Of a stretch of DNA of 64,000 nucleotides, positions 1 through 64,000 are shown piece after piece. Both the position numbers and the translations under genes were made by a program. Under the pieces are notes generated by a model. That model was not told the origin of the DNA. It did not search any database and worked only from the letters and a program-made list of their open reading frames with translations. How positions within the stretch are numbered: position 1 is the first letter of the stretch; the number at the start of each line of letters is the position of its first letter. Source of the DNA: Heminiphilus faecis (GTDB taxonomy: Bacteria > Bacteroidota > Bacteroidia > Bacteroidales > Muribaculaceae). The stretch covers positions 1 to 64,000 of the forward strand of contig NZ_VSMC01000010.1 in NCBI RefSeq assembly GCF_008728965.1, written 5' to 3'.

Positions 1-59
1 TTTAGCAATACAAAATTACTTAATCTTAAGGAGACTTCGGTCTCCTTTTTTGTATTGCT
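1..59 (+). terminator. Nested hairpin terminator with UUCG loop
   Basis: An 8-bp perfect stem (AAGGAGAC at 28-35, GTCTCCTT at 40-47) closes a TTCG tetraloop and runs into six T residues (46-51). It is enclosed by a second perfect inverted repeat, AGCAATACAAAA (4-15) and TTTTGTATTGCT (48-59). The T-run follows the stem on the plus strand, so it most likely ends a plus-strand transcript from outside the window. The outer repeat is not needed for termination and may mark an extragenic repeat. Confidence 0.75.
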
Positions 60-93
60 GTTTTACTCGTTGATGAATCTCTTGAAACGGATC

Positions 94-165
94 GCTCTTG
101 GGGGCGGACTCGGCCGCCCCCGCCACTCCGGGCATCCCCTGCCGAGGAGAGAGGGAGGCTTTGGT
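94..165. repeat. GC-rich extragenic inverted repeats
   Basis: In the 3' flank of thiL, GGGGGCGG (100-107) and CCGCCCCC (114-121) form a perfect 8-bp stem with a 6-nt loop. CTCGG near 109-113 can pair alternatively with CCGAG near 142-146. The stretch is far more GC-rich than its surroundings. No convincing gene is seen on either strand. It could be an interspersed extragenic element or a small RNA; the sequence does not decide. Confidence 0.4.
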
Positions 166-239
166 TATGTGGATTGAAAGCTAATACTGTGCGTTTCTAT
201 TTGGATTCTTCACTGTCACTATTCAATGTCAATTTAGAA

Positions 240-1286
240 TCAATCCTTTTGTGCAAGCGGATTCCAGCCTTGAGCCTTAAGCGGAATTTCGGTACCGTCG
301 CGTGTGACCATAGCACACCCGAGATCGGCTTTAGTTATATGACCGATAACTTTTATCCCCGGCAATTTCGAAACTGCTTCGTGCATAGACAACGGCACCG
401 TAAAGAGGAGTTCATAATCCTCTCCGCCGTTCAAAGCCGCAGTAACGAGATTCATACCGAGTTCCTCGGCCATCACTGCAGTCTGGTAATCTATCGGTAT
501 ACGGTCTTCATATACACGGCATCCGGTATGGCTCTGTCTGCATATATGCATAAGTTCGCTTGACAGACCGTCAGATATATCCATCATTGCAGTAGGCTTT
601 ATGCCAGCCTCGGCAAGTTCTTTTATTATATCCTTTCTTGCTTCAGGCTTCAACTGACGTTCGATAAGATACTCTTTGCCTCCGAAGTCAGGCACAAAAT
701 CTTTTTGTCCGGCTGATGCCACTTTCTCGCGTTCGAGCAGCTGGAGCCCCATATAAGCCGCCCCAAGATCGCCGCTCACACATATCAGATCGGTATCCTT
801 TGCCCCGTCACGATACACAATCTTATCTTTCGGCGCATCGCCTATGCAGGTTATGGATATCACCAATCCCTGCCTTGACGAGGTAGTGTCGCCACCGACA
901 AGGTCCACGCCATAGACATCGCATGCTTTACGTATACCATCATAGAGAGCATCCATATGCTCCACGGCAAAACGCTTAGACACACCGAGCGACACCGTTA
1001 TCTGCCGAGGAGTGCCGTTCATGGCATATATATCGCTGAAGTTTACCACTGCTGACTTATAACCGAGATGACGCAACGGCACATATGTCAAGTCAAAATG
1101 TATGCCTTCAAGAAGCAAATCGGTGGTAACCAGCACCTCCGTATCGTGATACTCCATGACAGCGGCGTCATCGCCCACCCCCTTCAATGAGGAAGAGTTG
1201 GTCAAGGCTATGTCTTTAGTCAGACGGTCAATAAGACCGAACTCACCGAGGCTTGAAATCTCCGTATAATCCTGATTGGCATCCAT
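240..1286 (-). CDS. thiL: Thiamine-monophosphate kinase
   Basis: ThiL phosphorylates thiamine monophosphate to the cofactor thiamine diphosphate in the cytoplasm, the last step of the pathway. The 348-residue protein has the family's usual length. Visible motifs are GVGDDAAV (36-43), TTDLLLEGIHF (54-64), GGDTTSS (131-137), DISDGLSSEL (236-245) and GGEDYELLF (287-295), which hold the Mg-ATP and substrate aspartates of the AIRS/ThiL fold. It begins 2 bp after punA and closes a minus-strand block with punA and lpxK. No TPP riboswitch is visible here, although the other thi genes 27 kb away have one, so it is probably expressed constitutively with purine salvage. Confidence 0.95.
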   Translation of the reverse strand: MDANQDYTEISSLGEFGLIDRLTKDIALTNSSSLKGVGDDAAVMEYHDTEVLVTTDLLLEGIHFDLTYVPLRHLGYKSAVVNFSDIYAMNGTPRQITVSLGVSKRFAVEHMDALYDGIRKACDVYGVDLVGGDTTSSRQGLVISITCIGDAPKDKIVYRDGAKDTDLICVSGDLGAAYMGLQLLEREKVASAGQKDFVPDFGGKEYLIERQLKPEARKDIIKELAEAGIKPTAMMDISDGLSSELMHICRQSHTGCRVYEDRIPIDYQTAVMAEELGMNLVTAALNGGEDYELLFTVPLSMHEAVSKLPGIKVIGHITKADLGCAMVTRDGTEIPLKAQGWNPLAQKD

Positions 1287-1288
1287 GA

Positions 1289-2107
1289 CTATTCTTCAAA
1301 CCGATTAACCAGTTCCGTCATGATTTCCATCATTTTGGGCTGTGCTGCCTGCGCCGCCTTCTGCACCTCTTCATGAGATACCTCCTCGACAATGCCCTCT
1401 ACGCCGAGGTCGGTTATAACCGAAACACCGAAAACCTCAATTCCGGTATGTCGAGCCACAATAACCTCAGGCACAGTCGACATGCCCACGGCATCGCCTC
1501 CTATGATATGAAAATACTTATACTCGGCCGGAGTCTCAAAAGTAGGACCTTGTGTACCTACATATACACCATGCATGACACGTATGCCTTTTTCCTCCGC
1601 TATCTCCTCGGCGTGTTTAAGCAACCGTCGTGAGTATGCTTCGCTCATATCGGGAAAACGCGGGCCGAGCTCTTCATAATTCTTACCATGCAACGGATGC
1701 TCCGGGAAAAGATTTATATGATCGGTTATCAACATTATGTCGCCTATCATGAATTCCGGGTTCATGCCCCCGGCGGCATTGCTGACAAAAAGCGTTTTTA
1801 TACCGAGCGCTTTCATGACTCTTACAGGAAATGTCACCTGCTTCATGTCATAGCCTTCATAATAATGGAAGCGACCCTGCATGGCCATAACGCGTTTATT
1901 GCCGAGACGTCCGAATATAAGGTTTCCCGAATGTCCCTCGACCGTCGACACGGGGAAGTTGGGTATTTCGGCATACGGTATATATTGCTTATCCTCGATA
2001 TGATCTACAAGAGCGCCAAGACCGGTACCCAGAATAATAGCGGTTTTAGGAAGATCCGAGACCTTAGAACGGATATAATCGGCAGTTTGGTTAATTTTTT
2101 CTAACAT
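1289..2107 (-). CDS. punA: Purine nucleoside phosphorylase (trimeric type)
   Basis: The enzyme splits purine nucleosides with phosphate to free base and ribose-1-phosphate. The 272-residue protein matches the trimeric PNP/MTAP fold: phosphate loop GTGLGAL (27-33), GHSG (58-61), QGRFHYYEGY (77-86), NAAGGMN (110-116) and the base-site Glu191 in TFETP. At the position of human Asn243 there is Asp233 (VITD), whereas 6-oxopurine-specific enzymes usually carry Asn. The gene lies between lpxK and thiL with short gaps and is probably co-transcribed with them. Confidence 0.93.
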   Translation of the reverse strand: MLEKINQTADYIRSKVSDLPKTAIILGTGLGALVDHIEDKQYIPYAEIPNFPVSTVEGHSGNLIFGRLGNKRVMAMQGRFHYYEGYDMKQVTFPVRVMKALGIKTLFVSNAAGGMNPEFMIGDIMLITDHINLFPEHPLHGKNYEELGPRFPDMSEAYSRRLLKHAEEIAEEKGIRVMHGVYVGTQGPTFETPAEYKYFHIIGGDAVGMSTVPEVIVARHTGIEVFGVSVITDLGVEGIVEEVSHEEVQKAAQAAQPKMMEIMTELVNRFEE

Positions 2108-2161
2108 GCTTATAAATGAATTTGGTTATATACAATATATAGTAAACACCCATACGAGAGG

Positions 2162-3265
2162 TTAGTTTTCGTGGGGCACACTTATGACGCGGCGCAATTC
2201 ACGATCAAAGACATCGGAACCCATTGGCATTTTATGAGGCAAAAACTCGACTTTTATCGGCAGATAGAAAGTAATCGCCTTGAGTTCATGTGGATAATAA
2301 GGATTATTGGCAATACGCACGGCATCCTTTTCAGTAGTGAATATATAATTGTTTCTGCCCTTAAGCTGCTTGAAGCGCTTTAATATATCATCAAAATCTT
2401 TTCGCGTAAAATTATGATGATCGGGATATTGCTTAAGTGTCACATCCACTCCGCTACCTTTAAGGAAACGAACTATAGGCGTGGGATTGGCTATTCCCGA
2501 TACAAGCAGTACCGCATCATCGGAAGTCATCCAAGCGACATTAGGTACATACGCTACCTCGTCGGGAAACACACCAACGAGATTTCCGTATATATATCTT
2601 GAAAAATACACTTTCTGGTAAGCAAACAGGCCAAGATAGTCATATATCAGACGCACATCGACAGGCCGTATCTCAGCAGGACACTTGGTAACGATTATTA
2701 TATTGCCGCGCAGCAAGGCCCTCTTTGGCTCACGAAGCCGTCCAAGCGGCAGCAACTCGTCATTGTATACCGGACGGTTCCACTCCATAAGCACAACCGA
2801 GGCAGTAGGCTTGACATACCGATGCTGGAAGGCGTCATCAAGTACAATAAGGTTTATCGTCGGGTCTATACGCAATAATTCCTCAATGCCCTTGACTCGA
2901 CTTTCACAAACCGCGACCCTGACCTCATGGCCATACTTCTGATATATCTGATAAGGCTCATCTCCTATGTCAGAAGGTGTAGAGCGCTTTGAAGCTATGA
3001 CAAAACCTTTAGTCTTGCGACGATATCCGCGACTAAGCACGCCTATATGATATTCATGTTTCAGAAGATTGACTATATACTCGGTATGAGGAGTTTTTCC
3101 CGTACCACCTACGGCAAGGTTGCCCACGACAACTACAGGTACATCAAACTTTCGCTGTTTGAGAATACCCCAGTCAAAAAAGCGGTTACGCAACAATACT
3201 ATCCACCCGTATACAACCGACAGGGGCTTCAGCAAAAAAGTATCAAGTATCTTATTGCGCCGCAT
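2162..3265 (-). CDS. lpxK: Tetraacyldisaccharide 4'-kinase
   Basis: LpxK phosphorylates the 4' position of the lipid A disaccharide precursor at the inner face of the cytoplasmic membrane, forming lipid IVA. The 367-residue protein has the N-terminal hydrophobic/basic membrane anchor of the family, a Walker A-like GGTGKT at 53-58 within GNLAVGGTGKTPHT, and the LDDAFQHR motif. It starts 22 bp downstream of sppA on the same strand, an arrangement that fits one envelope-related operon. Confidence 0.95.
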   Translation of the reverse strand: MRRNKILDTFLLKPLSVVYGWIVLLRNRFFDWGILKQRKFDVPVVVVGNLAVGGTGKTPHTEYIVNLLKHEYHIGVLSRGYRRKTKGFVIASKRSTPSDIGDEPYQIYQKYGHEVRVAVCESRVKGIEELLRIDPTINLIVLDDAFQHRYVKPTASVVLMEWNRPVYNDELLPLGRLREPKRALLRGNIIIVTKCPAEIRPVDVRLIYDYLGLFAYQKVYFSRYIYGNLVGVFPDEVAYVPNVAWMTSDDAVLLVSGIANPTPIVRFLKGSGVDVTLKQYPDHHNFTRKDFDDILKRFKQLKGRNNYIFTTEKDAVRIANNPYYPHELKAITFYLPIKVEFLPHKMPMGSDVFDRELRRVISVPHEN

Positions 3266-3287
3266 CGTCCAAAGCTATATCTAAACG

Positions 3288-5039
3288 TTATTCGACAACT
3301 ATATATTCCATGCGGCATTGCACCGGTGACATCTGCTTTACCCGTTGTATAGCCTCATAATAAGGAAGAGCCTCACCAAGTTCGGCTTTAATAACCGACT
3401 GCTTGACACTTGATGATGCCATAAGCAACTCTTCCCACCATTCACCTTTGGGATCGGGATATTCTACAATACTGTACTTGTCATAACCCTGCTCTAAAGC
3501 AAGATCCGAAATACAGTCAGTCAAACTACCGAGTTTATCGACCAGACCGATCTCTAAAGCAGTGGTGCCGTCCCAGACACGACCCTCGGCAATGGCTTTG
3601 ATTGAATCAACCGGAACTCCACGACCTTCGGCACAACGGCCCACAAATGTCTCATATCCACGGTCAATCATACGTTGCATAGCCGCGCGCTGTACCGGCG
3701 TAAAAGGTTCGGTCAAGGTCATGTTGGCATTTGGATTGGTGGCGATTGACACCATGTTTACTCCAAGTTTGTCATTCAGCAATCCTTTAATATTAGGTAT
3801 CAGTCCGAAAATGCCTATAGAGCCCGTTATAGTCACAGGCTGACAATATATGCGGTCAGCGCCGCAAGATATGTAATATCCACCCGATGCGGCAACATCG
3901 CCCATTGACACATAAAACGGTTTTCCGGTAGCCTTAAACTGTTCGAGAGCTTCCCATATCTGCTCTGAAGCAAATGCACTTCCGCCACCGGAGTTAACTC
4001 TAAGAACCAAAGCATCTATATCATCATTCTCCGCGATACTCATGATAAGCGGAGCCATCTTGTCGCCTACAATTCCTTCATTGCCGCTATCCACAATATC
4101 ACCGGTGGCATACAGAACAGCTATCTTGTTGGATGAGGACTTTTCCTTGATTGCAGACGCATATTTGGCAGGAGAAACAAGACTCAGATTATCTTTCTTC
4201 TTTTTACCGGTCACAGACTTCATCCACTCTTCCGCCTCGTGACGATATTTCAGCGATGTTATAAGCCCGCGTGCGGCAAATGTGGCAGGATCCTGAGTAA
4301 CGATTATACTGTCGGCCCACTCGTTTACATCAGCTGTCGACACATCGCGTCCGGCAGCAATACCACCACTGATATAATTCCATATCGGTGTTATATAGCC
4401 CTTTATCTGCTCACGGTTGGCCTCGCTCGGTTCTGTCATTATATAAGGCTCGACAGCACTCTTGTAAGTGCCCACCTTAACCACCTGCATCTCTACACCG
4501 AGTTTATCAAGAAGGCCTTTAAAAAATGGCAGCGTACCTCCTACTCCATGTATGTCTATGGCTCCCACCGGATTCAGCCATAAAGAATCAGCTAACGATG
4601 CAAGGTAATAATTGCTTTGAGTATATGCATCGCCATAAGCCACTATCCACTTGCCGCTCTCCTTGAATTTCTCAAGCGACTCGCGTATATATGCCATGCT
4701 TGCAGCACCTCCACTTCCGCCCTGACAGTCAAGATATATGCCTTCTATTCTGTCATCGGCAGCAGCATGGTCAATGGCCTTTACAAGGTCATTGAGCGGT
4801 ATTGTGTTTATAGATATACCCTGTAACTCTTCAAGAATAGACCGCCCCTGCGCACGCTCCTCGACAGGACCGTCGAGGCAGACATGCAATACTGACTTTT
4901 TATCAATTCTGACTGTTGGAGTCGCCATTGAAGCGGCAAGCATAACTATCGTCATAAGTACGGACCCGACGGTCATGATAATCATCGTTATCCATAATCC
5001 GGCGATGGTAGCAAGTACATAAGTAAAAAATTGTTTCAT
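3288..5039 (-). CDS. sppA: Signal peptide peptidase SppA, 67K type
   Basis: This membrane-anchored serine protease degrades cleaved signal peptides. The 583-residue protein has one N-terminal membrane segment (about 5-35) followed by two tandem S49 protease domains, as in the E. coli 67K enzyme. The catalytic Lys is in VGTYKSAVEPY of the first domain. The nucleophilic Ser is in AASGGYYIS of the second, preceded by VNSGGGSA. A Bacteroidota -7 element lies about 60 bp upstream, so sppA probably heads the sppA-lpxK-punA-thiL unit. Confidence 0.94.
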   Translation of the reverse strand: MKQFFTYVLATIAGLWITMIIMTVGSVLMTIVMLAASMATPTVRIDKKSVLHVCLDGPVEERAQGRSILEELQGISINTIPLNDLVKAIDHAAADDRIEGIYLDCQGGSGGAASMAYIRESLEKFKESGKWIVAYGDAYTQSNYYLASLADSLWLNPVGAIDIHGVGGTLPFFKGLLDKLGVEMQVVKVGTYKSAVEPYIMTEPSEANREQIKGYITPIWNYISGGIAAGRDVSTADVNEWADSIIVTQDPATFAARGLITSLKYRHEAEEWMKSVTGKKKKDNLSLVSPAKYASAIKEKSSSNKIAVLYATGDIVDSGNEGIVGDKMAPLIMSIAENDDIDALVLRVNSGGGSAFASEQIWEALEQFKATGKPFYVSMGDVAASGGYYISCGADRIYCQPVTITGSIGIFGLIPNIKGLLNDKLGVNMVSIATNPNANMTLTEPFTPVQRAAMQRMIDRGYETFVGRCAEGRGVPVDSIKAIAEGRVWDGTTALEIGLVDKLGSLTDCISDLALEQGYDKYSIVEYPDPKGEWWEELLMASSSVKQSVIKAELGEALPYYEAIQRVKQMSPVQCRMEYIVVE

Positions 5040-5098
5040 ATTGTTGATTTCGTTATCAGCTTAAAGTCTGCTCATGCCAAATTCGGCACTATATCACA

Positions 5099-5106
5099 CA
5101 AAGTTA
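5099..5106 (-). promoter_or_regulatory. Bacteroidota -7 element for sppA
   Basis: On the minus strand this reads TAACTTTG, a full match to TAnnTTTG, 59 bp upstream of the sppA start. No good -33 element was picked out. Confidence 0.5.
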
Positions 5107-5217
5107 ACGCATAATGTCCGTAACTGCAAATATTGTTTAATTAATTTTAAGTTTTTAAATACAAGAAGTATCACTATTTATTTTTGAGCCGGACTTTCAC
5201 CAAGAAAAATTAATTAC

Positions 5218-5225
5218 TACTTTTG
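5218..5225 (+). promoter_or_regulatory. Bacteroidota -7 element for lipoprotein-ispE
   Basis: TACTTTTG matches TAnnTTTG, with a weak TTTC 19 bp upstream as a possible -33 element. It lies 107 bp before the lipoprotein start, in the 293-bp divergent region with sppA, which otherwise shows no gene. Confidence 0.45.
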
Positions 5226-5332
5226 CGGTAAATATCGTCATGCAAGTATGAGTGAATATAATTACACCCTATATAACAGCGTCTTAAGCAGCGCTGCGTC
5301 ATGATTGTCCCAATGAGTGAAATTTCCCATAT

Positions 5333-5866
5333 ATGAAGCCCGGTTTAAACTTACTTATCATAACAATATCAATAATGGCATTATCCTGTCGGACAAGCGA
5401 AACACCAACAACCCCGTCAGCATGCTCTTCGGCGACAACCATGACGGCTTCAACCTCATCGGCGACTAACCGTATACTGCCGCGTGCCATTATATATAAA
5501 ACAAACGGCAATTTCGACGATTTTGTACCTGTGACATTAAATGATGACGGGCAGACGATAGCGTCATATCCGGCACCATCCGACATAACACCATCACAGA
5601 AACCCGTAAAACTGTCGTGCGGATATCTGCTTGACAGACGAGGAATAAATATTAACACTGCTTTTACGCATTATAAATACGCCGAATATGCATCCATGAT
5701 GCAGGCTCCGTCAATCGACGAATTGAAAGCCGCCATAATGCCGGATGCTAAGGTCACACAAATCATCATATTGCCGATGACATTAAACGAAGCAATAAAC
5801 GATACCGCAAAATGCGATTCACTGATAAACACCGGTTTGAAAGGATGTGAAATCATATTACATTAA
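5333..5866 (+). CDS. Unrecognised lipoprotein upstream of ispE
   Basis: I do not recognise the family. The 177-residue product starts with a hydrophobic segment and a lipobox (ALSC, Cys19), then a Ser/Thr/Ala-rich linker, so it should be a periplasm-facing lipoprotein. The rest contains short alternating hydrophobic stretches and ends in a predicted alpha/beta region with two further cysteines. It lies 14 bp upstream of ispE on the same strand, so the two are probably co-transcribed. No functional link is visible. The start gives a proper signal peptide. Confidence 0.75.
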   Translation: MKPGLNLLIITISIMALSCRTSETPTTPSACSSATTMTASTSSATNRILPRAIIYKTNGNFDDFVPVTLNDDGQTIASYPAPSDITPSQKPVKLSCGYLLDRRGININTAFTHYKYAEYASMMQAPSIDELKAAIMPDAKVTQIIILPMTLNEAINDTAKCDSLINTGLKGCEIILH

Positions 5867-5880
5867 AAAACTATACTACA

Positions 5881-6714
5881 ATGATACTTTTTCCCAACGC
5901 AAAAATAAACATAGGTCTTAATATAACCGGCAAGCGCGATGACGGTTACCACAACATCGTAACGCTTTTTTATCCTGTGCCATGGCGAGATATACTTGAG
6001 ATCGTACCGGCCAAGGGTTCAGAAACGACACTCACCGTAACGGGCAGATACGTCGACTGTCCCCCGGAAAAGAATCTCGTGATGAAAGCATATAATGCCC
6101 TCAATGACATGATATCGCTGCCGCCGGTCGATATATATCTGCACAAGATCATACCGGACGGAGCCGGGCTCGGCGGAGGCAGTGCCGATGCATCATTTAC
6201 ACTTACAGGCCTTAACCGCTTGTTTGAACTTGGGCTAAGCAATGACACATTGGCCGATATCGCGGCAAAGTTAGGGGCTGACTGCGCATTTTTCATATAT
6301 AACCGGCCTCGTATCGCCCGTGGCATAGGAAACATATTCTCTGACATAGATATGGATTTAAGCCGATACACAATAGTGATAGTAAAACCGTCCAATGGCG
6401 TGTCTACCGCCCAAGCCTATTCCGGGGTAACACCATCGATGCCTCCTGTCTCCCTCGAAGATCTGCTTAAAAATGACATCTCGCAGTGGAAAGATACAGT
6501 ATTTAATGACTTCGAAAAATCGGTATTCCCGCTACGCCCCGAGATTGCCGCGGCCAAGCAATCGCTCTATGACATGGGAGCTATATACGCGTCCATGACC
6601 GGTTCGGGAGCATCTTTATATGGAATATTCTCAACCGACAGTGACACTTTGTCAGCTACCGTCGGCACCATGTTCCCTGATTATGACACATTAGTACAAC
6701 CGCTCGCTTTATAA
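5881..6714 (+). CDS. ispE: 4-diphosphocytidyl-2-C-methyl-D-erythritol kinase
   Basis: IspE phosphorylates CDP-methylerythritol in the cytoplasm, the fourth step of the MEP isoprenoid pathway. The 277-residue GHMP kinase has Lys8 in NAKINIGL, the glycine-rich ATP loop PDGAGLGGGSADA (92-104), catalytic Asp134 in LGADCAF and a C-terminal MTGSGAS motif. IspH and a polyprenyl synthase are encoded about 5 kb away on the other strand, so three isoprenoid steps sit in this window. Confidence 0.95.
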   Translation: MILFPNAKINIGLNITGKRDDGYHNIVTLFYPVPWRDILEIVPAKGSETTLTVTGRYVDCPPEKNLVMKAYNALNDMISLPPVDIYLHKIIPDGAGLGGGSADASFTLTGLNRLFELGLSNDTLADIAAKLGADCAFFIYNRPRIARGIGNIFSDIDMDLSRYTIVIVKPSNGVSTAQAYSGVTPSMPPVSLEDLLKNDISQWKDTVFNDFEKSVFPLRPEIAAAKQSLYDMGAIYASMTGSGASLYGIFSTDSDTLSATVGTMFPDYDTLVQPLAL

Positions 6715-6845
6715 GCCGTTAAATGAACGTTATAGCCTACGGGTTGTTATCACTAATGAGATTAAAATATAGTTCTTAATGTATTTGGCAGCATTTTTGC
6801 TGTTATTAATATGAAAACAGCGATATCTAAAAACATCAACATATT

Positions 6846-7457
6846 ATGAGCAATAAACATGACAATCACGGCAAAGTCGAAGAACAAGCCCCGATTAATG
6901 AAAACGACATTGACATAAACGAATTGGACGACATCGAAAACTCCGACACCGAAGCTGCAAAGAACATTGCACAAGAAGAGGAGGATGAGGTGGAAAGCCT
7001 AAGAAAACAGTTGGCCGATACACAGGCACAACTTGAAAAAGAGAAGAAAGAATATATGTTTCTCATGGCGGACTTCGATAACTTCCGCAAACGCACACTC
7101 AAGGAAAAAAGCGAACTCATAAAAAATGGAGGCGAAAACGCCATGCGCGGTCTGTTGCCAATAATCGACGATTTCGAGCGCTCTCTTCAGGCTATCAATG
7201 AATCATCAGATGCAATGGCCATTAAAGAAGGGGTTGAATTAATATATAATAAATTCACCAAATACCTCGAGCAGAACGGAGTAAAACCGATTGCATCAGA
7301 ACCCGGAAGCGACTTTGACACGGAGATACATGAAGCGGTGACTATGTTCCCGACTGACAATCCCGACCAAAAAGGCAAGGTGATAGACACCGTTCAAAAA
7401 GGATATACTCTGAACGATAAAGTTATACGCCACGCCAAAGTAGTCGTGGGACAATAA
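6846..7457 (+). CDS. grpE: Co-chaperone nucleotide exchange factor GrpE
   Basis: GrpE releases ADP from DnaK. The 203-residue protein has an acidic disordered N-terminus (about 1-50), a long coiled coil (about 50-90), the DFDNFRKRT region and the C-terminal beta domain ending in [18 protein letters not shown], the typical GrpE signature. It is 17 bp upstream of dnaJ. The two form a heat-shock operon that closes with the terminator after dnaJ. Confidence 0.96.
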
Positions 7458-7474
7458 TTAAGCAACAGGCAACA

Positions 7475-8641
7475 ATGGACAACAAAAGAGACTATTACGA
7501 AATATTGGGTGTTCCCAAAACGGCTACCGCCGACGAGCTGAAAAAAGCTTATCGCAAGCTTGCCTTGAAGTATCATCCCGATAAAAATCCCGGGGACAAA
7601 GCTGCTGAAGAAAAATTCAAAGAAGCTGCAGAGGCCTATGACGTTCTTAGCGACGCAGACAAAAGAGCCAAATATGACCAATGGGGTCATAATATGGGGC
7701 CTTCAGGCTTCGGTGGCGGAGCCGGAGGCAGCTTCCACGCCGGCGGCATGTCTATGGAAGATATATTCTCACAGTTCGGCGATATATTCGGCGGAGGAGC
7801 TTTCGGTGGTTTCGGTTCGGCTGCCGGAGGTTCGGCACGACGTCGTCGCCAACCGAAAGGAAGCGACCTGCGCATAAAAGTAAAACTGACACTAAAAGAA
7901 ATAGCGGAAGGTGTAACCAAGAAATTGAAAATACCTCGCTTCGTACAGTGTCAGCATTGTTCCGGCACAGGAGCAAAGGACGGCACGGCATTTCAGACAT
8001 GCGCAAGATGCCACGGTTCAGGCGTGATAGAACATGTACAACAGACATTCCTCGGGCCAATGCAGTCCACAGCCACATGCCCTGATTGCAACGGAGACGG
8101 AAAGACAATAACCCAGAAGTGTCAGTACTGTAACGGTGAAGGCATTGTAAAACAGGAAGAGGTCATCGAATTCACGATACCGGCTGGTGTTTCAGACGGT
8201 ATGACACTGTCGCTTAAAGGCAAAGGAAATGCCGCACGCAAAGGAGGCATAAACGGCGACCTGCTCGTAGTGGTTGAGGAGATATCTGACCCTGAATTGA
8301 TAAGAGACGGCAATGATCTGATATACAACCTTATGCTCGACATCCCTACTGCCGCTCTCGGAGGTTCGGTAGAGATACCGACCGTCAACGGACGCGCCCG
8401 TGTAAAAATACCGGCCGGAACACAGCCGGGAAAAGTTCTGCGTCTGCGCGGAAAAGGACTGCCCTCCACCGACGGCTACGGCACAGGCGATGAGCTTGTA
8501 AACATAATGGTATACATACCGGAGAATCTCAATGACAAAGAGAAGGAAGCAATCGAGTCTTTGAGAAATTCACCAAATACAAAAGCTGACGATTCGGTCA
8601 AAAAACGTATATTCAGCCGCCTGCGACACATATTTGAATAA
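7475..8641 (+). CDS. dnaJ: Chaperone protein DnaJ
   Basis: DnaJ delivers unfolded proteins to DnaK and stimulates its ATPase. The 388-residue protein is a complete type I Hsp40. It has a J domain with HPD at 34-36, a Gly/Phe-rich linker (about 72-120), four CxxCxGxG-type zinc repeats ([32 protein letters not shown]) and the C-terminal substrate-binding domains. It follows grpE by 17 bp. Confidence 0.97.
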
Positions 8642-8652
8642 AGGCACATCAT

Positions 8653-8702
8653 GACATATGGGCAGTCGGCAGTAATCGGCAGCCCATATGTCTTATTTTT
8701 TT
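8653..8702 (+). terminator. Intrinsic terminator after dnaJ
   Basis: GACATATGGGC (8653-8663) pairs perfectly with GCCCATATGTC (8682-8692). The stem is followed by TTATTTTTTT. It closes the grpE-dnaJ transcript. Confidence 0.85.
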
Positions 8703-8776
8703 AATTCGTTTCATGAAAATACACACCGGCAGATATCAACGCAAGACACACTCATATATTTAATAATACATTTATC

Positions 8777-9322
8777 ATGAAAAGAAAACTTTTACTCAGC
8801 GTTGCGATTGCCATTATCAGCGTACTCACACCGGCAATAGCCGACGCACAGGTTGTCACCATCGGTGGATCGGCATCTTATTGGCGAAACTACAAAGATG
8901 ACCATACAACGTTCTCAATTGCTTTTGATGCAAACCACGGGCTAAGCGAAAGGTGGCTTATCGGTTTGAACGCAGGTTTTAAACTTAACCGTGAAGACGG
9001 AGTCAGCGCACATGCTCTGACACTTAATCCATACCTTCGGTACGTTTACTTCACTCACGGTATACTCAGCCTGTACATGGACGGCACAGTAGGCTTTGCC
9101 AACGAACATATAAAAGATCATTCGGGCAATGCCTTCGGTCTTGAAGCAGGATTGAAACCCGGTATATCGGTAAGAATCACCGACAGGGCATGGTTTGCGG
9201 CAGGACTCGGCTTCATAGGCTATCGTCACTCAAAATATGCCGAAAGTGCATTGGGCGACAGAGGTTTCGGTGTCGACTTCAGCAGTACCAGCCTGTCATT
9301 CGGCTTTTACTACGCATTTTGA
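8777..9322 (+). CDS. Small outer-membrane beta-barrel protein
   Basis: The 181-residue product has a Sec signal peptide ending at IADAQ (cleavage near residue 25). Alternating hydrophobic/aromatic beta strands follow, and it ends with aromatic residues (SFGFYYAF), the usual C-terminal sorting pattern of barrel proteins. This suggests an 8-stranded outer-membrane barrel. The specific role is not visible. Its 3' end overlaps the convergent tatD gene by 13 bp, so no dedicated terminator fits between them. Confidence 0.8.
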   Translation: MKRKLLLSVAIAIISVLTPAIADAQVVTIGGSASYWRNYKDDHTTFSIAFDANHGLSERWLIGLNAGFKLNREDGVSAHALTLNPYLRYVYFTHGILSLYMDGTVGFANEHIKDHSGNAFGLEAGLKPGISVRITDRAWFAAGLGFIGYRHSKYAESALGDRGFGVDFSSTSLSFGFYYAF

Positions 9323-10095
9323 TTATACGGTGGAATTTTAAACAATTGTCGGGCATTGCGTTCAGTAATCCCGACAATTTCATCTACCGGTACTCTCATT
9401 ATATCTGCTACATAAGCGGCAGTATGTACAATGTAAGCCGACTCATTGCGTTTTCCTCTGTGTGGCACCGGGGCAAGATAAGGCGCATCGGTTTCTAAAA
9501 GTATACGGTCAGCACCTATTGATGGTATTACGTCACGCAGACGTGAATTTTTAAAGGTGACTATACCGTTGATGCCAAAATAAAAATCGCCGAAACGTCT
9601 TATACGTTCAATATCTGTCACTTCTCCGCCAAAACTGTGAAACACGCCTTCGGGCAATTTTGAAAAAGAAGCAAACACATCAAGGATATCATCAAGTCCT
9701 TCCCGGCAATGAATGATAAGCGGCAGTCCGTGACGCAAAGCCATGTCGATCTGAGCAACAAATGCGGAGCGTTGCTCTTTTCGGTACGATATATCCCAGT
9801 ACAGATCTATACCTATCTCCCCTACTGCCACAAAATCGTCGCGCTCATTGATGAGGCGTTCGATTTGTATAAGGTCGGCATTCCACCCCGGACCGACTTC
9901 GGTAGGGTGAAGCCCCATAGCCACTGACGTACAGTCGCGATGCCTGTCATGAAGAGACAACATAGGTTCTATGCTTGTCATGTCGACATTAGGCAATACC
10001 ATATGCCCCACTCCAGCCGCTAAAGCACGCTCTACGGCAGCATCGGGGTCTTCAAATTCAGGCAGATAGATATGAGTATGTGTATCAATTATCAT
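9310..10095 (-). CDS. tatD: TatD-family metal-dependent hydrolase/DNase
   Basis: TatD proteins are TIM-barrel metallo-hydrolases, and characterised members are DNases acting in DNA degradation or repair. The 261-residue protein shows the N-terminal metal motif DTHTHIYLPEF, the catalytic Glu in AVGEIGIDLYW, the HCRE motif, HSFGG and the C-terminal LETDAPYLAP. Its start overlaps the stop of the polyprenyl synthase gene by 4 bp (ATGA), implying translational coupling within the cmk-to-tatD minus-strand block. Confidence 0.92.
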   Translation of the reverse strand: MIIDTHTHIYLPEFEDPDAAVERALAAGVGHMVLPNVDMTSIEPMLSLHDRHRDCTSVAMGLHPTEVGPGWNADLIQIERLINERDDFVAVGEIGIDLYWDISYRKEQRSAFVAQIDMALRHGLPLIIHCREGLDDILDVFASFSKLPEGVFHSFGGEVTDIERIRRFGDFYFGINGIVTFKNSRLRDVIPSIGADRILLETDAPYLAPVPHRGKRNESAYIVHTAAYVADIMRVPVDEIVGITERNARQLFKIPPYNQNA

Positions 10096-11066
10096 GATTT
10101 CCGGTCTGATGACGACTCTGCCAGATTCACAAAAAACGCCCTAGCTTCTTCCGACAGTTCGATCGTATCAAGGCAGGCTACAGCATCGACAATATATGCC
10201 GCTATACGTTCACGACACACTTCTCCGACATTTAGACTGTCATATATAGCCTTTATACGCGACACTTTGTCATCAGAACGTTTTCCATACAACGACTCGA
10301 TCTCGGCACGCTGACGCACATCCGCTCTGTCAAGAGCCGTTATAAGAAGAAACGTCTTTTTGTCGTTAAGAATATCCCCTCCTGTTTTTTTCCCGAAAAC
10401 ACGTGGATCACCGTATGTGTCAAGCAGATCGTCCTGCAGTTGAAATGCAAGGCCGAGTGAAAGCCCGTAGTCATAAAAAGCCTTTACTACCGGAGCGGAG
10501 GCATCGGCCAACACAGCTCCTACGGCACATGCACAACCAAGCAGAACCGAAGTTTTCAGCCTTATCATATACATATATTCGGACTCGGTGACATCATTGC
10601 GGGTCTCGAAGTCCATGTCATATTGCTGGCCTTCGTAAATCTCCATTGCAGTCTTGTTAAACATCGACATCACCTCATGCAATTTGTCATGAGGACAATT
10701 GCCCATCAGCTGCGATGCCATTGTCAGCATGGCATCACCCGACAGTATGGCTGTAGCCTCATTCCATCTGACATGCACAGTAGGATTTCCACGCCTCATG
10801 TCGGCCCGGTCCATGACATCATCATGAAGCAGTGTGAAGTTATGAAACATCTCTATTCCCATGGCCTGCCTCACAGCATGCTCCGGCTTCATTCCGAGAG
10901 CTTCGGCCACCGCAAGAACCAGCATCGGACGCAACCGCTTGCCTCCACACTGCATGGTGTACTTAATTGGGTCATACAATCCGCGCGGTTGTTCGGGATA
11001 AGACATAGCGTCAAACGACGCATTTATATACTCTATGTAATCTTTTACACTTTTCATTATACACAA
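10092..11066 (-). CDS. Polyprenyl (geranylgeranyl/farnesyl) diphosphate synthase
   Basis: The enzyme condenses isopentenyl diphosphate with allylic diphosphates to make longer prenyl chains. The 324-residue all-helical protein has GGKRLRPML, the first Asp-rich motif HDDVMDRADMRRG and the second LQDDLLDTYGD, as in the polyprenyl synthetase family. Product length cannot be set from the motifs alone. The gene shares a block with ispH, giving a coherent isoprenoid context. The ORF starts MCIMKSVKDY, so Met4 is an equally possible start. Confidence 0.92.
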   Translation of the reverse strand: MCIMKSVKDYIEYINASFDAMSYPEQPRGLYDPIKYTMQCGGKRLRPMLVLAVAEALGMKPEHAVRQAMGIEMFHNFTLLHDDVMDRADMRRGNPTVHVRWNEATAILSGDAMLTMASQLMGNCPHDKLHEVMSMFNKTAMEIYEGQQYDMDFETRNDVTESEYMYMIRLKTSVLLGCACAVGAVLADASAPVVKAFYDYGLSLGLAFQLQDDLLDTYGDPRVFGKKTGGDILNDKKTFLLITALDRADVRQRAEIESLYGKRSDDKVSRIKAIYDSLNVGEVCRERIAAYIVDAVACLDTIELSEEARAFFVNLAESSSDRKS

Positions 11067-11085
11067 TTGTCACTTAATCCACTTA

Positions 11086-11376
11086 TTAAAAAATCTCACG
11101 GGCAAGAGAATCGGAGTTCTCCCTGATATAATTTTCGAAACCTTCGATATACAGTCGGGCAGCCTTTTCATGGCCCTCCTCTATATATCCATATTCAATG
11201 GCTTTTACTCCAAGTATATAACCCTCGACTTCGAGTTGAGACATGTCGGAAACGCCGTCTATAAGAGTCCGGGCATCAGACTCGCCATTAGTACGCGCGG
11301 CCTTGTTTATTCTGCCTTCCTTGCACGAACATGCGGTAACGAGAAGCAATACGGCAATAAAATACAATCTGTTCAT
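11086..11376 (-). CDS. Small unrecognised lipoprotein
   Basis: The 96-residue product starts at MNRLYFIAVLLLVTACSC. I chose this start because it gives a clean lipobox (VTAC). It also overlaps the exonuclease stop in an ATGA (11373-11376), whereas the longer open frame would begin inside the exonuclease. The mature part is short, charged and helical. The family is not recognised. It is the fourth gene of the cmk-ispH-exonuclease block. Confidence 0.65.
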   Translation of the reverse strand: MNRLYFIAVLLLVTACSCKEGRINKAARTNGESDARTLIDGVSDMSQLEVEGYILGVKAIEYGYIEEGHEKAARLYIEGFENYIRENSDSLAREIF

Positions 11377-11897
11377 AACAACGTCATGGCTATCTTCGCA
11401 CATGCCTCTGCATCGGCAAGTGCATTGTGGTGATTATAAAAAGGTATACCGAGAAATTCACATACATTGGGCAACGAGAATCGTCCAAGAAGCTGCCGGG
11501 GTATCTTGCGTCGGGCAGCCGATAATGTACACTGAAATGTATTGTCGGGCCATGTCATGCCATACACACGATGTGCAGCCCGCAAGCACTTTTCATCAAA
11601 AGCCTTGTTATGGGCCACAAACACGACGTGCTCCATCCCTCCGGGCGCATCATATCCGAAACGGCTCACCATATGCTTCCATACACGGTCAAATGTACAG
11701 GCGTCAGCAGTATCCTCAGGATATATGCCGTGAACGTTTTCCGAGAAATATCGGTAATACCACTCGGGCTCGGGCTTTACAAGTTCGTAAAACCGGTCAA
11801 CTATACATCCGCCGGATACCTTCACAGCACCTATGGCACATATGCTTGACGGAGCATTGTTGGCAGTCTCGACATCTATGGCTATAAAATCATTCAT
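11373..11897 (-). CDS. DnaQ-like 3'-5' exonuclease
   Basis: The 174-residue protein is an RNase H-fold DEDD exonuclease similar to the Pol III epsilon domain. It has the DxE motif in AIDVETAN (Asp8/Glu10), a central FVAHNKAFD motif and a C-terminal HNALADAEACAK with the catalytic His and Asp. It has no BRCT or additional domain, so it is a stand-alone exonuclease in replication, repair or RNA trimming. Its start overlaps the ispH stop as ATGA (11894-11897), and its stop overlaps the next lipoprotein the same way. Confidence 0.88.
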   Translation of the reverse strand: MNDFIAIDVETANNAPSSICAIGAVKVSGGCIVDRFYELVKPEPEWYYRYFSENVHGIYPEDTADACTFDRVWKHMVSRFGYDAPGGMEHVVFVAHNKAFDEKCLRAAHRVYGMTWPDNTFQCTLSAARRKIPRQLLGRFSLPNVCEFLGIPFYNHHNALADAEACAKIAMTLL

Positions 11898-12757
11898 CCT
11901 TCAGTCATATGTATCAAACGATCGCGTACCTCTTCCATAAGCCAGCGCGGTGTAGACGTAGCTCCGCATATGCCCACACTATCGACACCGCTCAACCATG
12001 ACTGATCTATCTCAGCGGGGTTGGATACAAGATGAGTACGCTGATTCACCTCTTTGCACTCTCCGTAAAGTATCTTGCCGTTGCTGCTCTTCTTTCCGCT
12101 GACAAAAAGTATCAGATCATGCTCAGATGCAAAACGCCTTAACCGAGGCACCCGGTTTGCTACCTGACGGCATATAGTGTCATAGTAACGAAATGTCGTG
12201 CCGGGTGACTTGCGGCGCTCAATTTCCGCTATCATCTCCGAAAGACCGTGCAATGACTTAGTTGTCTGCGAATAAAGCACAATGTCGTGGTTGTAATCAA
12301 GCTGCGACAACCCCTCGATATCCTCAACGACTATGGCATTGCCGTCAGTCTGCCCCACAAGGCCGTTAACTTCGGCATGACCGAGCTTGCCGTATATGAC
12401 AATCTGCTCGTCGGGTGTGCGCTCGTCATACGACTTCTTTATACGCTTCTGCAAGTGCAGCACTACCGGACACGTCGCATCAATCACGTCTATGCCGTTG
12501 GCATTAGCCGTCTCATAAGTCTGTGGTGGCTCTCCGTGAGCCCGCAACAGTACTTTCACGTCATGCAGTCTCGACAAGTCGTCATGAGTTATCGTTACAA
12601 GACCGCGCTTGCGCAAACGCTCAACTTCGTCACTGTTGTGCACTATATCGCCCAAGCAATAAAGCCGTCCGCTGTTGTCAAGTTCAACCTCGGCTTTGCA
12701 TATCGCAGACACAACTCCGTTGCAAAAGCCCGATGCTTCATCTATCTCAATGCGCAT
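11894..12757 (-). CDS. ispH: 4-hydroxy-3-methylbut-2-enyl diphosphate reductase
   Basis: IspH makes IPP and DMAPP from HMBPP, the last step of the MEP pathway, using a [4Fe-4S] cluster. I use the start MRIEIDEASGFC, which puts the cluster Cys at residue 12 as in the family; the longer frame adds 13 atypical residues. The other cluster cysteines are in DATCPVV and DTICRQV, and the HMBPP-site histidines are in GDIVHNSD, RAHGEPP and GKLGHAEV. The gene overlaps the end of cmk by 11 bp and the exonuclease by 4 bp. The cmk-ispH pairing is common in Bacteroidota. Confidence 0.94.
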   Translation of the reverse strand: MRIEIDEASGFCNGVVSAICKAEVELDNSGRLYCLGDIVHNSDEVERLRKRGLVTITHDDLSRLHDVKVLLRAHGEPPQTYETANANGIDVIDATCPVVLHLQKRIKKSYDERTPDEQIVIYGKLGHAEVNGLVGQTDGNAIVVEDIEGLSQLDYNHDIVLYSQTTKSLHGLSEMIAEIERRKSPGTTFRYYDTICRQVANRVPRLRRFASEHDLILFVSGKKSSNGKILYGECKEVNQRTHLVSNPAEIDQSWLSGVDSVGICGATSTPRWLMEEVRDRLIHMTEG

Positions 12758-13448
12758 CGGACAGTATTTTATTGTACAAGTCAAGCAGCCAAGCATTCTG
12801 CTCCTCGATACTCATGCATGAGTTATCAAGCGACACCGCATCTCCGGCTTTGCGTAACGGACTCTCTTCGCGGGTTTCATCTATATGGTCGCGATGGACA
12901 ACATTGGCAAGGACCTCCTCGTAAGTGGCCGGCACACCTTTATCGACAAGTTCGCTGAACCGCCTTTGGGCACGAGTCTCTGCCGAAGCATCGACAAATA
13001 CTTTCATCTCGGCAGCGGGAAATACGGTCGTTCCTATGTCTCGGCCATCCATCACTATGCCTTTTCCCTCCCCAAGCGCTTGCTGCATCGCCACAAGGCG
13101 ATGCCTTACTTCAGGTATTACGGAAACTTGCGACACATTGTTGGATACATTGAGCCGTCTTATTTCATCCTCCACATCCTCACCGTTGAGCAATGTGCGC
13201 TGCCTGCCGTCAGGCATCGGCTTAAAATCAATTGTAATTCCGGGAAGCGCACTGACAAGAGCCTCGGAATCCACATTGCCGTTCTCAACCATACCATGAC
13301 GCATGCCCCACAAAGTAACGGCGCGATACATGGCTCCGGAATCTATATAACGGTACCCGATAGCCGAAGCAAGCGCACGAGCCATAGAACTTTTACCTGA
13401 TGACGAATATCCGTCAATGGCAATTATGATTTTCTTTTCTTCTGACAT
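12747..13448 (-). CDS. cmk: Cytidylate kinase
   Basis: Cmk phosphorylates CMP and dCMP to the diphosphates. The 233-residue protein has the P-loop DGYSSSGKSSMA near the N-terminus, the IDSGAMYRA substrate motif, the DGRDIGTTVFP motif and an Arg-rich lid (RAQRRFSEL). A TAACTTTG -7 element lies 23 bp upstream, so cmk likely heads the cmk-ispH-exonuclease-lipoprotein-polyprenyl synthase-tatD unit. Confidence 0.95.
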   Translation of the reverse strand: MSEEKKIIIAIDGYSSSGKSSMARALASAIGYRYIDSGAMYRAVTLWGMRHGMVENGNVDSEALVSALPGITIDFKPMPDGRQRTLLNGEDVEDEIRRLNVSNNVSQVSVIPEVRHRLVAMQQALGEGKGIVMDGRDIGTTVFPAAEMKVFVDASAETRAQRRFSELVDKGVPATYEEVLANVVHRDHIDETREESPLRKAGDAVSLDNSCMSIEEQNAWLLDLYNKILSDAH

Positions 13449-13470
13449 AATATAACAGATAAGACAAAGT

Positions 13471-13478
13471 CAAAGTTA
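13471..13478 (-). promoter_or_regulatory. Bacteroidota -7 element for cmk block
   Basis: On the minus strand this reads TAACTTTG, 23 bp upstream of the cmk start. It is a full TAnnTTTG match. No well-spaced -33 element is obvious. Confidence 0.5.
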
Positions 13479-13645
13479 CTTAGAATTTATCAATCTCCCT
13501 ACTAAATCAGCCTGAAAGTTTCATGCCCGCTCTCAGTCAGCATACATGAAGATGCCGAATCTTTTCAATGTGTACATTAGTTTATCATGATAACAGGCTT
13601 ATATACATATCCAAGGATTGAAGTAAAATCAATTATTATTTGATA

Positions 13646-13679
13646 TTTGCGGAAGTTACAATGCGTTTCGCTAAATTTG
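13646..13679 (+). promoter_or_regulatory. Promoter of the HAD phosphatase gene
   Basis: TTTG (13646-13649) and TAAATTTG (13672-13679) are spaced by 22 bp, near the spacing known for the Bacteroidota housekeeping sigma factor. The gene starts 23 bp further on. The rest of the 253-bp divergent region with cmk holds no gene I can support. Confidence 0.55.
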
Positions 13680-13701
13680 CAAAACAAACCCGAATTCAAT
13701 T

Positions 13702-14340
13702 ATGAAGGATTACAAAGCATATCTTTTCGATTTTGACTATACGCTTGCCGACTCTTCACAAGGCATAGTGAAATGCTATCGGAATGTACTCAACCGCCAC
13801 GGTTTTACCTCTGTCAGCGACGATGACATAAAACGTACAATAGGCAAGACACTTGAGGAGTCGTTCAGCATATTTACTGACAATCACGATCCTGAATTTC
13901 TTGCACGGCTAAAAAAGGAGTATGTGGCCGAAGCCGACCGTATAATGACCGACAATACCGTGCTGTTTCCCGAAACGGTCAATGTTTTATCGGCATTAAA
14001 AAAATCAAATGCAAAAATCGGCATAATCTCAACAAAATACCGTTATCGCATAAAAGAATGCCTTGATCGCAATCTGGATGAAAATATTGTAGACATCATA
14101 ATAGGAGGCGAAGATGTAGAGTACCCCAAACCCTCTCCTGAAGGTTTAAAATTTGCTATAAAGCAGCTTGATTTGGAGAAAAGCAGTGTTCTATATATCG
14201 GCGACAGCACTGTCGATGCCGAAACCGCTCTACATGCGGCGGTCGACTTTGCAGGCGTGCTCAACGGCGTAACGACATCCGATGAACTGGCGGCTTATCC
14301 TCACGTTGCGGTTATGAACGATTTAAACGGACTCCTATAA
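13702..14340 (+). CDS. HAD-superfamily hydrolase, phosphoglycolate phosphatase-like
   Basis: The 212-residue protein is a class I HAD phosphatase. It has the nucleophile motif DFDYTLADSS near residue 10, motif II in IISTKYR, a Lys in EYPKPSPEG and motif IV in YIGDSTVDAETA. The helical cap between motifs I and II resembles Gph/pyrophosphatase-type enzymes. The substrate is not determinable from sequence; 2-phosphoglycolate, another small phosphate ester or a nucleotide are all possible. Its end overlaps the convergent porQ by 6 bp. Confidence 0.85.
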   Translation: MKDYKAYLFDFDYTLADSSQGIVKCYRNVLNRHGFTSVSDDDIKRTIGKTLEESFSIFTDNHDPEFLARLKKEYVAEADRIMTDNTVLFPETVNVLSALKKSNAKIGIISTKYRYRIKECLDRNLDENIVDIIIGGEDVEYPKPSPEGLKFAIKQLDLEKSSVLYIGDSTVDAETALHAAVDFAGVLNGVTTSDELAAYPHVAVMNDLNGLL

Positions 14341-15336
14341 AGTCATACGCAGATTAAACATAAATGTCATAGCGCCTGAATGAGGCTGGGCGACCGCCCC
14401 TCCTATTGAAAATCGGTTGGCGTTAAATCCGGCACACATGGACATCCCAGATAAAAACGTACGTGAATAAGCACTCATGTCGGTCCGTGTTTTATAATTG
14501 TATCCAAGGCCCACATAAAAAGCATCGGCAGGCATAAACTCCATGCCGAATACAAGATGACGCAATAAATTTGAGCCGAAAGAGTCCTTTTCTTCCGGCA
14601 TCGTATCGGCACTTCCGTCTCCGGCATCGGTATATGGAAGATGCCATTTGGTAAGATTCCATGCCGTTACGGATATACGGAATGGATACGGCCCGAGACC
14701 TTGTGTCCAGCCAAGCCTGACATCAACAGGCAAGCGGTCATACACGTCATTGAACCGCTTTAACTGACCGCCCAGATTAGTTATCACCAACGATAAAGAC
14801 AAATCTCGGTCAGAGTCAAAATAACTAATGCCCAAATCGGTAGCCATCGCAAATGCCGTATAAGATTCATATGACGAATATATGGCTTTCAACGTAATGC
14901 CTCCCCGAAGACGATCGGTTATATCATGTCCGAACGTACCTGCGACATAAATATCCTTTGGACTGAATGAACCGATATCGGCACCAGTCTCGTCAGTACC
15001 CCTGATTTCACCATAGCCGAAATACTGAACGGCAACAGCCCATGCAGACTTCTCACCGGCAGCCATGCCGTAACGCACACCAGCAAAGTCGGAGTCGCCA
15101 AGATATCGCATATAGTTCACCCCGACCTGCTTTCCCAATTCCGGACCGAGAAAAGCCGGATTTTGTTCTATCAGGTTTATATCATCATCAATCAGCGATA
15201 TGTTTATACCTCCAAGCCCGTAAACTCGACTTGAAGATGTGACATCAAGAAAGTTGTATGCCGTAGAACCGTCATCAGCCAAGCAACAAAAAGCAGCCGC
15301 TATAAAAGAACCGGATATCCATGCACGAAAATTCAT
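14335..15336 (-). CDS. porQ: Type IX secretion protein PorQ
   Basis: PorQ is an outer-membrane barrel of the type IX secretion system, required in Porphyromonas with PorU, PorV and PorZ for maturation and attachment of secreted cargo. The start MNFRAWISG is chosen because it begins the signal peptide; the open frame extends 13 codons upstream. The mature N-terminus has the PorQ pattern TAYNFLDVTSSSRVYGLGGINISLIDDD followed by NPAFLGPE; beta strands fill the rest and it ends in FMFNLRMTL. It lies beyond the HAD gene from cmk-ispH. No other T9SS gene is seen in the window. Confidence 0.85.
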   Translation of the reverse strand: MNFRAWISGSFIAAAFCCLADDGSTAYNFLDVTSSSRVYGLGGINISLIDDDINLIEQNPAFLGPELGKQVGVNYMRYLGDSDFAGVRYGMAAGEKSAWAVAVQYFGYGEIRGTDETGADIGSFSPKDIYVAGTFGHDITDRLRGGITLKAIYSSYESYTAFAMATDLGISYFDSDRDLSLSLVITNLGGQLKRFNDVYDRLPVDVRLGWTQGLGPYPFRISVTAWNLTKWHLPYTDAGDGSADTMPEEKDSFGSNLLRHLVFGMEFMPADAFYVGLGYNYKTRTDMSAYSRTFLSGMSMCAGFNANRFSIGGAVAQPHSGAMTFMFNLRMTL

Positions 15337-15466
15337 AATCATTTTACTTACGTAAGTGTTAACGTATGTTTTCACTCTTATATTGCACCGAAACGATAAT
15401 AATTAATTTAAATATTTTTGCTAATAAACCTGAAACAAACTAAACTATTACAAAAATGGGCATTCA

Positions 15467-15500
15467 ATTTTGGATATATCGCTTTACGCTCCTATATTTG
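15467..15500 (+). promoter_or_regulatory. Promoter of TonB-type gene
   Basis: TTTTG (about 15467-15471) and TATATTTG (15493-15500) are spaced by 21 bp, a full -33/-7 match. The chosen start at 15524 is 23 bp downstream. The longer open frame from 15470 would begin inside the promoter, which argues against it. Confidence 0.6.
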
Positions 15501-15523
15501 CGATACATTTCAGTTTGGAAATC

Positions 15524-16006
15524 ATGAAATATATAACTCTTAAACTCTTTATCACATTATTGCTATTTTCGGCAACGAGCATCGGGGCATATGCTCAGAT
15601 ACGCATTGTCACACACACTACCGCACAATCCTTAGCCATGACAGCCGATATCGACGCCTCTTACGAAGACTTCTCGTTTGAAATAATCGAAGCGTACGAA
15701 AGCGTAGATGTTGACGAACAGCCGATGTTTCCCGGAGGCAACAACGCTCTTGTCCAGTATATCAACTCATCTCGACGCTATCCGGCCGAGGCTTATAACC
15801 GTGGGATACACGGACGTGTCCTGTGTTCGTTTATCGTACAACCTGACGGAAGCATAACACATATCAATGTACTTAGGGGTGTGGAACCGTCGCTTGACCG
15901 CGAGGCGGTAAGAGTGCTTAACTCAATGCCCCAATGGAAAGCCGGACGCATTGAAGGCACACCGGTGCCGGTGTACTGCATACTTCCGGTAGTTTTCCGT
16001 CTGTAA
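15524..16006 (+). CDS. Secreted TonB C-terminal-domain protein
   Basis: The 160-residue product begins with a signal peptide (MKYITLKLF to AYAQ). It carries a TonB C-terminal domain in the last 90 residues: MFPGGNNALVQYINSSRRYP, then GRVLCSFIVQPDGSI, then AVRVLNSMPQWKAGR. It lacks the N-terminal cytoplasmic membrane anchor and the Pro-rich spacer of true TonB. It is therefore probably a periplasmic TonB-like module of the kind common in Bacteroidota rather than an energy transducer. The start follows from the promoter and the signal peptide. Confidence 0.8.
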   Translation: MKYITLKLFITLLLFSATSIGAYAQIRIVTHTTAQSLAMTADIDASYEDFSFEIIEAYESVDVDEQPMFPGGNNALVQYINSSRRYPAEAYNRGIHGRVLCSFIVQPDGSITHINVLRGVEPSLDREAVRVLNSMPQWKAGRIEGTPVPVYCILPVVFRL

Positions 16007-16101
16007 AATAAAGTTTAGATACAATTTTTGCTTAATACGACCCCATCTTTGGTTTTTATTTGTTATATTCGCAGTGAATAAACATTTCAAACCTATTTAT
16101 T

Positions 16102-16464
16102 ATGGCAAATAAACGTGAACTCAAAAGAGCTATAAAAGCCGCATGCGGCAATATGGCCGGAGAATGTATAATAACCCGCAATTTTGTTGAAGGAGTGGAC
16201 CGCGCCAAGATGGCAGATATAATATTCAATATTGCCGATTTGCAGTGTGCGTCGATTGAAAAGGTGTCATTTGCTTTCGACAAGAATGCAAAGAGTTTTG
16301 ACAACCGTCATCTTTACAAAGCGGCCCGTGAAAAATATTTCCGCAAAGCTTACGGAAAACTGATAAAAGACTTCAAAGAAGGGATGAACGATATCGTAAA
16401 ACAGATGAACGAAGCTCTTCCCGCAAAACAAAAAGAGCTGAACAAGGCTAAAGCCGCAAAATAA
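16102..16464 (+). CDS. Small basic helical protein, unrecognised
   Basis: I do not recognise this 120-residue protein. It is Lys-rich, has no signal peptide, and looks helical, with an Ala/Lys-rich tail (KELNKAKAAK). A TATATTCG element about 40 bp upstream is close to the Bacteroidota -7 consensus. It precedes an acyltransferase gene by 20 bp and may be co-transcribed with it. Two cysteines (CGNMAGEC) lie near the N-terminus. The reading frame has normal codon use and good spacing, so it is very likely a real gene. Confidence 0.7.
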   Translation: MANKRELKRAIKAACGNMAGECIITRNFVEGVDRAKMADIIFNIADLQCASIEKVSFAFDKNAKSFDNRHLYKAAREKYFRKAYGKLIKDFKEGMNDIVKQMNEALPAKQKELNKAKAAK

Positions 16465-16484
16465 AGCATCTAAAATTCTCGGCA

Positions 16485-17030
16485 ATGTTACTGTCGAAAT
16501 GGATACTTAAAATAATCGGGTGGAAGGTGACAATCACCACACCCGATTATGCCAAATGCCTGATATGCGTGGCTCCGCATACAAGCAATTGGGATTTCAT
16601 ACTCGGAGAACTCGCCTACTCCTCGGTCGGGCGCAAAGCGGGATTTCTGATGAAAGAGGCGTGGTTTTTCTGGCCACTGGGCTATTTTTTCAAAGCTATA
16701 GGAGGTATTCCCGTACCGAAAAAACGCGGTTCATCACTGACCGAAGATATTGTAAAGCGTTTCGGAGCGTCGTCGCGCCTTGTGCTCGCCATTACTCCTG
16801 AAGGCACCAGAAAAGGCACCGCAAAATGGCGCCACGGATTTCTGTATATAGCTAAAGATGCCGGTATACCGCTATTGCTCGGAGCTATCGACTATAAGAA
16901 CAAGACAATAGAGATAACCACGGAATTCAAGCCTACTGACAACATCGAGGCCGATATGAGAGCGATAAAAGACTTTTACAGCAAATATAACGCGAAGTAT
17001 CCGGAAAAATTCATTACTGACTATGAGTGA
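16485..17030 (+). CDS. PlsC-like 1-acylglycerol-3-phosphate acyltransferase
   Basis: The 181-residue protein belongs to the PlsC/LPLAT acyltransferase superfamily. It has the catalytic HX4D motif HTSNWD (32-37), a second block GGIPVPKKRG and a third TPEGTRKG. It is shorter than canonical PlsC (about 240) but matches the compact variant found in Bacteroidota. Membrane phospholipid or lipid acylation is likely; the acceptor is unknown. Its stop overlaps the next gene by 8 bp. Confidence 0.85.
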   Translation: MLLSKWILKIIGWKVTITTPDYAKCLICVAPHTSNWDFILGELAYSSVGRKAGFLMKEAWFFWPLGYFFKAIGGIPVPKKRGSSLTEDIVKRFGASSRLVLAITPEGTRKGTAKWRHGFLYIAKDAGIPLLLGAIDYKNKTIEITTEFKPTDNIEADMRAIKDFYSKYNAKYPEKFITDYE

Positions 17031-17814
17031 AGTTTTAAAAACGGCGGCCGTTCAGCTCGACATATCATGGGCTTCGAAAGAGGAGAACATGAGCAAAGCG
17101 CTTGACGCATTGTCGTCGCTTCCCGCTGACATTGACATAGCGGTATTACCCGAGATGTTTACCACCGGTTTTATATGTGCGCCCGACGAAGCACGCCTGC
17201 TTGCCGAACCGGTCGACGGCACCACGATGAATGAGCTAAGGCTGTGGTCACGAAAATCTGACACGGCATTATGCGGCTCTTTCATAGCATTGGAAAACGG
17301 CCATGTGTACAACCGGGCATTTTTCATCGAACCGTCAGGCAATGAACACTATTACGACAAGCACCATCTGTTTTCAATAAGCGGGGAAGATGATGCGTAT
17401 TCCCCGGGCACTGAAGTGATGCCTATATTCAATTTCAAAGGATGGAACATAAGTATGGCCGTATGTTTCGATTTGCGTTTTCCTGCTTGGTTGCGAAATA
17501 ACAATGTCACTCCATATGACCTGCTTATAATCATGTCAAACTGGCCCGATTCCAGAGTATACGCATGGAAACACCTTCTTATAGCGCGTGCTATTGAAAA
17601 TCAGGCTTACGTACTGGGATGCAACCGGTCGGGCGCAGACAATTACGGAGTATACAGCGGCGCATCGATGATTATAGACCCTAAAGGGCGGCCCATACAA
17701 CAGCATTTGGACGACACGTTTTGCTTGGCGGAGCTGTCACTTGCCGACCTTGAGATATTTCGCAAAAAGTTTCCTGTTCTAAACGAGACCGACCACTTCC
17801 GTTTCTCAATCTGA
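17023..17814 (+). CDS. Nitrilase-family amidohydrolase (omega-amidase-like)
   Basis: The 263-residue protein has the nitrilase Glu-Lys-Cys triad: Glu44 in LPEMF, Lys113 in DKHHLF and Cys148 in AVCFDLRFP. The sequence resembles the YafV/Nit2 omega-amidase group, which hydrolyses alpha-keto acid amides such as 2-oxoglutaramate in glutamine or methionine salvage. It overlaps the acyltransferase gene by 8 bp, so translation is probably coupled, though no shared pathway is obvious. Confidence 0.88.
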   Translation: MSEVLKTAAVQLDISWASKEENMSKALDALSSLPADIDIAVLPEMFTTGFICAPDEARLLAEPVDGTTMNELRLWSRKSDTALCGSFIALENGHVYNRAFFIEPSGNEHYYDKHHLFSISGEDDAYSPGTEVMPIFNFKGWNISMAVCFDLRFPAWLRNNNVTPYDLLIIMSNWPDSRVYAWKHLLIARAIENQAYVLGCNRSGADNYGVYSGASMIIDPKGRPIQQHLDDTFCLAELSLADLEIFRKKFPVLNETDHFRFSI

Positions 17815-17835
17815 ACCGCAGTTATAATAAAGCCG

Positions 17836-20037
17836 ATGCGATTTAGTAATTTTGCCTTAACCTGCTTTTTGTTGACAGTATGTCTGATGACACCGTCACA
17901 CACAGGAGCCAACGGTCTTATATTTGACAACGTCGTCATACCTCATGAGGAATCAGGCAATTACGTAAGGGCAATAAACCAGTTGCCCGACGGACGAATG
18001 GTTTTTGTATCGGTAACCGGAGTGGACATATATGACGGTACGCATAGCAAAAGTCTGCCGGCATTTCCTGCGGAATATACCGCTCCGTTAAAATCATACA
18101 ACGGTTTTCATCACATGTATCTTGACAATGACTCTCTCCTATGGATAAAGGATTGGGGTAAAGTGTCATGCATAGACTTGCGTTACGAAAACTACAGGCC
18201 TGTCACGGATACAAACATGACCGACATATACATAGACGAGACCGGACGCCGAATTATACAATCGACGGATTCTCTGATATTCAACGGCAATTCGCTTCCT
18301 CGGTCAGTTCTAAACGGCACACTTCAGGATGTGGCAGGTGACAGCAGCACTTTATATATGTTTGATGACAGCGGCCGCATAACAGCATTCTCCGTAGCCG
18401 ACGGTGCCATACTCTACCATGCCGACGCTTACCCGCCAGAACAAAAAAAGGACTACAGCAGCACGTCGCTTATATGTAGCGGTAAAGACGGCTTCTATCA
18501 GATACGCAACGGAAAGAAAGGCGGTTTCTTTCATTTTTCCAAAAAAGAACGCTCTTGGACAAAAATACTTGAAACGCCATATACCCTTAACACACTTGCC
18601 ATCGGAGATGACAACAAAGCCTACATAAGTTGTCAAAGAGGCATGTGGATCATAGACCTCGACAGTGGCGAAAAAAAATATGACGAAATTTTACGTACAT
18701 CACACGGCGACCTGATAGCCACAGAGATAAGCACGGTATACGAAGACATGGATGGCGGTATATGGCTCGGCACATTCAACCGCGGTATACTGTACTATCA
18801 CCCGTCGAAATACGATAGCGGAAAAATATATTTAAATCCGCTCAATCTTAATGACACCTCGGGATATTTTGCGGAAAACCGCGATGGAAGCGTATATTAT
18901 TGTTGCGGCAATGATGCTTATGCCTTAAATGACAAATCATCGGACGGCAAACCGATAAAGCTATCGGAAATAAACATCGGGCATACGGTTTCAGGTTCTG
19001 CCAATACATTCGTATCTCACAACGGTAACGTATATTTCAAAACCGACTACGGTATAGATATTTTTTCGCCCCGCAAATCATATCAGGACGAAAGCCTTGC
19101 TCATAAACCGCTGCTTACGGCTCTATACATACACGGAGAGCGTATAGAGCAGGGCAAAGACTATAACGGACACGTAATACTCCCTTTCAGCGAAAGCAAG
19201 ACCGAACGTATCGAACTAACTCATAATCAAAACTTCATTGGCCTTGAGTACTCGACACTTAATTATATGAGCCGCGACTCACTGTCGCTGAGTTACCGCT
19301 TGTCAGGACTTGACCCATATACCGTAAAACTAAACTTGCCGCCGGGCGAAAACCGGTCATTTAAAATACCGTATACCAACATACCGCCGGGTGAATATCT
19401 GCTAACCGTAGAATCCGGAACAAATATCGCAAAACTTGAAATAGTCATACGACCTCCGTGGTGGCGCACCGTATGGGCTTACGCCCTGTATACGGTATTT
19501 AGCATTGTCTTATTGTTGGTGGCGGCATACATTTATAATAATGTGTCGCGAAAAAAAATGTTGCGCAAACACAGGGAGGACATGCTTCTTGCCCGTATAC
19601 GCAGCCTCATCGACCAATGCAATGCATATGAAAACGAACGAGTAATATCGGAATGTAATGCAACAAAACCGACACAAACGCCCAAAGCCATGGATGACAG
19701 CGACAGCCAATTCATATCAAAGGCTATGGAACTGGTCGAAAACAACATAAACACCGCAGGCTATTCAGTAGAGCAGTTAAGCCGCGACCTATGCATGGAC
19801 CGGACGGGATTATACCGCAAACTCATGTTGCTCCTCGACCAGTCGCCAAGTCTGTTCATAAGAAATATACGCCTGCGCCATGCCGCCAAGCTCTTGCTTG
19901 AAAACCGGGGATTAAGTATAGCGGAAGTAGCCGAACTGACCGGCTTCAGCAGCGGAAGTTATCTTAGCAAATGTTTTCAGGAGATTTATGGGTGTAAACC
20001 TTCGGAATATGCGGCAAAATCACAAGAATCAACATAG
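17836..20037 (+). CDS. Membrane one-component regulator: propeller/Y_Y_Y sensor plus AraC HTH
   Basis: The 733-residue protein resembles a Bacteroidota hybrid two-component regulator with the kinase and receiver removed. It has a signal peptide (1-24), a propeller-like periplasmic region (about 25-430, with DGGIWLGTFNRGI as a Reg_prop repeat), a Y_Y_Y-like domain (about 440-535), one membrane helix (about 545-565, VWAYALYTVFSIVLLL) and a charged linker. The C-terminal AraC HTH has the second-helix signature IAEVAELTGFSSGSYLSKCFQE. No H-box, HATPase or receiver motif is visible. It ends 101 bp before the GH31 gene and probably controls it in response to a periplasmic sugar. Confidence 0.85.
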   Translation: MRFSNFALTCFLLTVCLMTPSHTGANGLIFDNVVIPHEESGNYVRAINQLPDGRMVFVSVTGVDIYDGTHSKSLPAFPAEYTAPLKSYNGFHHMYLDNDSLLWIKDWGKVSCIDLRYENYRPVTDTNMTDIYIDETGRRIIQSTDSLIFNGNSLPRSVLNGTLQDVAGDSSTLYMFDDSGRITAFSVADGAILYHADAYPPEQKKDYSSTSLICSGKDGFYQIRNGKKGGFFHFSKKERSWTKILETPYTLNTLAIGDDNKAYISCQRGMWIIDLDSGEKKYDEILRTSHGDLIATEISTVYEDMDGGIWLGTFNRGILYYHPSKYDSGKIYLNPLNLNDTSGYFAENRDGSVYYCCGNDAYALNDKSSDGKPIKLSEINIGHTVSGSANTFVSHNGNVYFKTDYGIDIFSPRKSYQDESLAHKPLLTALYIHGERIEQGKDYNGHVILPFSESKTERIELTHNQNFIGLEYSTLNYMSRDSLSLSYRLSGLDPYTVKLNLPPGENRSFKIPYTNIPPGEYLLTVESGTNIAKLEIVIRPPWWRTVWAYALYTVFSIVLLLVAAYIYNNVSRKKMLRKHREDMLLARIRSLIDQCNAYENERVISECNATKPTQTPKAMDDSDSQFISKAMELVENNINTAGYSVEQLSRDLCMDRTGLYRKLMLLLDQSPSLFIRNIRLRHAAKLLLENRGLSIAEVAELTGFSSGSYLSKCFQEIYGCKPSEYAAKSQEST

Positions 20038-20066
20038 TTGTCGTTCATTTCAACATGATTGTTGTA

Positions 20067-20094
20067 TTGCAAATACGTTAAAACGTTAAATTTG
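20067..20094 (+). promoter_or_regulatory. GH31 promoter with tandem 8-bp repeat
   Basis: TTG (20067-20069) and TAAATTTG (20087-20094) form a -33/-7 pair spaced by 17 bp. Two adjacent copies of ACGTTAAA (20075-20082, 20083-20090) lie between and across them. GCAAAT (20069-20074) and ATTTGC (20090-20095) flank the repeats as inverted arms. AraC-family proteins often bind tandem direct half-sites, so this is a candidate operator for the adjacent regulator. Confidence 0.5.
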
Positions 20095-20138
20095 CCATGA
20101 TAATTAACCACAATTTAACATCATAAAAATCATAGCAA

Positions 20139-22616
20139 ATGAAACTTAAATGTATTGCTGTGTCACTTGTACTGCTCTGCGGCGGCATTATACAAGGACA
20201 GACGATAGAAGAGTTGCCACACGGCATAAAAACGGTCGTGGACTCTATGGTCATCAATCTTGAGTTCTTCACTCCGTCCACTGTACGAGTGACAAAAGTG
20301 CCGGAAAACTTGAAAAACGAAAAAGAGAGTTACTCTGTGACAGCAAAGCCACAAGACGTGAAATTTACCACATCACGCAGCGGTGACAATATCACGCTTA
20401 AAAGTTCGAAACTGAAGGTAACCCTCAACACAAAAAAAGGAACGGTATCATTTGCCGACAGCAAAGGCGGATTATTGCTGAAGGAAAAAAACAACGCTAT
20501 GTTCACCCCCATGCTTGATGCCGGAGTACCGTCATTCAATGTGAAGCAATCATTTGTACTTGATAAGGAAGAGCCCATATACGGACTCGGAAATTATGAG
20601 AACGGCAAGCTGTCATTACGTAATTTCTCCAGAAGACTTATGCCCGGAAATATCGAGGACGGCATACCGGTCATTCAATCAATAAAAGGATACGGTTTAT
20701 TCTGGGACAACTACTCCCCCACCGTTTTCTCCGACAATGCCGAAGGCATGACATTTGACTCCGAAGTCGGAGACTTGGCTGACTATTACTTTATGTATGG
20801 AGGAAATGCCGACGGAGTGATTGCCGAGATGCGCACACTGACCGGCACCGTGCCCATGTTCCCGCTATGGACCTATGGCTTCTGGCAAAGCCGCGAACGC
20901 TACAAGTCGCAAAACGAGATTCTTGAGGTAGTTGACAAACACAGAAAACTCGGTGTGCCCATCGACGGCATCATACAGGACTGGCAATACTGGGGCAACA
21001 ATTACCTGTGGAACGCAATGGAATTCATGAATCCGGAATTCAACAAACCGCAGATGATGGTAGACTCCATCCATAACATGAATGCTCATGCCATAATATC
21101 AATATGGTCTTCATTCGGACCCCAGACAAAGCCTTACCGCGAATTGGACGCCAAAGGGCTGCTTTTTAACTTCTCCACATGGCCGCAATCTGGCATAGCA
21201 GAACAGTGGCCTCCCCGCATGGACTATCCTTCAGGTGTACGCGTATATGATGCTTACAGCGCCGAAGCCCGCGATATTTACTGGAACAACCTGAAACGCC
21301 TCTTTGACTTTGGGCTTGACGGATGGTGGATGGATTCTACCGAACCCGACCACTTCGATGTCACATCTAAAGATATGGACACCAAAACAGCATTAGGCTC
21401 ATTCCGCCGTGTACGCGGCGCATACCCGCTGATGACTGTAGGCGGAGTATACGACCACCAGCGCGCAACCTCCGACGACAAACGCGTATTTATTCTCACA
21501 CGTTCGGGATGGGCCGGACAACAACGTTACGGATGCAACGTATGGACCGGCGACGTCACCTCGACATGGGATATGCTGCGCAATACCGTACCGGCTCTTA
21601 TGAATTTCTCCCTTACCGGAAACCCCAACTGCAACTCCGATATAGGAGGCTTCTTCTGTAACCAATACAACAAGCGTTCAGGCGACAACTCGGCACCGAA
21701 AAACCCACTTTTCCAAGAACTTTATGTGCGCTGGCTCCAGATGGGTACGTTTACTCCGATGATGCGCTCGCACGGAGCCGACATATTCCGCGAGATATAT
21801 TACTTCGGCGAAAAAGGCGAACCGATTTACGATGCCATTGAAGAGGGCATCAGACTTCGCTACTCACTGTTGCCTTACATATACTCTACCTCATGGCAGG
21901 TAACAAACAACAACGACAGCTATCTACGTCCGTTGATGATGGACTTCAAAGCCGACCGCAAGACATGGGAGTGCAACGACGAGTTCATGTTTGGGCGCAA
22001 CATACTGGTTGCTCCCGTGCTGAAAGCCCAATATACGCCTGAAAAGATAGTGAAAGCCGATGAAAACTCAGGTTGGAACATAGCCGGCGACATGAACAAT
22101 GAAAGCCTGAGTACAAAAAAAGTCGATTTCATGGCTCCGTCATCAACAGCAGTGTATCTGCCCAAGGGTGCAAAATGGTATGACTTCTGGACAAATGAAC
22201 TGATACCCGGAGGCCGCACAATCGAAAAAACGACTACAATCAAGACTATTCCATTGTATATAAAAGCAGGCAGCATAATGCCTTTCGGTCCTGATGTACA
22301 GTATTCGACAGAAAAGCCTTGGACCAATCTTGAAATAAGGGTATACCCCGGCGCTGACGGTTCGTTCACTTTATACGAAGATGAAAACGACAACTACAAT
22401 TACGAGAAAGGCATCTACTCCACCATCGACTTCAAGTGGGATAACAAAGCCAAGACCCTTACAATAGGCAAGCGCAACGGCGAATATCCCGGAATGGATA
22501 AAAACCGTAATTTCAACATCGTACTTGTATCGGAAAACTCAGGTGCAGGCAACAAACCGATGAAAGTCACCAAGTCGGTAAATTACTCAGGCAACGAACT
22601 GAAAGTAAAGCTCTAA
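20139..22616 (+). CDS. Secreted GH31 alpha-glucosidase/alpha-xylosidase
   Basis: The 825-residue protein is a GH31 glycoside hydrolase. It has a signal peptide (1-21), an N-terminal galactose mutarotase-like domain, a TIM barrel with the nucleophile Asp399 in WWMDSTEPD and the likely acid/base Asp472 in TGDVTSTW, and C-terminal beta domains. The PLWTYGFWQSRERY motif is typical of GH31 enzymes. Known family activities are alpha-glucosidase and alpha-xylosidase; the exact substrate is not decidable here. The lack of a SusC/SusD pair nearby means this is not a full polysaccharide utilisation locus. Confidence 0.93.
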   Translation: MKLKCIAVSLVLLCGGIIQGQTIEELPHGIKTVVDSMVINLEFFTPSTVRVTKVPENLKNEKESYSVTAKPQDVKFTTSRSGDNITLKSSKLKVTLNTKKGTVSFADSKGGLLLKEKNNAMFTPMLDAGVPSFNVKQSFVLDKEEPIYGLGNYENGKLSLRNFSRRLMPGNIEDGIPVIQSIKGYGLFWDNYSPTVFSDNAEGMTFDSEVGDLADYYFMYGGNADGVIAEMRTLTGTVPMFPLWTYGFWQSRERYKSQNEILEVVDKHRKLGVPIDGIIQDWQYWGNNYLWNAMEFMNPEFNKPQMMVDSIHNMNAHAIISIWSSFGPQTKPYRELDAKGLLFNFSTWPQSGIAEQWPPRMDYPSGVRVYDAYSAEARDIYWNNLKRLFDFGLDGWWMDSTEPDHFDVTSKDMDTKTALGSFRRVRGAYPLMTVGGVYDHQRATSDDKRVFILTRSGWAGQQRYGCNVWTGDVTSTWDMLRNTVPALMNFSLTGNPNCNSDIGGFFCNQYNKRSGDNSAPKNPLFQELYVRWLQMGTFTPMMRSHGADIFREIYYFGEKGEPIYDAIEEGIRLRYSLLPYIYSTSWQVTNNNDSYLRPLMMDFKADRKTWECNDEFMFGRNILVAPVLKAQYTPEKIVKADENSGWNIAGDMNNESLSTKKVDFMAPSSTAVYLPKGAKWYDFWTNELIPGGRTIEKTTTIKTIPLYIKAGSIMPFGPDVQYSTEKPWTNLEIRVYPGADGSFTLYEDENDNYNYEKGIYSTIDFKWDNKAKTLTIGKRNGEYPGMDKNRNFNIVLVSENSGAGNKPMKVTKSVNYSGNELKVKL

Positions 22617-22636
22617 ATTATTTAGATTCACAATAA

Positions 22637-22672
22637 AAGTGAGGAAGCGCCATTATGACCGCTTCCTCACTT
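22637..22672 (+). terminator. Intrinsic terminator after GH31 gene
   Basis: AAGTGAGGAAGCG (22637-22649) and CGCTTCCTCACTT (22660-22672) form a perfect 13-bp stem followed by TGTTTATTTTC. It is placed 20 bp after the GH31 stop. Confidence 0.85.
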
Positions 22673-22750
22673 GTTTATTTTCTATTGTTGATGTCCGATA
22701 AAAGTCAGCACAGATAATCCGGAGCGGTTAAAAAGACAGTAGCACACAGT

Positions 22751-22984
22751 TCACTCAATACAGAATATTCTTACTATCGCAGCGGCAGCAATAGCAACGG
22801 CAACGGAGATTAAAATACGAATCCACATCTTTAGTTTATTGCCGGTAAGCCAATAGCCGGCGCCTAATATCAAGCCGGTAAATACACCGACGAGAGTATG
22901 GCTCCAAGTTGGGAGTAGTGCTGAATTTACAATATACACAACCACTATAGACACGCTAAATATAATCGATTTCCAATTCTTCAT
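22751..22984 (-). CDS. Small membrane protein downstream of the STAND gene
   Basis: I do not recognise this 77-residue protein. It has three predicted hydrophobic segments (about 8-24, 29-47, 52-72) separated by short polar turns, and ends FCIE. No -7 element could be picked out in its upstream 97 bp, so it may be transcribed with the 1576-residue gene upstream of it. It could be an effector, an immunity-like partner, or unrelated; the sequence alone does not tell. Confidence 0.6.
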   Translation of the reverse strand: MKNWKSIIFSVSIVVVYIVNSALLPTWSHTLVGVFTGLILGAGYWLTGNKLKMWIRILISVAVAIAAAAIVRIFCIE

Positions 22985-23081
22985 ATCTCATTATTTTATT
23001 TTTCTGAAGCAATCCTTTATTTTCTGACAATACGTCTTACAGATACTTTCAAAGCCTTCTATCCATAAATCAAAATGTGAA

Positions 23082-26000
23082 TTATTTTATGATTTTGCGG
23101 GCGAGAGCCGGTATTTTCAGTATGCCGTTCAATATTTTGACAGGATAATTTTTATCGGTATTGACAATAAGCCGCAACCGGTGACCACAGCCGGGGCAAT
23201 GCATTTCATCAACAGAAAATCCTTTATCGATTACGTGGCCGCACATCGGGCACACCGCCTCCGGGTCACGCAATTTTCCGGTCGTAAGATCCCACCGGCG
23301 ACGCAGCACGGTTACAGGCAATTCGTTAACCTTATGAGCAGGATCGGTCGCGAACAGTGCACAATGGCAGTCATGTTTGGCTACGGCAAGTCCTTGCGCG
23401 GTACTCTGCCAATAGCGCTTAGCTTTGGCATTGTGAAGCGACGTAAACTGCAGTCGAGTCCCGTCAACATCATAAAGCGATATTGTATTGTCGTAACACG
23501 ACACATATAAATGTCGATCATCAGCCACAGGCAGCACAGACTCAACATTATTCAAACGGAAAAGAACCTGTCCAGTTCTACTATCGACAACCGACATAGT
23601 GGCACCAGTGTCTATAGTAAACATATAACGACCCGATGCGGAAATACTTATACACAACTCTCCGTTTTCAAGATATCGGTCAACAACAGTCGAATTTACA
23701 GGGTGAAACAAACCTCGCACATCATAGTTGTCGTATCTCCTGTCTTCATATTTTCTAATAGCCTTAAGCGAGAACTTACCGTCCATTTTCTTCCCGTGAC
23801 TTACTACTTTGCATGAAGATAAATCAATCATAGGTCCGGAAATGCCTACCGATACGAATCTGTTATCGGGCGATAATGCTGCCACCTTGTATTCATCAAG
23901 GTAGCAATCCTTTTCAATTAATAGTTCTTTTACAAAGTTTCCGGTACAGTCAAACAAATACAATGACATATCCGATCTAAATAGCCAATCACTTGTAATG
24001 ACAACAAACCAAAAGCTGTCACTAGTAAACAATATAGATGAAGCCTGCGCACATATTTTATATTTAGATAATAGTTTATTAAACTTTACATCATAAACAA
24101 ATATAATAGACTCTTGATTTGTGTATGTACAATAAGCGAGATACTTACCATCAGGAGATACTGCCGAAGCCGATACATAATGACAATACTCTGACCGGTC
24201 GACATCAAGAAACATCTCATCGTACTCTCCGGCAGAGTTTTTTACCGTCAATACGGGGACACGTATTTCACCGGTCTCCCACGCAACATTCCGGCCAATA
24301 GATACAACCATAACATCTCCGGAATAAGACGCGGAAAAACTGTTTATTCCAGAATAATTACCATGATTATTTACCGCAAAGCTCTTACGCAACTGCCGGA
24401 AATCAAATACCTTTTTATTGCTTATTGACAACGCCCGTGTGAAATCGGGGGTCACTTGATCTACAACGTGCATGTTGCCCTGTTCAATTACCGACAACAT
24501 AGTATTGGCAACTCTCGCAATCTGATATGCCCCGCTACAGAGATAGAACAGATAAAAATCCGATGTTCCGTGAATAAATTTCACCGAATTAATAGGAGCT
24601 TGTCGATAATGCTTCCAATATCGTAATCGATTATCTTGAAAATTAAATATTTTACCCTGATCACCATCAATAACAGCAATATGCTCCGAACATCCGATAA
24701 TTTTATTACGCGAAAATGACCAACTGGTCAATCTCGGTTTTTTATCATATTTAAAAGCTACAGTATCGCTTTTAAGAGAAACGAAATCGCAGCAACCTAC
24801 AATACTATCCCATTTTTCCTTTTCCCTTTCCGGAACTTCCTTTATGTAATATATCCAAAGTCGGTTTCCTGACGGGGACAACATTCCCTCATCAGCCGAA
24901 ATCCATGTATAACTGCGGGAGGTAGCGATTTCCACCCTGTATGTTTTTATTGTCGGGCCTCCGTAAGCAATGTATTGTCCGTTCTCTGACAGACTCATCC
25001 ATATGATACCCTTATTGAATATACTAAGGATCGGTATCATTCCCACCAATTTAAACACTTGGATTCTTTCAGAATAATGCATGGCAAGAATTTTTTCGTC
25101 AGCAGATATGGCGTAAGTAAACGGTTCTATAAATATAAATATCGTTTCTATCGTACCTGACACAAGATCCAATCGTTCGAGTATAGGATGTCCGTCGGCA
25201 CCTGTTACTATACGATACAATTTTTCACCTGACGGGTTGAGCCACGGATACCGGCCGCAATTATCTATGCTGAATAGAGTATAACGCTCACTGTCGATAT
25301 TATTAAGTTTGTCACGCATCAATTTCGAGTAGAGGCGCTCTGGCGGAATTTCCCGCAACGGGTGTCCGTCCCAAAGGTTAATCATCCTCGCCTGAAGTTC
25401 AAGTGGCGACAATGGCGGCATGTTTTGTCCTACTGACCATGACTCCCGAAACGCCTTGTCATCCAAACTCGTATAGCTTACAAAATTCTTCATCTGCGAG
25501 ACAAGTTCCCGTCGACGTATATCGCCCAATTCGGTATATATAGACAACAGCCGATCATATTCACTGACTATCGTATCGGGAAAGTACTTTTCTTTCAACA
25601 GAATATATCGCTCGTCGGAAAGTATACCCCATAGCTTACGACCTACAGCTTTACGGATTGACATCTCCTCCTCTCCGTAAAGCGTGCCGTCGAGCGCACT
25701 ATCAAAAGCATCGTCTAAAGAGTGAATATCATCCACCGGGGCATGTACGGCATGAACAAAGTCGCGTATGGCGAGTTTGTTCTCTTTGAACAAATTTTCC
25801 TCATACCAACGCACCTGCAGCTCGCTCGCATGCTTGCGCTCATCTTCGGTAAGCCAGCGGTATTTTATAAACTCGTGTATGGCATCATGACGCACTTTAA
25901 CCGCCACTCCTATGGATGTGCTGCGCGAAACAAGTATCACACGGTCAAGGTCATAAAACAGGCGGCTCCATATTATAGGCGGCACACTTTTGACATCCTC

Positions 26001-27812
26001 CTGTATCCATAAATGAAAACTGCGTTCCATAAGTTCGGCCTGCAGTTCATAGTCTGACGCAAGAAGACCGTTAAGCGAATTCACATCAACACCATCGCTG
26101 CTCGTAACAATCATGGCAAGCGCTAGTTGTGTAAGTCTACGACCGTGCATCTGCGGTGAGGCGAGCCTGTCAAGTATCATCGAGCACATAGACACATAGT
26201 CGCCCGGAAGTCCGGTAAGATCCATAGTCGAGTCATAATGCTGCAGGACCGACGACAAAAGCGACAGATACAGGGCTGACTGCTCTTTGTCGCCCAACAG
26301 CACCTTTAGCTGTGCCAACTGAAAAGACTGCAATCGCCTGCCCGCAGCTTGCAAACGCGATACAACCACCCGCAACGCATCACTCTTAATCGCTTCGAGA
26401 TGCATAACATGTAACCGGGGATGCTCCTTTGGGAAACGTCCCTCCGTGGTTGACGTTATGATGATTTTTACATTGGAGGGCAGTAACTTTTCTTTGTCAG
26501 CAGCCCATATGAGACTGTCAAAATCATCATATCCTGTATTGTCAAGCTGATTAAACGCATCTATTATAATCAGATACCGTTTATCATGAGAAAAACGATG
26601 CGCTTCATCCACAAGATTGACAAACTTTTCATATGGCTTACGTTTATCCTTTCGATACCGGTCGGCATACTCCCGGTCAAAGCAGTTACAGACCAACTCC
26701 AACATTGATTGAGCACCGGAAGAGCGCGGTGTAAGGCTACTGAAAAACGGCATGACACAATAGCTCTTATCGGCGGTATACAGCGACACGACCTTAGCCA
26801 TCAACGCACTTTTACCAAGTCCGGAATCTCCCTTAATCCATAACGGCATATCCGGTTCAGTCGAGTCTACGTATTCTCTTATCTTTTTAATGTCATCGGC
26901 TCGTCCATAAAAACCCACGGCCTCCGATGCGGCATATTCTCGATGCTCAAACAACTCGTAGTCTATATCATCGACAGACTCGCGAGATACCTCTTTCTCA
27001 ACTATTTTCCGTAAATGCTCTTCAATGGTTTGCGAAAAACGCGATGCAAAACCGTCAGAAAGATATTCCTCCCACGCAATATTTTCTTCGTAGACATTTT
27101 CAGGCTTGGCCAGTTCCGAAACTTTCCTCCTCAATCGGGCTATGTACTCCAATCCTGACGCATCACTGTCATAATATGCGACACGTTTATCGTCAGGCAC
27201 ATCCTTAAGCGAACGCATGTAAGCAAACACATGGTCGGATGCATGAGCGGCATCAAGAGCCCCTTTGCGTATCTCCATCTCCGTGGCCGAACAGTCGGTA
27301 AAGGGCAACTCACGGTAAAACAGTATAAGCAACGGCAACTCGACTTCACGATGAAAACGTTCGCCGTCATACCCGGAACCAAGACGACTTTTCAGCACAT
27401 AGGCACCCTGCATAGTCAGGTCATTGTCATCGCGCACATACCAGCGGTCAAGCAGTTCTACCTCTTCCGGCATAGCCGCTTCGTATACACGCCTCATGTC
27501 AGCGATTGAAATCGTCTCAGGGAGCGGACGCCAACCGTAGCGCTCGCCGATAAGCATTATAAAATTGGGGCGTGGTGACAGTTTCTGACATTGTGCAAGT
27601 TCATTAAGGCATATTGTCATTGTACGGTTGTCTTCGCCGGCATCAGGACTTATGCCCCACCGCAGATCTATGTATTCTATCTGCCAGCCGAGACTCTCGT
27701 ACTCCTTGTCAAGGCGCTCTATGACCTTGCGCAACAAATTGCGCTCCACCTCCATGTCAGAGAAGGTGGAGCTTATAAAAAACCTTATATACTTATGTCT
27801 TAAAACAGACAC
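23082..27812 (-). CDS. Giant STAND NTPase: DUF4062-like, NACHT, beta-propeller, zinc ribbon
   Basis: This is a 1576-residue STAND-type protein. Residues 1-100 match the DUF4062/NPHP3-TEP1-like N-terminus (FFISSTFSDMEVERN at 11-25, IDLRWGIS at 48-55, GERYGWRPLP at 89-98). Residues 300-660 are a NACHT-like P-loop ATPase: Walker A GDSGLGKS (328-335), Walker B LIIIDAFNQLD (414-424), and a winged-helix-type RHDAIHEFIKY (641-651). Residues about 860-1500 hold propeller-like repeats such as AISADEKILAMHY, VSPDGKYLAY and ISASGRYMF. A C-terminal zinc ribbon has Cys1521, Cys1524, Cys1539 and Cys1542 (CPMC, CPGC). Such architecture resembles NLR-like antiphage or conflict proteins: N-terminal effector or adaptor, ATPase switch, sensor. 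The N-terminus could alternatively be a signalling adaptor rather than an effector. Parts of the propeller region are markedly AT-rich. Confidence 0.9.
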   Translation of the reverse strand: MSVLRHKYIRFFISSTFSDMEVERNLLRKVIERLDKEYESLGWQIEYIDLRWGISPDAGEDNRTMTICLNELAQCQKLSPRPNFIMLIGERYGWRPLPETISIADMRRVYEAAMPEEVELLDRWYVRDDNDLTMQGAYVLKSRLGSGYDGERFHREVELPLLILFYRELPFTDCSATEMEIRKGALDAAHASDHVFAYMRSLKDVPDDKRVAYYDSDASGLEYIARLRRKVSELAKPENVYEENIAWEEYLSDGFASRFSQTIEEHLRKIVEKEVSRESVDDIDYELFEHREYAASEAVGFYGRADDIKKIREYVDSTEPDMPLWIKGDSGLGKSALMAKVVSLYTADKSYCVMPFFSSLTPRSSGAQSMLELVCNCFDREYADRYRKDKRKPYEKFVNLVDEAHRFSHDKRYLIIIDAFNQLDNTGYDDFDSLIWAADKEKLLPSNVKIIITSTTEGRFPKEHPRLHVMHLEAIKSDALRVVVSRLQAAGRRLQSFQLAQLKVLLGDKEQSALYLSLLSSVLQHYDSTMDLTGLPGDYVSMCSMILDRLASPQMHGRRLTQLALAMIVTSSDGVDVNSLNGLLASDYELQAELMERSFHLWIQEDVKSVPPIIWSRLFYDLDRVILVSRSTSIGVAVKVRHDAIHEFIKYRWLTEDERKHASELQVRWYEENLFKENKLAIRDFVHAVHAPVDDIHSLDDAFDSALDGTLYGEEEMSIRKAVGRKLWGILSDERYILLKEKYFPDTIVSEYDRLLSIYTELGDIRRRELVSQMKNFVSYTSLDDKAFRESWSVGQNMPPLSPLELQARMINLWDGHPLREIPPERLYSKLMRDKLNNIDSERYTLFSIDNCGRYPWLNPSGEKLYRIVTGADGHPILERLDLVSGTIETIFIFIEPFTYAISADEKILAMHYSERIQVFKLVGMIPILSIFNKGIIWMSLSENGQYIAYGGPTIKTYRVEIATSRSYTWISADEGMLSPSGNRLWIYYIKEVPEREKEKWDSIVGCCDFVSLKSDTVAFKYDKKPRLTSWSFSRNKIIGCSEHIAVIDGDQGKIFNFQDNRLRYWKHYRQAPINSVKFIHGTSDFYLFYLCSGAYQIARVANTMLSVIEQGNMHVVDQVTPDFTRALSISNKKVFDFRQLRKSFAVNNHGNYSGINSFSASYSGDVMVVSIGRNVAWETGEIRVPVLTVKNSAGEYDEMFLDVDRSEYCHYVSASAVSPDGKYLAYCTYTNQESIIFVYDVKFNKLLSKYKICAQASSILFTSDSFWFVVITSDWLFRSDMSLYLFDCTGNFVKELLIEKDCYLDEYKVAALSPDNRFVSVGISGPMIDLSSCKVVSHGKKMDGKFSLKAIRKYEDRRYDNYDVRGLFHPVNSTVVDRYLENGELCISISASGRYMFTIDTGATMSVVDSRTGQVLFRLNNVESVLPVADDRHLYVSCYDNTISLYDVDGTRLQFTSLHNAKAKRYWQSTAQGLAVAKHDCHCALFATDPAHKVNELPVTVLRRRWDLTTGKLRDPEAVCPMCGHVIDKGFSVDEMHCPGCGHRLRLIVNTDKNYPVKILNGILKIPALARKIIK

Positions 27813-27815
27813 TGT

Positions 27816-28100
27816 CTATTTGCGGAAAAGATTTCTGAAAAAGCCGATGACTATCCAGACCCAGCTGATACAGGCACATACCGCAGCTATCCACCAGTCT
27901 ACAGTATACATAGTCGTATGTAGCGGCGCCGAAAGCAACCATGAACTGTCAAACCTGCTTATAATCCAGTTTGGGACAAGGAGGCCTCCATGTATAAGTC
28001 CAATAAACCATCCATATTCCTTAACGGGATTTATAGAAAGGAGCCACGCGGACAAAAGACCAATGACCAGAGGCCATAATAACTGCAAAAATGCTTTCAT
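27816..28100 (-). CDS. Small membrane protein upstream of the STAND gene
   Basis: The 94-residue product has about three hydrophobic segments (7-23, 29-47, 69-88) and a basic C-terminus (FFRNLFRK). Its stop is 3 bp before the start of the 1576-residue STAND gene, so co-transcription and probably translational coupling are expected. I cannot place it in a named family. In this position it may be a membrane partner, a pore-forming effector or an anchor for the STAND protein; that is inference from position. Confidence 0.7.
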   Translation of the reverse strand: MKAFLQLLWPLVIGLLSAWLLSINPVKEYGWFIGLIHGGLLVPNWIISRFDSSWLLSAPLHTTMYTVDWWIAAVCACISWVWIVIGFFRNLFRK

Positions 28101-28142
28101 GCTTTTATAAATTTAAAGGTCGTGCATTGAATTAACATAATG

Positions 28143-28150
28143 CAAATATA
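28143..28150 (-). promoter_or_regulatory. -7 element for the STAND operon
   Basis: On the minus strand this reads TATATTTG, a full TAnnTTTG match, 42 bp upstream of the small membrane protein start. Transcription would start near 28136. No clear -33 was found. The stretch between 28101 and 28418, without a coding gene, holds this element, the thi promoter and the TPP riboswitch. Confidence 0.5.
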
Positions 28151-28218
28151 TGATAAATCTTTACATATTCCTCACATTTCTGATTAAAAACATTCTATCG
28201 GATATTTTACGAATAAAA

Positions 28219-28250
28219 TTTTGTATTATTATATAAACTGACTAATTTTG
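28219..28250 (+). promoter_or_regulatory. Promoter of the thiamine operon
   Basis: TTTTG (28219-28223) and TAATTTTG (28243-28250) are spaced by 19 bp, a full Bacteroidota -33/-7 match. Transcription would begin near 28257, right at the first stem of the TPP riboswitch. Confidence 0.75.
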
Positions 28251-28258
28251 CAGGTGAA

Positions 28259-28340
28259 GACAAAGGGGTGCCGCACACCTATGCGAGCTGAGATCATACC
28301 CTACGAACCTGAAACGGTTAAGACCGGCGAAGGGATTGTC
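28259..28340 (+). ncRNA. TPP riboswitch (THI element)
   Basis: The element controls the thi operon by binding thiamine diphosphate. The outer stem pairs GACAA (28259-28263) with TTGTC (28336-28340). The conserved core blocks GGGGTGCC (28265-28272), CTGAGA (28288-28293), ATACCC followed by GAACCTGA, and GCGAAGGGA (28327-28335) are all present. It lies between the promoter and thiD, with a leader of about 160 nt to the thiD start. Confidence 0.95.
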
Positions 28341-28365
28341 GGATTGTAGTCCAACAAATTTTATC

Positions 28366-28385
28366 AGGTGTGCAACAGCCTTTTT
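28366..28385 (+). promoter_or_regulatory. Possible riboswitch expression platform (attenuator hairpin)
   Basis: AGGTGT (28366-28371) can pair with ACA plus CCT (28375-28377, 28379-28381) with one bulged G and loop GCA, followed by TTTTT at 28381-28385. That would be a weak intrinsic terminator between the riboswitch and thiD. The stem is short, so translational control at the thiD start is an alternative. Confidence 0.3.
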
Positions 28386-28418
28386 GTCGCTAACATTGTT
28401 ATTAGCATAAAAGGATAC

Positions 28419-29237
28419 ATGTTCACTTACCGCACAGCACTATCCATAGCGGGCTCCGATTGTTCAGGCGGCGCCGGTATTCAAGCCGATATAAAAACCA
28501 TGTCGGCTCTCGGTGTATATGCCATGACCGCAATTACGGCTATTACAGTACAAAACACATGCGGAGTGACCGAAGTTCAAGGTATAGCCCCGTCGATTGT
28601 ATACGGACAAATAAACGCCATATTCAATGACATACGCCCGATGGCGGTAAAAACCGGCATGCTGTTTTCAGCCGATATTGTGAATGCTGTTGCCGACGCG
28701 CTGATTGAAAACAGAGCCGAAAACATTGTTCTCGATCCTGTCATGGTAGCTACATCGGGTGACAGACTGCTAAGTGACGATGCCATAGCGACGATTATAA
28801 AACGGCTTATACCGCTGTCGACAGTCATTACTCCCAATATTAACGAAGCCGTGGTGCTGACGGGGACTGACGATCAGGTTCTGCAAAGCCGACGACTGCA
28901 CGAAATGGGAGCGCAAACCGTATTGCTCAAAGGCGGTGACCGCATAGACAAAACGGGAATATCGGCCGACCTACTGTCACTTGCTCCGGGTCAAAAACTT
29001 ATACCGATAGAAAGCAGACGAATAGACACGGTCAATACACATGGCACCGGTTGTACACTATCATCGGCAATAGCGTCATTTTTGGCCAAAGGTCATGAAA
29101 TACATGATAGTGTCATAAAGGCCAAAAACTATATATATGAAGCTCTAAAAGCAGGAGCGCAGATCAAGACAGGAGCCGGACACGGGCCTGTAAACCACCT
29201 ATACTCACCTGTCAAACTTGAAACAATCAATAACTAA
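28419..29237 (+). CDS. thiD: Hydroxymethylpyrimidine/phosphomethylpyrimidine kinase
   Basis: ThiD phosphorylates HMP and HMP-phosphate to HMP diphosphate, the pyrimidine half of thiamine. The 272-residue protein has the ribokinase-like SIAGSDCSGGAGIQADIK near the N-terminus, the LDPVMVATSGD motif, and the C-terminal NTHGTGCTLSSAIAS with the catalytic Asp/Gly region. The start is MFTYRTAL. It has an AAGGA sequence just upstream (28411-28415), and the open frame further upstream runs into the riboswitch leader. First gene of the thi operon. Confidence 0.94.
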   Translation: MFTYRTALSIAGSDCSGGAGIQADIKTMSALGVYAMTAITAITVQNTCGVTEVQGIAPSIVYGQINAIFNDIRPMAVKTGMLFSADIVNAVADALIENRAENIVLDPVMVATSGDRLLSDDAIATIIKRLIPLSTVITPNINEAVVLTGTDDQVLQSRRLHEMGAQTVLLKGGDRIDKTGISADLLSLAPGQKLIPIESRRIDTVNTHGTGCTLSSAIASFLAKGHEIHDSVIKAKNYIYEALKAGAQIKTGAGHGPVNHLYSPVKLETINN

Positions 29238-29247
29238 ACTCCAAGTC

Positions 29248-29448
29248 ATGAACATTACTGTAAACAACAAGCCGTTAAGTGTGCCAGAACACACTTCCCT
29301 TCAGGGAGCATTGAATCTGGCAGGCATTGACCCCACAGACATAGCGACCGCTCTTAACGGAGAAGTTGTGTCATTGACCGACCGCGACTCCACAATACTA
29401 AAAGAGGGCGACACCGTTCTCGTCATAGAACCGTTCTATGGCGGATAA
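29248..29448 (+). CDS. thiS: Sulfur carrier protein ThiS
   Basis: ThiS carries sulfur as a C-terminal thiocarboxylate to thiazole synthase. The 66-residue ubiquitin-like protein has the expected length and the essential terminal Gly-Gly (FYGG). The start MNITVNNK follows the thiD stop by 10 bp. It overlaps the next gene by 11 bp. The ThiF-type adenylyltransferase that charges it is not in this window. Confidence 0.93.
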   Translation: MNITVNNKPLSVPEHTSLQGALNLAGIDPTDIATALNGEVVSLTDRDSTILKEGDTVLVIEPFYGG

Positions 29449-30025
29449 AAAGGCGGTGCTTATAGCCATAACACCTCAAGACGTGCGTCACGACGAGGCA
29501 AGACAGATAGCCACCATACTTGACGGAGGCGCAACCTTTGTGCACCTACGTCATCCCGGAGCCACATATAGCGACATGAAACGTATTATCGAAGATATAC
29601 CACAACGTTATCATTCGAGGCTTAGGTTGCACGGGCATTTCGAGTTATTGAACGAATTCAATCTCGGAGGCATACACCTCAACTCAAGATGTCCCCAAGC
29701 CCCGCTACTTTACCACGGGTCGGTAAGCCGTACATGCCATTCGGTCGAAAAAGTCAATGAAGCGGCACAATATGTCGATTTCGTGACTCTAAGCCCTATA
29801 TGCAACAGCATCTCAAAACCGGGATATGAAGGAGCATTCACCCACGAGCAGCTATCATCACTTCCTCTCGGAAAAGTCGTGGCACTCGGCGGCATAACAC
29901 CCGGGCATATATCCGAGCTGAAACAATATCCGTTTATCGGATATGCCGTACTCGGATATCTCTGGGAAGCTCAAACAACCGATGAACTGACACAGCGGCT
30001 TGATAAACTGACAAGTGCGCTATAA
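29438..30025 (+). CDS. ThiE/TenI-like thiamine phosphate synthase homologue
   Basis: The 195-residue TIM-barrel protein belongs to the ThiE/TenI family. The diagnostic beta-strand region is VHLRHPGATYSDM rather than the LRxK of catalytic ThiE. Other family motifs are present: GIHLNSRCP, FVTLSPIC and VALGGITPGHI. TenI-type members act as thiazole tautomerase in some bacteria. Because a better ThiE follows immediately (30047), this copy is more likely a TenI-like helper than the main synthase. It overlaps thiS by 11 bp. Confidence 0.82.
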   Translation: MADKKAVLIAITPQDVRHDEARQIATILDGGATFVHLRHPGATYSDMKRIIEDIPQRYHSRLRLHGHFELLNEFNLGGIHLNSRCPQAPLLYHGSVSRTCHSVEKVNEAAQYVDFVTLSPICNSISKPGYEGAFTHEQLSSLPLGKVVALGGITPGHISELKQYPFIGYAVLGYLWEAQTTDELTQRLDKLTSAL

Positions 30026-30046
30026 TATAATGATACATATAATACA

Positions 30047-30667
30047 ATGTTACAATTCATAACTCATCCTTCTGACAAATACTCCATAGCGGAAGAAGTA
30101 AAAATGGTGATTGAAGGCGGCTGCAAGTGGATACAGCTACGCATGAAAGAAGCCTCGTATGACGAACTGCGAGACACTGCCCTCGAAATAATACCGATAT
30201 GTAGAGAAAACGATGTAATACTTGTAATCGACGACAACGTCGAACTTGTAAAGGAGTTACGCGTACACGGCGTGCATATCGGAAAAGAAGATATGTCGCC
30301 TGCCAAGGCCCGCGAGTACCTCGGGCCGCATGCCATAATAGGAGTCACGGCCAATACTGCGACCGATATAATAAATATGCGCGGCATTGACGTAGACTAT
30401 GTGGGTCTGGGACCCTTTCGCCACACTACGACCAAAACAAAACTATCACCTACTCTCGGCATTGAAGGTTATCGCGATATTATGTCAGAAGTCACAAAAG
30501 CCGGGTCAGAACTTCCGGTTGTGGCTATAGGAGGTATAACTCTCGATGACATAGACGACATAATGTCGACCGGTGTACAAGGAATAGCCGTGTCAGGAAC
30601 CATAATCAACGCTCCTGATCCGGTAGAATATACACGTGAAATCCTTTCCAAACTAAAACAGGACTGA
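30047..30667 (+). CDS. thiE: Thiamine phosphate synthase
   Basis: ThiE joins HMP diphosphate and the thiazole phosphate carboxylate to thiamine phosphate. The 206-residue TIM barrel has WIQLRMKEASY with the diphosphate-binding residues, LVIDDNVELV, VHIGKEDM, GLGPFRHTTTKTK and VAIGGI, all family motifs. It is 21 bp after the TenI-like gene and 68 bp before thiG. Confidence 0.95.
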   Translation: MLQFITHPSDKYSIAEEVKMVIEGGCKWIQLRMKEASYDELRDTALEIIPICRENDVILVIDDNVELVKELRVHGVHIGKEDMSPAKAREYLGPHAIIGVTANTATDIINMRGIDVDYVGLGPFRHTTTKTKLSPTLGIEGYRDIMSEVTKAGSELPVVAIGGITLDDIDDIMSTGVQGIAVSGTIINAPDPVEYTREILSKLKQD

Positions 30668-30735
30668 CACCAAACAACCAATTCAAGTTAAATAACACTC
30701 GTTAAATCAGATTTTAACAACATTATCACATCAAC

Positions 30736-31509
30736 ATGCATGACTCTTTGAACATAGGCGGACGCGAATTCAATTCAAGGCTGTTTGTGGGCACAGGTAA
30801 ATTCTCGTCCAACAAACTGATGCTTGAGGCAATACTGGCTTCCGGTTCTGAAATGATAACAGTGGCGATGAAACGCATAGACATGGATAACGAACGTGGC
30901 GATGATATGCTACGCCATATAAATCGCGACAAAGTACAGTTTCTGCCAAATACATCGGGAGTGCGCAATGCCAAAGAGGCCGTGCTCGCGGCCAAACTGT
31001 CGCGAGACATATTTCATACTGACTTCATAAAACTTGAAATACATCCCGACCCCAAATATCTACTGCCCGACCCTATCGAAACCCTTGCAGCCACCGAGCT
31101 TCTTGCCAAAGAAGGTTTCAAAGTACTACCTTATATTCAAGCCGATCCGGTACTTTGCAAACGACTTGAGGAGGCGGGCACATCGGCTGTGATGCCGCTT
31201 GGAGCACCTATAGGCACCAATAAAGGTCTTAAGACACGCGACCTGCTTGAAATAATCATAGCTGAAAGCCGCGTGCCGGTAGTGATAGACGCCGGTCTCG
31301 GGGCTCCGTCACATGCGGCTGATGCCATGGAGATGGGAGCCGATGCCGTTCTTGTCAATACTGCCATAGCTGTTGCCGACGACCCGGTGGAAATGGCCTC
31401 GGCATTCAGGCTCGCGGTAGAGGCCGGACGCAAGGCTCGTCTTGCAGGACTTGGCCGACAGTATTCATCGGCACAGGCTACGTCGCCTCTCACTTCATTT
31501 TTAGAATAA
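30736..31509 (+). CDS. thiG: Thiazole synthase
   Basis: ThiG forms the thiazole phosphate from deoxyxylulose phosphate, ThiS-thiocarboxylate and dehydroglycine. The 257-residue TIM barrel has [13 protein letters not shown] near the N-terminus, a Schiff-base Lys in the [12 protein letters not shown] region, and [29 protein letters not shown]. Its dehydroglycine source is ThiH, encoded in the same operon, rather than the glycine oxidase used by Bacillus. Confidence 0.95.
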
Positions 31510-31518
31510 CGCATTTAA

Positions 31519-33228
<1,710 letters not shown>

Positions 33229-33239
33229 TATACTTTGCG

Positions 33240-34355
33240 ATGTTTTACGACGAGATAAAAAAATATGACTGGGACGACACCACACGCCGCATAGCGTCAA
33301 TGACAGCACGCGATGTCGAGGCGGCTCTTGACAAGGAGCAACCCGACGTCAACGACTTCATGGCGCTCATATCGCCTGCCGGCGCGGATTATATCGAGCC
33401 AATGGCCCGGTTAAGCCGCCGTTACACGCAAGAGCGTTTCGGCAAGACTATAAGCATGTACATACCTATGTACATAACGAACTCATGTGCCAACGCGTGT
33501 GTATACTGCGGCTTCAACCGCAACAATCCATTCAGGCGTACTATACTGACAATGGAGCAGATTGAAGAGGAATGCAAGGCCATACGCCGGCTCGGTCCGT
33601 TTGAAAATCTACTCATAGTGACCGGAGAAAATCCGGCAAAGGCAGGCATCGACTATCTTGAACAGGCACTCCATACATGCCGGCCCTACTTCAGCAACCT
33701 GAGCATCGAGGTGCAGCCGCTGAAATCAGAGGACTACTACAGACTTACTCAGTCGGGACTCAACGGAGTGGTGTGCTTTCAGGAAACTTACAATGAAGCC
33801 AACTATAAGAAATATCACCCTGTAGGCATGAAGTCGATATATGACTGGCGTCTAAACGGCTACGACCGTATGGGACAGGCCGGAGTACACAAGATAGGCA
33901 TGGGGGTATTGATCGGTCTTGAAGACTGGCGCACCGACGTTACCATGATGGCTCGTCATCTGCGTTATCTGCGTAAAAATTACTGGAAAACAAAATTTTC
34001 GGTCAACTTTCCGCGTATGAGGCCTTCCAAAGGTGGCTTTCAGCCCAATGTCGTCATGAGCGACAAGGAACTGGCGCAACTGACATTTGCTTTCAGGATT
34101 TTTGATCATGATGTTGATATAAGCTATTCGACACGTGAAAATCCTGCTTTCCGAGAAAATATGATGCAACTCGGAGTCACATCCATGAGCGCCGGAAGCA
34201 AGACCGATCCGGGCGGTTATGCCGTAACACCCGACTCGCTGGAACAATTTGAAGTAAGCGACGACCGTAGCCCCAATGTCGTAGCAGAGAGTATACGCAG
34301 GCTCGGATATGAAACCGTATGGAAAGACTGGGATAAAATATTTGACATAGTATGA
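33240..34355 (+). CDS. thiH: 2-iminoacetate (dehydroglycine) synthase
   Basis: ThiH is a radical SAM enzyme that cleaves tyrosine to dehydroglycine and p-cresol for thiazole synthesis. The start MFYDEIKKYDW gives 371 residues. I prefer it because the longer open frame runs back through the thiC stop. The radical SAM cluster motif C-x3-C-x2-C is in NSCANACVYCGF, followed by the TGENPAKAG and STRENPAFRENM motifs. The stop overlaps the start of the next gene as ATGA. Confidence 0.94.
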   Translation: MFYDEIKKYDWDDTTRRIASMTARDVEAALDKEQPDVNDFMALISPAGADYIEPMARLSRRYTQERFGKTISMYIPMYITNSCANACVYCGFNRNNPFRRTILTMEQIEEECKAIRRLGPFENLLIVTGENPAKAGIDYLEQALHTCRPYFSNLSIEVQPLKSEDYYRLTQSGLNGVVCFQETYNEANYKKYHPVGMKSIYDWRLNGYDRMGQAGVHKIGMGVLIGLEDWRTDVTMMARHLRYLRKNYWKTKFSVNFPRMRPSKGGFQPNVVMSDKELAQLTFAFRIFDHDVDISYSTRENPAFRENMMQLGVTSMSAGSKTDPGGYAVTPDSLEQFEVSDDRSPNVVAESIRRLGYETVWKDWDKIFDIV

Positions 34356-34900
34356 CACAATTCAATAAAATGCAGGAAGTAAAACACCGCTTGTACGCGA
34401 TGCGCAACGGAGCGGTGGCCGATTACATGCGCCGTATGGGTGCTCCGTATAAAATAATATTCGGTGTGAATCTACCCCATCTGTCGGAAATAGCATCGGA
34501 AACAGTTCCGTCACAGGAACTGGCCCGACAACTTTGGGCAAATTCATCGACAAGAGAAAGCATGCTGCTCGCACCTATGATATTTCCCAGAGAGGAGATG
34601 GACATAAATACAGCGAGAGAATGGGCTAATGCAGTTCCCACGGCCGAAGTTGCCGACGTGCTTTGCATAAAACTGCTCAAGCACTTGCCGTTTGCAAGGA
34701 TGTTGGCCGACGAATTAATAGTAAGCGACACCGACATGAACCGCTACACGGCATTGCGGCTCATGTTCAATCTGCTGCCCGAGGGCAAGGCTGAAATAAA
34801 AGCATACGCCACAGCCGAGCTCAACCGCGATGCAGAACTTACGCGTTACATATCACATGCTTTGATTGAAGAAATTGATTTTCTGAGCAACGAATTATAA
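34352..34900 (+). CDS. AlkD-like DNA alkylation repair protein
   Basis: The 182-residue protein resembles the AlkD HEAT-like repeat family: a series of amphipathic helices with motifs such as GVNLPHLSEIA, then helices including WANSSTRESMLLAPMIF. AlkD-type glycosylases remove alkylated bases without base flipping. This copy is short for the family and the catalytic residues are not clear, so function is uncertain; a thi-linked role is not suggested by the sequence. It overlaps thiH as ATGA, so it is translated as the last gene of the thi operon in the position where thiF often lies. Confidence 0.65.
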   Translation: MTQFNKMQEVKHRLYAMRNGAVADYMRRMGAPYKIIFGVNLPHLSEIASETVPSQELARQLWANSSTRESMLLAPMIFPREEMDINTAREWANAVPTAEVADVLCIKLLKHLPFARMLADELIVSDTDMNRYTALRLMFNLLPEGKAEIKAYATAELNRDAELTRYISHALIEEIDFLSNEL

Positions 34901-34902
34901 AT

Positions 34903-35829
34903 TTATTTATGGCGGGAATTCGCTTTTCGTGAACCGAAACGGTCGCTAAGCCATACTCCCGCCAAAATCAAGGCACAACCGGTATAGCCTATTATCGACA
35001 CCTTCTCGCCCAAAAACAGAGCCGACGCAACAAGAGTGACTATCGGCTGAAAATACAGGTAATTATTGGCTTTAACCGCTCCAAGTCCTTTATTTGACCA
35101 TGCCCATATAATAAATGCAAGCATCGAACAGAATACTCCGAGGAACAAGAAGTTAGGCCATACCTCCGGCTTCATCAGGACAGAGAAAGATGTCTGTTCG
35201 GGCTGAAACCATAAGAACGGCAACGCAGTAAGCATACCATAAAAAAATGTCTTACGCGAAATAAACATCACTGTATAAAACGCATTAAGTTTTCTAAGCA
35301 CAAGCGAATATACAGCCCACGACACCGCTGCTGCAAGCGAAAGCAAGTCACCGAGCGGTTTGACATCAAGTACGAAACTGCTGTTGAATATGACAAAACC
35401 GACTCCTGTCAGAGCTATAAAAGAACCTATCAAAATACCTTTGGTAGGTTTTTCGCTTTTATAAACCGCCCCCACCAACAATGTAGTAATAAGAGGGGCA
35501 AGAGTGACGATAAGCGATACATTTGACACAAGCGTATATTCGAGAGCCGTATTTTCAGCAATGAAATAAAGCGAGCCGGCACACAGCCCACAGGCCACAA
35601 AAAGAAGTTCATCACGTAACGAATTGGAGAGTATGCGCTTATGACAAACAGCAAGTACAAGAATATAAGCAAGCAGCGTACGGTATATATATACTTCAGT
35701 AGGCTGCAACCCGTTGTCAAGCAATACCTTTGTGGATACAAACGATATGCCCCACGCCACAATCGTAAGGATTGCGCCCAAATGAAACCAGAACATGCGG
35801 CTACGCCCTATATGTGACAAATAACTCAT
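34903..35829 (-). CDS. EamA/DMT-family transporter
   Basis: The 308-residue protein has about ten hydrophobic segments arranged as two EamA repeats, with GISFVSTKVLLDNGL near the N-terminus and GVWLSDRFG near the end, as in RhaT/YdcZ/EamA-type drug/metabolite transporters. It sits in the cytoplasmic membrane. Substrate is unknown. It ends 2 bp from the convergent AlkD-like gene. A -7 element TAAGTTTG (minus) lies 25 bp upstream. Confidence 0.9.
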   Translation of the reverse strand: MSYLSHIGRSRMFWFHLGAILTIVAWGISFVSTKVLLDNGLQPTEVYIYRTLLAYILVLAVCHKRILSNSLRDELLFVACGLCAGSLYFIAENTALEYTLVSNVSLIVTLAPLITTLLVGAVYKSEKPTKGILIGSFIALTGVGFVIFNSSFVLDVKPLGDLLSLAAAVSWAVYSLVLRKLNAFYTVMFISRKTFFYGMLTALPFLWFQPEQTSFSVLMKPEVWPNFLFLGVFCSMLAFIIWAWSNKGLGAVKANNYLYFQPIVTLVASALFLGEKVSIIGYTGCALILAGVWLSDRFGSRKANSRHK

Positions 35830-35853
35830 TTTCCATGCAATTCAAATAATATG

Positions 35854-35861
35854 CAAACTTA
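35854..35861 (-). promoter_or_regulatory. -7 element for the DMT transporter
   Basis: On the minus strand this reads TAAGTTTG, a full TAnnTTTG match 25 bp before the transporter start. Confidence 0.5.
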
Positions 35862-35955
35862 GCTAAAAATCCCCACAAGACGAAAACAATTAACCGATTT
35901 ATCTTGTATTTAAAGGTAAAGAGAAAATAATATCGCATGTATTTGATAATATTGT

Positions 35956-35963
35956 TATCTTTG
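35956..35963 (+). promoter_or_regulatory. -7 element for the OmpA-type gene
   Basis: TATCTTTG matches TAnnTTTG and lies 38 bp upstream of the OmpA-family lipoprotein gene. No good -33 is seen at normal spacing. Confidence 0.5.
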
Positions 35964-36001
35964 CAATCGCGGATATATTAACTTAATTTTAACACGTAAT
36001 T

Positions 36002-36700
36002 ATGAGACTTCTAAAAATCACAGGAGCAGCCCTTTTGTCGGCATGTATGCTCCTTTCATCGGGATGTAATTCGATGACAAATACCGGTAAAGGCGCCTTG
36101 ATAGGAGGCGGAGGAGGCGCGGCTGTAGGCGCCGGTTTAGGTGCTTTAATCGGAGGCGGCAAGGGCGCAGGTATAGGAAGCGCCATCGGTGCGGCCGTAG
36201 GTGCAGGAGCAGGTGCTCTTATAGGTAAAAAGATGGACAAACAACAGCAACAGCTTGAAGCATCATTGCCTGATGCAACAGTTGAACAGACCACCGATCA
36301 AAACGGTCTTCAAGCGATAAAAGTAACATTTGAAGGCGGTATTCTCTTTCCCACCGGCAAGTACACACTCAACACACAGGCCCGTCAGGACTTGAGCCAG
36401 TTTGCAGTATCGCTGAAGCAGAACCCGCTGACCGATGTTCAAATCCTCGGATTCACAGACAACACAGGTTCATATGCGGTAAACGAAAAATTATCCAATG
36501 AACGAGCATCGGCAGTGCTAACCTATCTTGTAAACTCAGGAGTAAGCCCTACCCGCCTTACCGCCAAAGGCATACCTATGGCCGATTATGTAGCGTCAAA
36601 TGAAACAGCAGCCGGGCGTGCTCAAAACCGCCGTGTGGAAATATACATTACCGCCAGTCCTCAGATGGTACAGGAGGCAGAAAACGGCACATTGAATTAA
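36002..36700 (+). CDS. OmpA-family lipoprotein with glycine zipper
   Basis: The 232-residue lipoprotein has a signal peptide with lipobox (SSGC, Cys22). A Gly/Ala-rich glycine-zipper segment follows (about 30-75; GALIGGGGGAAVGAGLGALIGG), then an OmpA-like peptidoglycan-binding domain in the C-terminal half (LGFTDNTGSYAVNEKLSNERA, with NRRVEIYI). It should tether the outer membrane to the cell wall. It is a single gene closed by a strong terminator. Confidence 0.92.
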   Translation: MRLLKITGAALLSACMLLSSGCNSMTNTGKGALIGGGGGAAVGAGLGALIGGGKGAGIGSAIGAAVGAGAGALIGKKMDKQQQQLEASLPDATVEQTTDQNGLQAIKVTFEGGILFPTGKYTLNTQARQDLSQFAVSLKQNPLTDVQILGFTDNTGSYAVNEKLSNERASAVLTYLVNSGVSPTRLTAKGIPMADYVASNETAAGRAQNRRVEIYITASPQMVQEAENGTLN

Positions 36701-36719
36701 TGTCATTATAACCCATCAG

Positions 36720-36758
36720 AATAACGGGCACCGCCACTTGGCAGTGTCCGTTATTTTT
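36720..36758 (+). terminator. Intrinsic terminator after OmpA-type gene
   Basis: ATAACGGGCAC (36721-36731) pairs with GTGTCCGTTAT (36744-36754) through one G-T wobble, with further pairing toward the loop, followed by TTTTATT. Confidence 0.8.
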
Positions 36759-36831
36759 ATTAATTACAAACCAATAGCCGGAGTATACACATTTTTTATA
36801 TGCAAGTAGATGTAAATCGGCAAATTCTATG

Positions 36832-36839
36832 TAAATTTG
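36832..36839 (+). promoter_or_regulatory. -7 element for LysM gene
   Basis: TAAATTTG matches TAnnTTTG and lies 25 bp upstream of the LysM gene start. No convincing -33 is seen. Confidence 0.5.
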
Positions 36840-36864
36840 TAGCGTTAATCCGTAATAGACAGAT

Positions 36865-38709
36865 ATGGAATTAAAATATAAACCACTCCGGTTTTTATAC
36901 CGCTCCGTCGCAACTTTAGTTGTGATTTCAGCCTCATTATCAGCCAGTATCAACATTTTTGGAGCTGGCTTACCCACCAAAACCATAAACGGAAAAGAAT
37001 ACTTTTACCGCGAAGTAAAGTCGAAAGAAACCATATATGGTATAACGAAAGAACTTGGCATAACCAAAGCCGACATAATAAGATACAATCCTTCGGTTGC
37101 CGACGGTCTGCGCGCCGGTATGACATTATATTTCCCGGTAGATGAGATGCCCGATCTTGGTGATTCATCTAAAAACACAGGTTCGGTAGGTCAACCTGAA
37201 GATACCGATAACACTGACAAGCCGGCAAGAAGCAGAAAAAATGACAAAGTGCATCTCGTAGAAAAAGGAGAGACTGTATACGGTATAAGCAAGCATTACG
37301 GTATAACCCAAAATGAACTTATTGAAGCCAATCCACAAATCAAAACCGGTCTTAAACGCGGTACAATTCTACATATACCGTCATCATCAGATAATACAGA
37401 CGAAACAGAGGACAGATATGCAGAGCCTGAAGAAAAGGCGGATGTACCAAATGACGACATTACAGAATACACTACGGAACCGTATGATGAGCCCGAAACG
37501 CCAACGGTCAGCCACACACCTGAATCACAGCAAAAACCGGAAGAAGACGACAACACAGACGCTGATAATGATGAATCTTTGCTGTCTTTGCTCAATCCCG
37601 AAGCTTCTGACTCTACAGAAACAGTGTCAGCAAAAGAGGCAACGGAAGTTGTAGTTATTTTACCGTTCATGCTCGGTCAGACCTCGCCTGACAAGCAGGC
37701 ACAGTTGTATACAGAATTTTACAAAGGTCTGCTTGTAGCGGCCGACAGCCTGCGCGACAGCAAGCGCCATATAATAATCCGGGCCTATGACTCGTCCAAT
37801 AATACCGACAGCGTAAAGGCAATACTTACGCGTCCTGAAATGACAAAAGCCGATATAATAATAACTCCCGACAATGACGAGCAACTAAATCTAATAGCGG
37901 ATTATGCCACTTTACATGACGCAAAAGTGCTTAATATATTTGCCGTCAAAGGCACCCAATATCTTACAAATCCCAACATACTGCAGGCCAATATACCACA
38001 CTCGTCAATGTACGAGCAAGCTATCAACGAGTTCATGAACCGCAAAGGCGATTATATACCAGTATTTCTGTCTGCTCTCGGAGGCAAGACCGATAAAGCT
38101 GAATTTTGCCAGATGCTGCGCAAACGACTCGATGAAGACGAACAAAAGTATGTCGATATAAGCTATAACAGCTATCTAAAGGCTTCAGACCTTGAGAAAC
38201 TCAATACTTCGTCATCATATATATTTATCCCAGAATCGGCTACCTCATCAGAATTCAGCCATATTATAAGCGCACTCAAAAACTACCGTGAAGCATTGGA
38301 CGACTACAGCCTTGTAAGAATGTTCGGCTATCCGGAATGGATTACGTTCAGAGGTGACGCACTCGACAATCTGCACCTGATGAACGCCACTGTCTACTCG
38401 CGCTTCTTTAATGACAACGACAGCTACCGTAGCAAACAATTTACCGAACTTTACGTAAACCGCTACGGCACTCCGCTCATGTCAGCTGTCCCCGTACAGG
38501 GCATGCTTGGCTTCGACACCGGCTTCTATCTTATAAAAGCCATAAACCGAAACTGTGAGAATGTCGGTGAGCCCAACTACTTCTATGACGGCATACAGAG
38601 CGGCTTCCACTTTACCGGTCCGGAAAATGTGGCAGGAAAAGTAAATGACGCCCTATACTTCATAAATTACCGTCCGTCAGGTATAACAGAAAAACAGGCC
38701 ATACAATGA
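36865..38709 (+). CDS. LysM/periplasmic-binding-like fusion protein
   Basis: The 614-residue protein has a hydrophobic N-terminal export segment (about 11-33). Two LysM peptidoglycan-binding repeats follow (about 50-92, YREVKSKETIYGITKEL; and 127-172, HLVEKGETVYGISKHY). A long acidic, low-complexity linker (about 173-265) leads to a C-terminal region resembling a type 1 periplasmic binding/ABC substrate-binding fold (VVVILPFMLGQ, then ADIIITPDNDEQ). This suggests a cell-wall-anchored periplasmic protein. A ligand is not predictable. Its stop overlaps the next gene by 4 bp (ATGA), so they probably act together. Confidence 0.85.
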   Translation: MELKYKPLRFLYRSVATLVVISASLSASINIFGAGLPTKTINGKEYFYREVKSKETIYGITKELGITKADIIRYNPSVADGLRAGMTLYFPVDEMPDLGDSSKNTGSVGQPEDTDNTDKPARSRKNDKVHLVEKGETVYGISKHYGITQNELIEANPQIKTGLKRGTILHIPSSSDNTDETEDRYAEPEEKADVPNDDITEYTTEPYDEPETPTVSHTPESQQKPEEDDNTDADNDESLLSLLNPEASDSTETVSAKEATEVVVILPFMLGQTSPDKQAQLYTEFYKGLLVAADSLRDSKRHIIIRAYDSSNNTDSVKAILTRPEMTKADIIITPDNDEQLNLIADYATLHDAKVLNIFAVKGTQYLTNPNILQANIPHSSMYEQAINEFMNRKGDYIPVFLSALGGKTDKAEFCQMLRKRLDEDEQKYVDISYNSYLKASDLEKLNTSSSYIFIPESATSSEFSHIISALKNYREALDDYSLVRMFGYPEWITFRGDALDNLHLMNATVYSRFFNDNDSYRSKQFTELYVNRYGTPLMSAVPVQGMLGFDTGFYLIKAINRNCENVGEPNYFYDGIQSGFHFTGPENVAGKVNDALYFINYRPSGITEKQAIQ

Positions 38710-39389
38710 AACGAACCATAACCGCAATAGCATTTTCTCTTATACTTGGGATTATAACATGTGCGGCACAAGCCCACTACACATCCAAGATATCGATTGG
38801 CGGAAAAGCCGGTATAACATTATCGCAGATGTCGTTTACACCAAGTGTAAAGCAGTCGTTTGTCATGGGTGAAACCGCCGGTATAACTTTTAAATACTGG
38901 GAAGAAAAAATATTCGGACTCATAGCGGAAGTAAACTTCGAACAACGCGGATGGAAAGAGGATTTTGAAGAAGCCCCATACTCTTTCGAACGCAAGCTGG
39001 ACTATATACAGATACCGCTGCTTACCACTATATTTTTTGGCAACAAGAAAGTGAAAGGCTTCATTAATCTCGGTCCGGAGGTGGGTTTTCTTGTAGGCAC
39101 AAGCTACTCCGCCAATTTCGACGTCAACAACATAGGCGCTCTGCCCGACTTTCCCGACAACCGCATGACCGACCAGCTCACAATGGAGCCGACCAACAAA
39201 TTTGATTACGGCATATCGGGTGGTGCTGGTATCGAGTTCGCGCTTAAACGCCGTCACCTGATCAATCTTGAGGCACGCTACTACTTCGGTATCGGAAACA
39301 TATTCCCCGACGATCGTCGCGACACTTTCTCTGCATCACGGGGTATGTCTATCATGGTCACCCTCGGATACTCCTACCGTCTTAAATAA
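38706..39389 (+). CDS. Outer-membrane beta-barrel protein (PorT-like fold)
   Basis: The 227-residue product has a signal peptide (1-23) and a beta-strand pattern typical of the outer-membrane porin-like family in Bacteroidota (IGGKAGITLSQM, EVNFEQRGWKE, YFGIGNIF), ending TLGYSYRLK. PorT of the type IX system has this fold, but the sequence does not prove that identity. It is translationally coupled to the LysM/binding-protein gene by ATGA. Confidence 0.8.
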   Translation: MKRTITAIAFSLILGIITCAAQAHYTSKISIGGKAGITLSQMSFTPSVKQSFVMGETAGITFKYWEEKIFGLIAEVNFEQRGWKEDFEEAPYSFERKLDYIQIPLLTTIFFGNKKVKGFINLGPEVGFLVGTSYSANFDVNNIGALPDFPDNRMTDQLTMEPTNKFDYGISGGAGIEFALKRRHLINLEARYYFGIGNIFPDDRRDTFSASRGMSIMVTLGYSYRLK

Positions 39390-39398
39390 GGCGGCTTG

Positions 39399-40436
39399 TC
39401 ACAGACGGCCTTGAGCGGTCAGTATCCGAAAAATCAGATCATGCAGAATATCATAAGGGTCCATGCGTGATTTCACACCCTTGCTACGACAGTCGGCTTC
39501 TCTTATAGCATGAATGATTTCAATCAGTTTCCATGCATTGTAGCTGCGTAATCCCTCTTTATAATCCGACGGCAACCAAGTGCCCTTGCGCCCTATGGCG
39601 GCACACAACCCGGCATCGCTCTTATCGGGACTATATAACATTACCAGAAGATTCGAGAAATAATTCCATATTGTAGGAATGGTGACCATAACGGGATTTT
39701 TTTTAGGATCACGGCAAAAATGATTTACTATAGTAAAAGCCCGTCTGGCATCTTTCAGCGCCAACGCATTGACTAATTCAAAGTTATTGTAGTCCTTGCT
39801 GACTCCGATATGCTTTTCTATCACCTCAGGAGTTATGGTAGCTCCGGAAGAAAGCGCTACCGCAAGTTTGTCGACTTCATTATAGATTCTTGACAAATCG
39901 GCACCTATATAATCACGAAGCATGGCAAGCCCTTTTTGCTCTATATTAAGTCCTTTGGATTTTATATACTTGCTTATAGTGGGTGCTACTGCCGATTCTT
40001 TAAGCGGAACGGAGTCAAATATGACACCTCCGTTAGCCCCAATCTGTTTAAGCAGATCTTTGGCCTTGCATTTTTCTCCACGGCAAGCAATGACAAGTAT
40101 GGTAGAAGCAGTGCTTGACGACACATACAGATGCAGTCGATTAAGTTGCGCCGCCGGCACAGCCTGCGCCTCCTTAACAAGAACTACCTGCCGGTCTGAC
40201 ATCATCGGATATCGGCGGCAGGCATCCATAATCGTATCGGGAGTCGTTTCCGGCGCATAGAACGTATACAGATTGAAGTCCCGGTCAGCCTCCGGCACCA
40301 TGGCTTCAAAACGCTTCAGCAGTTCATCAATATAATATCCTTCCTCACCATGTAGCAGATAGACCGGAGCGGTATTGCGAGAATTAATTTGCAATACAAT
40401 TGAATCAAAGTCGGAAGTGGTTGCGGATTGTGCCAT
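39399..40436 (-). CDS. holA: DNA polymerase III subunit delta
   Basis: HolA (delta) opens the sliding clamp within the clamp loader. The 345-residue protein has the N-terminal AAA-like domain (VYLLHGEEGYYIDELLKRF), the central DYIGADLSRIYNEVDKLAV segment and the C-terminal collar domain, all typical of the family. It lies 9 bp from the convergent OMP gene and 71 bp from the divergent HsdR-N-like gene. Confidence 0.93.
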   Translation of the reverse strand: MAQSATTSDFDSIVLQINSRNTAPVYLLHGEEGYYIDELLKRFEAMVPEADRDFNLYTFYAPETTPDTIMDACRRYPMMSDRQVVLVKEAQAVPAAQLNRLHLYVSSSTASTILVIACRGEKCKAKDLLKQIGANGGVIFDSVPLKESAVAPTISKYIKSKGLNIEQKGLAMLRDYIGADLSRIYNEVDKLAVALSSGATITPEVIEKHIGVSKDYNNFELVNALALKDARRAFTIVNHFCRDPKKNPVMVTIPTIWNYFSNLLVMLYSPDKSDAGLCAAIGRKGTWLPSDYKEGLRSYNAWKLIEIIHAIREADCRSKGVKSRMDPYDILHDLIFRILTAQGRL

Positions 40437-40507
40437 GGCGCATGAACGTTATCGAGATATTTTTTGTAAATTTACGGAAATTTTCAACGCAACGCAAATA
40501 TAGATAC

Positions 40508-40960
40508 ATGCAATTAAACCTGCCGCATTATGAAGTGGCCCTGCAACGCGGAGCCTCCGGAATCAAGATATTTGACCGTCTGCGCAACAAATATGTGGCT
40601 CTTACCCCGGAGGAATGGGTAAGACAGCATTTTATCGAATTCCTTATAAAAGACCGAGGTTTTCCTCCATCGCTTATGGGCAATGAAGTGGGGCTGACGC
40701 TAAACGGGACCCAACGCCGATGCGACAGCGTGCTGTTCAATGCAAAAGGCGAAGCGGTAGCCATCATAGAATATAAAGCGCCGACAGTAACTTTAAGCCA
40801 AAAGACATTTGATCAGATAGCACGCTATAGCATGGTACTTAACGCACCCTACCTTATCGTGTCAAACGGAATGGTCCATTATTGCTGCGAAATAGATTAC
40901 AGCAATCACTCATACCGTTTTCTTAAGGAAATACCTTTTTATCGGGATTTAAAGAAATAG
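40508..40960 (+). CDS. Orphan HsdR N-terminal (PD-(D/E)xK) nuclease-like protein
   Basis: The 150-residue protein (start MQLNLPHYE) matches the type I restriction enzyme HsdR N-terminal domain (HSDR_N_2) and nothing else. The nuclease motif is visible: Asp in RCDSVLF, then ExK in IIEYKAP, with a downstream FDQIARYSMVL helix. There is no ATPase domain, hsdM or hsdS gene nearby, so it is not a normal restriction subunit. It is next to holA. Its 3' end overlaps the convergent OMP gene by 22 bp. The open frame extends 36 codons upstream, into holA on the other strand. Confidence 0.85.
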   Translation: MQLNLPHYEVALQRGASGIKIFDRLRNKYVALTPEEWVRQHFIEFLIKDRGFPPSLMGNEVGLTLNGTQRRCDSVLFNAKGEAVAIIEYKAPTVTLSQKTFDQIARYSMVLNAPYLIVSNGMVHYCCEIDYSNHSYRFLKEIPFYRDLKK

Positions 40961-41565
40961 ACCACACGCACGTTCCATGTGCGGTTTTTGGAGTTAAAAT
41001 CATCAAGCAGTTTTGTGCTTGCAGCAGTCATAAGGCCCCAAGTGTAGCTGCCTGACACCTGCCAGTCACGATATATTTCCACACCGAAACCGGCTGTAAG
41101 GCCTACATCACCGAAAGGATAGTCCAATGCCTTTATATCGCTGTGAGCCGCCAATATAGAGAATGTAGGACCTCCGAATACAAAAGGAGCCACATAATCC
41201 TCAAGACCATTCATGCGAGTCCACTTAAACCGTAAATTCACAGGTACCTCAATATAGTGAAGGTAACAACGTTCCTTACCGTAACCCTGCGAAGCCCACA
41301 CTTCACGTTCGCCGAGATTGAGTGTGGCACCACGCTGCTGGTAAAATATACCGGCATCAACTCCAAATCCAATCCCCGGAAACATAAGCTCGGTAGCAAG
41401 ACCGGCCGAAAACCCGACATTGCTATCAACGTTAAACAGCTTCTGATTAAACTTCATAGTAGTTATGTCCATACCCAACATAGGGCCGTAACGAAACTGC
41501 GCCGAAGCATTTACTGTAGTTATAATGGCTGCCACAACAGCGAGGCTGAGGATATACTTTCTCAT
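40939..41565 (-). CDS. Outer-membrane beta-barrel protein (PorT-like)
   Basis: The 208-residue protein has a signal peptide starting at MRKYILSLAVVAA and ending near NASA. The mature part has the porin-like barrel pattern, including FRYGPMLGMDIT and GFSAGLATELMFPG, and ends VRVVYFFKSR. The start I chose drops eight atypical upstream codons. The specific role is unknown. It overlaps the HsdR-N-like gene by 22 bp. Confidence 0.78.
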   Translation of the reverse strand: MRKYILSLAVVAAIITTVNASAQFRYGPMLGMDITTMKFNQKLFNVDSNVGFSAGLATELMFPGIGFGVDAGIFYQQRGATLNLGEREVWASQGYGKERCYLHYIEVPVNLRFKWTRMNGLEDYVAPFVFGGPTFSILAAHSDIKALDYPFGDVGLTAGFGVEIYRDWQVSGSYTWGLMTAASTKLLDDFNSKNRTWNVRVVYFFKSR

Positions 41566-41609
41566 TGTCTTTATATTATTTTCCCACAAAGGTAATAAAT
41601 GTCAAGAAG

Positions 41610-43472
41610 CTATGCAAATAGACGCACTATGTCATCAAATGCAATTATGCTCATCACCGTCTTGCCGTCAGGAGTATATCCCGGCGCAGACAACTTGAAC
41701 AGGTCACTAAGCAGATGCTCCATCTCGGCATCGGTAAGCTGAGCCCCGGGCTTTATGGCCGCGGCACGGGCCATAGACAACGCTATACGATTGCGAAGGC
41801 TTTCACCAAGCTCTTCTCCGGTCTCTGTCACACAATCCACCATTGAAAGCAGTATCTCGTGAGGGTTCACACTATCAAGCACCGACGGCAAACCGTTGAC
41901 AGACCAGCTTGTTCCCCCAAGAAAAGCCACATCAAAGCCGAGAGACACAAGTTCGTCAGAAATACTCTCCATGACCGAACTCTGCGAAGGCGACAACTCC
42001 ACCACCTCAGGAAATATAATGCGCTGAGTCGCGAGAGCATCAAGACGGGCCAAATCGAGATAGCGGTCATAAAGTATTCTTACATGAGCACGATGCTGGT
42101 CCACAACCATAAGTCCGTTTTTTGACGGCGCAAGTATATAACGTCCTTTCAATTGCATACTTCCGGGCAATGAATTATCAAAATCGCCCGAAAAGTCAGG
42201 ATCCGGCATATCTTCAGGCAACTCCTCGGAAGGGAAAGCGTCAATAGCACTTTCACTTATTCCGGCGTAAGACTCATCGCGGTTTCTGGCAAAGTCTTCA
42301 TACAGTTTTTCCCAATCGGTATGCACAGACCGAGAAACAGAAGACTCCTTCTTACCAGATGGCGCGGTGTCAAACGGATTATAGGATGTGTCAAGATCAA
42401 GACCATGTGAAGCATGGGCATCAGGATTGAAAGCCGGTATATCGGGAGCATTCTCCATATCAAACTCTATCGAAGGCATGACATTGAACTTACTAAGCCC
42501 TTCCTTTACAGCTGCCACAAGAATTTTCCATATAGGCTGCTCGTCTTCAAACTTTATCTCGTTTTTGGTAGGATGTATATTCACATCTATCGACTCCGGA
42601 TCAACCGTAAAATTAAGGAAATAGCTCGGTTGCTCGTCTGCAGGAATAAGCTGCTCATAACAATGAAGTACTGCCTTATGGAAGTAAGGATGACGCATAT
42701 TGCGACCGTTTACAGTCAGGTACTGTAACGCCCCGCGTTTACGGGCATTCTCCGGACGACTGACAAATCCTTGTATTCTCACAAGCGACGTATCAGTCTC
42801 TATAGGCACGAGCTGGCGGTCCATAGCCTTGCCGAACAGATCGATTATACGCTGTTTAAATGAACTGCCGAGCAGTTTATGTATAATCGTTCCGTTATTA
42901 GTCAACTCAAACTCTATGTGCGGGTTCACAAGAGCCATGCGTTCAAACTCGCGCAATATATGGTTCATCTCCACTTGATCGCTTTTCAGAAACTTACGAC
43001 GGGCGGGAACATTGTAAAACAAGTTTTTAACCATAAAATTGCATCCATGCACACAACTCTCAGGCTCTTGACTCAGCACTCTTGATCCCTCGATGACTAT
43101 ACATGTACCCATCATGTCATCCTTACGCATAGTGCGCAACTCAACCTGCGACACAGCGCTTATCGACGCCAGAGCCTCACCGCGGAATCCCATAGTATGA
43201 AGGGCAAACAAGTCGGTAGCTTCTGTAATCTTGGAAGTCGAATGACGCTCAAATGCCATACGCGCATCGGTAGGCGACATGCCACAACCGTTGTCGACCA
43301 CCTGAATCAACGTGCGGCCGGCATCCTTTATATATATTTTGATTATCGACGCTCCGGCATCAACGGCATTTTCGACAAGTTCCTTTATTACCGCAGCCGG
43401 ACGTTGTATCACCTCTCCGGCAGCAATCTGATTAGCTACCGAATCAGGCAATAATTTTATGACATCGCTCAT
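41610..43472 (-). CDS. mutL: DNA mismatch repair protein MutL
   Basis: MutL couples MutS mismatch recognition to strand processing. The 620-residue protein has the GHKL ATPase with ELVENAVDAGAS, VDNGCGM and GFRGEALASIS, then a linker (about 335-430), then the C-terminal dimerisation domain. The C-terminal endonuclease motif DQHA(X)2E(X)4E is not intact: the sequence is DQHRAHVRILYD from Asp458, with Val and Asp in place of the two Glu. A -7 element TAAATTTG lies 26 bp upstream. The next gene, a glycosyltransferase, is on the same strand. Confidence 0.95.
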   Translation of the reverse strand: MSDVIKLLPDSVANQIAAGEVIQRPAAVIKELVENAVDAGASIIKIYIKDAGRTLIQVVDNGCGMSPTDARMAFERHSTSKITEATDLFALHTMGFRGEALASISAVSQVELRTMRKDDMMGTCIVIEGSRVLSQEPESCVHGCNFMVKNLFYNVPARRKFLKSDQVEMNHILREFERMALVNPHIEFELTNNGTIIHKLLGSSFKQRIIDLFGKAMDRQLVPIETDTSLVRIQGFVSRPENARKRGALQYLTVNGRNMRHPYFHKAVLHCYEQLIPADEQPSYFLNFTVDPESIDVNIHPTKNEIKFEDEQPIWKILVAAVKEGLSKFNVMPSIEFDMENAPDIPAFNPDAHASHGLDLDTSYNPFDTAPSGKKESSVSRSVHTDWEKLYEDFARNRDESYAGISESAIDAFPSEELPEDMPDPDFSGDFDNSLPGSMQLKGRYILAPSKNGLMVVDQHRAHVRILYDRYLDLARLDALATQRIIFPEVVELSPSQSSVMESISDELVSLGFDVAFLGGTSWSVNGLPSVLDSVNPHEILLSMVDCVTETGEELGESLRNRIALSMARAAAIKPGAQLTDAEMEHLLSDLFKLSAPGYTPDGKTVMSIIAFDDIVRLFA

Positions 43473-43498
43473 ATATGTTTACTATTGTGTATTTTATG

Positions 43499-43506
43499 CA
43501 AATTTA
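43499..43506 (-). promoter_or_regulatory. -7 element for mutL
   Basis: On the minus strand this reads TAAATTTG, a full TAnnTTTG match, 26 bp upstream of the mutL start. Confidence 0.5.
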
Positions 43507-43559
43507 CTATTGTTTTACGGCATATGTGCACTAAGGTACGTTAATTTATCAACGAGTTA

Positions 43560-44363
43560 TCAATAATCAAGCATAGCGTTAAAACGCCGACGTTCATCAT
43601 CACGCCACCATCCCCATTTGTTGAAATATCTCACCATATTGACAGCATGAATCCAAGTCATGCGCATGCTCCGGTACGACTCCGCACGATGGCAATGTAT
43701 GACTTCAACCTCAGGATAATACATGGTGGACCTGTGACGATGTATTCTGCGGGTCAAATCAATATCCTCCGGATACATAAAAAAGCGCTCGTCGAATAGT
43801 CCGGCTTCCAATAGGGCATCACGGCTGATCATCATAAAACTTCCCTGATGATACGGCACATTAAAAGCCACATTATGGTCCAGATGCTTCAAAAGATAAC
43901 GGTCATCATGTATGCTGAAAAATATACGGGGTAAAAAACGTCGGCAAAAAAGATCCAGAGGAGAGGGCAACCGTCTTACCGTATATTGAAGTGTACCGTC
44001 AGACGACAGTATACGCGGCTGCACCATACCTATATCAGGGTCGGCCGACATATATTCAATAATGCGGTCGATTACCGATGCGTCAAAGAACACATCGGAG
44101 TTAAGTACGAGATGATAACAGGCCTCTCCTTCTACGGTCTTGGTCATAGCTATATTATGAGCAGCACCGTATCCAACATTTTCATTCGGGACATACAGGC
44201 AACCGTAACGAGCGCAGATATCGGCTATAACACCATCTTTTCCGTTATCAATAACATACACACGACGTACACACATGGACGTAAGACATGACAGACAACG
44301 CTCCAATTCTTTCGGGTCAGTCCGATAAGTCACAATCGAGACATTTACAACAGCTTGTTTCAT
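43560..44363 (-). CDS. Glycosyltransferase family 2 (rhamnosyltransferase-like)
   Basis: The 267-residue protein starts MKQAVVNVSIVTY. I chose this start because the longer frame overlaps the upstream gene and precedes the GT-A nucleotide fold by an atypical 19 residues. It has the GT2 N-terminal strand VSIVTYRTDP, the NENVGYGAAHNIAM region and the DXD-equivalent VLNSDVFFD, plus YPEDIDLTRR later. It resembles WcaA/rhamnosyltransferases for surface polysaccharide. It is 10 bp downstream of another GT2 gene, so they form a pair. Confidence 0.88.
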   Translation of the reverse strand: MKQAVVNVSIVTYRTDPKELERCLSCLTSMCVRRVYVIDNGKDGVIADICARYGCLYVPNENVGYGAAHNIAMTKTVEGEACYHLVLNSDVFFDASVIDRIIEYMSADPDIGMVQPRILSSDGTLQYTVRRLPSPLDLFCRRFLPRIFFSIHDDRYLLKHLDHNVAFNVPYHQGSFMMISRDALLEAGLFDERFFMYPEDIDLTRRIHRHRSTMYYPEVEVIHCHRAESYRSMRMTWIHAVNMVRYFNKWGWWRDDERRRFNAMLDY

Positions 44364-44373
44364 TACCATCAAA

Positions 44374-45348
44374 CTAAAATTTAAATGACACCATTCTTTC
44401 GACAATCCATAGGAACACATATGAAAACAGAGCGCCTGCCCTATTTTTAAGTCGTGAATGTCGGTCGCTAACTACTTTTGAACGGAGACGTTTAATAACC
44501 GCACTGCAATTTTTAATTTCATTCTTAAATACGGATGCATCATGACACAGCATTAGCATCAGCATATTATAATTAGCGCCGAACCTGCGATTTTCCGCAG
44601 CGTCAATTAAGTCAGGAAACACAGCCGGCATATCCATACATATACGAGCCGTAATACCGAGCACATCAAGCCGGCAGTCGCCAAAACAAGACAAAGTGCC
44701 ACCTTTTCGGTGCCTGTAAAAATACAGTTTGTCTTGACTGACAGCAATACGCTCCACGTGTTTTCCGGCCATGAGTATCCGAGCCATAAGGTCGAGATCC
44801 TCATATATTATTCCTTCAGTGAAGCGCACATTATAAAATATCTCATGCCGAAATAACTTACCCCACACACTCGCATCAAACCGACGACGATACAACATGG
44901 CTTCAAGAGCTTCACGTCGGTCCATTGACTTGTACTCACTGACATGTCTGTAGCCATACTTCTTGCATAAACGGCTGCAAGTAAAACCGACCGAGGCAAT
45001 ATCAGCTTCGGTCTCCATTATTATGCCTAACAGATTTTCAAGATACTTCGGATGCACACAGTCATCACCATCAATAAAAGCAATATATCTTCCTACCGAC
45101 TCATCAAGTCCTATATTGCGAGCGACCGACTGTCCGCAATTACGGTCACTCTGAAAAACATGAAAACGCGAATCGACCGACACAATATCACGACACACTT
45201 CAAGGGTGTTATCATCAGAGCCATCATCAACCAAAAGCACTTCAAAATCGGCATATGTCTGACAGCGGATAGACTCTATACACTCTCCGACATAAAGCCC
45301 TACATTATATAAAGGGACTATGACCGATATTTCAGGACACTTTGTCAT
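44374..45348 (-). CDS. Glycosyltransferase family 2
   Basis: The 324-residue protein (start MTKCPEISVIVPLY; the frame extends nine codons further) has the classic GT2 N-terminus VIVPLYNVGLYVGECIESI, VDDGSDDNTLE, ARNIGLDESVGRYIAFIDGDD with the DXD metal motif, and a C-terminal helical region. It probably adds a sugar to a surface glycan or glycolipid, but no polysaccharide cluster surrounds the pair. Confidence 0.9.
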   Translation of the reverse strand: MTKCPEISVIVPLYNVGLYVGECIESIRCQTYADFEVLLVDDGSDDNTLEVCRDIVSVDSRFHVFQSDRNCGQSVARNIGLDESVGRYIAFIDGDDCVHPKYLENLLGIIMETEADIASVGFTCSRLCKKYGYRHVSEYKSMDRREALEAMLYRRRFDASVWGKLFRHEIFYNVRFTEGIIYEDLDLMARILMAGKHVERIAVSQDKLYFYRHRKGGTLSCFGDCRLDVLGITARICMDMPAVFPDLIDAAENRRFGANYNMLMLMLCHDASVFKNEIKNCSAVIKRLRSKVVSDRHSRLKNRAGALFSYVFLWIVERMVSFKF

Positions 45349-45393
45349 ATATGACAAAGTTATATCATTAATCATTAACAGAAATATTAAATA

Positions 45394-45424
45394 TTGATAT
45401 ATCTGTTATTTTTTTCTATTTTTG
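45394..45424 (+). promoter_or_regulatory. Promoter of the SSGDI-repeat gene
   Basis: TTG (45394-45396) and TATTTTTG (45417-45424) form a -33/-7 pair spaced by 20 bp. The chosen start (45475) is about 50 bp downstream. This supports the shorter frame, because the longer open frame begins at 45394, inside the promoter. Confidence 0.55.
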
Positions 45425-45474
45425 ATGCAACTTTTCACAATGTTGATGCATCTAACAGTAAATTTCAATATATT

Positions 45475-46269
45475 ATGAACAGATTTTTATCAACTTTAAT
45501 CTGCGGTACGGCTCTGATGATGTCAGTGACCGCCAATTGCAAAACAATCAAGGCAAGCAAGAACTATGTTACAAAAAACGTGGCAGTCGAGCATTTTTCA
45601 GCAATAACGACAACATCGTCGGTCGATGTGAAGTATTCGCAATCGCCTGTCACTAAAATAGAGATCTACGCGCCTGACAATGTCATCGATTACGTTGACG
45701 TACGAGTATCCGGAAACACTCTCAAAATAGGATACAAAAAAGTATCGGGAGGCCTGTCTATTTACGGAAACAAAAAGACAGAAGTAAGGGTATCGGCTCC
45801 GATGGTAACTTCATTCAACACGGCGAGCTCAGGTGACATAGACATAAAGACACCTTTAAAAATACAAGGAGAGGTAGTATTTAATACAGGAAGCAGCGGT
45901 GACATTGATGCCGGTAACATAACATGTGAAAAACTCACTGCAAAGACAAACAGTTCGGGCGACATAGAGATTTCTTCTGTCAAATGTGTGGCTCTTAACG
46001 CATATACCGGAAGTTCGGGTGACATAGATATTAAAAACGCAGTTGCCAAAACAGTTACGGCTTCGACCAGCAGTTCAGGCGATATAAAAATATCGGGGAC
46101 CTGCGATATGGCCGAATTTACGACAAGAAGCAGCGGTGACATAGATGCCGACAATCTTAAAGCCATCAACGTAAAAGCCACCACCCTATCGTCAGGCGAC
46201 ATATCCTGCTACGCTACAGGTAATAAAGAGATATCAAAAAACAGTTCAGGCAGCATACATTGCCGATAG
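45475..46269 (+). CDS. GIN-domain (DUF2807-like) repeat protein
   Basis: The 264-residue product has a signal peptide (MNRFLSTLICGTALMMSVTA) and a GIN-domain-like body. It contains seven SSGDI motifs at roughly 20-residue spacing, plus a final SSGSI, which suggests a right-handed beta-helix or stacked solenoid. The family is cell-surface or periplasmic; function is not known. The protein ends SSGSIHCR. It lies divergent from the glycosyltransferase pair. Confidence 0.85.
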   Translation: MNRFLSTLICGTALMMSVTANCKTIKASKNYVTKNVAVEHFSAITTTSSVDVKYSQSPVTKIEIYAPDNVIDYVDVRVSGNTLKIGYKKVSGGLSIYGNKKTEVRVSAPMVTSFNTASSGDIDIKTPLKIQGEVVFNTGSSGDIDAGNITCEKLTAKTNSSGDIEISSVKCVALNAYTGSSGDIDIKNAVAKTVTASTSSSGDIKISGTCDMAEFTTRSSGDIDADNLKAINVKATTLSSGDISCYATGNKEISKNSSGSIHCR

Positions 46270-46377
46270 ACACGGCTTTCGCCGTCAAATAGCAAGCCTT
46301 TTATTCCGGTGCTTTTCCATAATTTTGCACGCCACGGAATAAAAGGCTATATTTGTGTATATAAAATCAATAATATC

Positions 46378-46752
46378 ATGGCACGACACAACGATCTTGG
46401 AGCATGGGGCGAGAGCATAGCCCGTGAATACCTTATCACACGAGGATATACCATAATCGAACATGACAAACGCATGGGCCACTACGAAATCGACATAATA
46501 GCCTTAAAAGGCAACCGCATTATATTCATTGAAGTAAAAACGCGACTCGCCGGCTCTTTTGACCCCCTCGAGGCTATAACCACAAAGAAAATAAGCAACA
46601 TATGCAGAGCTGCCGACTCATTTGTCAAACAATATAATTATCCACATGAAGTGCAGTTTGACATAATAGCCATAACCGGCTCCCCCGACACTTCATGTGA
46701 AATAGAACATATACCCGACGCTTTCGTGCCACCGCTTGGCGGCTACAGATGA
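46378..46752 (+). CDS. YraN family (UPF0102) nuclease-like protein
   Basis: The 124-residue protein (start MARHNDLGAWGE) is a member of UPF0102, with the PD-(D/E)xK-like fold. It has LGAWGESIAREYLITRGY, EIDIIALKGNRIIFIEVKTR and a C-terminal PLGGYR. UPF0102 proteins are conserved bacterial proteins of uncertain role; a DNA-related role is inferred from the fold. It ends 22 bp from the convergent OstA-like gene. Confidence 0.85.
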   Translation: MARHNDLGAWGESIAREYLITRGYTIIEHDKRMGHYEIDIIALKGNRIIFIEVKTRLAGSFDPLEAITTKKISNICRAADSFVKQYNYPHEVQFDIIAITGSPDTSCEIEHIPDAFVPPLGGYR

Positions 46753-46773
46753 GCATCGCGACAATAAAACCGG

Positions 46774-48495
46774 TCAGTTAACCTTTCGTTTACGCGCCGA
46801 CGGATCAGGCTCCTTCAACAGAGCCTCCATTTCCGGCGGTATGTTGAATATATCATCTTTATCCTTCGGCCGCAAAGCCTCGTACCATTGAAAGTTAGGC
46901 AGATGAAATATTGATTTCTTGGCAAGATACAACGGCGTGACGGTACCCGGCGATTCAGGCCACATTTTTATCTTCTGCACCGTACCGTCCTCTTTATTGA
47001 AATTAGCTTTCAGAAAGCTGCTCTCTGCGCTTACAATCTTATTAAAGGTGGAGTCTTTCTCCTCAGGCAATGATATTACCTCCACATTTCCATTTACGTC
47101 AAGCTCACTCATCATGCCATCGGCAAAACGGGCTATCATCTCCTTTCCCGAAATCTGATTGCAAAACTCTTCATCAAGATGCTCGGCAACAAAACCAAAG
47201 TCGGGCAACTTGGCCCAGTCTGCGGTAGAATCATTAAAATGAACCATTATTATATTGCCAAAAACCTGACGGGCTTCATTCCATACTATAGGATGACGAT
47301 GCATGTACAACGTCGAGTCACGCTCCAAAAAACTCAAAGAGTCACAAAGGCCCTGAATATCGACACGCCAGAATCTCACACGCGGATATACAGCCACGAT
47401 ATGGGTTGTGTCTTCAAGCAGAAATGTACGTATGGTGTCGCCATGCATGTATAACGTATCGCCACGACTGTATTCAAGTATTCTGGCATGACCTGTGGCA
47501 AACGAGCTGTCCTGTTCCTGATAGTAACAGCCGTAATCGCCCTCAAGCATGGACTGCCTTACCGAGTCGGTTAATACCATCTTTCCCCATGCTTCTCCGA
47601 AAGCGGCTACATGATCATAGAAAATCGTATCGCCGGTAAGAGTCGACCCGCCGTTTGACACGACAAGCGAACGGTAATACAACTCCGACACCTCCGACTC
47701 GGTATCATACCAGCCGTTGCTCGAATACACGGTGCCACTATCGGTCTCTATCACCGTAGGGCTGACAATATTGGCGATATGGGTGTCGGTATTATAGCGC
47801 AACAGATCGGTCGACATTCTGAAGTCTTTCTTATTAAGGTCCTGAAGCACCACATTGTTACGAAACTCGGCCTCTTTGGTGTCGGGGCTATATTCTCCAT
47901 AGCCTGAGCTAAGACGGTTTTCAACATCGGTTATAGTACCGTTATTGTCGTAATAGCCGAGATTGTTGGCCACGTCATAATAGAATATATATGTCTCGAG
48001 AGTCACATCCCTATTTATAAGGCGCACCGGACTGGCGCCCTCGCCATAAAAGGTGGCAAACTCCGCCGCACCATCATAATCAAGTTCGTCGGCATATACA
48101 AACAGGGTGTCGCCCTGCTCCATCCTGACATTACCGAACGCTTCAAGCGAACCGCTTCCCTCATAGAAGTTGGCGCTGTCGCAATACATGTACATGCCTC
48201 CCTTACGAAACATGACATTGCCTGTAACCATCTGAAACTCGGTACTCACTTTTTCATCCATCCATAACCGGTCGGCTCGCTCAAGAAATACCCTACCCTG
48301 TTGATTTCGATCAGCCAGAGGAATAACAGGCTTTATAGGTATGCGCTTGGCTCGCTCCGATACAGAATGGTTAGGTGTGTTATCCACCGGAAAGCCAAAC
48401 AACACTGACGGGACAAGAACACCCAAAAGGCACAGGACGACAAAATATCGCCTATGCCTTAACGTATTTTTATTATCGTGAAAGATATCTTTCAT
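46774..48495 (-). CDS. OstA/LptA-like LPS transport protein
   Basis: The 573-residue protein has an N-terminal hydrophobic segment (about 15-37) and a repeated beta-jellyroll of the OstA type (ADRLWMDEKVSTEFQMVTG, EAFGNVRMEQGD, ADELDY), as in LptA/LptD periplasmic regions for lipopolysaccharide transport. It ends with a basic RKRKVN. The start is MKDIFHDNKN: its ATG overlaps the SurA-like stop as TGATG, so it is translationally coupled. An upstream in-frame ATG at 48516 would overlap by 22 bp. Confidence 0.85.
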   Translation of the reverse strand: MKDIFHDNKNTLRHRRYFVVLCLLGVLVPSVLFGFPVDNTPNHSVSERAKRIPIKPVIPLADRNQQGRVFLERADRLWMDEKVSTEFQMVTGNVMFRKGGMYMYCDSANFYEGSGSLEAFGNVRMEQGDTLFVYADELDYDGAAEFATFYGEGASPVRLINRDVTLETYIFYYDVANNLGYYDNNGTITDVENRLSSGYGEYSPDTKEAEFRNNVVLQDLNKKDFRMSTDLLRYNTDTHIANIVSPTVIETDSGTVYSSNGWYDTESEVSELYYRSLVVSNGGSTLTGDTIFYDHVAAFGEAWGKMVLTDSVRQSMLEGDYGCYYQEQDSSFATGHARILEYSRGDTLYMHGDTIRTFLLEDTTHIVAVYPRVRFWRVDIQGLCDSLSFLERDSTLYMHRHPIVWNEARQVFGNIIMVHFNDSTADWAKLPDFGFVAEHLDEEFCNQISGKEMIARFADGMMSELDVNGNVEVISLPEEKDSTFNKIVSAESSFLKANFNKEDGTVQKIKMWPESPGTVTPLYLAKKSIFHLPNFQWYEALRPKDKDDIFNIPPEMEALLKEPDPSARKRKVN

Positions 48496-49856
48496 CAATT
48501 GCTCTTTTTGATCCAACCTTCATGCTTGAAGTCACAGTCGCGCCAACCGTCCTCAATGCGCACATAAGTGTCTTTTATTTTCTTTTCAATCCACTCCGAC
48601 ACCATCTTCTCTTTTATAGAGTTTTCATACATACCTTTTATCATCTGGTAGTCATCGCTAAGGTTGGCCCTATGTCCTTCTATTCGGTTAGTCAGTTTCA
48701 CAATAGCCACGATATCGCGGTTGCGTTTGGGTTCTTTCATTATAAACGGCTTTGACAGTTCACCGACACTCATGGTATTGACAGCCTTGCTGACCTCCTG
48801 CGGAAGATCGGCCATCTCGAAGCGAGTCGTGCCGTTATTATCATTCACCATAACACCTCTGCTGTTGCGAGTGTCCTTGTCCTGCGACACATAAGGCACA
48901 GCCTCCTCAAAAGTATACTTTTCACCCATAATCTCCGACCTCACGGTGTCAAGACGATGAAGGGCCTCGGTAAGATCCTTGTCGGTAACCTTTGGACGCA
49001 TCAATATATGGCGCGTATTTATACGGTCGCCACGCTTCTCTATAAGCTGGATGATATGATAGCCAAATTGCGTTTCCACAATCTTGGACACTTTCTTGGG
49101 GTCGTTAAGGTTGAACGCGACCGCCGCATATTCGGGTTCAAGATGGCCGCGCCCCATGAAGCCAACCTCTCCGCCACGCATTGATGTACCGGGGTCCTGC
49201 GAGTAAAAAATAGCCTGTGTTGAGAACTCGGTCTCACCCTTGTTGACCTTATCGGCAATGTCACGCAGACGAGACTTAACCTCGTCAATCTCTTCTCTCG
49301 GAATAACCGGGTTCAAGGTCATAATCTGCACTTCGACCTGCAACGGCACAAACGGTATACTGTCGGCAGGCAACTGCGAGAAGTACTTACGTACATCCGA
49401 AGGAGTTATTTTCAGGTCCTTTGTCAGCGAATTCTGCACCTCTCTCACCTTATAAGTGTTACGTATAGCGTCGACCATTGTCTCGCGTATCTCCGGCATG
49501 GGACGGCGGTAAAATTGCTCAACCTTCTCCTGAGTGCCGAGATTGGTTATCATATAATTGATACGTCGGTCCACCTCCTGCATGACCATGGCATCCTGCA
49601 CGGTCACGGAGTCAAGTTCGGCCTGATGCAAAAACAATTTTTCTATGGCAAGCTGCTCGGGAATGACACAATACGGATTGCCGTCAATCTCATTGTGTTC
49701 ATAGAGCATAGTCTGGTACATCTCTTCCACTTCCGATTTGTAGATAGGTTCGTCGCCTATCCACCACACCACTTCTTCAACGATATTGTTTTGCGCCATA
49801 GACGCCATTGTCATTCCGGCGAAAGCGCATAATGTGATTGCTCTGGTTAGTTTCAC
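48495..49856 (-). CDS. SurA-like periplasmic peptidylprolyl isomerase
   Basis: The 453-residue protein has a signal peptide (to about 21), an N-terminal helical chaperone region and two parvulin-type rotamase domains. The first runs about 175-275 (VQIMTLNPVIPREE, then PGTSMRGGEVGFMGRG). The second runs about 285-385 (INTRHILMRPK). SurA-like factors help outer-membrane proteins fold. It is the middle of a lipoprotein PPIase - SurA-like - OstA-like minus-strand unit, pointing to outer-membrane assembly. Confidence 0.88.
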   Translation of the reverse strand: MKLTRAITLCAFAGMTMASMAQNNIVEEVVWWIGDEPIYKSEVEEMYQTMLYEHNEIDGNPYCVIPEQLAIEKLFLHQAELDSVTVQDAMVMQEVDRRINYMITNLGTQEKVEQFYRRPMPEIRETMVDAIRNTYKVREVQNSLTKDLKITPSDVRKYFSQLPADSIPFVPLQVEVQIMTLNPVIPREEIDEVKSRLRDIADKVNKGETEFSTQAIFYSQDPGTSMRGGEVGFMGRGHLEPEYAAVAFNLNDPKKVSKIVETQFGYHIIQLIEKRGDRINTRHILMRPKVTDKDLTEALHRLDTVRSEIMGEKYTFEEAVPYVSQDKDTRNSRGVMVNDNNGTTRFEMADLPQEVSKAVNTMSVGELSKPFIMKEPKRNRDIVAIVKLTNRIEGHRANLSDDYQMIKGMYENSIKEKMVSEWIEKKIKDTYVRIEDGWRDCDFKHEGWIKKSN

Positions 49857-49890
49857 TTTATTATTCTGTTATTGTATTATTTTCAATCAT

Positions 49891-50757
49891 TTATATTCCG
49901 AGGTCAACATTCACTTTGACATCGCCCGACTTCACTCCCCTTTCAAATAAAAGCTTTCGGAGCATACGGTCATACTCCACCCTGTTCTCGTTTGCAAACA
50001 AGTCTTTTATCGACTCCTCCACAAGTTCAAACGGAGCTTCACTGCCTGAAGGAAGATACTCGGAGACACTCAATAGATATGTATACCCGTCACGTGTCAT
50101 TTCAAAATTATCGTTTTTCTTCAAAAACATGTCCGGAGAACCGCCGAAATCCATCGGTATATGATTTTGGATATCATTCCAGTCTGTCCAGCGGTCACGG
50201 AAGTAATCATACTGCACTGCATCCTGCAAAGTATACTTTTCAAGTCGCTCGATATCGTCACTATTGTCAGAACAATACCACTTACGCACATCCTGCAAGC
50301 GCGGAGCATCCTGAGGCAATTTCAGGAAAATGCCCCTAACCAAGGGCTTTTTCAGAATAAAATCGCTTTTATGATTGTCATAATAAGACTTCAATGTATC
50401 GACGCTGAACCAACGACCGCCATTCTCCTCATACATGAGCCTCTTGTATTCTTTCATTATCAGGTCATTACGATACTCTTCAACCATTTTGTCGATTTTT
50501 TCAGTACCTGATATGTTTCGGACCGCAATCTCGCTTACGAGACGACTGTCAATCCACTGTTTTATATATGCTCGACAAAACAGCACACTGTCTTCAGATG
50601 AAAGCCCCAAAGGAGTGTTGTCGCGCAAATCATCGACAGTAAGCATAGACGTTCCGACAGAAGCAAGTACATCACCGTCAGCCACAGCGCCCCCGCTGCC
50701 ACATGCGGTGACAGACAGTGACGAAAGCATAAATGCAATGTACTTTAATGAAATCAT
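49891..50757 (-). CDS. Lipoprotein with PPIase-like N-terminal region
   Basis: The 288-residue product starts with a lipoprotein signal (TACG, Cys19). Its helical N-terminal half resembles SurA/PpiD-type chaperone regions (DDLRDNTPLGLSSEDSVLF, then KQWIDSRLVSEIA). No rotamase domain is evident, so a chaperone without isomerase activity, or an accessory factor, is more likely. It is upstream of the SurA-like gene by 34 bp. A -7 element TAAATTTG (minus) lies 27 bp upstream. Confidence 0.72.
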   Translation of the reverse strand: MISLKYIAFMLSSLSVTACGSGGAVADGDVLASVGTSMLTVDDLRDNTPLGLSSEDSVLFCRAYIKQWIDSRLVSEIAVRNISGTEKIDKMVEEYRNDLIMKEYKRLMYEENGGRWFSVDTLKSYYDNHKSDFILKKPLVRGIFLKLPQDAPRLQDVRKWYCSDNSDDIERLEKYTLQDAVQYDYFRDRWTDWNDIQNHIPMDFGGSPDMFLKKNDNFEMTRDGYTYLLSVSEYLPSGSEAPFELVEESIKDLFANENRVEYDRMLRKLLFERGVKSGDVKVNVDLGI

Positions 50758-50783
50758 GTACAGTCATTATGATAATTACGTGC

Positions 50784-50791
50784 CAAATTTA
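50784..50791 (-). promoter_or_regulatory. -7 element for the PPIase unit
   Basis: On the minus strand this reads TAAATTTG, a full TAnnTTTG match, 27 bp before the lipoprotein start. Confidence 0.5.
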
Positions 50792-50851
50792 CGAAATTTT
50801 CAGCTAACGATGTATGTTTAATATAATTTTAATAAGTTTTTATATATTAAA

Positions 50852-50897
50852 ATACAGACATGGCGGTCCGGTATCTATCCGTCCGCCATGTCTGTAT
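50852..50897 (-). terminator. Terminator of guaB
   Basis: ATACAGACATGGCGG (50852-50866) and CCGCCATGTCTGTAT (50883-50897) form a perfect 15-bp stem. On the minus strand it follows guaB by 21 bp and is trailed by TTTAATATAT rather than a clean T-run. Confidence 0.75.
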
Positions 50898-50917
50898 CAT
50901 ATTTATGCTTCGTTCAA

Positions 50918-52396
50918 TCAGTTGGAAGATGCGCTGTAGTTAGGCGCTTCGCTGGTTATAGCCACATCATGGGGATGACTTTCGGCAACTCCGGCATTGG
51001 TGATGCGGGTAAACTTGGCACTATGCAGCTTCTTTATATTCTCGGCTCCGCAATATCCCATACCGGCACGAAGGCCACCAAGCATCTGATAGGTCACTTC
51101 ATAAATAGACCCCTTGAACGGCACACGGGCAGCTATACCTTCAGGCACAAGTTTGCGCGTATCGGTTTCACCGGCTTGAAAATAACGGTCTTTCGAACCC
51201 TTCTCCATAGCTTCAAGCGATCCCATACCACGATAAGCCTTATACTTGCGGCCGTTATATATGATGGTATCGCCGGGTGACTCCTCGACACCTGCCAGCA
51301 TGCCTCCGAGCATAACGCAATAAGCACCGGCAGCAAGAGCTTTCACAATATCACCGGAGTAACGTATGCCTCCGTCTGCGATAAGGGGCACATCTGTGTC
51401 GGCAAGAGCCTTTGCCACATCATATACGGCAGACAGCTGCGGCACACCTACTCCGGCTATGACACGTGTGGTGCATATGGAACCCGGACCTATGCCTACT
51501 TTAACTCCGTCGGCACCATTGTCTACAAGGTAACGAGCAGCCTCACCAGTGGCTATATTCCCGACAACGACATCTATTTCAGGATATTTGTCTTTTACAC
51601 TCTTCAATACTCCGACCACGCCTTTGGAGTGACCATGCGCGGTGTCTATGACTATAGCATCGACACCGGCAGCGACAAGAGCATCCACACGGTCCATGAC
51701 ATCGGGAGTGACACCGACGCCGGCCGCCACGCGCAAACGTCCGAGTTTATCCTTACATGCGTTAGGTTTGTCCTTGGCCTTTGTTATATCCTTATATGTC
51801 ACGAGCCCTACAAGACGTCCGTCATTGTCTACTACAGGCAATTTTTCAATTTTATGCTCCTGAAGTATCGAAGCGGCCTCGTCAAGATTGGTCGATTGAG
51901 TGGTCGTCACAAGATTTTCCGAAGTCATCACTTCATCAACCAGACGGCTCATATCACGTTCGAAACGAAGATCTCGGTTTGTCACGATACCTACAAGCTT
52001 GCGGTCATCGTCAACAACGGGTATACCGCCGATATGATACTCCTCCATCATAGCCAACGCATCTTTGACCGTACTGCCACGCTTGATAGTCACCGGATCG
52101 TAAATCATGCCGTTTTCGGCACGCTTTACGGCATGCACCTGACGGGCCTGCTCTGCGATAGACATATTTTTGTGGATTACGCCTATGCCGCCTTCACGGG
52201 CTATGGCAATTGCAAGACGTGCTTCTGTTACAGTATCCATCGCTGCCGATACAAGAGGCACGTTTAATGTAATGTTGCGTGAAAACTTGGTGGTAAGATC
52301 GACACTCCGCGGAAGAACTTCGGAATAAGCCGGAATAAGGAGGACATCATCAAAGGTGAGTCCATCCATCTTTACTCTATCTGCAATAAACGACAT
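50918..52396 (-). CDS. guaB: IMP dehydrogenase
   Basis: GuaB oxidises IMP to XMP, the rate-limiting step to guanine nucleotides. The 492-residue protein has a TIM barrel split by two CBS domains (about 95-210). The active-site Cys is in [15 protein letters not shown], with NAD-region motifs and the [15 protein letters not shown] flap. It is followed by the terminator at 50852-50897, and a -7 element lies 22 bp upstream. Confidence 0.97.
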
Positions 52397-52418
52397 AAGT
52401 TGAAAAATTTATTGCGCA

Positions 52419-52426
52419 CAAAGTTA
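52419..52426 (-). promoter_or_regulatory. -7 element for guaB
   Basis: On the minus strand this reads TAACTTTG, a full TAnnTTTG match, 22 bp before the guaB start. Confidence 0.55.
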
Positions 52427-52520
52427 AGACTTTTTTCACATAAATAAAAATATTAGAGCCTCCACAATAAAATTTTTGACTATTTATTCATAGAATCCAT
52501 CTCTAATCACGACAGACAAG

Positions 52521-53882
52521 TCAAAACACCGACAAAAGATAATTGCTTATAGCTCTTCTTACTTCAGCTCCTCTACATGTAAATCCATTGACCATTATCA
52601 CTACGGCATGTGTAGGCCGGCCGCCGGAGTCAAGTTTATATCCTGCATAACACAGTACGCCCGACATACTACCCGATTTGAGAGCAAGACGTCCTGTCAA
52701 CCGAGTTTTCGCGAGAAGACTTCTTACAGTACCCTCTTTACCTACTATAGGAAAGAGTTTTTTATAAACTCCCGCATTTTTGCCTTTGCCCATCACAGTA
52801 AGCATACGGGCCAGAAACGCGGGCGACAGACGATTGGTAACCGCCAAACCGCTACCGTCGGCAATTTTCATACCCGAAAGATTGAGACCGAGAGCTTCAA
52901 GACATCGTTTTTCCACAGCCAACGCACAATCGACCGAGTGGTCATCGCCCGACAAAGTCAGTGCACGCAGCAGGCCTTCGGCATATAGATTATCGCTCTT
53001 GAACATCATTGCACGCAAGATATCGTCACACGAAGGCGACTTCCATAACATCGGAGACTCCGATATCAATTCATCAGTTTCAATCGGCTCCTCGCTACAC
53101 CCGACACCACTATCAGCCAGAGCATCGACAAAAACATCTCGAAATACCATATGAGGATAAGGCATAGAATACCTCGAGCTATAACTTTCACCAGTTATAT
53201 TGCCGTAAACATACAATCTATATGAATCCTCGCCACGCATCGCCATGACATTGCCACGGCTGCCCTTTCTGACATCGCACACTACCTCAAGACCGTCAAT
53301 CTTGGGTGACAACGACTCGACACCCTCTGATGACACTTTCATAGAAAAACTGTTGTCGTGCCAGTTAAATCCGTACAATCCCGCACCGTACTCCCATGCA
53401 ATGTCTTCAAGCAACCAATAAGGCGACACCCCCAGCGAGGGATAAATATCCGGCACCACGATCACATCGCCAGCTATCGAGTCGATGCCTTGACCGCGAA
53501 TCCACTCCACAGCTGCATCGATGAAGCGGGAAGGGCTGCCTATATGACGCGACCCAAGTGTAGGATCACCACCTCCGGTGACCACGACATTGCCGTCAAG
53601 CACATTGTTTTCAATATGGCCGTATGCACTGACAACCGTAGTAAAAGGGCTTTCCGAAGGATTGAGCGATTCCACAACAGCAGCCGAAGTAATACATTTC
53701 ATAACCGAAGCGGGTATAAACACTTTCTCTGCATTATGGCTGATGACAGTTTTGCCAGTAGCAAGATCAACGATACAGACACCAATCGTAGCAGCCTCGC
53801 TACCGGAAAATCTAACAGTGTTTTGTGCCCACATAAACGACAACCAAAACAGGGCACATAGTGACAGAATCAACTTTTTCAT
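52521..53882 (-). CDS. dacB: D-Ala-D-Ala carboxypeptidase/endopeptidase (PBP4, DacB)
   Basis: The 453-residue S13 peptidase trims peptidoglycan in the periplasm. It has a signal peptide (MKKLILSLCALFWLSFMWA), the SxxK motif in PASVMKCITSAA, SDN-type residues in MFKSDNLYAEGLLR, and KSG in LALKSGSMSGVLCYAGY. It lies divergent from the tetR gene. A TAATTTTG match (minus) at 53887-53894 is only 4 bp from the start codon, so its relevance as a -7 is doubtful. Confidence 0.93.
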   Translation of the reverse strand: MKKLILSLCALFWLSFMWAQNTVRFSGSEAATIGVCIVDLATGKTVISHNAEKVFIPASVMKCITSAAVVESLNPSESPFTTVVSAYGHIENNVLDGNVVVTGGGDPTLGSRHIGSPSRFIDAAVEWIRGQGIDSIAGDVIVVPDIYPSLGVSPYWLLEDIAWEYGAGLYGFNWHDNSFSMKVSSEGVESLSPKIDGLEVVCDVRKGSRGNVMAMRGEDSYRLYVYGNITGESYSSRYSMPYPHMVFRDVFVDALADSGVGCSEEPIETDELISESPMLWKSPSCDDILRAMMFKSDNLYAEGLLRALTLSGDDHSVDCALAVEKRCLEALGLNLSGMKIADGSGLAVTNRLSPAFLARMLTVMGKGKNAGVYKKLFPIVGKEGTVRSLLAKTRLTGRLALKSGSMSGVLCYAGYKLDSGGRPTHAVVIMVNGFTCRGAEVRRAISNYLLSVF

Positions 53883-53992
53883 GCTGCAAAATTACAATTT
53901 AACTACATATTTTATTCATTTTAATATGATTTATTGTTTGTATATTAAGGAAAATGCGTAATTTCGCACAAATTATTCTCATTTGTGCAATT

Positions 53993-54586
53993 ATGGTATT
54001 AAAGACCCGCGAAAAACTGATCGACGTTGCCCGCCAACTCTTTGCCCACAAAGGCATAGAGAATACCACCATGAGCGACATCGCCAACGCATCATACAAG
54101 GGCAGACGCACAATATACACCTATTTTAAGAACAAGCGTGAAATCTACAATGCCGTAATTGAAAAAGAGAGCGAGATGCTTGTGGCAAGGTTGCGCGAGG
54201 TCGTATCGGCCGATGCATCACCCACCGACAAGCTTATGAAGTTCATTGACCTGCGTATCGATGTGGTAGCCGAGAGCGTAGCCCGTCATCATGACAATAC
54301 GGTATTGCGGTCACTGCTCATACGCGAGTTCAAACGCATGGAACGCATAAGAAACCTCGCTATCGAAAAAGAACTTGAGATGCTGCGCGGCATAATGACC
54401 GAAGGTGTTGACAAAGGCGACTTCGACCCGGAGAAGACCACAGGAGTCTATTCTGCCATGATTATGCTTTTTCAAGGCATCGAACTGTCCTACATGCGCA
54501 ACAATTTCTCGCAATTCGGCATAGAGCCGCAACAAATGAGACAATACATAAAACAATACGTACTGTCAGGAATAAAAAAACATTAA
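53993..54586 (+). CDS. TetR-family transcriptional regulator
   Basis: The 197-residue protein starts MVLKTREKLIDVAR, which places the TetR HTH (GIENTTMSDIANASYKGRRTIYTYFKNK) at the usual position. The longer frame adds 13 residues over the promoter. The C-terminal helical ligand domain has no recognised specificity. It lies 10 bp before a FabH-like gene and FabG, so fatty acid or acyl-chain metabolism is its likely target. A TAATTTCG near-match at 53959-53966 may be the -7. Confidence 0.9.
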   Translation: MVLKTREKLIDVARQLFAHKGIENTTMSDIANASYKGRRTIYTYFKNKREIYNAVIEKESEMLVARLREVVSADASPTDKLMKFIDLRIDVVAESVARHHDNTVLRSLLIREFKRMERIRNLAIEKELEMLRGIMTEGVDKGDFDPEKTTGVYSAMIMLFQGIELSYMRNNFSQFGIEPQQMRQYIKQYVLSGIKKH

Positions 54587-54596
54587 ATATAACAAC

Positions 54597-55541
54597 ATGT
54601 ATATCAACGCTACCGGCTATTATGTGCCGACCGAGAGGGTCGACAATGATTATTTCAAAGATGTGAACGGACTTACCGATGACTGGATTTACAAACGCAC
54701 CGGCATAAAATCGCGCTCTAAAGCAGCCGAAGGCGAAGGCCACAATTCAATGGGCCTTGCAGCCATCGACAATGCAATAAAGACCATACCCTATGACATA
54801 AAGGACGTAGATCTTATTGTATCGGCATCTTATTCACCCTATGATACCGTAGCCACACTTGCCCATATAGCTCAGCAGAAGTATGATATCGCCGGGGCAA
54901 AGGCCATATACGTATCAGCGGCATGCTCGTCATTTGTAAACGGCCTTGAAATTATTGAAACATACTTCAAAGCAGGCAAAGCAAAGAAAGCTCTTATCAT
55001 ATGCTCGGAGCACAATACATATTACTCCAACGAGAGCGACCCCAAAAGCGGTCACCTGTGGGGTGACGCCGCCGTGGCCTATTTTCTGTCGGCCGACAAG
55101 GTGGCTGACAGCGACGTAGAAATCAAAGAAGTCTACACATGCGGACTCGGAAATGTAGGCAAAGGTCCTGAAGGCGTGACTCTGCGCCCAAAAGAAGGAG
55201 GCATCGAGATGCCCGACGGACGCGATGTGTTTGTCAATGCATGCTATAACATGATCAACGCCCTCGGACACGCTACTGCTCCCCACGGCATCAAGCCTGA
55301 AGAACTCGACTATATCATAACCCATCAGGCCAACAAACGCATCGTTGCACAAGTAGCTCACCAGCTTGGATTAAATGATGACAAATTCCTGAACAACATC
55401 GAGGAGCTCGGCAACACAGGCTCAGCAAGCTGCGCCTTGGTATTCGCACAAAACCGCGGCAAGTTTAATAAAGGTGAAAAAATAGGCCTAACCGTCTTCG
55501 GCGGCGGATATTCATGCGGTGCATTTTTGGTAGAGATATAA
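54597..55541 (+). CDS. FabH-like beta-ketoacyl-ACP synthase III
   Basis: The 314-residue thiolase-fold condensing enzyme has the catalytic Cys110 in VSAACSSF, His in YIITHQANKR and Asn in NTGSAS, the FabH triad. It may be the housekeeping FabH or a specialised KASIII starter enzyme; its place behind a TetR regulator suggests regulated use. FabG follows by 47 bp. Confidence 0.9.
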   Translation: MYINATGYYVPTERVDNDYFKDVNGLTDDWIYKRTGIKSRSKAAEGEGHNSMGLAAIDNAIKTIPYDIKDVDLIVSASYSPYDTVATLAHIAQQKYDIAGAKAIYVSAACSSFVNGLEIIETYFKAGKAKKALIICSEHNTYYSNESDPKSGHLWGDAAVAYFLSADKVADSDVEIKEVYTCGLGNVGKGPEGVTLRPKEGGIEMPDGRDVFVNACYNMINALGHATAPHGIKPEELDYIITHQANKRIVAQVAHQLGLNDDKFLNNIEELGNTGSASCALVFAQNRGKFNKGEKIGLTVFGGGYSCGAFLVEI

Positions 55542-55588
55542 TAATTACATACCTTTGTAACTGACATTAATCCAATATCAAAGTATAT

Positions 55589-56335
55589 ATGAAATTACTT
55601 GAAGGAAAAACCGCGCTCATCACCGGTGCAGCCCGCGGTATAGGAAAAGCGCTTGCGCTTCGTTTTGCCCAAGAGGGCGCCAACATAGCTTTTACCGACC
55701 TCGTCATTGATGAAAACGGCAAAGCCACTGAAAAAGAGATTGAAGCTCTTGGAGTAAAAGTAAAAGGATACGCCTCCAACGCCGCTGACTTCAACCAGAC
55801 TAAAGAAGTTGTGGAAGAAGTAAAGAAAGACTTCGGATCAATCGATATACTCGTAAATAACGCAGGTATCACCAAAGACGGGCTCATGATGCGTATGACC
55901 GAAGCCCAGTGGGATGCAGTCATCGCCGTCAATCTAAAGAGTGCGTTCAACTTCATCAATGCAGTTCTGCCCATTATGTTGCGTCAGCGCGGCGGCTCTA
56001 TTATAAACATGGCTTCGGTAGTAGGTGTGCACGGCAATGCCGGCCAGTCCAACTATGCCGCATCAAAGGCCGGACTTATCGCCCTTGCCAAGTCAATAGC
56101 TCAGGAAGTAGGCTCACGCGGTATACGTGCCAACGCTATCGCTCCGGGCTTCATCGAGACAGCCATGACAGCCGCTCTTCCCGACGATGTACGCGCCGAA
56201 TGGGTCAAGAAGATACCACTGCGTCGCGGCGGACAAGTAAACGATATCGCCGACGTAGCCGTATTCCTTGCATCTGACATGTCAAGCTACGTGACCGGTC
56301 AGGTAATACAAGTCGACGGTGGCATGAACATGTAA
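55589..56335 (+). CDS. fabG: 3-oxoacyl-ACP reductase FabG
   Basis: FabG reduces beta-ketoacyl-ACP with NADPH in fatty acid elongation. The 248-residue SDR protein has the cofactor motif TGAARGIG (12-19), NNAG, catalytic Ser in NMASVVGVHG, and the YAASKAG catalytic Tyr/Lys. It follows the KASIII-like gene, and a strong hairpin terminator follows after 24 bp. Confidence 0.94.
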   Translation: MKLLEGKTALITGAARGIGKALALRFAQEGANIAFTDLVIDENGKATEKEIEALGVKVKGYASNAADFNQTKEVVEEVKKDFGSIDILVNNAGITKDGLMMRMTEAQWDAVIAVNLKSAFNFINAVLPIMLRQRGGSIINMASVVGVHGNAGQSNYAASKAGLIALAKSIAQEVGSRGIRANAIAPGFIETAMTAALPDDVRAEWVKKIPLRRGGQVNDIADVAVFLASDMSSYVTGQVIQVDGGMNM

Positions 56336-56359
56336 TATTGATTTTCAAAACCTCATCAT

Positions 56360-56400
56360 AAAAGCATCATCATGGCCTCTCGGGCTTTGATGATGCTTTT
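56360..56400 (+). terminator. Terminator after fabG
   Basis: AAAAGCATCATCA (56360-56372) and TGATGATGCTTTT (56388-56400) form a perfect 13-bp stem with a T-run built into its 3' arm. The next gene starts only 11 bp later, so the hairpin also sits in the leader of that gene. Confidence 0.8.
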
Positions 56401-56411
56401 GCCTGATTCAA

Positions 56412-57002
56412 ATGCTAACTTACAATACACAATTAAAAAAGCTCGTACTGCCGGAGTACGGCCGCAATATCCAGCAGATGGTAGACTACTGCGTCACCAT
56501 ACCCGACAAAGAAGAGCGCACAGTGTGTGCCTACTCGATAATAAACTCAATGGGCAATCTGTTTCCGCAGTTGCGCGATGTCGATGACTTCAAGCACAAA
56601 CTATGGGATCATCTTGCCATAATGTCAGATTTCAAACTTGACATTGACTACCCCTGCGAAATCATAAAACCGGAAAGCCTCGAAAGCCGGCCAGAACCGC
56701 TCAGCTACCGTCCGTCAAACATGAGGCTGCGGCATTACGGCAAATACATCGAGCTGATGATAGCAAAAGCCGCAACGATGGAAAACGGCGAAGAACGTGA
56801 CGTGCTCGTATCGCTCATAGCCAATCACATGAAAAAAATGATGCTCGCAGTAAATCCCGACGGAGTGGACGACGCCCGCATACTCAACGACCTCGCTGTA
56901 TATAGCCACGGAGCCATCAGGCTTGACCCGGCCGAGTATCATCTGTATGAGTTCAAAACAGTGCCGGCACCGGCCACATCAAAAAAGAAAAAGAAAAAAT
57001 AG
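56412..57002 (+). CDS. DUF4290 protein
   Basis: The 196-residue protein matches DUF4290, a Bacteroidota-specific family of unknown function (MLTYNTQLKKLVLPEYGRN at the start; a poly-Lys tail KKKKKK at the end). It precedes murA by 31 bp and is often found next to it, so it may be linked to cell-wall synthesis, but there is no demonstrated role. No signal peptide is seen, so it is cytosolic. Confidence 0.85.
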   Translation: MLTYNTQLKKLVLPEYGRNIQQMVDYCVTIPDKEERTVCAYSIINSMGNLFPQLRDVDDFKHKLWDHLAIMSDFKLDIDYPCEIIKPESLESRPEPLSYRPSNMRLRHYGKYIELMIAKAATMENGEERDVLVSLIANHMKKMMLAVNPDGVDDARILNDLAVYSHGAIRLDPAEYHLYEFKTVPAPATSKKKKKK

Positions 57003-57033
57003 TCCATCCCCGATTATCATATCGCATCACCCC

Positions 57034-58347
57034 ATGAGCACATTTATTGTTGAAGGCGGCCATCCGCTTCACGGCGAAATCACTCCGCAAGGAGCCAAAA
57101 ACGAGGCTCTGCAAGTTTTGTGTGCAGTACTGCTCACTCCTGAACGTGTCGTAATAGAAAATCTGCCCGATATACTTGACATAAACAACCTTATATCGAT
57201 GCTTGGAGATCTCGGAGTAAAGGTGGAGAAACTTGAACCTCACACTTATGCCTTTCAGTCCGACTCGATAAACATAGACTATCTAAGCACACCCGAATAT
57301 ATAAAAAAATCGGCATCGTTACGAGGCTCGGTTATGTTTGCAGGTCCGCTCGTGGCCCGGTTCGGTTATGCCGTACTGTCAAAGCCCGGAGGCGACAAGA
57401 TAGGCCGTCGACGCCTCGATACCCACTTCATCGGCATAAACAAGCTGGGCGCAGACTTCGACTACAATCCCGAAAGGCATGCTTATGAAATACATGCCGG
57501 AAGCGGATTGAAAGGCACATACATGTTGCTCGACGAAGCATCGGTTACCGGCACAGCCAATATCATAATGGCGGCCGTACTTGCCGAAGGGGTGACGACA
57601 ATATACAACGCAGCCTGCGAGCCATACCTTCAGCAACTCTGCAAAATGCTCGTTTCAATGGGCGCCAAAATCGAAGGGATAGGCTCCAATCTGCTTACCA
57701 TAACCGGTGTGACATCGCTCCACGGGACCACCCATCGGCTCCTACCCGACATGATCGAGGTAGGTAGTTTTATAGGAATGGCAGCCATGACAGGAAGCGA
57801 TATAACACTGAAAAATGTCAGCTACGGCGATTTGGGCATTATGCCCGACAGTTTCAAGCGACTCGGTATAGAACTTCAGCTATCGGGCGATGACATAATA
57901 ATCCCGGCACGTGACTGTTATGAAATAGAGACATTCATGGACGGCTCCATAATGACATTTGCCGATGCTCCATGGCCGGGGCTGTCACCCGACCTGCTAA
58001 GCGTATTTCTCGTAGTTGCCACTCAAGCCCGCGGAAGCGTGCTTATACACCAGAAGATGTTTGAAAGCCGCCTGTTTTTTGTTGACAAACTTATTGACAT
58101 GGGTGCCCAAATAATACTGTGCGACCCACACCGTGCCGCAGTGATTGGCTCGGGACGCCTGCATTCCCTACGTGCCACCAATATGGTGTCGCCCGACATA
58201 CGCGCCGGTATAGCCATGCTCATAGCAGCCATGAGTGCCCGTGGCACAAGCAGCATCCACAACATCGACCAGATAGACCGCGGCTATGAAAATATAGACA
58301 AGCGCCTGAATGAAATCGGAGCCCATATAATGAGAGTGTCAAACTAA
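57034..58347 (+). CDS. murA: UDP-N-acetylglucosamine 1-carboxyvinyltransferase
   Basis: MurA starts peptidoglycan synthesis by adding PEP to UDP-GlcNAc. The start MSTFIVEGG gives 437 residues, the family length; the longer frame overlaps DUF4290. Lys22 in GAKNEAL is conserved. The catalytic loop reads PGGDKIGRRRLDTH, so the residue equivalent to E. coli Cys115 is Asp121. Asp at this position is known to give natural fosfomycin resistance. rimM follows by 14 bp. Confidence 0.95.
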   Translation: MSTFIVEGGHPLHGEITPQGAKNEALQVLCAVLLTPERVVIENLPDILDINNLISMLGDLGVKVEKLEPHTYAFQSDSINIDYLSTPEYIKKSASLRGSVMFAGPLVARFGYAVLSKPGGDKIGRRRLDTHFIGINKLGADFDYNPERHAYEIHAGSGLKGTYMLLDEASVTGTANIIMAAVLAEGVTTIYNAACEPYLQQLCKMLVSMGAKIEGIGSNLLTITGVTSLHGTTHRLLPDMIEVGSFIGMAAMTGSDITLKNVSYGDLGIMPDSFKRLGIELQLSGDDIIIPARDCYEIETFMDGSIMTFADAPWPGLSPDLLSVFLVVATQARGSVLIHQKMFESRLFFVDKLIDMGAQIILCDPHRAAVIGSGRLHSLRATNMVSPDIRAGIAMLIAAMSARGTSSIHNIDQIDRGYENIDKRLNEIGAHIMRVSN

Positions 58348-58361
58348 AAACCGGGACAGGA

Positions 58362-58892
58362 ATGATACTGAAAGAGGAACTTACGGAAATAGGCCGTTTC
58401 GGAAAGCCGCATGGAATTCAAGGCGAAATAAATGCCACTGTCGATGATGATGTCGACGTAGATGCAATCAATAGGATAGTTGTAAATATTGACGGCATAT
58501 ATGTACCCTTCTTCATAAGATCTATACGCGTAAAACGTCTTGACTCTGTCATAATAGGTATCGATGACATAAACAACGAGGATCAGGCGGCACGCTTCAC
58601 TAATCTTGACATATATGCGCTTATAAGCGACAATATCAGAGAAGTGCCTAACAATGACGATGACGGCTTCTATGCCGCTGACCTTATCGGCTACACAATT
58701 GTGCACGCTGACGGTCGTCCTGTAGGCAAAATAACAGATATAAACGACTCGACTGAAAACGCGCTCTTTATCATACAGTCGCCCGACGGCACTGACAAAT
58801 ACATACCTATAGCCGATGAACTTATCGATGAGATCAACCCCGAGAATCGGTACATAACAATGACCCTTCCCGAAGGTCTTCTCGACCTATAA
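58362..58892 (+). CDS. rimM: Ribosome maturation factor RimM
   Basis: RimM helps mature the 30S head domain. The 176-residue protein has the N-terminal beta-barrel with IGRFGKPHGIQGEI and the C-terminal PRC-like domain (DGFYAADLIGYTIV, then YIPIADELI), both characteristic. It is the last gene of the DUF4290-murA-rimM run. Its end faces the convergent glycosyltransferase gene 40 bp away. Confidence 0.94.
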   Translation: MILKEELTEIGRFGKPHGIQGEINATVDDDVDVDAINRIVVNIDGIYVPFFIRSIRVKRLDSVIIGIDDINNEDQAARFTNLDIYALISDNIREVPNNDDDGFYAADLIGYTIVHADGRPVGKITDINDSTENALFIIQSPDGTDKYIPIADELIDEINPENRYITMTLPEGLLDL

Positions 58893-58932
58893 TTTAATTA
58901 ACAACAGATGCTATAAAAGCGATTGATGATTG

Positions 58933-59883
58933 TCAATCCCAAAGCCGGTCGCGTATCGCAAAACGCGGACGGTGCTTTACTTCGTTGAATATCTTGCCGA
59001 TATATTCGCCAACCACACCTATGCTCATGAGTATAAGACTGCCGAGAAACCACACCGAAAGCATGATGGAAGTCCATCCGTCTATAGTCGAATGGGCGAA
59101 ATAGGACGAAAAGATATATATAGCCACAAGCACATCGATGAGCAGCAGCACGAGCCCCACTACAAATATGATGCGTATCGGTTTGGCCGAAAACGATGTT
59201 ATGCCGTCAATAGAGAAACTGAGCATCTTGGCAAGCGGATATTTGGACTCTCCAGCCACTCGTTCATGACGCTCGTAAGTCACAACAGCCGTATCAAGAC
59301 CGATCTGCGGCACTATACCGCGCAAAAACAGATTGCTCTCACCATACTCGCCCAGCAGTTCGAGTGCACGCCGACTCATCAGACGGTAGTCGGCATGGTC
59401 ATAAACCGTATCAAGCCCCATGCGGTGTTGCAAAGAATAAAATGCATGAGCCGTAGTACGTTTAAACCACGTATCTGTAGCCCGACTCGACCTTACGCCG
59501 TAAACAATCTCCTTACCTTGGACAAACAGTTTTACCATTTCCACAATGGCTTCAGGATCGTCCTGAAGGTCGGCATCTATAGACACAGCCGCGTCACAAA
59601 GGTCCTTGACAGCCATAAGACCGGCAAGCAACGCATATTGGTGGCCCCGGTTATGGGCCAGCGATATGCCCTTAAGCCGCTTGTCGTCGGCATGAAGCCG
59701 CTCAATAACGCCCCATGTGCCATCACGGCTGCCGTCGTTGCTGCACAAAATGTAGCTGTCGGGCGACACAAGTCCGTCAGCCGACATACGGTCTAAAAGT
59801 CCGAGGAGCCGCGCTACCGAAATAGGCAGCGCGGCTTCCTCGTTGTAACATGGCACCACTATGGCGATTACGGGTAGCGACAC
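58933..59883 (-). CDS. Polyprenyl-phosphate glycosyltransferase (GtrB/DPM1-like)
   Basis: The 316-residue protein has the GT2 catalytic domain (VVPCYNEEAALP, CSNDGSRDGTW, SIDADLQDDPE with the DXD metal motif). Two C-terminal membrane helices follow (about 235-260 and 270-295), as in GtrB and dolichol-phosphate mannosyltransferase families, which make polyprenyl-phosphate sugars. It lies downstream of proS by 12 bp. Confidence 0.9.
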   Translation of the reverse strand: MSLPVIAIVVPCYNEEAALPISVARLLGLLDRMSADGLVSPDSYILCSNDGSRDGTWGVIERLHADDKRLKGISLAHNRGHQYALLAGLMAVKDLCDAAVSIDADLQDDPEAIVEMVKLFVQGKEIVYGVRSSRATDTWFKRTTAHAFYSLQHRMGLDTVYDHADYRLMSRRALELLGEYGESNLFLRGIVPQIGLDTAVVTYERHERVAGESKYPLAKMLSFSIDGITSFSAKPIRIIFVVGLVLLLIDVLVAIYIFSSYFAHSTIDGWTSIMLSVWFLGSLILMSIGVVGEYIGKIFNEVKHRPRFAIRDRLWD

Positions 59884-59895
59884 GGCAATAAAGTA

Positions 59896-61377
59896 TTAAT
59901 AGTTACGTGCGAATATCACGCGACGAGCCGAGGGCTTGCCGGTGACCATACAGAATCCGGGAGTATCATCGCCGTCAAGAGGCACACATCGTATAGTGGC
60001 CTTGGTCTCGGCCTTGACCTTCTCCTCGGTCTCGGTAGTACCGTCCCAATGGGCGAGGATAAATCCACCCTTCTCAATCTCGACCTTGAACTCTTCATAG
60101 CTGTCCACGGTACGGGTCATCGACTCGCGGTGACGCAGAGCCTTCTGATAAATATTGTTCTGTATATCCTCAAGCAGGTTCTGCACGAATGCGGCTATGC
60201 CTTCAAGCGGCTCAATCTGCTTTTCGAGAGTATCGCGACGCATGACCTCGACTGTGCCGTTTTCAATGTCACGGGCGCCTATGGCAAGACGCACGGGCAC
60301 ACCTTTAAGTTCGTAGTCGGCAAACTTGAAGCCGGGACGACGGTTTTCTGCATCATCATACTTGACACTTATGCCGAGAGCCTTGAGCTGATTCACTATA
60401 GGCTCCACCACCTTGCTTATTTCGGCGAGCTGCTCGCTGTTCTTGTATATAGGCACAATCACCACCTGTATCGGAGCCAAGTGAGGAGGCAACACGAGTC
60501 CGTTGTCATCGGAGTGAGTCATGATAAGAGCACCCATAAGACGTGTCGATACACCCCAAGAGTTGGCCCACACATATTCGGGTTGATTATCCTTGTTGAT
60601 GAATGTAACGTCAAACGCCTTGGCGAAGTTCTGCCCGAGATTGTGCGACGTACCTGACTGGAGTGCCTTTCCGTCCTGCATCATAGCCTCTATCGTGTAA
60701 GTGTTGAGTGCTCCGGCGAAACGTTCGTTGGCCGACTTGACACCCTTGATCACCGGCATGGCCATGTACTTTTCAGCAAAGTCGGCATACAGGTTTATCA
60801 TCTGCACCGTGCGGGCTTCCGACTCCTCGGCAGTGGCATGGGCGCAGTGGCCTTCCTGCCACAGAAATTCGGCCGTACGCAGAAACATGCGTGTACGCAT
60901 CTCCCAGCGCATCACGTTGGCCCACTGGTTGCACAACACGGGCAGATCGCGATAACTGTGTATCCAGTTCTTATATGTTCCCCATATGATGGTCTCCGAT
61001 GTAGGACGCACTATAAGCTCCTCTTCGAGGCGTGCGTCGGGGTCAACGATAACGCCGTTGCCGTTGGGGTCGTTTTTCAGACGGTAGTGGGTAACTACGG
61101 CACACTCTTTGGCAAAGCCTTCGACATGCTCGGCCTCGCGGCATAAAAACGACTTCGGTATCAGAAGCGGGAAATAGGCGTTTTGCACTCCCGTCTCCTT
61201 AAACATACGGTCGAGTGTCTGCTGCATCTTCTCCCATATAGCATAGCCGTAGGGCTTGATCACCATACAGCCGCGCACCGCGCTCTGCTCAGCCAGATCA
61301 GCCTTTACCACCAGTTCGTTATACCACTTCGAATAGTCCTCACTGCGTTTGGTGAGGTCTTTTAGTTCTTTTGCCAT
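59896..61377 (-). CDS. proS: Prolyl-tRNA synthetase (archaeal/eukaryotic type)
   Basis: ProS charges tRNA-Pro. The 493-residue protein is the archaeal-like type found in Bacteroidota, lacking the bacterial editing insertion. It has [21 protein letters not shown] (motif 2 region), the ATP-site [15 protein letters not shown] and the C-terminal domain [17 protein letters not shown] -7 element TAATTTTG (minus) lies about 44 bp upstream. Confidence 0.96.
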
Positions 61378-61420
61378 AGCAAAATCCTGTATTTATGTTG
61401 TGTAATTTATTTTAACGGCA

Positions 61421-61428
61421 CAAAATTA
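61421..61428 (-). promoter_or_regulatory. -7 element for proS
   Basis: On the minus strand this reads TAATTTTG, a full TAnnTTTG match, about 44 bp before the proS start. Confidence 0.5.
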
Positions 61429-61520
61429 GATAAAAAACCTCATACCCACAACTTCTTATATCCTCTTTTTAGACTGTATATCGAGCCTGAGGCGAAGCCC
61501 AAAAGTACATAGCTCGACAA

Positions 61521-61561
61521 TAGGCTGGCATAGGTGACGTACTGTCACCTATGCCAGCCTA
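61521..61561 (-). terminator. Long perfect hairpin 3' of the PspC gene
   Basis: TAGGCTGGCATAGGTGAC (61521-61538) and GTCACCTATGCCAGCCTA (61544-61561) form an 18-bp perfect stem with loop GTACT. On the minus strand it comes 20 bp after the PspC gene. No T-run follows, so it is either an unusual terminator, an mRNA-stabilising hairpin or an extragenic palindrome. Confidence 0.6.
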
Positions 61562-61581
61562 CACGATCTCCGTACATTGAG

Positions 61582-63336
61582 CTATCGGCCATGTTCAGGC
61601 GACAGTTCAAAGGCAGTGGCCGAGAGCCATGTGCCGTCCCACGTCTTTGACACCACGTCATTGGTCACACCGTAGGTAAGAACACTGTCGGCACCCACCT
61701 TTATGCCGTTGACAGCCACACGCGACCATCCGTAACCTTTGCTGCGATTCACCCTGACAAGCGCACTAAGGCGGTCGCGGTCAGGAAGCACGACCGAGTC
61801 GGGCACTTCAAGAGCTTTTTTAGCATCGGCCCATACAGAGCCTCCCTTGTTGCCACACACCGGCACATCGACAGCATAACGTTTATCCGCGCCATTCACG
61901 GCAAAGACCTCGCAACCGTTGCCGTCAGTACGTGCCACGGCCTGCAATGTATAAATTCCGGGCGCCACTTTCACTGTACGCACCACCTCATAGGTCATAT
62001 CGCCCGATTTGTTGTAGGCATCAAGATAGAAGCGCTCTTTGTTGCCGGAATAGTGCTCGCCCGACATCATGTAATGAGCGTCAAGATTGCGGTTCTTGAC
62101 CGCCCTCCACCCCTGCTCTTCAAGAAATTTAAGCTGTTCGCGATTGCGATTTTCATTAATCTGCTCACGACGCTTCTTTTGGTCCTCGGCAAGCTTTCTT
62201 TGTTTCTCTCTACGCTCTTCGCGCTGCTCTACACGCATCCTATCCAGTTCCAATCTATTTATACGCATTATATGCGCTATCTGGACCCATGAACCGATAG
62301 ACAGCACCACCGCCACTACCCATGCTATGACACAACCCAAAATCACCGGTGTCGATATGGCTATAACCCGCTTCATAGACCGCATGAACACATAGACACC
62401 AAAACCTACCGTCAACGCAAGCGCCACAACCATCGATATACAGCACAACCATAGCAATGGCAACGGGCACACAGACATCATCTGCCCAAGTTCGGTATCT
62501 TTAATACCGACATTACCGATAGAAGAAAGCAGATACCAGCATATATACACAAGGAGTCCTATCAAAATCACGGCACTTATAAGCAGCACCACTGCTCCCG
62601 ATACATAAAAAAACGACTTAAACAAAAAGCTCACCATACGGCCAAAACCATCGATAAACGTACGGCCTCCCGCATTATCACCGGTCGGTGTGTCATTCAG
62701 TATCTCATCACGCAGATTATCGATATTGACAGGTTCGCCGCGCATTTCAAGACGCTGTGCGGGGGTATCGGCCGCGGGTATGGCAGCCCAACATACTATA
62801 TACAGCGTCATAATAAACAGAAACGGCGGCACAAAAACAGGTAGCGCAAGGATTCCGGTCAGAGTCATTAACGCCAAGATAATTACAAGCAGTCGAAGCC
62901 ACTTGGGATTCACACCTATATAATATCCAAGTCCGGCAAGCACACCACCGAGTATTTTGTGCTCAACGTCGCGATACAATTTTTTAACTGCCCTGACAGG
63001 CACCTCAGGCATACCATACTCTTCACCTGCATCAGCCCCGGACGACGGCTCTGTACGGGCATCGTCATCATACACTCCACCAAGTTCCTCGGGACTGCCT
63101 ATACGGTTTATTATATACTGCACGTCCTCGATAGTGACCGGCGTGTTGTTTCCGCCATGGAGCTCCCCCATCAGCTCGGCGGCCCTTGACTCTATATCAT
63201 CGGCAATCTCTTTCCCTCCCTCTTGTCGCGAGAAATAAGCCCGCATATTGTCAAGATATCTCTTAAGCAATTCATAAGCATCTTCGTCTATAGGATATAA
63301 TACACCCGATATGTTGACTGCTATATTCTTTTTCAT
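61582..63336 (-). CDS. PspC-domain membrane protein
   Basis: The 584-residue protein begins with a domain resembling DUF1700/HAAS (MKKNIAVNISGVLYPIDEDAY, RIGSPEELGG). A PspC domain follows (about 117-190, KLYRDVEHKILGGVLAGLGYYIGVNPKWLR), then several further membrane helices, a coiled coil (about 365-410, rich in Arg, Glu and Gln) and a C-terminal beta-rich domain. PspC proteins sense or respond to membrane stress. A PadR regulator is 21 bp upstream, so the two form an operon. Confidence 0.88.
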   Translation of the reverse strand: MKKNIAVNISGVLYPIDEDAYELLKRYLDNMRAYFSRQEGGKEIADDIESRAAELMGELHGGNNTPVTIEDVQYIINRIGSPEELGGVYDDDARTEPSSGADAGEEYGMPEVPVRAVKKLYRDVEHKILGGVLAGLGYYIGVNPKWLRLLVIILALMTLTGILALPVFVPPFLFIMTLYIVCWAAIPAADTPAQRLEMRGEPVNIDNLRDEILNDTPTGDNAGGRTFIDGFGRMVSFLFKSFFYVSGAVVLLISAVILIGLLVYICWYLLSSIGNVGIKDTELGQMMSVCPLPLLWLCCISMVVALALTVGFGVYVFMRSMKRVIAISTPVILGCVIAWVVAVVLSIGSWVQIAHIMRINRLELDRMRVEQREERREKQRKLAEDQKKRREQINENRNREQLKFLEEQGWRAVKNRNLDAHYMMSGEHYSGNKERFYLDAYNKSGDMTYEVVRTVKVAPGIYTLQAVARTDGNGCEVFAVNGADKRYAVDVPVCGNKGGSVWADAKKALEVPDSVVLPDRDRLSALVRVNRSKGYGWSRVAVNGIKVGADSVLTYGVTNDVVSKTWDGTWLSATAFELSPEHGR

Positions 63337-63357
63337 AATTCTATATTGATTTAATGG

Positions 63358-63681
63358 TTATGACTTAATAAGATTTACTGTGGCTACAAGCGAGGCCCAT
63401 GCACTGTCGAGTTGTTCGAGAAACGCCGCCCCGCTCTCGGTCAGCAGATAATATTTGCGTGGCGGCCCCTGCGTGGACTCCCGCCACTCGTAGCTTAACA
63501 GGCCGTCATTTTTCAACCGCGTAAGAAGCGGATAGAGCGTGCCCTCGACTACGATAAGTTCGGCGGCTTTCAGCCGGGCAATTATGTCAGAGGCGTAACA
63601 CGACTCTTTACGCAGCAGAAGCATGACACAATACTCAAGCATACCCTTGCGCATCTGTGATTTTGCATTGTCGACATTCAT
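63358..63681 (-). CDS. PadR-family transcriptional regulator
   Basis: The 107-residue protein (start MNVDNAKSQMRKG) is a PadR winged helix: a recognition helix region with SDIIARLKAAELIVVEGTLYPLLTRL and the wing GPPRKYYLLTESG. The start at 63681 is preferred because the predicted transcription start lies near 63705. It precedes the PspC gene and probably represses both through the palindrome upstream. Confidence 0.88.
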   Translation of the reverse strand: MNVDNAKSQMRKGMLEYCVMLLLRKESCYASDIIARLKAAELIVVEGTLYPLLTRLKNDGLLSYEWRESTQGPPRKYYLLTESGAAFLEQLDSAWASLVATVNLIKS

Positions 63682-63711
63682 TGTGATAATACTGTTTATT
63701 GGTTGACATCG

Positions 63712-63752
63712 CAAAGGTATGTATAATTATTGTACTATGCAATACATAGTAC
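63712..63752 (-). promoter_or_regulatory. PadR promoter with palindromic operator
   Basis: The -7 element is TACCTTTG on the minus strand (63719 down to 63712). A perfect palindrome, GTACTATG (63732-63739) and CATAGTAC (63745-63752) around a 5-nt centre, lies 12 bp upstream of it. The palindrome centre contains TTG at -33 spacing. A repressor bound there would block the promoter. Confidence 0.65.
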
Positions 63753-63796
63753 CTTATATTTTCCTGTATTTTTTATCTTTTCGACAAATCATTTGT

Positions 63797-63823
63797 TATA
63801 TTTGCCTAACGTAACTATATTTG
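63797..63823 (+). promoter_or_regulatory. Candidate promoter(s) for the truncated lipoprotein gene
   Basis: Two -7 matches occur in tandem: TATATTTG (63797-63804) and TATATTTG (63816-63823). The second has TTTG at 63792-63795 at 20-bp spacing. The gene starts 51 bp after the second. Confidence 0.5.
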
Positions 63824-63874
63824 CATCCTATTGATGCTTAAAATACACCAAAATTCATCACACATAATATAATA

Positions 63875-64000
63875 ATGTATAAACTACTCCTTGTCTGCCT
63901 GATTTTGTTTGGAATATCTTTAGCTGCATGCCACCGCCAATCGGCCGTGGCGTCCATGCTCTCGTCGGCCGACTCCCTTATGGACCGGCGACCCGACTCC
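63875..64000 (+). CDS. Truncated lipoprotein gene at the window edge
   Basis: Forty-two codons are visible. The product begins with a lipoprotein signal (MYKLLLVCLILFGISLAAC) with lipobox LAAC. The ADSLMDRRPDS segment that follows is typical of Bacteroidota lipoproteins that go on to tetratricopeptide repeats, so a TPR sensor or regulator is a guess. The rest lies outside the window. Confidence 0.65.
   Translation, partial: MYKLLLVCLILFGISLAACHRQSAVASMLSSADSLMDRRPDS

Follow-up and report, generated by a model that had tools for sequence, protein, structure and literature searches.

A predicted membrane regulator with an HTCS-type sensor and an AraC-type output, lacking kinase and receiver and linked to a GH31 gene in Heminiphilus faecis

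The coupling of ligand to DNA in the hybrid two-component regulators (HTCS) is usually explained by phosphotransfer. How, then, might the signal travel in a protein that has the sensor and the output of an HTCS but nothing of the relay between them? This question is raised by a gene in the window analysed here, a stretch of 64,000 nucleotides of Heminiphilus faecis (contig NZ_VSMC01000010.1, positions 1 to 64,000), whose product is laid out as follows.

17836..20037, + strand: kinase-less membrane regulator gene, 733 aa (ORF, Pfam, AlphaFold2, conserved family)
17920..19071, + strand: periplasmic all-beta sensor, propeller-like, residues 29-412 (AlphaFold2 strands, PDB fold matches)
19111..19449, + strand: Y_Y_Y beta-sandwich domain, residues 426-538 (Pfam PF07495 at 481-527, AlphaFold2)
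19471..19527, + strand: single TM helix, residues 546-564 (hydropathy, alignment of 72 relatives)
19528..19650, + strand: juxtamembrane helix, residues 565-605 (conservation, continuous helix in AlphaFold2)
19696..20031, + strand: AraC-type DNA-binding domain, residues 621-732 (Pfam, AlphaFold2)

Architecture of the regulator

The first-pass annotation had read these 733 residues as a propeller/Y_Y_Y sensor joined by one membrane helix and a linker to an AraC domain, and Pfam, hydropathy and AlphaFold2 bear this out. The frame (17836-20037, +) is intact from its ATG start. Pfam finds Reg_prop (E 1.7e-6) and a double helix-turn-helix of the AraC type (HTH_18 at 1.2e-17 over residues 648-727, HTH_AraC at 2.5e-12), and a weak Y_Y_Y match (E 5.4e-4, under the Pfam curated cut-off for this member) to a domain that is matched in 51 of 58 kinase-less proteins at E<=0.01. 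In an AlphaFold2 model built from 72 family sequences (mean pLDDT 88.4) the sensor strands mostly exceed a pLDDT of 90, and in the PDB the sensor comes closest in fold to the periplasmic domains of three HTCS, BT4663, BT4673 and BT3049. Sequence and model together thus predict a membrane protein with a periplasmic sensor.

The segment between membrane and DNA-binding domain is modelled as one unbroken helix (546-605), which passes through the membrane and continues for about 40 residues, followed by a low-confidence linker (602-618) and the helical AraC domain (621-732). Among the 72 aligned relatives, P541, W542 and W543 are near-invariant just before the TM helix, E581 and L591 are invariant in the juxtamembrane helix and L584, R587 and I588 are highly conserved there, while the linker (~602-620) is poorly conserved and modelled with low confidence. 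Positions 584/588/591/595/598 are spaced in a heptad-like way, which suggests a parallel coiled coil through which the protein may dimerize. Within the AraC domain, C653, C713 and C720 are invariant across the 72 family members.

The same annotation had noted that H-box, HATPase and receiver are missing, and this holds. No match to HisKA, HATPase_c or Response_reg was obtained at E<=0.01 in the regulator or in 57 other kinase-less proteins, while all three were matched normally in a positive-control HTCS (L170). A conserved histidine was not found in 560-625, the best candidate, H579, being present in 49% of the 72 relatives, and the AlphaFold2 model has neither room for a kinase nor a trace of one. 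Conservation, Pfam and AlphaFold2 thus rule out a hidden kinase or phospho-histidine in 565-630, the stretch in which a divergent kinase had been sought as a refutation.

A longer gene split by a frameshift in the assembly, the other refutation that had been proposed, is excluded by the conservation of this layout across Bacteroidota. In all the proteins collected, the spacing between Y_Y_Y and AraC is bimodal, 34-85 residues in 102 proteins versus 421-477 in 38 HTCS, with none intermediate. In two congeners the orthologue is kinase-less too and of full length, with the same layout in an intact frame. Y_Y_Y proteins number 11 in the host genome itself; seven, at 1293-1436 aa, are as long as an HTCS, and the other four are short (740-944 aa). 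With the kinase absent and the layout conserved, the reading of this protein as a one-component version built from the parts of a hybrid regulator is supported.

Relatives and origins of the kinase-less layout

A scan of the genomes with a single sequence found no relatives, and neither did one with a too-diverse alignment; a three-sequence profile scan of the species-genome collection provided the best 80 loci of 134 relatives. The family members span Bacteroidales, Flavobacteriaceae, Sphingobacteriaceae, Chitinophagaceae, Leadbetterellaceae and others. On a tree of the AraC domain, 41 of them form one clade (support 100/99), which is recovered with support of 100/100 on the combined tree, and 16 other kinase-less proteins are scattered among HTCS. 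A single clade of all kinase-less proteins is rejected by the AU test for the AraC domain (p=2e-5) as well as for the sensor end (p=0.007), and the starred branches of the combined tree imply at least six state changes between HTCS and the rest. Since the kinase-less proteins are not monophyletic, the layout arose more than once, the number and direction of these origins being uncertain as several of the scattered proteins are long-branched.

Two more kinase-less proteins with the propeller-Y_Y_Y-TM-AraC order, belonging to other lineages, are encoded in the host genome. One (C18:34451-35275, L040) adjoins SusC/SusD and the other (C90:84166-85038, L041) glycosidase-like genes.

The GH31 gene and a candidate operator

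Three further features lie at or beyond the end of the regulator gene.

20029..20065, + strand: candidate operator, direct repeats TCAACATAGTTGTCGT / TCAACATGATTGTTGT, 21 bp start to start (motif comparison)
20087..20094, + strand: -7 promoter element TAAATTTG (TAnnTTTG type), 58 bp from operator start (conserved spacing)
20139..22616, + strand: GH31 glycosidase, 825 aa, candidate target gene (Pfam, PDB sequence search, linkage)

The proximity of a GH31 gene is a property of the family. GH31 is encoded within 8 kb at 79 of 85 family loci, versus 10/38 for HTCS, which were top-scoring matches rather than a random draw, and 1/17 for other kinase-less proteins; many of the sampled loci are contigs of metagenome-assembled genomes and the family loci, having been retrieved via AraC-domain patterns, are biased towards close relatives. 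For the tightest arrangement (same strand, GH31 less than 400 bp downstream) the counts are 64/85, 6/38 and 0/17, respectively (Fisher p=6e-10). After redundancy reduction (<60% identity), 35 of the 41 regulators retained have GH31 within 8 kb. Among the 38 true HTCS (L170-L207), six (e.g. L172, L174, L175, L178, L185 and L202) are directly followed by a GH31 as well, but one of another, more distant kind. The solved enzymes nearest to the GH31 of the window in a PDB sequence search are alpha-xylosidases (7kmp, BoGH31A 5jou and Xyl31A 2xvg), which makes an alpha-xyloside or alpha-glucoside a plausible signal for the regulator. Further along, the window encodes on the opposite strand (23082-27812, -) a 1576-aa protein that combines DUF4062 and a NACHT/STAND ATPase with a beta-propeller-like part at its C-terminus. 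This protein resembles STAND-type defence or signalling proteins, the PADLOC match being only weak.

The gaps between regulator and GH31 share a tandem direct repeat, in which TCAACATnnTTGTTGT occurs twice with a period of 21 bp. The exact pair is present at 45 of 85 family loci and 0 of 62 control regulators, and it never appeared in 200 rounds of dinucleotide shuffles; in about a quarter of the family loci, a recognizable operator is absent downstream of the regulator. TAnnTTTG is the -7 promoter element of Bacteroidota, and it starts 57-58 bp from the operator start at 39 of 40 exact sites, a spacing that about 20 further loci retain although their operators have diverged. In the redundancy-reduced set, 22 of 41 regulators have the exact pair, 18 of these 22 at 57-58 bp. 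The operator pattern occurs once in the 64 kb of the window, where none is expected, and a control pattern with 20-bp spacing gave no match there and two stray matches in 396 genomes. Across the genome collection, the 21-bp pattern has 20 matches in 17 genomes, most of which, outside the host and genome G122, have no TTGT tails and seem to be low-complexity or chance repeats.

The first half-site overlaps the last two codons and the stop of the regulator gene (TCA ACA TAG, positions 20026-20037 reading GAA TCA ACA TAG). Such an overlap is found at 27 of the 45 loci with an exact operator and the C-terminus K/E-S-T is conserved, the Ser-Thr end being explained by the half-site that lies on these codons. 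In a Prevotella-type subfamily (L143, L152, L156-L165), the sensor is shorter (proteins of ~650 aa) and the half-site is shifted, with TCATTTGT replacing TCAACAT while the promoter distance is still 58 bp, which suggests co-evolution of domain and site. Position and co-occurrence thus point to the repeat as the candidate operator of the regulator.

In the whole host genome the exact pair is present twice, in the window and on a second contig before a SusC/SusD pair (C90:37083-37114; L248:9079-9115, -), where TAAATTTG follows at 57 bp from the operator start. The SusC frame on this contig is broken near its N-terminus (an assembly error or a pseudogene). These SusC/SusD proteins are 90% identical to a pair encoded directly 3' of a related regulator in genome G012, so that the same module is contiguous in G012 and split in the host. 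This suggests that the SusC/SusD pair of the host may also be controlled by the regulator, from the second operator copy.

A proposed mechanism and its place among known systems

We think it likely that the regulator is a membrane-anchored one-component activator of the GH31 gene, i.e. a variant of HTCS that works without a phosphorelay. In the scheme that we infer, the propeller and Y_Y_Y domains would bind a sugar as signal, probably an oligosaccharide that the GH31 pathway produces or uses up, and the ligand would alter the packing of a dimer via the TM helix and the conserved juxtamembrane helix (probably a coiled coil), so that the signal would reach the two AraC domains directly. The AraC pair would occupy the tandem 21-bp repeat beside the -33 region, which its downstream half-site, ending about 21 bp before TAnnTTTG, would overlap, and RNA polymerase would be recruited to the GH31 promoter as it is by class II AraC activators. 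Such an anchored, mechanical reading is the most economical one because the published HTCS motifs include direct repeats with the same period (16+5 and 12+9 bp, PMC3878776), and because intact HTCS bind DNA while membrane-bound, as found by ChIP (PMC3404733).

The poorly conserved linker could also serve as a protease cut site, in which case the ligand would trigger release of the AraC domain, which would diffuse to the operator with no anchored binding, in the manner of regulated intramembrane proteolysis. We regard this as unlikely, since residues 572-599 of the juxtamembrane helix are far more conserved than a plain tether requires and since HTCS bind DNA unproteolysed (PMC3404733). The overlap of the downstream half-site with the -33 element would equally suit a repressor from which the ligand frees the GH31 promoter, but a tandem direct repeat at fixed spacing abutting -33 is the arrangement usually seen with AraC-type activators. 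The characterized HTCS that have an AraC output and 21-bp repeats also activate their polysaccharide utilization loci (PMC3878776, PMC3404733), and repression is therefore improbable too. Modification in trans by a separate kinase or partner, for which the seven full-length HTCS of the host could be considered, is very improbable given that the regulator has no receiver to accept a phosphoryl group and no conserved histidine in its linker. That the protein is the functionless remnant of an HTCS that has decayed or lost its frame, or else an artefact of the assembly, with outer and output parts present and the middle missing, is scarcely credible in view of the identical layout in dozens of Bacteroidota genomes, with intact frames, a tight bimodal gap, a conserved operator, GH31 linkage and clade support of 100/99.

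The closest counterparts of the regulator are HTCS such as BT4663, BT3049 and BT4673, with which it shares the periplasmic Reg_prop propeller, Y_Y_Y, the TM helix, the C-terminal AraC domain and, for its candidate operator, direct repeats with a 21-bp period (PMC3878776). It differs from them in the absence of HisKA, HATPase and receiver, in length (733 aa versus ~1300-1450) and in a propeller region that is smaller than the double-propeller HTCS sensor. Since intact HTCS are known to bind DNA while anchored, membrane-tethered DNA binding is in itself not new. Martens (2011) states only that the full set of cytoplasmic domains is present in ‘most’ HTCS (PMC3243724). BT4673 and BT3049 are no kinase-less precedent, as ‘one component system’ in their PDB entries is a depositor or annotation name and BT4673 is listed as an HTCS (PMC3878776). 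A word-based search of the open-access literature found no paper describing a kinase-less AraC type. It is conceivable, if a little short of an even chance, that kinase and receiver were lost independently in several unrelated branches of the HTCS superfamily and that the GH31 lineage at least has kept the 21-bp operator geometry of HTCS.

Other one-component systems offer partial parallels. ToxR and CadC are membrane one-component regulators with an N-terminal winged helix and no phosphorelay; like the regulator they combine a periplasmic sensor, one TM helix and a cytoplasmic DNA-binding domain, but their periplasmic domain is C-terminal, which is the reverse topology, and their sensor is unrelated. 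AraC/XylS activators (AraC, RhaS, GadX) have the same type of DNA-binding domain and, as predicted here, a tandem direct-repeat operator beside the promoter, but they are soluble with cytoplasmic sensors whereas the regulator is membrane-tethered with a periplasmic propeller. SusR (BT3705), a membrane protein with a periplasmic sensor and a cytoplasmic DNA-binding domain (PMC3878776), resembles it as an inner-membrane one-component regulator of glycan genes. The gene at the SusR position in the sus locus of B. faecis (L169) encodes a DUF6377 protein in which the TPR and HTH signals are weak and propeller, Y_Y_Y and AraC domain are absent. Membership of the SusR group was rejected, as phmmer gave no match between this homologue and the regulator and the latter has no PF19904.

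These findings call for caution in annotation, kinase-less regulators of this kind not being two-component systems. For many GH31 genes of Bacteroidota they predict a regulator, an operator and a promoter, and they provide a compact, ready-made sugar switch. A family with an HTCS-type sensor and output and no phosphorelay isolates the mechanical step, in one protein with one operator. If several lineages have indeed lost kinase and receiver independently while the GH31 lineage kept the operator geometry, the sensor would be able to drive the AraC output by a mechanical step through the membrane, and the phosphorelay of HTCS would be an evolutionary option, not a necessity.
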